From Syntrophaceae bacterium (lineage in GTDB: Bacteria; Desulfobacterota; BSN033; UBA1163): a stretch of 32,020 nucleotides of DNA. The position numbers were made by a program, and so were the translations under genes. This document shows positions 1-32,020 of the stretch, piece after piece. Under the pieces are notes generated by a model, which saw only the letters and a list, made by a program, of their open reading frames with translations, was not told where the DNA came from and did not search any database. The stretch lies in assembly GCA_013388645.1 (NCBI GenBank), contig JACAEV010000027.1:1-32020 (forward strand), written 5' to 3'. Numbering within the stretch: position 1 is the stretch's first letter; each line of letters opens with the position of its first letter.

Positions 1-10
1 CTCCCCACCC

Positions 11-80
11 GTCACTCCTGCGAAAGCAGGAGTCCAGAAGTATTTGAATTCACTGGATTCCCGTTTTCACGGGAATGACA
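11..80 (+). repeat. Two-hairpin dispersed repeat, copy A
   Basis: Two hairpins stand in tandem. The first has perfect 8-bp arms ACTCCTGC/GCAGGAGT (14-21 and 26-33) around a GAAA loop. A 16-nt spacer follows, then a second hairpin with 8-bp arms ATTCCCGT/ACGGGAAT (57-64 and 69-76) around TTTC. The second hairpin fits the pattern ATTCCC-N8-GGGAAT, the form of the neisserial dRS3 repeat, although homology is not implied. The same architecture recurs at 11951-12043. It lies downstream of ybeY on the minus strand and could act as a transcript end structure, but no T-tract follows. Confidence 0.6.
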
Positions 81-176
81 ATAATGGGCTGAATCGGACT
101 TTTTACGAGTTCATCAATAATGAAATGTTGGAATATTGGATATTAAAAGTTATTGACCCATCATCCCAATCTTCCA

Positions 177-629
177 TCATTCTAACATTCCGTCTTTTAT
201 GATTCTCTGGAAAAGTTCCCTCTGTTTTAAGGCCATCTCCCGAGCCCCTTTCTTTGACCCTTCATGATCATAACCAATGAGGTGAAGCACCCCGTGGACC
301 ATCAGGAGAAGGATCATCCCCATTTCATCCTGACCAAATCGATTCGATTCACGCTTGGCTGTCTCCACAGAAATCACCAAATCGCCTAAAAGGTGGGGTT
401 GGGGGGATGGGCAGGCTCCTTTCCTCATCGGAAAGGCCAAGACATTGGTTGGTTTGTCCCGGCGGAGATATCGTCGATTTAAACTCTGAATTTGGAGATC
501 GTCAACAAATAGAAGGCTCAGTTCTGCTTCAAGAAGCCCCAATTCGGTCAATATCCTTTGGGCCACTTTTCTTATTTTTTTTAAGTTTAAGGGGATATGT
601 TTTTGCCGATTTTGAATCCAAATCTTCAT
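177..629 (-). CDS. ybeY: Endoribonuclease YbeY (rRNA maturation factor)
   Basis: This is a 150-residue zinc-dependent endoribonuclease that acts in the cytoplasm in 16S rRNA 3' maturation and ribosome quality control. The family signature HGVLHLIGYDHE is intact at residues 112-123, giving the three zinc-binding histidines H112, H116 and H122. The Arg-rich stretch around residues 52-57 and the segment TNVLAFP are also typical. I place the start at 629 (MKIWIQNRQ) because AGAGGA lies a few bases before that ATG and the protein then has family length. A start at 677 is possible but would add 16 unlike residues. It is the last gene of the phoH-pgpH-ybeY operon, and its first 101 bases overlap the end of the HD gene in another frame. 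Confidence 0.93.
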   Translation of the reverse strand: MKIWIQNRQKHIPLNLKKIRKVAQRILTELGLLEAELSLLFVDDLQIQSLNRRYLRRDKPTNVLAFPMRKGACPSPQPHLLGDLVISVETAKRESNRFGQDEMGMILLLMVHGVLHLIGYDHEGSKKGAREMALKQRELFQRIIKDGMLE

Positions 630-2925
630 CGTTCCTCTTCTTAGGTAAATCCGAGATGGTGGAAGTGGGGTAATCAATTCTCTGGTGGAAGAAGGCAGTC
701 AAAATTCGAATGAAACTTTCTTGAATTTTTTGAAGATCCTTCAGGGTCAGTTCACATTCTTCCAACTGCCCATCCAAAAAAATGTTATTCGTGATCCGTT
801 GGACCAGACTCGTGATTCTGGAAGGCGTAGGTTCGGTGAGGGCGCGAGAGGCTGCTTCAACCGAATCGGCAAGCATGACGATTCCCGCTTCTTTGGTCTG
901 AGGTTTAGGCCCTGGATAACGGAAATCTTTCTCTTTGATGGATTCCATATCTGGATTCTCTTTCTCTTTGGCTTTCTGATAGAAATAGGAGATCAGACTT
1001 GTTCCATGATGTTGTTGAATGATATGACCGATCCGTTCTCCCAAGCGATTCTCACGAGCCATCTCCACCCCGTCTTTCACATGAGAGATGAGGATGAGGC
1101 TGGACATGGTGGGAGTGAGATGGTCGTGTCGGTTTTCTTCTCCTCCCACATTTTCAATGAAATAGAGAGGTTTTTTTAGCTTCCCGATATCATGATAATA
1201 AGCACTGACTCTGGCCAACAGAGGATTGGCTGCAATCGATTTGGCGGCCGCTTCCACCAGACTCCCGACAATGATGCTGTGGTGGTAGGTCCCGGGAGCC
1301 TGAAGGATGAGGTCCTTAAGGACGGGGTGATCCATATTGGCCAATTCAAGGAGTTTGATATCGGTGGTGTAACCGAACAGGCTTTCGATGATGGGGACGA
1401 TCCCTAAGACGAGGACCGAAGCAAGGACCCCTCCAGAAAATCCCATGACCAGATCGAAAAGAAGAGTCATTTTGAAAGGATTGCCAGAGATCAAGTGATA
1501 AGAGAGAATCATTAAAACATTTATCCCCCCCACGATCATTCCAGCTTTGAGAAGAATGCTTCGCTGTTCACATCGAGCGACATGATGGGCACCCATGACA
1601 CTTCCCACTAAAGTGAAGATAAAATAGAAGAGTTGGTTTCCCATTAAGGCAGCGGAGAAGTAGCAGGCTAAAAGTGAAAAGACGATGGCGACTTCTGAAT
1701 TGAGAACAATTCGAATGAGCATGGCCCCTGTGGCCACGGGGAAGAGATAGAGATAGGAGGAGGAAGGGATGGAAAAAAACGCTTCGCCCAAAACGTCGGT
1801 CATAAGCTGGAAGAGTTTGAGAAAAGCGATCAGACATAGGAGCGTCGTTGAGAAGAAAAGGAGATCCTTTGGGAAGAGAGCAATCTTACGGATATTCTGT
1901 GTTGAGAATTGATAAAGGCTTGCTAAGATGAGGAAGGTGAGAAGGCCCGTGCCGATGATCATGGCAAAAAGATGGGTTCTCTCCTGGGCCTTTTTGATGG
2001 CTCTGATTTTTAAGAGGTGATCTTCATAAATCCGATCTCCAGGTCTCAAGAGGACCTCCCCACGCTTCACCTGGAAATAGACCGGTTTGACCCTCTCTCT
2101 CGCGATGGCCTTCTTCCCTTCGGTCTCGTCTTTATTGAAGGTGAGATTGGGTCTTAAAAAGTGCTCGGCAATTTTGAGCACAATGAGTGATAGCTCTTTT
2201 TCTTTAATTGGAGAGGGGAGATCCGCCTGGGACCGGACTTTCGCCTTTGCTTCCTTAAAATCAAAAAAGCCAAAAGGAGGAAAACTTTTTCTCTCCTCTC
2301 GAGTCTGGATATTCCGTATGATAATTCCTCGATCCGCATCCGGGTCCAGGAGGTCCTTGTCGTTGACGACCCCCTTTCTCAGGATGGGTACGATTAGTCT
2401 CAATGCTGCCTCCCCAATAGCAGGGTTGAAACGCTCTTTTTCCAAAACCTGCCATTCTTTTTGGGAGAGAGGAAGCCGAAGGGTAGCTTCCCATTCCTTT
2501 CTTCTCCATTCGATGGGATCGTTTCCCTTTTCCCTTCTTTCAGAAGAGACAGCGAGGGACCCAAAAGTGGTTCGGATACGGTTCTCTGCGTCGATGAGAA
2601 GGAAGGGATCATAATCGTAAATAGAAAGCACAGATCGATCTGCTTCGACCCGTTTCTCCTGGGTCGATTTTTCATCCTCCACCAAAAGATCCTGCGGAGA
2701 TTTGATTTCCTTGGTCACAATATCTCCAACCTTGTAATCCTTTATATGGAGGGTGAGACTCGGAGAGAGAAGGAGAGTCAGAAGGATGGCCATTCCAAGG
2801 CCGATGAACCATTTCTGATAAGAGGGTGCTTTGATCCTCTCCAACCATAAGCGATCTCTTAATCCATTAGAGGGCCTCAGGAAGGTCAGGTTCAGGTTTA
2901 TTTTTTTTTGAAAAAATTTCTTCAT
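529..2925 (-). CDS. pgpH: 7TM-HD membrane phosphohydrolase (PgpH/YqfF family, probable c-di-AMP phosphodiesterase)
   Basis: This is a 798-residue membrane protein. One N-terminal membrane segment (about residues 38-60) is followed by a large extracytoplasmic domain (about 60-315), a block of seven membrane spans (about 318-517) and a cytoplasmic HD domain. The HD metal ligands are visible: H548/H549 in the TYHH segment, H578-D579 in YYHDIGK, H639/H640 in QQHHGTS and D687 in MLADSVEAA. Characterised members of this family (Listeria PgpH) hydrolyse cyclic di-AMP to pApA; the substrate here is inferred from family. The gene sits between phoH (6 bp upstream) and ybeY, the usual order. The last 33 residues are Lys/Asp/Ser-rich, look disordered, and are encoded by the stretch that overlaps ybeY. 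Confidence 0.88.
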   Translation of the reverse strand: MKKFFQKKINLNLTFLRPSNGLRDRLWLERIKAPSYQKWFIGLGMAILLTLLLSPSLTLHIKDYKVGDIVTKEIKSPQDLLVEDEKSTQEKRVEADRSVLSIYDYDPFLLIDAENRIRTTFGSLAVSSERREKGNDPIEWRRKEWEATLRLPLSQKEWQVLEKERFNPAIGEAALRLIVPILRKGVVNDKDLLDPDADRGIIIRNIQTREERKSFPPFGFFDFKEAKAKVRSQADLPSPIKEKELSLIVLKIAEHFLRPNLTFNKDETEGKKAIARERVKPVYFQVKRGEVLLRPGDRIYEDHLLKIRAIKKAQERTHLFAMIIGTGLLTFLILASLYQFSTQNIRKIALFPKDLLFFSTTLLCLIAFLKLFQLMTDVLGEAFFSIPSSSYLYLFPVATGAMLIRIVLNSEVAIVFSLLACYFSAALMGNQLFYFIFTLVGSVMGAHHVARCEQRSILLKAGMIVGGINVLMILSYHLISGNPFKMTLLFDLVMGFSGGVLASVLVLGIVPIIESLFGYTTDIKLLELANMDHPVLKDLILQAPGTYHHSIIVGSLVEAAAKSIAANPLLARVSAYYHDIGKLKKPLYFIENVGGEENRHDHLTPTMSSLILISHVKDGVEMARENRLGERIGHIIQQHHGTSLISYFYQKAKEKENPDMESIKEKDFRYPGPKPQTKEAGIVMLADSVEAASRALTEPTPSRITSLVQRITNNIFLDGQLEECELTLKDLQKIQESFIRILTAFFHQRIDYPTSTISDLPKKRNDEDLDSKSAKTYPLKLKKNKKSGPKDIDRIGAS

Positions 2926-2931
2926 CGATCC

Positions 2932-3954
2932 CTATCGAAGGGTGGGTTCTTTTTGGCGATAACGCCTTTCCTCTGCCCTTTCATAAGCCTTGATGATCTC
3001 CTGGACGAGAGGGTGTCGGACGACATCTTTATCTGAGAAATAAACAAACTCAATCCCTTCGATTCCTTTGAGGATTCCCTGGATTTCGATTAACCCTGAG
3101 ACCTTATTCTCGGGAAGATCTACCTGGGTGATATCCCCCGTAATGACTGCCTTGGAGCTAAAACCCAGTCGAGTCAAAAACATCTTCATCTGCTCAGGCC
3201 CTGTATTTTGTGCCTCGTCGAGGATGACAAAAGAATCGTTTAACGTTCTCCCCCTCATAAATGCCAAAGGAGCCACCTCGATCACTCCCCTCTCCACGAG
3301 TTTAGAAGACCGATCAAAGTCCATCATGTCGTGCAAGGCATCATAAAGTGGACGGAGATAGGGATTGACCTTCTCCGAAATATCTCCGGGAAGAAAGCCC
3401 AGTTTTTCTCCCGCTTCGACCGCAGGGCGGGTCAGAACAATCCTCTCCACCTCCTGTTTCATAAGACTCGCCACCGCCATGGCCATCGCCAGATAGGTTT
3501 TTCCAGTTCCCGCGGGACCAATCCCAATCACTAAGTCATATTTCCGAATGGCATCGATATAACGTTTTTGAGCCAGGCTCTTGGGCGTGATCACTCGCTT
3601 CCTCGAAGAGATATACACCGTATCCAGAAAGATATCTTCGAGGTTGACATTCCGATCGTCTGAGATCATTCGGATGGCATAATCGATATCGGTCGAATAA
3701 AGAGGGTATCCCTTTTTTAGAAGGTTATAAAGGTCGTTTAGGATGTGGATGGAGAGGTCGACATCCAAGTTTTCCCCTTGGATGGTCAGGACATTGCCCT
3801 TGGCATTGATCTTTACGCCGATCGCCCGTGCAATGCGTCTTAGATTTTCACTTTGGGCGCCGAAAAGGACATTGGCCATTCGAAGGTCATCATAAATGAC
3901 CTTTTCGACAATTTCTTCTTGCTGAGTCGACTCTTCGACTTGTTGTCCTTTCAA
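2932..3954 (-). CDS. phoH: PhoH-family ATPase (PhoH/PhoL/YbeZ)
   Basis: This 340-residue cytoplasmic P-loop ATPase has a KH-like N-terminal region (about 30-95), Walker A GPAGTGKT at 146-153 and Walker B VILDEAQN at 243-250, with the family motif VITGD downstream. PhoH-like proteins are linked to RNA metabolism, and their operon with ybeY is widespread; a role in rRNA handling is inferred from that. The first in-frame start is a TTG at 3954, preceded by GAAGG with an 8-nt spacing, which I prefer. The alternative ATG at 3879 (MANVLFG) would cut into the conserved N-terminal region. It is the first gene of the operon. I found no convincing promoter in the 236-bp gap before it. Confidence 0.92.
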
Positions 3955-4190
3955 AAATTAACCTTCACCCCGTTAGAAAAAATATTCCGCTTTTCTGACG
4001 CTATGCAACATTTTAGAATAATTCCAACGGCGTTTAATACCCCGATAGAATTTCTTACGGGGTTCACCCTGGTCATTGACCCGGATTTGCCTTCAAACCG
4101 CAGGCAGAATAGGCACAACTGTCTGTTTTATTTAATTAATCATATCATTTTAACTCTAAGATTGCAAGGATCGTCCTCATAGGTCCTTTT

Positions 4191-4940
4191 TCACCTGATC
4201 TTCTTCACTTCTTCGACAATAGCAGGGACGATTTCACCAGCAGGGCCGATAATTAAATAATCGGATATCGCGTTAGTTAATGGGGTAGATTCCCTATTGA
4301 TCTCAATCACAGTGGCCCCTCTTTCCTTGGCCGTAACAGGGATGGAGGCAGCAGGATAAACTACGGCAGATGTGCCAATGACGAGCACCACCGAGCAGGA
4401 TTTGGATTCTTTTAAAGATGAGACCTGAGCCTCCCAAGGGATGGGTTCTCCAAAAAAAACGACATCCGGTTTCAGCAGCGACGAGCATCGAGAGCACCGA
4501 GCGGGGAGGTCCTCGATTTTGAGAGTCGTTCCATCGATGGTCATGGAACACTTCAAACAGGAGAGGGTTCGATGGGTCCCATGAAATTCAATGACATGAC
4601 GGTTTCCTGCTGCTTGGTGGAGGCCGTCCACATTCTGAGTGATGATTGAAGAGAGCAAACCCATCCGTTCCAATTCGGCTAATCCGAGATGAGCAGGGTT
4701 TGGTTTCGCTTCGATGATGAGGGAAAACATTTCCTTGAGCATCAACCAGACCTTCTCAGGATTCGACTGGAAGGCATAAATATGAGCATATTCCTCGGGA
4801 TCGAATTTCTCCCAAAGTCCCCCCGCACTTCTGAAATCTGGAATACCACTCTCTACAGAGATTCCAGCCCCCGTGAAAGCGATCGTCTTTTTTGAATGAA
4901 GAATATCCCTCGCCGCTCGTTGTATCAATTGGTGATCCAT
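4191..4940 (-). CDS. cobB: Sir2-family NAD-dependent protein deacylase
   Basis: This 249-residue sirtuin removes acyl groups from protein lysines using NAD+. Visible motifs are GAGIS (24-28) and GIPDFRS for NAD binding, TQNVDGLH (101-108), the catalytic histidine H120 in EFHGTH, and a four-cysteine zinc site C128/C131/C149/C152. By a rough alignment with E. coli CobB, the Tyr and Arg that give desuccinylase activity appear to be replaced (the segment VWLMLKEMF), so plain deacetylation is more likely; this is inference. A G-rich ribosome binding site precedes the ATG. It starts 15 bp after the P1-peptidase stop, so the two are probably cotranscribed. In fatty-acid and aromatic degraders sirtuins often control acyl-CoA synthetases, but none is encoded here. 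Confidence 0.92.
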   Translation of the reverse strand: MDHQLIQRAARDILHSKKTIAFTGAGISVESGIPDFRSAGGLWEKFDPEEYAHIYAFQSNPEKVWLMLKEMFSLIIEAKPNPAHLGLAELERMGLLSSIITQNVDGLHQAAGNRHVIEFHGTHRTLSCLKCSMTIDGTTLKIEDLPARCSRCSSLLKPDVVFFGEPIPWEAQVSSLKESKSCSVVLVIGTSAVVYPAASIPVTAKERGATVIEINRESTPLTNAISDYLIIGPAGEIVPAIVEEVKKIR

Positions 4941-4955
4941 GGTATTCCCCCCCCC

Positions 4956-5948
4956 TTATTTTTGAATATCTTTATATGCAGGAATGATTTCGAATCCCTC
5001 TGCTTTGGTCACGGCTCTCCTGACAGATTCCATCAGGGCAGCCTCACCGAGAAGTCCAATGGTATTCACGTCACTTTTCTTCTTACCATACGAAAGGGCA
5101 AAGATGAGATCGCCATCAAAGGTTGTATGAAGGGGTGAAATGACCCTGGCCAGACCCGAATGGGCGATCCGGACGACCTGATGGACTTCTTTTTTAGAAA
5201 GAGCGGCATTTGTGGCAATCACTCCGAGGGTTGTATTGAAGGGAGGAGTTTTATTAGGAGGTATTGCCCCAAACTCTTTTCGGATCACCCCTTGTTTCAT
5301 CCACTTCATTGAGTTTGCAAATTGAAGGCTTTTTTTAGATTTTCTCGTACCCGCTAAGATTTGATGAGTCGTGGGATCGATGATATCTCCAAAGGAATTG
5401 ACAACAACGAGAGCTCCAACAATGAGCCCATTTGGTCCTTGAATACTCGATGTTCCCACTCCACCCTTCATGGCTCGCTCAATCCCAAAAAGCTTTCCGA
5501 CGGTTGCTCCGGTCCCAACCCCGACACTTCCTTCTTTCACTCTTTTTGAAGCATTGAGACATGCTTGGTATCCCATCTGGTGATCTGGTCTCACACGGAA
5601 ATCGCCTATGGCAAGGTCGAAAATGACAGCCGCAGGAACGATAGGAACCTTTGTTTTAATTACATCGAATCCCTTTCCTCTTTTTTCCAGGTAGGCCATC
5701 ACACCTCCTGCTGCATCCAAACCGAATGCACTCCCTCCAGCTAAGAGGATGGCGTGAATGTTATCAACCAGATGGGTTAAGGAAAGGGCATCCATCTCCC
5801 TAGTTCCGGTGGCTGTCCCACGGATATCCACTCCTCCGGTCGCTCCTTCTTCACAAAGAATTACCGTGCAACCAGTCAAGGCCCTGAAATCGCTTGCATG
5901 ACCCACTTTAATCCCAGGGACATCCGTAATGGCATGTGGACTTTTCAT
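4956..5948 (-). CDS. P1 family peptidase (S58, DmpA-like aminopeptidase)
   Basis: The product is 330 residues and belongs to the DmpA/S58 self-processing aminopeptidase family. The N-terminus ITDVPGIKVGHA, the glycine-rich segment LAGGSAFGLDAAGG (69-82) and GVGTGATVGK (143-152) are characteristic. Members cleave themselves ahead of a Ser/Thr nucleophile; here the likely region is the NTT at 238-240 just before LGVIATNA. No signal peptide is visible, so it is probably cytoplasmic. The substrate cannot be read from sequence; known members act on N-terminal amino acids, D-amino-acid amides or beta-peptides. AGGA about 10 nt before the ATG supports the start. It is the first gene of a two-gene unit with the sirtuin. 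Confidence 0.87.
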   Translation of the reverse strand: MKSPHAITDVPGIKVGHASDFRALTGCTVILCEEGATGGVDIRGTATGTREMDALSLTHLVDNIHAILLAGGSAFGLDAAGGVMAYLEKRGKGFDVIKTKVPIVPAAVIFDLAIGDFRVRPDHQMGYQACLNASKRVKEGSVGVGTGATVGKLFGIERAMKGGVGTSSIQGPNGLIVGALVVVNSFGDIIDPTTHQILAGTRKSKKSLQFANSMKWMKQGVIRKEFGAIPPNKTPPFNTTLGVIATNAALSKKEVHQVVRIAHSGLARVISPLHTTFDGDLIFALSYGKKKSDVNTIGLLGEAALMESVRRAVTKAEGFEIIPAYKDIQK

Positions 5949-6012
5949 CCGTAGAAAATCCTACCAAATAGGTAAACAGAGTGTCAATACTCCTTTTTCT
6001 GACCGCCTATCA

Positions 6013-6035
6013 CTTTTATCCACCTTCGCAGAAGG
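6013..6035 (+). repeat. Short hairpin repeat, copy 1
   Basis: The sequence TTTTATCCACCTTCGCAGAAG is found here and, with one substitution, at 20383-20403 in the leader of the TetR gene. Its core CCTTCGCAGAAGG can fold into a small hairpin. Both copies lie in non-coding DNA ahead of a plus-strand gene. Confidence 0.4.
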
Positions 6036-6123
6036 CCACACCTACTTAATGGTATGTACTTTAGCGTGCAAAGAAAAGCTTTGTCTTGGATTAACCATTT
6101 AAACGATCGTTGATCAAAATTCT

Positions 6124-6152
6124 TTGATAAAGAGAATCATTTCAATTATAAT
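6124..6152 (+). promoter_or_regulatory. Sigma70-type promoter of the nitroreductase gene
   Basis: TTGATA (6124-6129) and TATAAT (6147-6152) are separated by exactly 17 bp, matching the sigma70 consensus at 11 of 12 positions. The expected transcript start is near 6159, about 30 bases before the ATG at 6190. A perfect 10-bp palindrome AACGATCGTT (6102-6111) lies just upstream of the -35 and may be an operator. Confidence 0.7.
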
Positions 6153-6189
6153 GGGTTTCTATTGAATAAAGTAAAGAGGAGGAAATAGG

Positions 6190-6738
6190 ATGGAACTGAT
6201 GGAAGCGATCAAGGGAAGACGCAGCATTCGGAAATACAAACCCGATTCCATTCCGGATGAAGCGCTTCAAAAGATCATGGAGGCAGTAAGATGGTCTCCC
6301 TCCTGGGCTAACACCCAGTGCTGGGAGGTCATCGTTGTCAAGGATCCAAAGATCAAATCTGAACTGGCGAGCACTCTTACCAGGACCAATCCAGCTCTTT
6401 CATCAATGACAGAGGCTCCCCTGATTGTTGTGCTTTGTGGGAAGAAGGGGATTTCTGGTTTTAAAAAAGGTGAGCCCGCTACAATTAAAGGGGATTGGCT
6501 GATGTTCGATACAGGGATTGCCATGCAGACCCTCTGTTTGACTGCCCATTCTTTGGGCCTGGGAACGGTGGTCGTGGGGTTGTTTGATCATAAGAAGGCA
6601 GAGGAGATTTTAGGAACACCTCCTGACCGAGAGGTTGTGGCCATGACACCGCTCGGATACCCCGCCGCCGAAGGGTTCGCTCCAAAGAGGAAGGAACTGT
6701 CTGAGTTTGTTTTTTATGATAAATATGGAAAGAAATGA
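6190..6738 (+). CDS. Nitroreductase-family FMN-dependent oxidoreductase
   Basis: This 182-residue single-domain nitroreductase-fold protein binds FMN and uses NAD(P)H. The N-terminal motif RRSIRKYKPDSIP with the following AVRWSPSWANTQCWEV is the family's FMN phosphate and ring-binding region. The C-terminal half contains ALGLGT-type (HSLGLGTVVVGLFD) and MTPLGYPA motifs. The length is at the short end but complete for this family. An AGGAGG ribosome binding site precedes the ATG and a near-consensus promoter lies upstream. It stands alone; the natural substrate cannot be inferred. In anaerobes such proteins are usually annotated as reductases of quinones, flavins or nitro compounds. Confidence 0.88.
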   Translation: MELMEAIKGRRSIRKYKPDSIPDEALQKIMEAVRWSPSWANTQCWEVIVVKDPKIKSELASTLTRTNPALSSMTEAPLIVVLCGKKGISGFKKGEPATIKGDWLMFDTGIAMQTLCLTAHSLGLGTVVVGLFDHKKAEEILGTPPDREVVAMTPLGYPAAEGFAPKRKELSEFVFYDKYGKK

Positions 6739-6745
6739 ACATTTC

Positions 6746-6879
6746 AAATCCGAAATTCGAATATCGAAATCCGAAACAAATACGAATGTCAAAATGACTT
6801 AAATCCAAAACACGTTTGAGAAATTTGAATTTATAATTTGGAGAATTGTTTCGAATTTCGTGCTTCGGATTTCGAATTT
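6746..6879 (+). repeat. Imperfect 32-bp inverted repeat before apgM
   Basis: The arms 6746-6777 and 6848-6879 are complementary at 26 of 32 positions and are built from degenerate TTCGAAT/TTCGGAT units. The right arm contains GAATTTCGTGCTTCGGATTT (6853-6872), which recurs with two changes at 25856-25875 ahead of bamQ. It fills the gap between the nitroreductase and the phosphoglycerate mutase and ends 12 bp before the mutase ribosome binding site. Confidence 0.6.
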
Positions 6880-6904
6880 ATTCATCAAGGGGAGGGTGAT
6901 GAGG

Positions 6905-8110
6905 ATGACCAAGGAAGAGGTTCTTCAATCCCTTGCGGTTCAAACGGAATCAAAATTAATTATGGTGGTGATCGATGGCATTGGGGGGTTGCCGATTCGG
7001 GGCAAAACAGAATTGGAAGCAGCGAAGACGCCGAACCTCAACCGTTTCACTCCCAAAGCCGCCTGTGGGTTGATTGACCCTATCTCCTATGGGATCACCC
7101 CGGGTAGCGGTCCATCCCATTTAGCCCTCTTTGGTTATGATCCTTTTCGATATGAGATCGGGAGAGGGGTGATGGAGGCATTGGGAATCGATATCCCTTT
7201 GACCAGGGATGATTTGGCAGCTCGGGGAAATTTTGCAACGATCGATGAGAAGGGAATCGTTGTCGACCGAAGAGCTGGAAGAATTTCAACCGAAAAGAAT
7301 AGAGAGATCTGTAAGTTTCTTGGGAATGAAATCAAAGAGGTCGAAGGGGCTCGGGTCTCCATTTATCCCGGGAAAGAACATCGATTTGTTCTCGTATTTC
7401 GTGGAGAAGGATTGCGGGATGATCTAACCGATGCCGATCCCCAGAAAGATGGCTATAAGGCAAAAGGCACAGAAGGGCTCTCTGAGGAGGCTCGGAAGAC
7501 AGCCGGGGTCATCAATCTTTATTTGAAAAAGGTGAACGAGGTCCTTAAACCCTTTCATCCTGCCAATACAATCCTGCTCAGAGGATTTTCAAAAATTCCA
7601 GATATTCCAACGATGTCAGAGAGATTTAAACTTCGACCTGCCGCGATAGCGACCTACCCAATGTATCGCGGGCTGGCGAGGCTGGTCGGAATGGAGATCT
7701 TAAAAACAGGAGAATCCCTCCAGGAAGAAGTGGAGACCCTGAAGAAAAATTTTGAGCAATTTGACTTTTTTTATATTCATTTCAAAAAGCCTGATATGGC
7801 GGGAGAGGATGGAAATTTTAAGATGAAGGTCAAGGCGATTGAGGAAATCGATCGAATCCTGCCATCCATTTTCAGGCTTAATCCGGATGTCTTGATCCTC
7901 ACAGGAGACCACTCCACACCCACCCCCTTAAAATCCCACAGTTGGCATCCCAACCCCATCCTCTTGTTTTCAAAATATACGCGACCTGATGGGATTAGGC
8001 GATTCACCGAACGGCATTGCCAAAAAGGGCAACTGGGCAGGTTTCCCGCCATGGAGATCATCCCCTTGATGTTAGCTAATGGACTCAAGTTGAAAAAATT
8101 CGGAGCATAA
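6905..8110 (+). CDS. apgM: Archaeal-type cofactor-independent phosphoglycerate mutase (ApgM)
   Basis: The 401-residue product interconverts 3- and 2-phosphoglycerate in glycolysis/gluconeogenesis without 2,3-bisphosphoglycerate. It belongs to the alkaline-phosphatase superfamily. Evidence is the metal-binding Asp in VVIDGIGG (D24), the nucleophile segment ITPGSGPSHLALFGYDP (S68), the central insert with KAKGTEGLSE, and the C-terminal metal site TGDHSTPTPLKSHSWHP. The start at 6905 has GGGAGG about 8 nt upstream; an ATG at 6899 is too close to that site, and an in-frame GTG at 6860 lies inside the upstream repeat. This form is usual in archaea and is found in many anaerobic bacteria. The gene lies after a long inverted repeat, so it is probably transcribed separately from the nitroreductase. 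Confidence 0.9.
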   Translation: MTKEEVLQSLAVQTESKLIMVVIDGIGGLPIRGKTELEAAKTPNLNRFTPKAACGLIDPISYGITPGSGPSHLALFGYDPFRYEIGRGVMEALGIDIPLTRDDLAARGNFATIDEKGIVVDRRAGRISTEKNREICKFLGNEIKEVEGARVSIYPGKEHRFVLVFRGEGLRDDLTDADPQKDGYKAKGTEGLSEEARKTAGVINLYLKKVNEVLKPFHPANTILLRGFSKIPDIPTMSERFKLRPAAIATYPMYRGLARLVGMEILKTGESLQEEVETLKKNFEQFDFFYIHFKKPDMAGEDGNFKMKVKAIEEIDRILPSIFRLNPDVLILTGDHSTPTPLKSHSWHPNPILLFSKYTRPDGIRRFTERHCQKGQLGRFPAMEIIPLMLANGLKLKKFGA

Positions 8111-8149
8111 GCTGCATCGTAGATGTGACAATACTCAACAACCAAATTC

Positions 8150-8248
8150 CAATAACCAAATAAGCTCCAATACCCAATTTCCGAATCACCAAGTTTGAAA
8201 TATTTTTACATTTTGGTCATTATTTGGTTATTGGTGATTGGAAATTGG
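8150..8248 (+). repeat. Overlapping inverted repeats in the leader of the radical SAM gene
   Basis: A perfect 14-bp pair CAATAACCAAATAA (8150-8163) and its complement (8220-8233) interleaves with a second pair: 8174-8192 is complementary to 8231-8248 with one bulge. The order left1-left2-right1-right2 means that the two stems exclude each other. The right arms run up to 7 bases before the ATG at 8256 and include its only weak ribosome binding site (GGTGATT). Confidence 0.5.
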
Positions 8249-8255
8249 TGATTAG

Positions 8256-9194
8256 ATGAAATCTTTCAAATATCTTTATGGTCCTGTTCCTTCAAGGCGG
8301 TTGGGAAGGTCGCTCGGGATTGATCTTGTCCCGCATAAAGTCTGCACGTACGACTGCATCTATTGCCAGATCGGGAAGACAACCGAAAAGACGATTATCA
8401 GAAAAGAATATGTTCCGGTAAAAGATCTTCTCGAAGAAGTGGAAAACTTTCTAAAAGAAGAAAATGCTTCCATTGATCATCTTTCTCTCGCTGGTTCAGG
8501 GGAGCCGACTCTCCATTCCAAAATCCGTTCGATCATAGAAGGATTGAAAAAAATTACCTCGATTCCAATTGCAGTGATTACCAACGGTTTCTTACTCTGG
8601 GATCTGGAGGTCAGGGAAGATCTCTTACAGGCAGATATTGTCCTTCCTTCTTTGGATGCTGTATCGCAAGAAGTTTTTGTGAAAATTAACCGACCCCGGT
8701 CCGGTTTTCCTATTGAAAAGGTAATTGAAGGACTGGTCGCCTTTAGAGAAATTTACAAAGGTCAGATTTGGTTGGAGATACTTTTTTGCAAAGGTGTCAA
8801 TGATAGCAAAGAAGAACTGATGAGAATGAAGGAGACCGTCAATCGAATCCGACCAGATTTCATCCACCTCAACACAGTGATTCGACCTCCTTCTGAGGGA
8901 TGGGTCAACCCTTTGGATCAGAAAGAGATAGACCACGTCAGGGTTTTCTTTGGTGAAAAGGCTTCGATCATCTCAGAATTTGACCGCCATCCATTATTGG
9001 CGCCAGAAAGGGACATTAGGGAAGAAATTTTGAAGATCTTAAAAAGACGCCCTCTTTCTCTATATGACCTTTCCAGGGGGATGGGAATTCCGCAGAATGA
9101 AGTGAATCCATATATCGAACCATTGATCCGAGAGGGAAAAATTAAAACCAGGATTTTCGGGGAATTGATTTATTATGAAATAAGTGAAAATTAA
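8256..9194 (+). CDS. Radical SAM protein with C-terminal winged helix
   Basis: The product is 312 residues. The cluster motif CTYDCIYC gives cysteines C30, C34 and C37 in the standard CX3CX2C spacing for a [4Fe-4S] cluster that cleaves S-adenosylmethionine. It is preceded by YGPVPSRRLGRSLGID, typical of a widespread uncharacterised group annotated 'radical SAM protein'. SLAGSGEPTLH is the glycine-rich GEP motif that binds SAM. The last about 65 residues look like a winged helix (ILKRRPLSLYDLSRGMGIP followed by VNPYIEPLIREGKI). The reaction is unknown. The ribosome binding site is weak and falls in a structured leader. I do not assign a gene symbol. Confidence 0.85.
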   Translation: MKSFKYLYGPVPSRRLGRSLGIDLVPHKVCTYDCIYCQIGKTTEKTIIRKEYVPVKDLLEEVENFLKEENASIDHLSLAGSGEPTLHSKIRSIIEGLKKITSIPIAVITNGFLLWDLEVREDLLQADIVLPSLDAVSQEVFVKINRPRSGFPIEKVIEGLVAFREIYKGQIWLEILFCKGVNDSKEELMRMKETVNRIRPDFIHLNTVIRPPSEGWVNPLDQKEIDHVRVFFGEKASIISEFDRHPLLAPERDIREEILKILKRRPLSLYDLSRGMGIPQNEVNPYIEPLIREGKIKTRIFGELIYYEISEN

Positions 9195-9615
9195 AATGTA
9201 AATGAATGGTCAAAATTTCCTGTCCGGGATTGGTAGTCCTCCAATTAATCAACCCCAAACACAAATCCTTTTGTTTCAAAAAACACTTTTTATTGTTTCA
9301 AAATTACGTGGTCTCCCCAATACCTACCTAAGCCGATACATCGTAGTATCATGATTAAATACAATAGCTTAAAATCATCCAATCTAACGAACATGAATAA
9401 AAAGTCTCCCCCTTACGTCTATTTAATATTAAGCAACCTCTAAAAATGTCATTCCTATGGAAGCAGGAATCCATAAACTTTTGAAATTACTGCTTGAGAT
9501 TACTATTCATTTGGGGTAGATTAACCTTGTTGGAGTATATCGAAGTGAGAAATGGATACGGCGGTTAAAAAACCGATCTGATTTTGAATAATATAAGAGA
9601 GAGGAGGGGGTAGAG
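9195..9615. other. Non-coding gap of 421 bp with one repeat
   Basis: No credible coding frame is visible on either strand. The gap is A+T-rich and holds the truncated inverted repeat at 9433-9492. It also has a small hairpin CGGTT-AAAA-AACCG around 9563-9576, close to the next gene. I see no clear promoter, although a GAGAGGAGG ribosome binding site lies before 9616. Confidence 0.5.
9433..9492 (-). repeat. Dispersed repeat, copy B (truncated, inverted)
   Basis: Read on the minus strand, this stretch matches 11999-12057 at about 55 of 59 positions, including the end sequence TTTTTAGAGGTTGC. It keeps the spacer and the second hairpin of the family, with two mismatched base pairs in the stem, and lacks the first hairpin and the other terminal repeat. 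Confidence 0.7.
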
Positions 9616-10407
9616 ATGAAAAAGCACACGCCCATATTGGTGATTGGCTGCCTGCTTCTAATGCTGGCATTGGCTGAGGCTCAAGTAGACAAAGCGCTTG
9701 ACCGATTCATGCAGAGGGGAGGGCCAAGAATCCGACCCAACGATCTGAGGGTGCTTCAGCTCGAGGTTTCTCCGGATCCCATTCGCGAGGGGCAACGCAT
9801 CCGTTTTCGCGCAACCATTATGAATAACTCCAATCATTCAGGGAGAATCAGTCTCAACATTAAAGATCGGGATGAAATCATCAGTGAGGTGAGAGATGTG
9901 AATATTTATTCGGGGGAGAACCGAATCGATTTTCCCGAGACGTATTATCGGTTTTCCCGTTCGGATTACTGCTTCACCGTCGAAGCGGATATCGAACGCA
10001 CCAGACAAACGATTGATGTGGCCAAAGAGTTCTGCCTGCACCGAGTCCGCAATGGATGGACGATGAGCGACAGGGGGGTTGGTTACCTATTCGTTGAAGA
10101 CTTGGACATGCGTCCTGATCCGGTTACTCCGGGTCAGGAGGTGCGGTTTAGAGTGAAATTGCGAAATGACGGGAGACCGATTCGCGCAACTATCCGAATC
10201 CAGGATAAGGATCAGGTCGTGGCTCAGGTCGAAAATATAACCATTCCACAAGGTTTGAGTGATCTTCAATTTCCCCATATGCGATACTCCTTCCAGCGAT
10301 TTGACCACTGTTTTACGGTCCTGGTAGACCTTGAGAGAACACCCTATCCGGTTGATGCAGCGAGGGAATTCTGTGCGAAGCCCATGGGTTGGACACTTAA
10401 ACCGTAA
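9616..10407 (+). CDS. Exported protein with two CARDB-like beta-sandwich repeats
   Basis: I do not recognise a named family for the whole 263-residue protein. A signal peptide (about residues 1-22, cleavage after AEA) indicates export. The mature part holds two related units, about residues 44-140 and 161-253. Both carry the pattern (M/S)PDPxxxGQxxRFR, then IxDxDxxxxxVxxIxIxxG, and end with DxCFTVxxDxERT...AxEFC. Each unit has two cysteines 21 apart (C119/C140, C232/C253), suggesting one disulfide per repeat in an oxidising compartment. The general look is of an adhesin-type or CARDB-like immunoglobulin-fold unit. AGGAGGGGG precedes the ATG. It is the first gene after the inverted repeat at 9433; its role is unknown. 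Confidence 0.75.
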   Translation: MKKHTPILVIGCLLLMLALAEAQVDKALDRFMQRGGPRIRPNDLRVLQLEVSPDPIREGQRIRFRATIMNNSNHSGRISLNIKDRDEIISEVRDVNIYSGENRIDFPETYYRFSRSDYCFTVEADIERTRQTIDVAKEFCLHRVRNGWTMSDRGVGYLFVEDLDMRPDPVTPGQEVRFRVKLRNDGRPIRATIRIQDKDQVVAQVENITIPQGLSDLQFPHMRYSFQRFDHCFTVLVDLERTPYPVDAAREFCAKPMGWTLKP

Positions 10408-10595
10408 GTTCCAGTTTGGATATTAACACATGGCTCTTATCTGGTATTTTCGATTCAACAACCCCAATGAAGTTTCCTCTCCCGAAAGAAAGGAAGTGGG
10501 TGAAAAAGGGATTTACGAAAAGCTATGGTTGTGATAGTGTGATTTTTAATGAAACGGTTAAGTAAACCTTTGCTGGAGATAAAGCTGAAACGGAT

Positions 10596-11198
10596 ATGGA
10601 AACGTTGCTTGGCATCGCTGTTGGAATCGGTTTGAGTGCAGCCTGTGGTTTTAGAGTTTTCGTCCCTCTGCTTGTGATGAATCTCGCCTCACTGAGTGGG
10701 CACCTTCATTTGTCCTCAGGGTTTGCCTGGATTGGAAGCTACTATGCGACGGTAGCCTTTGGCACGGCAACGATCGTTGAGGTCCTCGGTTATTACATTA
10801 CCTGGCTTGATCATTTTCTGGACATTGTAGCGACACCTGCGGCAATCATTGCAGGAACCATTACCACAGCTTCATTGGTTACGGATATCTCCCCATTTCT
10901 GAAATGGACACTGGCATTGATTGCCGGTGGCGGGATAGCAGGATTAGTGCAGGGGGCTACAGTTGCCCTGCGTGCAAAATCGTCAGTCTCAACGGCGGGG
11001 ATAGGGAATCCTGTAGTCTCCACCTTGGAACTGGTCGGATCAGTGATCACCGCTCTGCTTGCGATCCTTGTCCCAATTCTCTGCCTTGCTCTCATCGTAT
11101 TTCTTTGCTTCTTTGTCATCCGCAAAGCAGGTCGTTTCGTATTTGGAAAGGGGCCATTATTAAATGATGTGACACGTCAAGGAGTTCGGAACCCCTGA
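10596..11198 (+). CDS. DUF4126-family integral membrane protein
   Basis: This is a 200-residue hydrophobic protein with about five predicted membrane segments. The start GIAVGIGLSAACGFRVFVPLL and the central segment DHFLDIVATPAAIIAGT match the DUF4126 family, which has no experimentally assigned function. A glycine-rich loop (IAGGGIAGLVQG) precedes the C-terminal spans. The start at 10596 fits the family N-terminus, though no good ribosome binding site is close by (GGAG is about 17 nt away). It lies between the exported two-repeat protein and mscL, suggesting an envelope-related role. Confidence 0.8.
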   Translation: METLLGIAVGIGLSAACGFRVFVPLLVMNLASLSGHLHLSSGFAWIGSYYATVAFGTATIVEVLGYYITWLDHFLDIVATPAAIIAGTITTASLVTDISPFLKWTLALIAGGGIAGLVQGATVALRAKSSVSTAGIGNPVVSTLELVGSVITALLAILVPILCLALIVFLCFFVIRKAGRFVFGKGPLLNDVTRQGVRNP

Positions 11199-11276
11199 AC
11201 ATCGGGCAAAGCATTTGTTACACATTCAACCTTTCATAGATCTGAACCATATCAACTTAAATAAGGAGGAAGAGCG

Positions 11277-11735
11277 ATGCTAAAAGAATTTAAAGAGTTT
11301 GCAATGCGGGGAAATGTAGTGGATATGGCCGTTGGCATTATTATCGGTGCTGCTTTTGGTACGATCGTCAACTCTCTGGTTGCCGATGTGATTATGCCAC
11401 CGATTGGCCTACTTCTTGGTAACATTGACTTCTCAAACCTTTTCATCGTTCTAAAAGAGGGGGCAAAGGCACCTCCACCCTACGAATCCCTTGCAGCTGC
11501 CAAAGCTGCAGGAGCAACATCGATCAACTATGGTGTCTTCATCAATACGATCATCACTTTCTTGATCGTGGCCTTTGCCGTGTTTCTTCTCATCCGAAAT
11601 ATTAACAAACTGAAGCGCCAAGAAGTGGCTCCCCCCCCTGTACCAACGACGAAAGAATGCATTTATTGTTTTTCGACAATACCCATCAAGGCAACCCGTT
11701 GTCCTCACTGTACTTCTGAGTTAAGGGGAGCTTAA
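11277..11735 (+). CDS. mscL: Large-conductance mechanosensitive channel MscL with C-terminal zinc ribbon
   Basis: The 152-residue product is an inner-membrane pentameric channel that releases solutes on hypo-osmotic shock. TM1 carries the MscL signature ([21 protein letters not shown], about 8-28, continuing to [10 protein letters not shown]), a periplasmic loop follows at about 47-85, and TM2 lies at about 87-107. Instead of the usual charged helical bundle, the C-terminus is a Pro-rich linker and a rubredoxin-like zinc ribbon with C128, C131, C142 and C145 (CX2C-X10-CX2C). AAGGAGGAAGAGCG sits before the ATG. Similar zinc-ribbon extensions are known on other small membrane proteins; its effect on gating is unknown. 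Confidence 0.93.
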
Positions 11736-12080
11736 GCTGAGGTTTGTTAGAAAAGGAAGAGCGAGCTCCACCCATTAAGATATTAGGGGGACTTATTGAG
11801 TAAGCAAATAAACAACCCTTTCCGAGCACTTGGATGTCCTTGTAAGGGGAAGCATGAATCATGAGGATCGCTCAATTTGGGTTATCGTTAGTGATATTGA
11901 TTTAAAAGATGAATTATATTATTATGGGAACCTCTAATCATTCCTAATTCGTCACTCCCGCCCCGTATCAGGTACGGGGTAAACTCCAGCGGGAGTCCAG
12001 TAATTTCAAAAGTTTATGGATTCCTGCTTCTGCAGGAATTACATTTTTAGAGGTTGCCTTATAATTGAAAGGAGATTTTT
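11736..12080. other. Non-coding gap of 345 bp holding a MITE-like element
   Basis: There is no coding frame of note. The left 190 bp are A+T-rich and show nothing I can name. The right part is the element at 11926-12058. GAAAGGAG (12067-12074) is the ribosome binding site of the following lipoprotein gene. Confidence 0.5.
11926..12058 (+). mobile_element. MITE-like element (133 bp) with terminal inverted repeats, copy C
   Basis: The ends GGGAACCTCTAA (11926-11937) and TTAGAGGTTGCC (12047-12058) are inverted repeats matching at 11 of 12 positions. TTAT directly flanks both sides (11922-11925 and 12059-12062), as expected for a 4-bp target duplication. Inside are two hairpins: ACTCCCGC/GCGGGAGT (11954-11961, 11989-11996), with a nested CCCCGTA/TACGGGG, and ATTCCTGC/GCAGGAAT (12020-12027, 12032-12039). 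It encodes nothing. The right end is 22 bp from the next start codon, so it contributes promoter or leader sequence to that gene. Confidence 0.65.
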
Positions 12081-13229
12081 ATGAGACTAAATATTCTACT
12101 GGTCTTAGTTTTAGTTTTCATCACCGCAGGTGTTTTTGGGATCTCCGGGTGTACGGTGGGAGTTCAACCCTCATCAGAACCTGGGCCTGGCCGTTATTAC
12201 CAACCACCCCCAGGACAAGTCCGGGTGGACATCAGTTTTTTCTATGATAGACTGGCTCCTTATGGAGAGTGGTTCGAGTTGCAAGGTTATGGCTGGGTCT
12301 GGACCCCTAATGATGTTCCGTATGGTTGGCGGCCTTATACCCACGGGAGATGGGTCTATACCGATTTTGGATGGACCTGGGTATCGGATTGGGAATGGGG
12401 CTGGGCTCCTTTCCATTACGGTCGATGGTTGTATGATCCTAATTATGGTTGGGTCTGGGTTCCCGGAAGGGAGTGGGCACCCGCCTGTGTTGCTTGGCAA
12501 TATGGCAATGGTTGGGTTGGTTGGGCTCCTCTTCCTCCTCATGTGGGCTGGCAGGTAGGTGCGAATATCAATGTTCATATCAAACCTCATTGGTGGTGCT
12601 TTACAGAGGAGAGATTTTTGCTTGAGCCCAATCTGAGAAGCAATATCGTTCTTCCTGCCCGTAATGTGACCTTTCTCAACATTACTCAGAATGTTACCAA
12701 TTATACGATCATTCAGAATCGAGTGGTGAACCGCAGCATCAGCGTTGAGCAGGTTGAAAGATCGGTTCGCCGTCCGATCCCTCGTTACAACATCGTAGAC
12801 CGTGACACAGCCCCTTCTGCTCGCGATCGATTGAAAGGAAATGAGGTTCAAATGTTCCGCCAACCGATCGCTGAGGCATCCCCCACACGAACTCCTTCCA
12901 GAGTCGAACCCCCTAAAGCAACGGAGAGACCGGATCGAAGGACTGGGGCAGGGGCTCCTCCGGGACAGCGTCCTTCTCAACAAGAAATCTTTCAACGTCA
13001 GGAATCTGATCGTCGTCAATTAAATACCCGGCATCAAGAGGAGCGTACTAAATTAGAAGAAGAACATCGACGAGAGCGACAACGTCCTCCCACTTGGATA
13101 TCTCCCAGAGAAATTCAAAAACAACATGAGGCGGAACGGCGTGCCCTTGAGGAACAGCAGGAGCAGGAGAAAAAGTCCTTACAGCAGCGGCATGAACGGG
13201 AGCAGAAAGGAGAAGGTCGCTCTCGATAG
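12081..13229 (+). CDS. DUF6600-like lipoprotein with Trp/Tyr/Gly-rich repeats and charged coiled-coil tail
   Basis: This 382-residue probable outer-envelope lipoprotein has a signal peptide ending in the lipobox GISGC (Cys24). Residues about 50-180 are extremely rich in Trp, Tyr and Gly with repeated units such as YGWVWTP, GRWVYTDFGWTWV and GRWLYDPNYGWVWVP, typical of DUF6600 (YXWGXW-type) proteins of unknown function. A central part with asparagine-rich NVTFLNITQNVTNYT follows. The C-terminal about 90 residues are Glu/Arg/Gln-rich and predicted helical (QEERTKLEEEHRRERQR). GAAAGGAG before the ATG fixes the start. A terminator follows. Related proteins often carry such charged tails; what they bind is unknown. 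Confidence 0.8.
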   Translation: MRLNILLVLVLVFITAGVFGISGCTVGVQPSSEPGPGRYYQPPPGQVRVDISFFYDRLAPYGEWFELQGYGWVWTPNDVPYGWRPYTHGRWVYTDFGWTWVSDWEWGWAPFHYGRWLYDPNYGWVWVPGREWAPACVAWQYGNGWVGWAPLPPHVGWQVGANINVHIKPHWWCFTEERFLLEPNLRSNIVLPARNVTFLNITQNVTNYTIIQNRVVNRSISVEQVERSVRRPIPRYNIVDRDTAPSARDRLKGNEVQMFRQPIAEASPTRTPSRVEPPKATERPDRRTGAGAPPGQRPSQQEIFQRQESDRRQLNTRHQEERTKLEEEHRRERQRPPTWISPREIQKQHEAERRALEEQQEQEKKSLQQRHEREQKGEGRSR

Positions 13230-13536
13230 CTCTCTTCCGTTATGAAAAGAGGAAACAGAAAAGGGGGGTGGATTAGGTGCTGAGCTATCCCCCTTTTTCA
13301 AATCATAGAAAATTTATCTCATCCAATCTTTTGCTCCCATCATATCGCTGTTAGAACTGCGGCGTCACTCATCCTATATATTTCCGCTAAGACCTCTTTA
13401 CAAAATTGGACAAAAGATGTGTTTCGGACTTGCTCTGTTAAAATATTTTTTTAGAAATATTGCAATTCCAATAAGTTACAAACGGTTAAGGAGGGCATTG
13501 TATTTGCATGTCATAATTTAATGGGAGGTTTTAACC
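13230..13536. other. Non-coding gap of 307 bp
   Basis: The gap contains the terminator at 13258-13299. The rest is A+T-rich with no coding frame. GGGAGG at 13523-13528 is the ribosome binding site for the gene at 13537. A possible -10 CATAAT is at 13512-13517, but no matching -35 is visible. Confidence 0.4.
13258..13299 (+). terminator. Rho-independent terminator after the lipoprotein gene
   Basis: An AAAAGGGGG arm pairs with CCCCCTTTTT (13289-13298) across a 20-nt loop, so the stem ends in a T-run. It lies about 30 bp after the stop of the DUF6600-like gene. Confidence 0.6.
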
Positions 13537-14316
13537 ATGACTTTACATTTTCTTATTTTTATTTTATTTTGCCTCCACTTCTCCTTTGTTCAGCCTCATG
13601 AAGGCTTCGGTCAACCTCTAATCCTTCTTGCCAAGAGTGAGGAGCAGACTTCGTTAAAAGAGGAATTAGGGAAAGGTTCCCTTCCAGGGATTGAAGAATT
13701 TGAAAAAGAAAAGCAAGCCAGGATGAAGCGAAACGTCGGGAGACGATTGATGTTCGTCAAGACGAATAACCCTGCTGTATTCTATGAGTCGCCAGATGAT
13801 TTAGAGAGAAAATTGAGGATCAAGAGGGAAAAAGAAGGTTTTGTTATCGTTGAAGTGGTTCAGAACCAATCGGGGACGATGAATTTCTATCAGGTAAAGT
13901 TTGATTCGGGAGAAATTGGTTATTTAAGTGCGGATGCGTATCATTTAGAGATAAAAATTAAAGAGGGAAGCCTCCTTTCAATCCCCAAAAGGGCAAACAC
14001 GAAAAAGAGGAGTTCGAGTCAACCGAAAATTTTTGCTTCCGAAGCCATTCAACTTGTGAAGAGTCATATGATTCTTTTGGACTCAGCAACAGGTGAAAAG
14101 AGATCGGTTGAAATGAAGATGATCGATCAAAGGGCAAGGGCTTTCCCGAACCTGAGATGGAGATATGAAGCAAAAGAAATCGCCACCCACAAATATCGAG
14201 TTACCCAACATGCGGGGGAGGGTTCTGGTCCATCGCTCATCAGGACATGGATCGTTGACGTCTCAACGAATGAAGTCGCCCCTGAAAATCTTGCTGCCAA
14301 AGAGATGTATCGGTAA
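13537..14316 (+). CDS. Exported protein with SH3-like segment, function unknown
   Basis: I do not recognise a named family. The 259-residue product starts with a hydrophobic signal peptide (about residues 1-18). Residues about 67-135 look like an SH3b-type beta-barrel: a start of RRLMFVKTNNPAVFYESP, a charged turn, then VEVVQNQSGTMNFYQVKF and GEIGYLSADAYHLEI, similar to bacterial SH3 domains that bind the cell wall. The C-terminal about 90 residues may form a second small alpha/beta domain. GGGAGG 8 nt before the ATG supports the start. It is followed by a convergent operon, so it is monocistronic. A periplasmic location is inferred from the signal peptide. Confidence 0.65.
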   Translation: MTLHFLIFILFCLHFSFVQPHEGFGQPLILLAKSEEQTSLKEELGKGSLPGIEEFEKEKQARMKRNVGRRLMFVKTNNPAVFYESPDDLERKLRIKREKEGFVIVEVVQNQSGTMNFYQVKFDSGEIGYLSADAYHLEIKIKEGSLLSIPKRANTKKRSSSQPKIFASEAIQLVKSHMILLDSATGEKRSVEMKMIDQRARAFPNLRWRYEAKEIATHKYRVTQHAGEGSGPSLIRTWIVDVSTNEVAPENLAAKEMYR

Positions 14317-14602
14317 TTTAGTCTCTCAAAGTATAAGGGCTCTGACCATCGATCACTTTTAAAACAGATGGACAGGTTGAAAAAGCTTTAGTGGAGAGAC
14401 CTTAAAAGGATTCATTAGATGTATGAGTTGCAAAACTATTCAAGAGCTCATTTTACCTGATCAGGACTGTGACCTCACCCTAAAAGACCGCAAAAGCTTT
14501 GAAAGCCTCATCTGTTGACACCACTCTCTTTGATAACCATGGAGGATCGTTTATCCTTTGGATTGCCTATATAGATGAAACTAATCGACGGTCAGACGAG
14601 GG
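14317..14602. other. Non-coding gap between convergent genes
   Basis: These 286 bp separate two converging genes. I see no strong terminator hairpin, no RNA gene and no credible frame. Confidence 0.35.
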
Positions 14603-14884
14603 CTAAAGTTCAAAAAGGGTATCTTCGATCTTTTTTTGGAGGGTTTCACTAATCATTCCTTTTCTCCATTCCCAACTGGCTTCAATTTCATCTCGGCTTA
14701 GTTCGACCTCCTGGGTCCTGCCTTTTTTAGAGAGGATGAAGACGTAAGAAAAATCCATTTTCCTTAAACGTTCAAGGGTGACTTCCGGGTCTTTCTCCTG
14801 AATTAGACTTTCGACCAAGCGCTTTACCTCTCCTTTATCATCGAAGATGCTGTATCCATCAAATTGATCCAACGGAGGGGGCAT
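14603..14884 (-). CDS. Small acidic protein of unknown function, third gene of the thiolase operon
   Basis: This 93-residue soluble protein has no family I can name. It is rich in Glu, Lys and Leu, with three likely helices (about 17-26, 33-42 and 62-90) and a central beta pair around FSYVFILSKKGRTQEVELS. No signal peptide or membrane span is visible. GGGGAGG about 12 nt before the ATG is a reasonable ribosome binding site. It lies 35 bp after the DUF35 stop on the same strand, so it is probably cotranscribed with the thiolase and could be a subunit or regulator. A short protein of this composition could also be independent; codon use looks like that of its neighbours. Confidence 0.6.
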   Translation of the reverse strand: MPPPLDQFDGYSIFDDKGEVKRLVESLIQEKDPEVTLERLRKMDFSYVFILSKKGRTQEVELSRDEIEASWEWRKGMISETLQKKIEDTLFEL

Positions 14885-14919
14885 CGATTTGATTTACCTC
14901 CCCAAAAGGCTCCGATTGA

Positions 14920-15333
14920 TTAGGCTTTTGTAATTTCGAAGGAAAGCTGACCATCATCATACTTGATAGGGCTGACGATGACTTCCATTCCCACCTTTAT
15001 CTCTTCAGGTTTGAGAGCTTTTGACATCCGAGCAAAAAGCTTTAGGCCGCCTCCAAAATCCACAACCCCCATGCTGTAAGGTGGGTCTCCCTCGAAGCCG
15101 AATGGGGCATAGTAGGCGGTGGTAAACGTCTCAAGTTTGCCTCTCTTAGGCATCTCGAACCAGTCCATTTTTTTTGAAAAACAGTTGGCACAGTCGGCCC
15201 TTGGAGGGAAGAACTTTGTGCCACAATCCTTACAAACCGTACCCTCCACTTTCCCTTCTCCCAAGAAGTCCACAAATTTTGCCGTCTTGGTCACGGCTGT
15301 AAAACTCTTCCTCCCAAATTTTTCAAAACCCAT
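14920..15333 (-). CDS. DUF35 zinc-ribbon/OB-fold protein, thiolase partner
   Basis: The 137-residue product has an N-terminal rubredoxin-like zinc ribbon with C34, C37, C48 and C51 (CX2C-X10-CX2C) and a C-terminal OB fold (about 55-130) ending LSFEITKA. DUF35 proteins form tight complexes with SCP2-type thiolases or HMG-CoA synthase and can help hand over acyl-CoA; BbsA of BbsAB (anaerobic toluene degradation) is one known example. GGAGG 8 nt before the ATG supports the start. The gene follows the thiolase stop by 5 bp, which fits an obligate pair. Confidence 0.88.
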   Translation of the reverse strand: MGFEKFGRKSFTAVTKTAKFVDFLGEGKVEGTVCKDCGTKFFPPRADCANCFSKKMDWFEMPKRGKLETFTTAYYAPFGFEGDPPYSMGVVDFGGGLKLFARMSKALKPEEIKVGMEVIVSPIKYDDGQLSFEITKA

Positions 15334-15338
15334 TTCTC

Positions 15339-16517
15339 TTACCTCCCAAAGATTGTAACGTTTCCGTAAAGCCCGACGCCGCCAATGTTATGGACAAGAC
15401 CAATCTCCGGTTCACCAGCTACCTGCATGGCACCTGCTTCGCCACGAAGCTGAAGAACAATCGTCCGGATTTGGGATCCTCCGGTTGCACCAATGGGGTG
15501 ACCTTTTGAAAGTAGTCCACCATCCACGTTCACAGGGATTTTCCCTTCCTTATAAGTCATTTTTTCACGGATGAGCTGCTTTCCCTCTCCCACTGGGGCA
15601 AATCCAAGACCTTCATAAGCCATGATCTCTGCAATGGTAAAGCAGTCGTGCACTTCAGCGACCTTGACGTCTTTAGAAGTGACCCCAGCCATTTGATAGG
15701 CTTGAGCTGCTGCTGCGTATCCGACGCTTAACCCCTTCGTAAAATCAGGTCTCGCCGCCATGTTGACTGCCTCAGAAGCCGCACCGATCCCTAAAACCCA
15801 GATGGGCTTTTTAGTAAAGGTTTTTGCCTTTTCGGCGTTTGCAAGGATGATGCAAGAACTTCCATCTGCATTGGCACAACAATCGCCTACTCGGAGCGGC
15901 CAGGCTACAGGGCCTGCCATTTTTGCTTCGGGGTCCCCTTGTTTGAAGTCTTCTGGTTTAACGGCTTTCCGATAGACCGCCCTTTCATTAATCACCCCAT
16001 AGGTGGATGCCTTGATTCGAACATTCATCAGGTCTTCATGAGTCAAACCATGCTTCGCCATATACGCCTGTGCGTAAAGAGCATAATACGCCGGCATCAT
16101 GGTTCCGAAAGGGGCTTCCCATTGGATGTCAGCACCTCTTCCCATTCTCTCTTGGGATTCCGCAGAGGTGATCTCAGACATTTTCTGAAATCCGAGGATC
16201 ACCACTACTTCATGGAGTCCAGATTTAATCATCCCATATCCCACTTTCACACCAGTGCTACTTGATGAGCAAACGCTTTCAACATAGAAAGTTGGTTGAG
16301 GAATCAGACCCAGATATTCAGCGAGGACTCCAGCAGGGGAGCGTTGTTTGTCATATTCAGGAGCCGAACAAAAAATGGAGGCATCGACCTCTTTCTGGGT
16401 GATCCCCGCATCTTGCATCGCCTCCCTGAATGCCTCAAAGGCCAATTCCCGGATCGATCCTTCATACCCTCTAACAAAGCTACTCTGTCCAACACCAATG
16501 ACTGCGACCTCTTTCAT
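15339..16517 (-). CDS. SCP2-type thiolase (acyl-CoA acetyltransferase subunit)
   Basis: This 392-residue thiolase has the nucleophile C83 in the segment VESVCSSSSTGV and the active-site histidine in KGHPIGATGG. The usual second cysteine near the C-terminus is replaced in LVHNIGGVG, as is normal for the non-classical SCP2/HMG-type thiolases that pair with DUF35. The start at 16517 (MKEVAVIGVG) has GGGAGGG upstream; a longer frame to 16541 lacks one. It probably cleaves a beta-ketoacyl-CoA. Given the pathway genes 10 kb away, 3-oxopimelyl-CoA is a candidate substrate (inference). It leads the operon with DUF35 and the 93-residue protein. Confidence 0.88.
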   Translation of the reverse strand: MKEVAVIGVGQSSFVRGYEGSIRELAFEAFREAMQDAGITQKEVDASIFCSAPEYDKQRSPAGVLAEYLGLIPQPTFYVESVCSSSSTGVKVGYGMIKSGLHEVVVILGFQKMSEITSAESQERMGRGADIQWEAPFGTMMPAYYALYAQAYMAKHGLTHEDLMNVRIKASTYGVINERAVYRKAVKPEDFKQGDPEAKMAGPVAWPLRVGDCCANADGSSCIILANAEKAKTFTKKPIWVLGIGAASEAVNMAARPDFTKGLSVGYAAAAQAYQMAGVTSKDVKVAEVHDCFTIAEIMAYEGLGFAPVGEGKQLIREKMTYKEGKIPVNVDGGLLSKGHPIGATGGSQIRTIVLQLRGEAGAMQVAGEPEIGLVHNIGGVGLYGNVTIFGR

Positions 16518-16640
16518 TGTCACCCTCCCATTTTCTCTCACCCTTCATCTCTGTTCCGACAAAGGGAAAGTCACTTAAACGCCATCGCCTTTCAGAGAAC
16601 GGGCCAGATTAAGAAATTTTTTGTTGATAAATAGAGTTTA

Positions 16641-16670
16641 AAGATAAATGAGAGTTCATTTTTTTGTCAA
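16641..16670 (-). promoter_or_regulatory. Candidate promoter for the thiolase operon
   Basis: On the minus strand TTGACA (complement of 16665-16670) and TATCTT (complement of 16641-16646) are 18 bp apart. The -35 is perfect and the -10 matches 4 of 6. It sits directly after the mltG stop and would give a leader of about 115 nt to the thiolase ATG. Confidence 0.45.
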
Positions 16671-16671
16671 G

Positions 16672-17685
16672 TTATTTTTTTAAAGATTTTTGGAATTTCC
16701 AAACTGCTCGATTATGTTCTTCGATATCAGAAGAAAAATAGTGAGACCCATCGTTCTTTGAGACAAAATAGAGATAAGGGACGGGAGTTGGGTTGATCGC
16801 CGCGAGAAGGGAGTCCTTTCCTGGGTTACAAATCGGTGTGGGGGGGAGTCCAACCATGAGATAGGTGTTGTAGGCGGTTGGCCTGTTGAGATCTTTTTTC
16901 GTTAGATTCCCATTAAAATCTTTCATTCCATAGATCACAGTGGGATCACTCTGAAGGGGAATTTTCTTTTTTAAACGATTGTGAAAGACAGCCGAGATCA
17001 GAGGTTTTTCTTCGGGGAGGGAAGTTTCTTTTTCGATGATGGAAGCTAAGATGACCGATTCTTTTACAGAGATTCCTAATTCAGAGGTCCGACCGATCAG
17101 ATCTGGCTTAAAAATTTGTTTGAACCGAAGTACCATCATTTTGATGGCCTCCTCTGGGTCCATCTCTCTAAACAGATGATAGGTGTCAGGGAAGAGGTAT
17201 CCTTCCAGGGTTGCTCCTGCCCATTGGGAGAGGTCGAGAGAGGAAATCAAGGCAGGAGAGGTCGCCTTTTTTATAAAATTCTCCTTTTCAGTGATATTCA
17301 AATCGTCTAATAACTGAGCGATTTGGGAAAGAGTGTATCCCTCTGGGATCGTTACGAGATGATGTTTCACCTGTCCCTTCACCAGAGCGTCCAATACATC
17401 AAGGGGTAGCATTTGGGTATGGAATTCATATTCCCCTGCTTTGATCGCGGCCTTCTTTCCAAAGACCGTGGCAAGAAGAATAAAAAAATGTCTGTTTTTA
17501 ATAACCCCCTCCTGGTTCAGTATTTCTGATACTTTTTTGAGAGGGGTTCCTTTTTTGATGAAGATCAATTTGGACGATGCGGATGAAGAAGGGGGAATAA
17601 ATAAAAGCCAATAAAGAACAGATATGAAGAAGAGGAGGAGAAACCCGCACAGGAAGACAAATTTATCCCTGGGGAAGGGTTTCAT
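16672..17685 (-). CDS. mltG: Endolytic murein transglycosylase MltG
   Basis: The 337-residue inner-membrane protein cuts nascent peptidoglycan strands and is thought to end glycan synthesis. One N-terminal membrane span (about 10-30) anchors it. A LysM-like segment follows (about 38-110), then the YceG catalytic domain with Glu218 in SIIEKETSLPEEKP, at the same number as the E. coli catalytic glutamate. The segments HNRLKKKIPLQSDPTVIYG and NTYLMVGLPPTPICNPG are typical. AGGAG 9 nt before the ATG supports the start. Its first 23 bases overlap the end of ruvX, indicating coupled translation. Confidence 0.93.
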   Translation of the reverse strand: MKPFPRDKFVFLCGFLLLFFISVLYWLLFIPPSSSASSKLIFIKKGTPLKKVSEILNQEGVIKNRHFFILLATVFGKKAAIKAGEYEFHTQMLPLDVLDALVKGQVKHHLVTIPEGYTLSQIAQLLDDLNITEKENFIKKATSPALISSLDLSQWAGATLEGYLFPDTYHLFREMDPEEAIKMMVLRFKQIFKPDLIGRTSELGISVKESVILASIIEKETSLPEEKPLISAVFHNRLKKKIPLQSDPTVIYGMKDFNGNLTKKDLNRPTAYNTYLMVGLPPTPICNPGKDSLLAAINPTPVPYLYFVSKNDGSHYFSSDIEEHNRAVWKFQKSLKK

Positions 17686-18103
17686 GGTTGATGCTCCTGT
17701 TTTGGTCTAAATATCCTTGGAGAATAAGGACAGCAGCCAGTTTGTCAATGACCTTTTTCCTTTTCTTTCTCGAAAGATCTGCCTCCAATAGGACCCTGGA
17801 AGCCCCTACGGTCGAAAGCCTTTCGTCCCAAGTGACAATAGGGATATGAATTTTTTCATTGATCTTTCTGATCCACTGTAGAACCATTTCCGCTTGTTGG
17901 CCGGACGTCCCGTTCATATTTTTAGGAAGGCCCACCACGATTTTATGAATTCCAAATTGATGAATGACCGCTTCAATTTCCCTTAAATCTTCTTTTTGCG
18001 ATCTCCGTTTGATGGTTTTAAGGCCTTGAGCCGTTATTTGCAGCTCGTCACTAACGGCAACTCCGATGGTATGGGATCCAACATCTAAACCCATTATTCT
18101 CAT
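17663..18103 (-). CDS. ruvX: RuvX/YqgF-family putative pre-16S rRNA nuclease
   Basis: This RNase-H-fold protein of 146 residues (from the start chosen here) acts in 16S rRNA 5' processing and was formerly annotated as a Holliday-junction resolvase. It shows the family start MGLDVGSHTIGVAVSD, with the catalytic Asp in the first strand, then VVGLPKNMNGTSGQQAE and WDERLSTVGA. I choose the ATG at 18103 because family members begin just before GLDVG; an in-frame ATG at 18121 has no ribosome binding site. A TTGACA-17-AATAAA pair lies so close that the mRNA might start at this ATG. It overlaps mltG by 23 bp. Confidence 0.9.
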   Translation of the reverse strand: MRIMGLDVGSHTIGVAVSDELQITAQGLKTIKRRSQKEDLREIEAVIHQFGIHKIVVGLPKNMNGTSGQQAEMVLQWIRKINEKIHIPIVTWDERLSTVGASRVLLEADLSRKKRKKVIDKLAAVLILQGYLDQNRSINHETLPQG

Positions 18104-18109
18104 TGAGTT

Positions 18110-18138
18110 TTTATTCCCCATTTGGTTTAAATTGTCAA
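18110..18138 (-). promoter_or_regulatory. Candidate promoter for ruvX-mltG
   Basis: On the minus strand TTGACA (complement of 18133-18138) and AATAAA (complement of 18110-18115) are 17 bp apart. The -10 matches only 4 of 6. The transcript would begin at or within a base or two of the ATG at 18103. Confidence 0.35.
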
Positions 18139-18223
18139 GGTTTCTGTCCGTTGTGTTTATGTGTTTATTAATAATTCCAATAAATACAATAAGTTGTAAT
18201 TAATTTATTAAAATAAAAAAATC

Positions 18224-18252
18224 TTGACAAAAGAATATGCCTTTGTTATAAA
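18224..18252 (+). promoter_or_regulatory. Strong sigma70-type promoter of the first acyl-CoA dehydrogenase gene
   Basis: TTGACA (18224-18229) and TATAAA (18247-18252) are 17 bp apart, matching 11 of 12 consensus positions in an A+T-rich setting. The predicted start near 18259 leaves a leader of about 25 nt that contains GGGGGAGG (18269-18275). No operator-like palindrome is visible, so the unit may be constitutive. Confidence 0.75.
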
Positions 18253-18283
18253 TTGCACAATCTAATTTGGGGGAGGCGATTAT

Positions 18284-19429
18284 ATGGATTTCAAATTATC
18301 AGAAGAACAAGAAGCAATGCGAGAGATGGCTAAAAATTTTGCTGAGAAAAAGATTGCTCCAACCATGGAGGAAGACGAGAAAGAGCATCGCTTTCGACGG
18401 GAGATAGTCAAAGAAATGGCGAGATTGGGTTTCTTTGGTTGTATCGCACCTGAGAAATATGGCGGAAATGAAAGTGGCTACCTTGCCGCCTGCGTCATGA
18501 CAGAAGAGATTGCCAGAATTTCTCCCTCCTGGGGACTTCCCTTTAACCTTCAGATGAACTCCATTCAATCTGTTCTTCTTAATTTTGGAACAGAGGAGCA
18601 GCGAGAACGCTGGATTCCTAAATTGATTAATGCTGATTTACTTGGCTGTTTTGCTATCACCGAGCCCAACACTGGCTCGGATGTAGCCTCTATGAAATCG
18701 ACAGCAGTAGAAGCAGAGGGAGGTTTTGTTCTGAATGGGACGAAGATGTGGATATCCGGAGTACCTGTTGCAGATCTTGGGATTGTATATGTGTATACGG
18801 ATAAGGCCGCCAAGCATCGCGGGATGTCTGCTTTTATCGTCGATATGCATGCCCCCGGTGTCACGCAAAAAGCCATTGATTCCAAATTGGGCCTTTTCTG
18901 TGCGCCCACCGGAGAAATCGTTTTTGAGGATGTCAAAGTGCCCAAGGAAAATTTAGTGGGTCAAAAGGGAGATGGTTTCAAAATCTGCATGTCCATGTTG
19001 GATAATACCCGGCTCTCTTCCGCGGCAAGAGCTGTGGGAGTGGCGAGGGCCTGTCTCGAACACTCTGTTCGATATGCCAATGAGCGGGAGCAGTTTGGGC
19101 AGCCCATTGCTAATTTCCAAATGATCCAGGAACAGATTGCAGAGATGTATGTGGAGGAACAGGCTGCGCGATTGTTAGTCTATCGAGCCGCCTGCAATCG
19201 GGACTTAGGGCAGCGGAATACCATCGAGGTGTCCTGTGCAAAATATTATGCGGCGGAAGTTGCGGTCAAGGCTGCGAATCAAGCCGTCAAGATTTTCGGA
19301 TCATACGGCTTTTCAACAGAATATCCGGTAGAGAGATTTTACCGGGATGCTAAATCCTATCAGATTGTAGAAGGGACATCCAATATTCAAAAGATGATCA
19401 TTGCGAGAAACGCATTAGGTCTTAAGTAA
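18284..19429 (+). CDS. Acyl-CoA dehydrogenase related to non-decarboxylating glutaryl-CoA dehydrogenase
   Basis: The 381-residue FAD enzyme is in the glutaryl-CoA dehydrogenase branch: LLGCFAITEPNTGSD, RGMSAFIVD, TRLSSAARAVGVA and the end segment STEYPVERFYRDAKSYQIVEG. The catalytic base is E363, and it is preceded by V362. In structures of the Desulfococcus enzyme a Tyr-to-Val change at this spot prevents decarboxylation, so glutaconyl-CoA would be released. However, the Arg that binds the substrate's distal carboxylate appears to be Gly84 here (in SPSWGLPF), so glutaryl-CoA is not certain as substrate. The next gene is a biotin carrier, fitting a separate biotin-dependent decarboxylase. The start has GGGGGAGG and a strong promoter. 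Confidence 0.85.
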   Translation: MDFKLSEEQEAMREMAKNFAEKKIAPTMEEDEKEHRFRREIVKEMARLGFFGCIAPEKYGGNESGYLAACVMTEEIARISPSWGLPFNLQMNSIQSVLLNFGTEEQRERWIPKLINADLLGCFAITEPNTGSDVASMKSTAVEAEGGFVLNGTKMWISGVPVADLGIVYVYTDKAAKHRGMSAFIVDMHAPGVTQKAIDSKLGLFCAPTGEIVFEDVKVPKENLVGQKGDGFKICMSMLDNTRLSSAARAVGVARACLEHSVRYANEREQFGQPIANFQMIQEQIAEMYVEEQAARLLVYRAACNRDLGQRNTIEVSCAKYYAAEVAVKAANQAVKIFGSYGFSTEYPVERFYRDAKSYQIVEGTSNIQKMIIARNALGLK

Positions 19430-19459
19430 AAATTTTCTTCTTGAGAGGAGGAAGACGTC

Positions 19460-19675
19460 ATGGGGACACCAGTGACTGTACCAATGGTAGGGAAGATTGT
19501 TTCGGTATCGGTTAAAGTAGGAGATAAGGTGAAAGAGGATGATCAGGTCGCCATATTGGAAGCGATGAAAATGGAGATGCCAGTGGTGGCGCCTGTCACC
19601 GGAACAGTGAAAGAGGTGTGCGTGGCTTCAGGGCAAGAAGTCGAAGCAGAGGCAGTGATCGCAGTGATTGAATAG
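19460..19675 (+). CDS. Stand-alone biotin carrier (biotinyl domain) protein
   Basis: The 71-residue protein is a single biotinyl domain. The biotinylation motif EAMKMEM places biotin on Lys37, and the hairpin partner VAPVTGTVKEV follows at the standard distance. It lacks the Pro/Ala-rich N-terminus of AccB, so it is more like the gamma subunit of a sodium-pumping decarboxylase or an acyl-CoA carboxylase. AGGAGG precedes the ATG. It follows the glutaryl-CoA-dehydrogenase-like gene by 30 bp. Glutaconyl-CoA decarboxylase is the natural partner (inference), but no carboxyltransferase or membrane subunit gene is in this window. Confidence 0.88.
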   Translation: MGTPVTVPMVGKIVSVSVKVGDKVKEDDQVAILEAMKMEMPVVAPVTGTVKEVCVASGQEVEAEAVIAVIE

Positions 19676-19706
19676 TTTTCCAAAAGAGAAGGGGGAAGGG
19701 GAGCCC

Positions 19707-20165
19707 ATGGAAGGGGATTTTTTTGAAGGATTAGTGATACGATCTCTGTCCAGTGGGGATCTGGATGCCATCGTCGAAATTGATCGGAAGGTGTTAGGAA
19801 AAGTCAGACAAGATTTTTGGAAAAATAAGATCGAACTCCCTAACCCCCGATACCCTTTCTCGGGTTTGGTGGCTGTCCTCAATGGGAAGGTGATAGGATT
19901 TATATTGGGGGAAGTGAGTGGATGGGAATTTGGGATTCCGGAAACAGTTGGGTGGATCAGTACGATCGGAGTGGATCCCGATTATCAACACAAAGGGGTT
20001 GCAAGAAAATTGAGTGAAGAATTTATCAAAAACCTCAAGTCGATCGGCGTGAGCGTCGTTTATACATTGGTGAATTGGAGCGATTGGGACTTGTTAAAAT
20101 TTTTCCACGCCATGGGGTTTACGAGAGGGGGTGAGATGATTAACTTGGAATTGAAAATTGGATGA
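19707..20165 (+). CDS. GNAT-family N-acetyltransferase
   Basis: This 152-residue single GNAT domain transfers an acetyl group from acetyl-CoA to an amine. Motif A is visible in TIGVDPDYQHKGVARKLSEEF, with QxxGxA binding the pyrophosphate of CoA, followed by the typical beta-strand VVYTLVNWSDWDLLKFFHAMGF. It resembles RimI-like protein acetyltransferases. The ATG at 19707 has GGGGAAGGGGAG upstream; the frame extends to a TTG at 19668 that overlaps the previous gene. It is probably cotranscribed with the biotin carrier. Lysine acetylation often tunes acyl-CoA enzymes in syntrophs, and the sirtuin at 4191 could oppose it; this is speculation. Confidence 0.85.
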   Translation: MEGDFFEGLVIRSLSSGDLDAIVEIDRKVLGKVRQDFWKNKIELPNPRYPFSGLVAVLNGKVIGFILGEVSGWEFGIPETVGWISTIGVDPDYQHKGVARKLSEEFIKNLKSIGVSVVYTLVNWSDWDLLKFFHAMGFTRGGEMINLELKIG

Positions 20166-20316
20166 TCCTTTCTTTTTGAGAAGTTTTCTACTTTGATTAT
20201 CATTTCTTAAGTTTGTTTCTTTTATCATCTAACATCTAATCAAAATTTTTTCTTATTTTTTCTATCTATTTGTAATAATTAAAAAACTATAATTGTTTTG
20301 GATCATAATTTTATTA

Positions 20317-20345
20317 TTGACAAGTTAGAGGGATTATGATAATTT
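20317..20345 (+). promoter_or_regulatory. Promoter of the TetR - acyl-CoA dehydrogenase unit
   Basis: TTGACA (20317-20322) is followed by GATAAT (20338-20343) after 15 bp, or by TAATTT (20340-20345) after 17 bp. Either way the tandem operators begin a few bases downstream, where a bound repressor would block initiation. Confidence 0.5.
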
Positions 20346-20348
20346 TCA

Positions 20349-20380
20349 ACCGACCAGTCGGATTAAACCGAATAGTCGGT
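20349..20380 (+). promoter_or_regulatory. Two tandem TetR-type operators
   Basis: ACCGACCAGTCGGA (20349-20362) and ACCGAATAGTCGGT (20367-20380) are two inverted repeats with half-sites ACCGA/TCGGT, centred 18 bp apart. This is the usual operator form for TetR regulators of acyl-CoA metabolism. They lie just after the promoter and about 75 bp before the TetR start, so autoregulation is likely. I found no third copy elsewhere in the window. Confidence 0.75.
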
Positions 20381-20382
20381 AT

Positions 20383-20419
20383 TTTTATCCATCTTCGCAG
20401 AAGATTAAGGGCTTTGCCC
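20383..20419 (+). repeat. Short hairpin repeat, copy 2, in the TetR leader
   Basis: TTTTATCCATCTTCGCAGAAG (20383-20403) repeats the sequence at 6014-6034 with one change. A second hairpin GGGC-TTT-GCCC (20409-20419) follows. Both would be in the 5' leader of the tetR mRNA. Confidence 0.4.
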
Positions 20420-20453
20420 GTGGGGCTCCATTTTAGTCCTTTTTAACATATTT

Positions 20454-21092
20454 ATGGAAAAATACCTGAAACAATTGACACCAAAAGAATTGAGCAAAAT
20501 GAACACCATTGCTAAAACAGCGGCTATGCTTTTTAACGAGAGAGGCTATTTGGAGACGAGTATGGATGATATCTCCTCGGCCGCTAAATTGAGTAAAGGG
20601 GGAATCTACCATTATTTTTCAAGCAAAAATGAAATCCTTTATTTTATTTCCACCCATTTCATGGGTCTTTTACTAAAGGATTTGGAGGAGGAGTTAAAGG
20701 GGATACAAGATCCTCTGAAGAAAATCCAATTCATCATTTCCCGGCATATTGGTTTTTATACGAAATATATCGCTGAGGCCAAAACCACCCTCCATGAAGG
20801 GCATCTGCTCCCCCCGCCCTATTTTGAAATGATCGCTGAGCAAGAAAAAAAATATCACCAAATTGTCCAAGAGGTCCTTGGGGAGCTTTTAGGGAGGCAG
20901 ATTTCAAAAGATCAATTAAAGATACTCACCTTTATTCTGTTTGGAACCTGCAATGGGATTTATTATTGGTATGATCCAAAGGGTCCTATGACTCCCGAAA
21001 CACTTTCAAAGATGATGAGTGACATTTTATGTAGGGGATTATTAGGTTTTTGGGAAAAGAGAGAAGCGACCATGAAGGGGGAGGATCACTGA
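20454..21092 (+). CDS. TetR/AcrR-family transcriptional regulator
   Basis: The 212-residue repressor-type regulator has an N-terminal helix-turn-helix (about 15-62) with AAMLFNERGYLETSMDDISSAAKLSKGGIYHYFSSKNE, a textbook TetR DNA-binding domain. The C-terminal ligand domain (about 70-205) resembles those that sense acyl-CoAs, though the ligand cannot be read. No good ribosome binding site precedes the ATG at 20454; an internal ATG at 20499 (MNTIAKT) also fits the family N-terminus. The gene heads a unit with three acyl-CoA dehydrogenases 42 bp downstream and has two operators in front, so it probably controls itself and them. Confidence 0.88.
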   Translation: MEKYLKQLTPKELSKMNTIAKTAAMLFNERGYLETSMDDISSAAKLSKGGIYHYFSSKNEILYFISTHFMGLLLKDLEEELKGIQDPLKKIQFIISRHIGFYTKYIAEAKTTLHEGHLLPPPYFEMIAEQEKKYHQIVQEVLGELLGRQISKDQLKILTFILFGTCNGIYYWYDPKGPMTPETLSKMMSDILCRGLLGFWEKREATMKGEDH

Positions 21093-21134
21093 GGATGGTA
21101 TGAACAAAAGATTTGACATTGACAGAGGTGTGGG

Positions 21135-22319
21135 ATGTTTGATCAAACAAGTTTTTTACCAACAAAAGAATTAAAAGATTTTCGAGATAGAATTCACCGA
21201 ATCGCTAAGGATCAGATTGCGCTTCAGGCGACGTTGGTCGATGAGGAAGAATTTTTCAACCGTGAAGTGGAATCGGTGTTATGGGAACATGGATTGTTGA
21301 CACTCACCTTTCCTGAGCGATACGGAGGGTACGGTAAGGGTAGAACCACAGCCTTGTGCATTGCCGTGGAGGAGATTGCAAAAGTTTGTGCGTCCTCTGC
21401 TTTGTTGCTCATCATCCAGGCGGTGGGAAGTTTTCCAATTATTCATGGAGGATCGAGAAAATTAAAGCAAAAATATTTACCGCAGATGAGCCAAGGTCGG
21501 AAATTGGTAGCTTACTTAGTCACTGAACCCACTGCTGGTTCAGATATTGCTAGTATTCAAACAACCGCTGTTCGGGATGGGAATGAATATGTCCTGAATG
21601 GTTCCAAATGCTTCGCGACCAGTGGGGGGGTGGCTGGGATCTATTCTGTTTTAGCAAAAACATCGGAGGAGAAAAGAAATGGGGATAGTTCTTTCTTCCT
21701 TGTCGAAAGGGAATCGTCAGGGTTATCGATCGGAAGAACTGAAAGTAAGCTGGGCCAGAGAGGGTCCAATACCACAGAGGTGTTTTTAGATAATGTGCGG
21801 GTCCCTGCAGAGAATCTATTAGGTCGTGAGGGGGAGGGGTTTCTTATCGCCATGAAAGATTTTGACATGTCGCGACCGACCATCGCTGCCCAGGCTTTAG
21901 GCATTGCAGAAGGGGCGTTTGAGGCTATCCTTGAGTTTATCAAAAATAGCCATACCCTTAAGAAGTCCGTTTCGGATCACCCAGCTATTCAGGCCTTCCT
22001 TGCGGATTCAGCCATCTTGATCGAAGCCTCCCGTGGGCTCACTTACCGCGCAGCGATATTACATGACCAGGGAAAGAGTAATACCAAGTTTGCATCCATG
22101 GCGAAATGCTTTGCAGGAGATGCCGCCATGAAAATCACTACAGATGCTGTGGATGTTATTCAAGTCTTAAATGGGTATGGGTTCTTAAAAAATTTTCAAG
22201 TGGAAAGGATGTTTCGCGACGCGAAATTGACCCAGATTTTTGAAGGGACGAATCAGATACAACGACTGGTCGTGACCCGTCAGATTTTGAAAGAGTCAAT
22301 GTCGTTCGACCAATCATAG
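21135..22319 (+). CDS. Acyl-CoA dehydrogenase, candidate cyclohexanecarboxyl-CoA dehydrogenase
   Basis: This 394-residue FAD flavoprotein has an intact canonical catalytic glutamate, E370 in QIFEGTNQIQ. The substrate/FAD motif LVTEPTAGSDIAS and the segments RGSNTTEVFLDNVRVP and SRPTIAAQALGIAEGA are typical. It shares the helix EEIAKVCASSALLLIIQAVG with the enzymes at 22332 and 29954, so these three form one subfamily. With a normal base it should catalyse ordinary 1,2-dehydrogenation; its neighbour at 22332 suggests cyclohexanecarboxyl-CoA, as in the adjacent pair of Syntrophus. The ribosome binding site (AGAGGTGTGGG) is imperfect. It is the first structural gene after tetR. Confidence 0.83.
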   Translation: MFDQTSFLPTKELKDFRDRIHRIAKDQIALQATLVDEEEFFNREVESVLWEHGLLTLTFPERYGGYGKGRTTALCIAVEEIAKVCASSALLLIIQAVGSFPIIHGGSRKLKQKYLPQMSQGRKLVAYLVTEPTAGSDIASIQTTAVRDGNEYVLNGSKCFATSGGVAGIYSVLAKTSEEKRNGDSSFFLVERESSGLSIGRTESKLGQRGSNTTEVFLDNVRVPAENLLGREGEGFLIAMKDFDMSRPTIAAQALGIAEGAFEAILEFIKNSHTLKKSVSDHPAIQAFLADSAILIEASRGLTYRAAILHDQGKSNTKFASMAKCFAGDAAMKITTDAVDVIQVLNGYGFLKNFQVERMFRDAKLTQIFEGTNQIQRLVVTRQILKESMSFDQS

Positions 22320-22331
22320 AGAGCGGTTTCC

Positions 22332-23480
22332 ATGCTCCAATTAGATGAAGAACAGAGACTGATTCTCCAATCTGTCCGGGAGATTGTCCAAAAAGAGATC
22401 AAACCACGTGCGGCCTCCCTTGATGAGACAGGAGAATTCCCTTGGGATGCCGTTCGGATATTTTCTAAGAACGACATCCTCAACCCTTTGTTGCCCCGAA
22501 GGTATGGAGGGGTGGAAGTTTCCGTCCCTACTTTCTGTATGATCGTTGAGGAGATTGCAAAGGCATGCGCCTCTTCAGCACTCCTGCTTATCACCCAAGC
22601 GGAAGGACCATGGTCCATCATCTATGGAGCCAATGAATTCCTCAAAGAGAAATATTTGAAACGCCTGGCAGGGGATTCCCAAATCCTAACCGGCTTTGGA
22701 GCCATCGAGCCATCTATTGGTTCAAACCTCTTTTCTCTCTCTACCTATGCAGAGGTTCAGGGAACCCATTACCTCCTCCAGGGAGAAAAATGTTTCGTCG
22801 AGAACGGTTCGGTGGCTGATTTTCTGGTGTTGTATGCCTATACCGATCCCTCCAAAGGAGTTCAGGGCATCAGTGCTTTTATTATTGAGAAGGGTTCTTC
22901 AGGTTTGGTCCACCTTAGAGATGAGAATAGGATGGGGATGAGAGGAACCCTCTATTCGGAATATCTATTAGAAAATTTAGCTGTTCCAAGAGAAAACCGG
23001 ATCGGTGAGGAAGGGGATGGGTATTTGAATATGCTGTATACACTCAGTGCAAGTCGTCTTTTCACAGCATCGCAAGCGGTTGGCATCGCACAAGGAGCCA
23101 TGGAGGAAGCCCTTTCCTATGCTCGAAGAAGAGTCCAGTTCGGCAAGACCATTACGCATCACGTCCCTATCCAATTGATGATTGCAGAGATGGCGAGTGG
23201 AATAGAGTCAGCGAGATTACTCACTTACAAAACAGCCTTTCTGTTTGATCAAGGAGAGGCGAAAAAAGCAGGAATCTATGCCGCCATGGCCAAGCTCATC
23301 GCCTCGGATACGGCGATGAAAGTCACGACCGATGCCGTTCAGATCATGGGTGGCTATGGTTATATGAAGGATTACCCAGTAGAGCGGATGATGCGAGATG
23401 CCAAACTCACTCAGATTCATACAGGGACCAATCAAATTATGAAATTAATGATTGGAAGAGATCTTACCGGGATTTCTTGA
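22332..23480 (+). CDS. Unusual acyl-CoA dehydrogenase lacking the canonical Glu; probable cyclohex-1-ene-1-carboxyl-CoA dehydrogenase (1,4-elimination)
   Basis: The 382-residue protein has the full acyl-CoA dehydrogenase fold (ends TDAVQIMGGYGYMKDYPVERM and TNQIMKLMIGR). At the catalytic Glu position it has T364 (QIHTGTNQI). Residue 91 is Glu in LLITQAEGPW, where its paralogs at 21135 and 29954 have Val. The published structure of Ch1CoA dehydrogenase explains its C3,C6 1,4-elimination by a carboxylate base at residue 91 (Asp) and removal of the canonical Glu; the present protein shows the same pair of changes with Glu91. The TEP motif is also altered (AIEPSIGSN). It would make cyclohexa-1,5-diene-1-carboxyl-CoA, the substrate of BamR. 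It starts 12 bp after the previous stop. Confidence 0.8.
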   Translation: MLQLDEEQRLILQSVREIVQKEIKPRAASLDETGEFPWDAVRIFSKNDILNPLLPRRYGGVEVSVPTFCMIVEEIAKACASSALLLITQAEGPWSIIYGANEFLKEKYLKRLAGDSQILTGFGAIEPSIGSNLFSLSTYAEVQGTHYLLQGEKCFVENGSVADFLVLYAYTDPSKGVQGISAFIIEKGSSGLVHLRDENRMGMRGTLYSEYLLENLAVPRENRIGEEGDGYLNMLYTLSASRLFTASQAVGIAQGAMEEALSYARRRVQFGKTITHHVPIQLMIAEMASGIESARLLTYKTAFLFDQGEAKKAGIYAAMAKLIASDTAMKVTTDAVQIMGGYGYMKDYPVERMMRDAKLTQIHTGTNQIMKLMIGRDLTGIS

Positions 23481-23564
23481 TATCGTTAAAACGTCTCAGA
23501 ATAAATCTGAAAGAAAAGATTCTATTTAACCCTCGTTGAATTACTGATCGAAGGAGAGAGTTCT

Positions 23565-24713
23565 ATGGATTTCAATCTAACTTCGAGACAACGATTGATC
23601 AAAGAGTCTGTTCGAGAATTCATGGTGGGTGAATGTGACCCCGCCAAGACGCTGGAGATGACGAAGAAAAAAGAATTTCCATGGGAAATTTATAAGAAGG
23701 CAGGGCAGAACGGCTATCTTGCCTCCTACTACCCCAAAGAATTAGGAGGCCAAGGGCTCCCTCTTCTCGATTACTGTCTGATCATGGAGGAAATCATCCG
23801 CTACGATAATCGTATTGGGATGGCTCTCAGTCTCGGGTCCATTCCTGCTAAAACTCTTTTGAGGTTCGGGAATGAAGAACAGAAGAAAAAATACCTTTCA
23901 GGGTTGACAAGAGGAGAGACCGTTTCCTCTATCGCTGTGACCGAACCGAACCATGGGAGCGACATCCGTTTTCTCGATACACAGGCTGTAAAAAGAGGAG
24001 ACGAATACATCCTCAACGGGAACAAAATCTATATTACCAATGCAAATATTGCCGATTTTTACACCGTCTTTGCACAGACCGACCCTGATGCTCCTCCGTA
24101 CCGAGGGATTAGCGGTTTTATCGTTGAGCGAGAGACAGAAGGGGTGACGGCCATTGATCTGGGAGATAAGATCGGCTTAAAAACCACCTCCTCCTGCAGC
24201 ATCGAATTTCGTGATGTGAAAGTCCCAAAGAAAAATCTTTTGGGTAAAGAAAACCATGGTTTTACCTACATCATGGAGGCGTTAAACGAGGGAAGGGCAG
24301 AGATTGCCAATCAAGCGGTTGCGTTAGCCAGAGGGGCTTATGATCGAGCCCTTTTTCATGCAAAAACTCGGGAGCAGTTCGGACAGAAAATTGGGAAGTT
24401 TCAGAACATCTCCCATCTGATTGTCGAGATGTCAGAAGAAATCGAGTCCGCCGCCTTATTAGCCTATAAAGCGGTTTGGTTGATCGATCAGAAAAAGATG
24501 GACCTGGCCACCTCTTTGCAGGCAAAAGTGAAGTGTCCTCTCATGGCGATCAATGTCTGTCTGAAGGCGATGCAAATCCTCGCTGGAGCCGGTCTTTTTG
24601 AGGAGCAATTTCTCCCAGGTTATTTAGGGGATGCTTTAGCCACCTGGCTACTCGAGGGAACAGGTCAGATTCAGAGAAATACCGTAGCAGGAAAAATTTT
24701 GGGGAGGTTGTAA
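23565..24713 (+). CDS. Acyl-CoA dehydrogenase
   Basis: This is a 382-residue FAD-dependent acyl-CoA dehydrogenase with canonical base E364 (LLEGTGQIQRN), the motif AVTEPNHGSDIR and the arginine/glutamine segment KTREQFGQKIGKFQ. It lacks the CASSALL helix of its neighbours (RYDNRIGMALSLGSI instead), so it belongs to another subfamily and acts on a different acyl-CoA; a dicarboxylic or branched acyl-CoA is possible, but I cannot tell. AAGGAGAGAG before the ATG fixes the start. The gap of 84 bp to the previous gene holds no clear promoter or terminator, so it probably belongs to the TetR-controlled unit. Confidence 0.85.
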   Translation: MDFNLTSRQRLIKESVREFMVGECDPAKTLEMTKKKEFPWEIYKKAGQNGYLASYYPKELGGQGLPLLDYCLIMEEIIRYDNRIGMALSLGSIPAKTLLRFGNEEQKKKYLSGLTRGETVSSIAVTEPNHGSDIRFLDTQAVKRGDEYILNGNKIYITNANIADFYTVFAQTDPDAPPYRGISGFIVERETEGVTAIDLGDKIGLKTTSSCSIEFRDVKVPKKNLLGKENHGFTYIMEALNEGRAEIANQAVALARGAYDRALFHAKTREQFGQKIGKFQNISHLIVEMSEEIESAALLAYKAVWLIDQKKMDLATSLQAKVKCPLMAINVCLKAMQILAGAGLFEEQFLPGYLGDALATWLLEGTGQIQRNTVAGKILGRL

Positions 24714-25012
24714 ATAATTCATTATCTTTCACATAGAGCTTCAACAGCATAATAGTCATTAGGTTCACGTGATTTTATAATATTAAAGTTTCAAAGAACT
24801 CATATGGGCTAAATGACAGAGAAAAAAATATATCGAGGAGTAAAGCACAACGGAAGAAAAGGGTGGTTGTAAGTTATTGTAATAAAAAGGCATTTAAATT
24901 AATTAAAAAATCTCTTGTATTTAAAATAAAAATGTAGTATTTTTTTGGTTGCCCATGAGAATATATTCACAAATTATTTTTAGTGATAAGAAAATCGTAA
25001 AAGGAGGATCTA
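24714..25012. other. Non-coding A+T-rich gap before the bam genes
   Basis: These 299 bp separate the TetR-linked unit from SDR-bamQ-bamA-bamR. There is no coding frame of note and no strong hairpin. A weak promoter candidate, TTGTAT (24915-24920) and TATTTT (24938-24943) at 17-bp spacing, is the only one I can offer. AAAGGAGG before 25013 is a good ribosome binding site. Confidence 0.35.
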
Positions 25013-25768
25013 ATGGGGAGGTTAGATAGTAAAGCAGCTATTGTCACAGGCGGTGGAAGAGGTATTGGGAGAGCAATCTGTCTTGCTTATGCAAAAGAAG
25101 GAGCGGATGTCCTTGTTAACTATGCAAGTAAAGATCAACCAGCACAAGAAGTTGTTGAAATGATTAAAAAAATGGGTAGAAGGGGAGTGGCGGTGAAAGG
25201 AAATGTAGCACTCAAAGCTGATGTAGACAAGATCATTCAAACGGCTATCGATAACTTTGGTAAGATTGACATTCTTGTGAATAATGCGGGCGTTTCAAAA
25301 CCAAATATGCTCTATAAAATGACCGAAGAACAGTGGGACGAGGTGATCGATATCCAACTGAAGGGTCCCTTCCTATGCACCCAGGCAGCATCAAAATATA
25401 TGATGGAGAAAAAATATGGGAAAATTATCAATGTGACTTCTTCGGCTGGTTTATGGGGAACAAAAGGACAGATTAACTACAGTTCAGCAAAGGGAGGGAT
25501 CGTTGCGCTGACCAAGTCGGCTGCACGAGAGTTGGCTGGTTATGGGATTACGGTGAATGTCGTTCAGCCAGGATATGTCAGTACCGAGATGACCGAAAAA
25601 ATTCGGACAGACCCAAAGCTAAAGGAAATTTACACGGGTAGAATATTGTTAGGTCGCTTTGCAGAGCCAGAAGAAGTAGCGCACACCTTTGTTTTCTTGG
25701 CATCGGATGAGGCAAACTATATCACCGGTCAATTGATCTGTGTGGATGGTGGACTTGGAATGACCTAA
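25013..25768 (+). CDS. Short-chain dehydrogenase/reductase, FabG-like
   Basis: The 251-residue classical SDR has the cofactor motif TGGGRGIG (12-19), NNAG (90-93), the catalytic serine in TSSAG (about 143) and YSSAK (Y156, K160). The C-terminus FLASDEANYITGQLICVDGG is FabG-like. Its position 133 bp before bamQ suggests oxidation of a 3-hydroxyacyl-CoA of the pathway, for example 3-hydroxypimelyl-CoA, the product of BamA; this is inference, and many SDRs of this type are 3-oxoacyl-ACP reductases. AAAGGAGG lies before the ATG. Confidence 0.85.
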   Translation: MGRLDSKAAIVTGGGRGIGRAICLAYAKEGADVLVNYASKDQPAQEVVEMIKKMGRRGVAVKGNVALKADVDKIIQTAIDNFGKIDILVNNAGVSKPNMLYKMTEEQWDEVIDIQLKGPFLCTQAASKYMMEKKYGKIINVTSSAGLWGTKGQINYSSAKGGIVALTKSAARELAGYGITVNVVQPGYVSTEMTEKIRTDPKLKEIYTGRILLGRFAEPEEVAHTFVFLASDEANYITGQLICVDGGLGMT

Positions 25769-25780
25769 CACTCGATTTCA

Positions 25781-25875
25781 GATTGCGGATTGTAGATTGC
25801 GGAATTAAATCCGCATTCCGAAATACCCAATGTAAAAATTGAAGAAAGGAGGGATGAATTTAGTGCTTCGAATTT
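25781..25875 (+). repeat. Intergenic repeat cluster before bamQ
   Basis: GATTGCGGATTGTA is followed directly by the imperfect copy GATTGCGGAATTAA (25781-25808). A 6-bp hairpin TGCGGA/TCCGCA overlaps the second copy. GAATTTAGTGCTTCGAATTT (25856-25875) matches 18 of 20 bases of 6853-6872 before apgM. Confidence 0.45.
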
Positions 25876-25901
25876 ATTAATTTAAGAAAGGGGTGATATA
25901 A

Positions 25902-27014
25902 ATGGCAGCAATACCTGATAAGATTGAGACTTGGCAAATGGTTCAACCTACAACCAAAAATAAGGAGACAGGAGAAGTCATCCCCGGGAAATTGGCAAAG
26001 GCTTCTATACCCGTTCCAGCGTTAGGACCTGGCGAGGTACTGGTAAAAGTAGCAGGATGCGGGGTTTGCCATACTGATTTGGGATACTTTTACGATGGTG
26101 TTCCCACGGTATCAAAACCTCCGTTAACTCTCGGGCATGAAATTAGTGGGACTGTCGTTGCAGGAGATGAAAAATGGGTTGGGAAAGAAGTCATCATTCC
26201 TTCGGTGATGCCCTGTCGTCAATGTCTCCTTTGCAAGACTGGACGAGGGAATCGTTGTTTGGCTCAAAAGATGCCTGGAAACAGCATTGGGATCTATGGA
26301 GGAAATTCAAGCCATATTCCAGTTCCTTCTATTGATCTCTGTGAGGTGAGGAACCGAGGAAGCATTCCTCTGGAACACCTTGCCGTAGTGGCTGATGCTG
26401 TGACGACTCCGTACCAGGCTGCCAAAAGAGCAGATCTCCAGCCAGGGGACAGGGTCATCATCATTGGGGTGACCGGTGGTGTGGGTGTTTACATGGCTCA
26501 GACAGCAAAAGCTCTGGGCGCGAAGGCGGTGATCGGGATTGCGCGAAATCCCGAGAAACTACAGAGAGCACTAAAATATGGTGCTGATTTTGTGATCAGC
26601 ACCCAGGATAAACAGGTCAAAGATATCCGAAACGAATTTCGTGAGATTTGCAAGAAGCATGGATTGGAGGCGGGTTTTGGTTGGAAGATTTTTGAGGTGA
26701 GTGGAACCAAAGCAGGACAGGATCTCGCCCTCGAGCTTCTCTCTTTTACCGGCAAATTGATTATCATTGGATTTGGGATGGCGAAGAACGAATATAGCAT
26801 TTCCAGGCTCATGGCATTTGATGCAGAGATGATCGGTACCTGGGGATGCCTCCCTGAATATTATCCCATCGTGTTGGATATGGTCCTCACCAAAAAGATT
26901 GATATCGCACCTTTTGTTGAGACGAGACCCATGAGTCAAATTGCATCTGTCTATGATGAAGTTCATAAAGCTGGATCCCCAGCAAAAAGAATCGTCCTGA
27001 CCCCTGATTTTTAG
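25902..27014 (+). CDS. bamQ: 6-hydroxycyclohex-1-ene-1-carbonyl-CoA dehydrogenase
   Basis: The 370-residue zinc-dependent alcohol dehydrogenase-family enzyme (Had/BamQ) oxidises 6-hydroxycyclohex-1-ene-1-carbonyl-CoA to the 6-oxo compound with NAD+ in the benzoyl-CoA pathway. The catalytic zinc site is C56-H57 in CGVCHTD with H79-E80 in LGHE. The structural zinc cysteines are C105, C108, C111 and C119. The nucleotide motif GVTGGVGVYMAQTAKALGA is present. The N-terminal part (KIETWQMVQPT) and the segment FYDGVPTVSKPPLTLGHE are characteristic of Had rather than of general alcohol dehydrogenases. It is followed by bamA after 32 bp, the usual neighbour. GAAAGGGGTGAT precedes the ATG. Confidence 0.9.
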   Translation: MAAIPDKIETWQMVQPTTKNKETGEVIPGKLAKASIPVPALGPGEVLVKVAGCGVCHTDLGYFYDGVPTVSKPPLTLGHEISGTVVAGDEKWVGKEVIIPSVMPCRQCLLCKTGRGNRCLAQKMPGNSIGIYGGNSSHIPVPSIDLCEVRNRGSIPLEHLAVVADAVTTPYQAAKRADLQPGDRVIIIGVTGGVGVYMAQTAKALGAKAVIGIARNPEKLQRALKYGADFVISTQDKQVKDIRNEFREICKKHGLEAGFGWKIFEVSGTKAGQDLALELLSFTGKLIIIGFGMAKNEYSISRLMAFDAEMIGTWGCLPEYYPIVLDMVLTKKIDIAPFVETRPMSQIASVYDEVHKAGSPAKRIVLTPDF

Positions 27015-27046
27015 GTCATCAAATTAAATTGAAAGGAGGAATTTTT

Positions 27047-28180
27047 ATGGCATTAGATTGGTTAGTCAGAGATAATACCCCGAAAGATCATAACCTATTT
27101 GGAGATCAATTTTTTGGAACCACACCACCTTGTACCATGTTTGAGAAAAAACCTTTACTTGATCCAAAGGGGAATGTAGTGGAAGGGTTATATTCAGTTT
27201 GGATTACACTCAATAATCCTGAACAATACAACTCTTATACCACGCAGATGGTAAAGGGTGTCATTGCGGGTATGCATCGGGCCTCTATGGACAAGTCGGT
27301 GGTGGCTGTTGTCTTCACCGGGGCGGGTGATCGGGCTTTCTGCACAGGTGGAAATACGAAAGAGTATTCCGAGTTTTATACCCGAAGACCTAAAGAGTAT
27401 GCCGATTATATGGATCTCTTTTCTGGGATGGTCGATGGGATCTTGAAGTGTCGGGTTCCGGTCATCTGCCGAGCGAATGGGATGAGGATTGCGGGCGGTC
27501 AAGAAATCGGGCAGGCTTGTGATCTTACCGTCGCAGCCGATACGGCATCCTTTGGGCAAGCAGGGACAAGAGCCGGTTCCACGCCGGATGGTGGTTCGAC
27601 AGACTTTTTACCTTGGAACTTGAGCATGGAACAGGCGATGTGGAACTGCATCTCAAACATCCCCTGGAGTGCCTATAAGATGGAGAGGCTGGGATTGATC
27701 ACAAAGGCCATTCCGATTAAAAGGGATAAGGATGGAAACTGGGTCAGGGATCCTCGTGTGATCACTGATAAATATGTTGATAATGGAGAAATCGTTTACG
27801 GTGAGATGAAGACAGGCGAGGAAGCAAAAAAGGCCATGGATTATCTGAAGACATTGAAGACAGATTGGACCCAGTTGGACAACTACATCAATGGAATGAT
27901 TTGGACCTTGGCCAACCTCTTCCCGCTTTGCTTAATGAAATCGGTTGAAACGATTCGGATTAAGAAGAGATTCTGGTGGGACAATACAAAAGCTCACGCT
28001 ATCTACTGGTTGGCTGCCAACATGAATATGGATGCTTGGCTTGGATTCAATGCCTTCAATACCCAGAAAGAGACTGGTTCAAGCGTGATCGACTTCCTCG
28101 AATTCAGGCGCCAGATCGCCAAGGGACATCTTTACGACGAAGAATTGGCAGAATTGGTATTGCCGAAACCAAAGAAGTAG
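27047..28180 (+). CDS. bamA: 6-oxocyclohex-1-ene-1-carbonyl-CoA hydrolase (ring-opening)
   Basis: The 377-residue crotonase-superfamily enzyme (BamA/Oah) adds water twice and opens the ring, giving 3-hydroxypimelyl-CoA; it is a standard marker of anaerobic aromatic degradation. Recognised from its N-terminus LDWLVRDNTPKDHNLFGDQ, the oxyanion region FCTGGNTKEYSEFYTRRPKEY and MRIAGGQEIGQACDLTVAADTASFGQAGTRAGSTPDGGST. Its length is that of the family, well above ordinary enoyl-CoA hydratases. I place the start at 27047, 7-8 nt after GAAAGGAGGA; the frame also runs back to a TTG at 27029. It lies between bamQ and bamR. Confidence 0.95.
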   Translation: MALDWLVRDNTPKDHNLFGDQFFGTTPPCTMFEKKPLLDPKGNVVEGLYSVWITLNNPEQYNSYTTQMVKGVIAGMHRASMDKSVVAVVFTGAGDRAFCTGGNTKEYSEFYTRRPKEYADYMDLFSGMVDGILKCRVPVICRANGMRIAGGQEIGQACDLTVAADTASFGQAGTRAGSTPDGGSTDFLPWNLSMEQAMWNCISNIPWSAYKMERLGLITKAIPIKRDKDGNWVRDPRVITDKYVDNGEIVYGEMKTGEEAKKAMDYLKTLKTDWTQLDNYINGMIWTLANLFPLCLMKSVETIRIKKRFWWDNTKAHAIYWLAANMNMDAWLGFNAFNTQKETGSSVIDFLEFRRQIAKGHLYDEELAELVLPKPKK

Positions 28181-28187
28181 AGCTTTC

Positions 28188-28223
28188 ATTCCCTTTCCCC
28201 CTTCGTAAAGGGGGAAAGGGAAT
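28188..28223 (+). repeat. Perfect 16-bp hairpin between bamA and bamR
   Basis: ATTCCCTTTCCCCCTT (28188-28203) and its exact complement (28208-28223) surround the loop CGTA. No T-tract follows, and the bamR ribosome binding site GGAGGGGG lies just after it. It could slow RNA decay, partly end transcription, or be a dispersed repeat copy. Confidence 0.7.
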
Positions 28224-28240
28224 TCTGGAGGGGGTGGAAA

Positions 28241-29008
28241 ATGGCATTTAAACATATTCAAACAGAATTTAAAGATGGTGTTGCAACCCTCACGTTGAAT
28301 CGAGCTCCCCTCAATGTTCTCAATATCGAAATGATGGAGGAAATCAATACCTATTTCGAAGGATTGAAAAATGAGAAATCTTTAAAACTCCTTGTCATCC
28401 AGGCAGCAGGTAAAGCCTTTTCTGCAGGGGTGGATGTCGGAGAGCATCTGGGCGATCTGGTTTATAAGATGATCGAAGTCTTTCATAAAATGTTCAGATT
28501 AATGGATGCGCTGAAAGTCCCCTCCATTGCTGTTGTGAATGGTTCAGCGCTTGGGGGAGGGTGTGAGTTAGCTCTTTATTGCGACATGGTCATTGCCACG
28601 GAGAGGGCAAAGTTTGGACAACCGGAGATTCAAGTTGGAGTTTTTCCACCCATTGCCGCTCTGGTCTTTCCGAGGATGATCGGCCGGAAGAAAGCTTTGG
28701 AATTAATTCTCTCAGGCGATGTTATTAGTGCCCAAGAAGCATTCAACTTGGGATTGGTCAATAAGATTGTTCCTGAGGCATCCATAATTGAAGAAGTGAA
28801 TGGATTCGTCGAGAAGTTTAAAAAATTGAGCGGAATTGTTTTAAAACTAACCAAAGAAGCAACCCTTGCGGGCCTCAATGACGATATGGACCAGGGTCTC
28901 AAAGCGATTGAGAAAATTTATCTGGATCGTTTGATGAGAACCAATGATGCCATCGAAGGATTGAAAGCCTTCTTGGAAAAGCGAAAACCCACCTGGAAAG
29001 ACAACTAA
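28241..29008 (+). CDS. bamR: Cyclohexa-1,5-diene-1-carbonyl-CoA hydratase (dienoyl-CoA hydratase)
   Basis: The 255-residue crotonase-family enzyme hydrates the cyclic 1,5-dienoyl-CoA to 6-hydroxycyclohex-1-ene-1-carbonyl-CoA. Motifs are the first oxyanion segment KAFSAGVDVGEHLGD, then MIEVFHKMFRLMDALKVPSIAVVNG, and the second oxyanion segment GSALGGGCELALYCDMV with GQPEIQVGVFPP. The DVGEH and VFPP features are those of BamR/Dch and not of general enoyl-CoA hydratases, which have a Glu at the second acid position. The gene order with bamQ and bamA supports the call. GGAGGGGGTGG precedes the ATG. A hairpin follows the stop. Confidence 0.87.
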   Translation: MAFKHIQTEFKDGVATLTLNRAPLNVLNIEMMEEINTYFEGLKNEKSLKLLVIQAAGKAFSAGVDVGEHLGDLVYKMIEVFHKMFRLMDALKVPSIAVVNGSALGGGCELALYCDMVIATERAKFGQPEIQVGVFPPIAALVFPRMIGRKKALELILSGDVISAQEAFNLGLVNKIVPEASIIEEVNGFVEKFKKLSGIVLKLTKEATLAGLNDDMDQGLKAIEKIYLDRLMRTNDAIEGLKAFLEKRKPTWKDN

Positions 29009-29014
29009 TTAACA

Positions 29015-29035
29015 GGGAGGCCTGAAAGGCCTCCC
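29015..29035 (+). terminator. Hairpin after bamR, probable transcript end
   Basis: GGGAGGCCT and AGGCCTCCC form a perfect 9-bp GC-rich stem with a GAA loop, starting 7 bp after the bamR stop. It lacks a T-tract, so termination may be inefficient or the structure may protect the 3' end. Confidence 0.5.
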
Positions 29036-29081
29036 CAAACTTATCTTCTGCTACCTTTCTACCCTTTTTTTCTTAAACGGA

Positions 29082-29110
29082 TTGACGACCATCAACCCAT
29101 CTGTTAGAAT
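29082..29110 (+). promoter_or_regulatory. Sigma70-type promoter of the SDR - acyl-CoA dehydrogenase pair
   Basis: TTGACG (29082-29087) and TAGAAT (29105-29110) are exactly 17 bp apart and match 10 of 12 consensus positions. The start would be near 29117, only about 14 bases before the ATG at 29131. Confidence 0.65.
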
Positions 29111-29130
29111 TTCTGAAATTTTGATAAAAG

Positions 29131-29871
29131 ATGAAATTGAAAGATAAGAAAGCCATTGTCACGGGAGCAGGGCAGGGGATCGGTCGAAGCATTGCACTGA
29201 GGCTTGGCCAAGAAGGAGCTGATGTGGTCATCGCTGAGATGAATCCGGATACTGGAGCGCAGACCCAAAAAGAAGTAGAAGCTCTTGGAAGGAAATCCCT
29301 CTTCTTTCCTGTGGATGTCGCCAACCAAAAGCAGGTTCAGAACATGGTGAACCAGGTGTTAATGGCCTGGAAAAAGATTGACATTCTAATTAATAATGCT
29401 GGTTTTGATCGACCGGGAAGCCTCTTAAAGGTGAAAGAAGAAGATTGGGATGCCGTCTTAGGAGTACACCTGAAAGGGACGTTGAATTGTATCCAGGCTG
29501 TCGCTCCCCATATGATCGAGAACGGTTATGGAAAGATTGTGAACCTCTCCTCTGTTTGGGGGAAAAGAGGGGCGTTATCTGAGATCAGTTACAGTACCGC
29601 CAAAGCAGGAATCATTGGCTTGACCAAGAGCGTTGCCAGGGAATTAGGTCGGTATCAGATTAATGTGAATGCCATTTTGCCAGGATTGATCATGACCCCC
29701 ACCATTGCCAAGATGGCCGAAAAATATCTGAACATGATTATTGAAAATACTCCTATGAGACGGGCTGGTCAACCTGAAGAGGTAGCCAATGTGGTCGCTT
29801 TTTTAGCATCGGATGAGGCGAGTTTTGTGACCGGAGCCATGGTGGAAGTTTCCGGTGGGTGGAATATGTAG
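29131..29871 (+). CDS. Short-chain dehydrogenase/reductase
   Basis: The 246-residue classical SDR has TGAGQGIG (11-18), NNAG (88-91), the serine pair S140/S141 in NLSSVWG, and the catalytic Y154 and K158 in YSTAK. The end FLASDEASFVTGAMVEVSGGW is typical. NNAGFD recalls the 2-hydroxycyclohexanecarboxyl-CoA dehydrogenases, but that is weak evidence. It may oxidise 3-hydroxypimelyl-CoA or another alicyclic hydroxyacyl-CoA. The start codon has no ribosome binding site; a strong promoter lies so near that the leader is only about 14 nt. It is followed after 82 bp by an acyl-CoA dehydrogenase. Confidence 0.82.
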   Translation: MKLKDKKAIVTGAGQGIGRSIALRLGQEGADVVIAEMNPDTGAQTQKEVEALGRKSLFFPVDVANQKQVQNMVNQVLMAWKKIDILINNAGFDRPGSLLKVKEEDWDAVLGVHLKGTLNCIQAVAPHMIENGYGKIVNLSSVWGKRGALSEISYSTAKAGIIGLTKSVARELGRYQINVNAILPGLIMTPTIAKMAEKYLNMIIENTPMRRAGQPEEVANVVAFLASDEASFVTGAMVEVSGGWNM

Positions 29872-29883
29872 ACATAAATAAGA

Positions 29884-29910
29884 GGTTAAAGGTTGAGGTT
29901 AAGGTTAAGA
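29884..29910 (+). repeat. Short GGTTAA tandem repeat
   Basis: Four GGTT-initial units (GGTTAAA, GGTTGA, GGTTAA, GGTTAA) begin at 29884, 29891, 29897 and 29903 in the gap between the SDR and the following dehydrogenase. Confidence 0.6.
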
Positions 29911-29953
29911 TCAAGCCATTGGATTTTATCCTTATTGAAGCAGGAGTTTCTAA

Positions 29954-31099
29954 ATGACTAATATCGAACAAGAAAGGGAAGGGTGGAGGGAAAAAGCCAG
30001 AGAGGTAGCCCAAAAGGTGGTTGCCCCTCGGGCAACGGAGATCGATGAAAAAGGGGAATTTGGATGGGATCTTGTTGAGGAGTATTCCAAACACGGATTT
30101 TTGAGCCTCCTCATTCCTAAAGAATACGGAGGAATGGATACCGATATCACTTCTTTCTGTTTGGTCGCTGAGGAAATTGCAAAAGTCTGTGCCTCTTCTG
30201 CCCTCCTCGTGATCGTTCAAGCCGTGGGGACCATGCCTGTGGTATTGGGTGGGACCGATGAATTGAAGGAGAGAATATTACCGCGATTAGCAAAAGAGAA
30301 GGGTCTCATCTGTTTTTGCTTGACCGAGCCTGAGTCAGGTTCGGATGCAGCCTCTGTGCGAACCAAAGCTGTTTTAAAAGATGACCATTACGTGATCAAC
30401 GGGAGGAAATGTTTTATTACAAACGGCGGGGTGTCGGATTTCTATACGATCTTTGCCACCACTCAACCCGACAAGAAAATAGAGGGCATTACAGGTTTTG
30501 TGGTAGAAAAAGGGACCCCAGGTCTTGCTGTTGGGAAAACCGAAGAGAAGATGGGCATTCGGGGTTCCAATACGACAGAAGTGATTTTAGAGGATGTCAG
30601 AGTTCCCATTGCTCAACGGATCGGCGAGGAAGGCGGGGCCTGGTGGCAAATGATGAGAACGCTCAATCGGTCGAGGCCGGCGATCGGGGCTCAAGCAGTG
30701 GGTCTGGCTCAAGGCGCCTTGGACTACGTCATCCAATGGTTTCAAGAAAAAGGCTGGGTGAAGGGGAAGGAAGATCCCCTGGGTGTTGAAGGGACGCTCG
30801 CTGATATGGCGATAGAGATCGAGGCTGCCAGAGCGCTTGTTTATAAAGCGGCTGAGATGATGGATGAGAAGATAAAAGGAACTCCAGTTCAGATGTTTTC
30901 GGCCATGTCCAAATACTTCGCCTCGGATGTGGCCATGAAAGTGACCACCAATGCCGTTCAGGTTTTACAATGGCAGGGCCTTACCAGAAACCACCCTGTT
31001 GAGCGAATGATGCGAGATGCAAAGATCATCCAGATTTTTGAAGGGACGAATCAAATCCAGAGGATGGTGGTGGCGCATACCTTACTGAAAGTAAAGTGA
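29954..31099 (+). CDS. Acyl-CoA dehydrogenase, candidate cyclohexanecarboxyl-CoA dehydrogenase paralog
   Basis: The 381-residue FAD enzyme has the canonical base E363 (QIFEGTNQIQ), CLTEPESGSDAAS and RGSNTTEVILEDVRVP. It aligns without gaps to the enzyme at 22332 over the first 100 residues, with V91 where that one has E91, and shares EEIAKVCASSALLVIVQAVG with 21135. It should therefore perform ordinary 1,2-dehydrogenation of a cyclic or similar acyl-CoA. One odd feature is the replacement of the usual glycine-rich loop by VLQWQGLTRNHPVERMMRDAK. The start has GAAGCAGGAG about 9 nt upstream. Confidence 0.83.
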   Translation: MTNIEQEREGWREKAREVAQKVVAPRATEIDEKGEFGWDLVEEYSKHGFLSLLIPKEYGGMDTDITSFCLVAEEIAKVCASSALLVIVQAVGTMPVVLGGTDELKERILPRLAKEKGLICFCLTEPESGSDAASVRTKAVLKDDHYVINGRKCFITNGGVSDFYTIFATTQPDKKIEGITGFVVEKGTPGLAVGKTEEKMGIRGSNTTEVILEDVRVPIAQRIGEEGGAWWQMMRTLNRSRPAIGAQAVGLAQGALDYVIQWFQEKGWVKGKEDPLGVEGTLADMAIEIEAARALVYKAAEMMDEKIKGTPVQMFSAMSKYFASDVAMKVTTNAVQVLQWQGLTRNHPVERMMRDAKIIQIFEGTNQIQRMVVAHTLLKVK

Positions 31100-31170
31100 A
31101 AGATGTTAAAGACAAAATGCAAAATGGTTTGGGCCCAATCAACAAAATACATTTTTAGGGTTCAATGAAT

Positions 31171-31208
31171 ATCTCACCATTGAGATCGATCTCAGACATG
31201 AGATCGAT
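31171..31208. promoter_or_regulatory. Palindromic cluster TGAGATCGATCTCA
   Basis: A perfect 14-bp palindrome TGAGATCGATCTCA (31181-31194) overlaps a hairpin ATCTCA/TGAGAT (31171-31176, 31181-31186) and is followed by another half copy TGAGATCGAT (31199-31208). It lies about 85-120 bp ahead of the gene at 31293 and could be an operator. Confidence 0.4.
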
Positions 31209-31292
31209 ACTTCCCTCCAGTTTGATCTTAATTAAAACTGTCCTTCAAATGAGACGTTGTGGTAGCCTTAGGGTCTCTGAGAATTTAAAAAA

Positions 31293-32020
31293 ATGATTAT
31301 CTTCACTCACCATACAGGCGAGCCCCATGGAATACTGGGGGCTCAGGTGGCAGCCACCTTCTTCCAGCGAAAACTCTTGATCCCTTCAATCGTCGTTGGG
31401 GTCAGGAGGGACTTTTCAAAGGAACGATTGTTTGGTTTTATAGATAAATATTATGAGAGAGAAGAAAAGGTAGTCGCTTTCTCGCATCTCTGTGGCAGAA
31501 AAGATCTGATCGGGTTAGCGCAAGAGCTGAAGCAAATGGGTTTTATTACCCTTCTGGGAGGGCCACAAGCCAGGCAGGATTACTATGGCGAACCGGAGAC
31601 AAACTCCCACCCACACCGGTTCAGAGGGCTGAGAGCAGTTATGGATATTGGCTTTCATGGACCGGTTGATGGATTGAACTTAGAACATCTTAAAAGGGGA
31701 GGGACGTTCCTTGAACATTCGTGGGAGAAAAATATATTCCTCGAGGTCGATTGGTCAAACCTTTATACATTCTCGGACACCCTGAAGAAGCTCGATGTTC
31801 AGTTGGGACAAGTCTTACATGCGGTGGGCTGCCCCTATTCCAAAAAGACCCAGACAGTCGTCCTCCCGCCACCCGTTCTCCTAAGGGGAAAAGGTATCCC
31901 AGAAATAAAGGTTCGTAGCGAGGGGTGCATTTTCTGCGATGTCTCACGAGATAAGGGTTATCATGGTTCCTTAGAGATGGACAGAGTTCTCGCTCAGATG
32001 GAGGGTCTGCCTGAAGTCGA
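31293..32020 (+). CDS. Partial: cobalamin-binding-like / radical-SAM-like protein, cut by window end
   Basis: An open frame of 242 complete codons runs off the right edge without a stop. The first about 120 residues (IFTHHTGEPHGILGAQVAATFF, later LAQELKQMGFITLLGGPQA) resemble the Rossmann-like cobalamin-binding region of B12-radical SAM proteins. SEGCIFCDVSRDKGYHG follows, with C212 and C215. Only two close cysteines are visible, not the CX3CX2C triplet, although a third (in AVGCPYSKK) lies about 33 residues earlier. The start is the first ATG after an in-frame stop at 31278; the ribosome binding site is weak. Function cannot be given without the missing part. Confidence 0.65.
   Translation, partial: MIIFTHHTGEPHGILGAQVAATFFQRKLLIPSIVVGVRRDFSKERLFGFIDKYYEREEKVVAFSHLCGRKDLIGLAQELKQMGFITLLGGPQARQDYYGEPETNSHPHRFRGLRAVMDIGFHGPVDGLNLEHLKRGGTFLEHSWEKNIFLEVDWSNLYTFSDTLKKLDVQLGQVLHAVGCPYSKKTQTVVLPPPVLLRGKGIPEIKVRSEGCIFCDVSRDKGYHGSLEMDRVLAQMEGLPEV

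Follow-up and report, generated by a model that had tools for sequence, protein, structure and literature searches.

A Glu91 ortholog of cyclohex-1-ene-1-carboxyl-CoA dehydrogenase as a candidate non-flavin subunit of a heteromeric acyl-CoA dehydrogenase in a Syntrophaceae bacterium

The window, meaning the whole stretch of 32,020 nt analysed here (contig JACAEV010000027.1 of assembly GCA_013388645.1), carries two adjacent acyl-CoA dehydrogenase genes within a larger gene cluster, and all of the features described below lie on its forward strand. A TetR-type regulator (20454..21092), conserved in this position, lies 5' of protein B (21135..22319), a cyclohexanecarboxyl-CoA dehydrogenase-like protein. 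Only 12 nt separate B from protein Q downstream (22332..23480), a 382-residue ORF orthologous to cyclohex-1-ene-1-carboxyl-CoA (Ch1CoA) dehydrogenase, and a third acyl-CoA dehydrogenase (23565..24713) is conserved 3' of Q. Further along are a 6-hydroxycyclohex-1-ene-1-carbonyl-CoA dehydrogenase (25902..27014; TIGR03201 above cut-off), a 6-oxocyclohex-1-ene-1-carbonyl-CoA hydrolase (27029..28180; TIGR03200 above cut-off), an enoyl-CoA hydratase family protein that is probably a cyclohexa-1,5-diene-carbonyl-CoA hydratase (28241..29008; TIGR03189 below its cut-off) and another acyl-CoA dehydrogenase (29954..31099); two SDRs also belong to the cluster. Outside the window, the genome encodes a BamB-type subunit of class II benzoyl-CoA reductase (L174, G000:C235:2431-3021; 1140 bits to 4z3w), and the cluster and BamB together represent the benzoyl-CoA pathway found in obligate anaerobes. 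An ORF at 31293-32018 is truncated by the contig end, and a 64% homolog of it (L163) is found near the ortholog of the 29954 gene in the congener G015.

Comparison with PDB sequences identified Ch1CoA dehydrogenase (7p98/7p9a/7p9x) as the best solved relative of Q (452 bits, with the runner-up at 296), and the same three entries were its top Foldseek matches, at 56% identity and TM 0.93-0.95. The structure of this enzyme reportedly attributes its 1,4-elimination to a catalytic Asp91 combined with removal of the canonical Glu. The first-pass annotation had called Q a Glu variant of that enzyme, and its reading of the two residues was borne out by the ORF and the alignment: residue 91 is Glu (ITQAEGPW; codon at 22602..22604, computed from the ORF start), against Val in the proteins encoded at 21135 and 29954, and Thr occupies position 364 (QIHTGTNQI; codon at 23421..23423) where the window's four other dehydrogenases have Glu at the catalytic position. 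Glu91 falls exactly on Asp91 of 7p98, in an alignment that is gapless from residue 2 to beyond 91, and Thr364 corresponds to Thr363 of 7p98. No other carboxylate replaces the canonical Glu at the isovaleryl position, where Q has LSASR and the class has ..ER. Glu157, a new acid near flavin N5, was also considered as a substitute and rejected, as it replaces a flavin contact. Sequence, fold and tree placement agree that Q descends from Ch1CoA dehydrogenase, and its canonical Glu is gone.

To place these residues within the family we used the named genomes, 395 genomes of the phylum and 7p98, which yielded 18 other Ch1CoA dehydrogenases. All 18 have Asp91 and the flavin motifs TEP, GSD and F-I-T. 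Glu91 occurs only in Q and in a 74%-identical ortholog from a congener (L031 = L030 = L168), and nowhere in the set does it stand alongside an intact flavin site. These two proteins form one branch inside the Asp91 clade (support 99/97, stem 0.39), and the change from Asp to Glu therefore happened once; since the ortholog shares Glu91 and Asp91 is invariant in the 18 others, Glu91 is not a chance substitution. Among the 29 acyl-CoA dehydrogenase loci of the genome, which is 95% complete, only Q combines Glu91 with absence of the canonical Glu, and no second, intact Ch1CoA dehydrogenase was found.

The FAD of acyl-CoA dehydrogenases lies at the dimer interface, with the flavin ring on the beta-domain of one subunit and the ADP part on the C-terminal domain of the other. 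We scored these two halves separately, as a cis half for the subunit's own flavin and a trans half for the FAD of its neighbour. The cis half of Q is damaged. Its flavin loop (residues 123-133, GAIEPSIGSNL; 22698..22730) is degenerate relative to the A.TEP.AGSD. of the others, with T125I, A129I and D132N, and Thr157 has become Glu in KCFVEN (residues 153-158; 22788..22805), giving IEPSIGSN and FVEN in place of TEP..GSD and F-I-T. The ortholog shares T125I, has Lys at position 157 and DSD (G130D) rather than the GSN of Q; Thr125, Thr157 and GSD are kept in 18/18 other family members. Pocket positions that are invariant elsewhere in the family are also altered in Q and its ortholog (A88T, P95S, Y363H/F). 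The trans half is intact: RRVQFGK (residues 266-272; 23127..23147) and DAVQIMGGYGYM (residues 334-345, including Gln337 and Gly341; 23331..23366) are fully kept in both species, and Q has lost none of 11 invariant trans positions (R267, Q337 and G341 are present).

Residue equivalences to human SCAD were mapped by motif. Positions 125 and 157 correspond to S155 and T187, which hydrogen-bond the isoalloxazine ring, and position 130 to G160, which contacts the ribityl/pyrophosphate part and whose replacement in G160S abolishes activity; R297, Q365 and G369 of the adjacent monomer complete the FAD site, which spans the dimer interface (PMC13027082). The counterpart of Thr157 in methylsuccinyl-CoA dehydrogenase forms a bond with flavin N5 (PMC5798300). 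Acyl-CoA oxidases have Gly at this position, and loss of Thr157 alone is therefore not decisive for FAD binding. On the residues it has lost, Q has probably lost flavin binding at its own active site and, because the flavin required is then probably absent from the Q subunit, Glu91 is unlikely to act as base in a 1,4-elimination. The earlier proposal of the same chemistry with Glu for Asp is thus doubtful and not supported: Glu91 is confined to two proteins with lost flavin-ring contacts, an altered pocket and a relaxed FAD domain.

The hypergeometric enrichment of losses at cis positions is weak (P = 0.017 in Q and 0.13 in the ortholog) because the entire beta-domain has relaxed. Comparison of Q with its ortholog gives identities of 80% for the N-terminal domain, 56% for the beta (FAD) domain and 85% for the C-terminal domain; the beta-domain has a dN/dS of 0.25, against 0.07-0.08 for the other two domains (dS about 1.2). 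The excess divergence of the beta-domain is 2.6-fold (ratio 2.56, P = 4e-8), whereas 83 intact pairs that have diverged to a similar degree do not go above 1.49; B shows the reverse, with 92% identity in the beta-domain and a ratio of 0.44. The helical N and C domains of Q are under purifying selection and are as constrained as those of B. As counter-evidence to a link between beta-domain excess and flavin loss, one pair of very similar Ch1CoA dehydrogenases (L141/L142, from G223 and G265) has a beta ratio of 3.77 at 8% divergence despite intact flavin motifs.

An AF2 model of Q shows a complete acyl-CoA dehydrogenase fold with good confidence (pLDDT 87.6, pTM 0.90), and residues 126-132, within the flavin loop, are its only segment with pLDDT below 50. 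In a control model of L100, an ortholog with intact flavin site built from the same aligned sequences, no segment fell below 50, and the block means were 76 and 82, compared with 56 and 66 in Q. A simple pseudogene was considered for Q and set aside, as the frame is open with no stop or frameshift and the N and C domains are constrained.

Protein B shows the complementary pattern, in that both its cis flavin half and its catalytic Glu are preserved, whereas its trans half is damaged. Its best NCBIfam match is NF043006, at 562 bits against a family cut-off of 650. In the window, the R..FGK motif of B has become NSHTLKK, with loss of R267, F270 and G271, and a three-residue insertion before the trans Gln is accompanied by G340N and Y344F, such that five of the 11 invariant trans positions are lost if Y344F is counted (P = 0.006). 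The B of G015 has kept R..FGK and shows only the insertion, G340S and Y344F, a partial loss. Beside intact Q orthologs, eight B-type proteins have an essentially intact trans half. Reciprocal loss in the neighbouring gene is clear in the window and partial in G015, but a damaged B also occurs where Q is missing.

Damage to B is also found in seven genomes of a sister genus (L184-L190, g4), where B is 72-78% identical, its trans half is damaged and Q is absent. A gene of the 23565 type lies directly 3' of B in this genus, and the regulator, B and this gene remain together. Q is missing from three congeners as well. The damage to B therefore does not require Q, and the sister-genus B must either tolerate it or use another partner; a scan of all dehydrogenases in one of the genomes of this genus (G009) found no cis-damaged candidate partner. 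Strict dependence of B on Q as a general rule is rejected, as the sister genus retains B without Q.

The same scoring across the genome identified four cis-damaged acyl-CoA dehydrogenases (Q, L004, L027 and L028) and four trans-damaged ones (B, 29954, L020 and L023), with no protein in both sets. Three of the four cis/trans pairs are adjacent genes (permutation P = 0.0009, taking the analyst-set cut-offs as given and leaving out one truncated locus). The non-adjacent pair consists of the 29954 protein, with its cis FAD half intact and its trans half lost, and L004 (G000:C115:28631-29752), its predicted cis-damaged counterpart. Trans loss of the 29954 type occurs in seven genomes of the family, six of which have cis damage of the L004 type, and the two types are sister groups in the tree; 29954 with L004 and L129 may represent a second, older reciprocal pair. 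The adjacent pairs L020/L027 (G000:C9) and L023/L028 (G000:C68), with complementary half-site losses, are probably heteromeric too, and for L020/L027 no close named heteromer was found among PDB sequences. The third dehydrogenase of the window, at 23565, has both FAD halves intact.

Our data suggest that Q is a former Ch1CoA dehydrogenase that would now pair with B to form a heteromeric acyl-CoA dehydrogenase in which Q is the subunit without flavin, a reading to which we give slightly more credence than doubt. The homology, the residue losses, their complementary pattern, the domain-specific rates and the nesting in the tree are observed. In such a B:Q dimer, the beta-domain of B and the C-terminal domain of Q would make up an intact site; the other site, from the beta-domain of Q and the C-terminal domain of B, would be damaged on both sides, leaving one working FAD site. 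The working site would contain the canonical Glu of B and no acid at position 91, and ordinary 1,2-dehydrogenation would therefore be expected, with an alicyclic acyl-CoA such as cyclohexanecarboxyl-CoA as the substrate. Glu91 would then reflect drift in a retired active site, not a new base for 1,4-elimination.

Absence of Q from the sister genus, although the regulator, B and the 23565-type gene stay together there, and its absence from three congeners could also be explained if Q were a redundant gene that is decaying, flavin site first, and has already been deleted outright in related genomes. The long stem of the Glu91 clade (0.39) would fit such a course. However, Q has neither a stop nor a frameshift, its N and C domains have remained as constrained as those of B over a dS of about 1.2, and its trans FAD motifs are complete in both species, and we consider decay rather unlikely. 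It is because the sister genus carries a damaged B without Q, and because G009 yielded no partner, that we hold the heteromer only a little above an even chance and leave decay a minor share. Somewhat harder to sustain is a working FAD enzyme that performs the 1,4-elimination of Ch1CoA with Glu91 replacing Asp91. Its 56% identity to 7p98, the exact match of Glu91 to Asp91, the retention of Glu91 in both species and the lack of any other such protein in a genome that is 95% complete and encodes BamB and the rest of the pathway would all be in keeping with this, but the flavin contacts at T125, T157 and D132/G130 have been lost together with A88, P95 and Y363 of the pocket, the FAD domain has relaxed, and Glu91 is never seen with an intact flavin site.

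Conservation of the N and C domains, which form the CoA and substrate side, and of an acid at position 91 in both species would suit a folded, flavin-free Glu91 pocket that now binds alicyclic CoA esters or converts them by a non-redox reaction; A88, P95 and Y363 have drifted, though, and there is no positive sign of a new reaction, which makes this role very improbable. A bolder combination, for which we see hardly any likelihood, is that cyclohexanecarboxyl-CoA dehydrogenase and Ch1CoA dehydrogenase, two homomeric enzymes from the same pathway, have merged in this lineage into one obligate heteromer, and that the flavin-free Glu91 pocket of Q has kept an activity towards the ring; it might, for instance, isomerise Ch1CoA or the diene by shuttling a proton.

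If the heteromer of B and Q does exist, two consecutive enzymes of a pathway would have been caught in a recent change into a single split-site enzyme, and this could be compared with intact pairs in relatives and with a partly changed pair in the sister species. The Glu91 protein should then not be annotated as a Ch1CoA dehydrogenase. The lineage may also lack interconversion of Ch1CoA and the diene, in which case it could neither form nor consume cyclohexane carboxylate through the Syntrophus route. Scoring of cis and trans half-sites would, moreover, provide a simple means of spotting heteromeric acyl-CoA dehydrogenases in any genome.

Q resembles Ch1CoA dehydrogenase (7p98) as its best match in sequence and fold, in the missing canonical Glu and in having an acid at position 91, and the Ch1CoA dehydrogenase genes of relatives are likewise arranged in tandem with one for a cyclohexanecarboxyl-CoA dehydrogenase-like protein. 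It differs in that the acid is Glu, T125, T157 and the GSD loop are lost, and residues 88, 95 and 363 are changed. B scores best as a cyclohexanecarboxyl-CoA dehydrogenase of the NF043006 type and has the canonical Glu, preceded by Phe, as seen in enzymes that act on alpha-substituted substrates (PMC11659651), but it falls below the curated cut-off and its trans FAD half is damaged. In ChsE4-ChsE5 and ChsE1-ChsE2, the alpha subunit provides both the isoalloxazine site and the catalytic Glu, and contacts to the ADP-ribose come from the beta subunit (PMC11153573); Q, with its own flavin half lost and its trans half kept, has the makeup of a beta-type subunit. The proposed B:Q enzyme would thus share a split FAD site with the alpha2beta2 acyl-CoA dehydrogenases of steroid degraders, namely ChsE4-ChsE5 (mycobacterial), ChsE1-ChsE2 and IpdE1-IpdE2, whereas it belongs to another subfamily and pathway and is predicted from sequence. 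Unlike in those heteromers, B and Q correspond to separate and intact enzymes in relatives, and in the sister species the loss is only partial.
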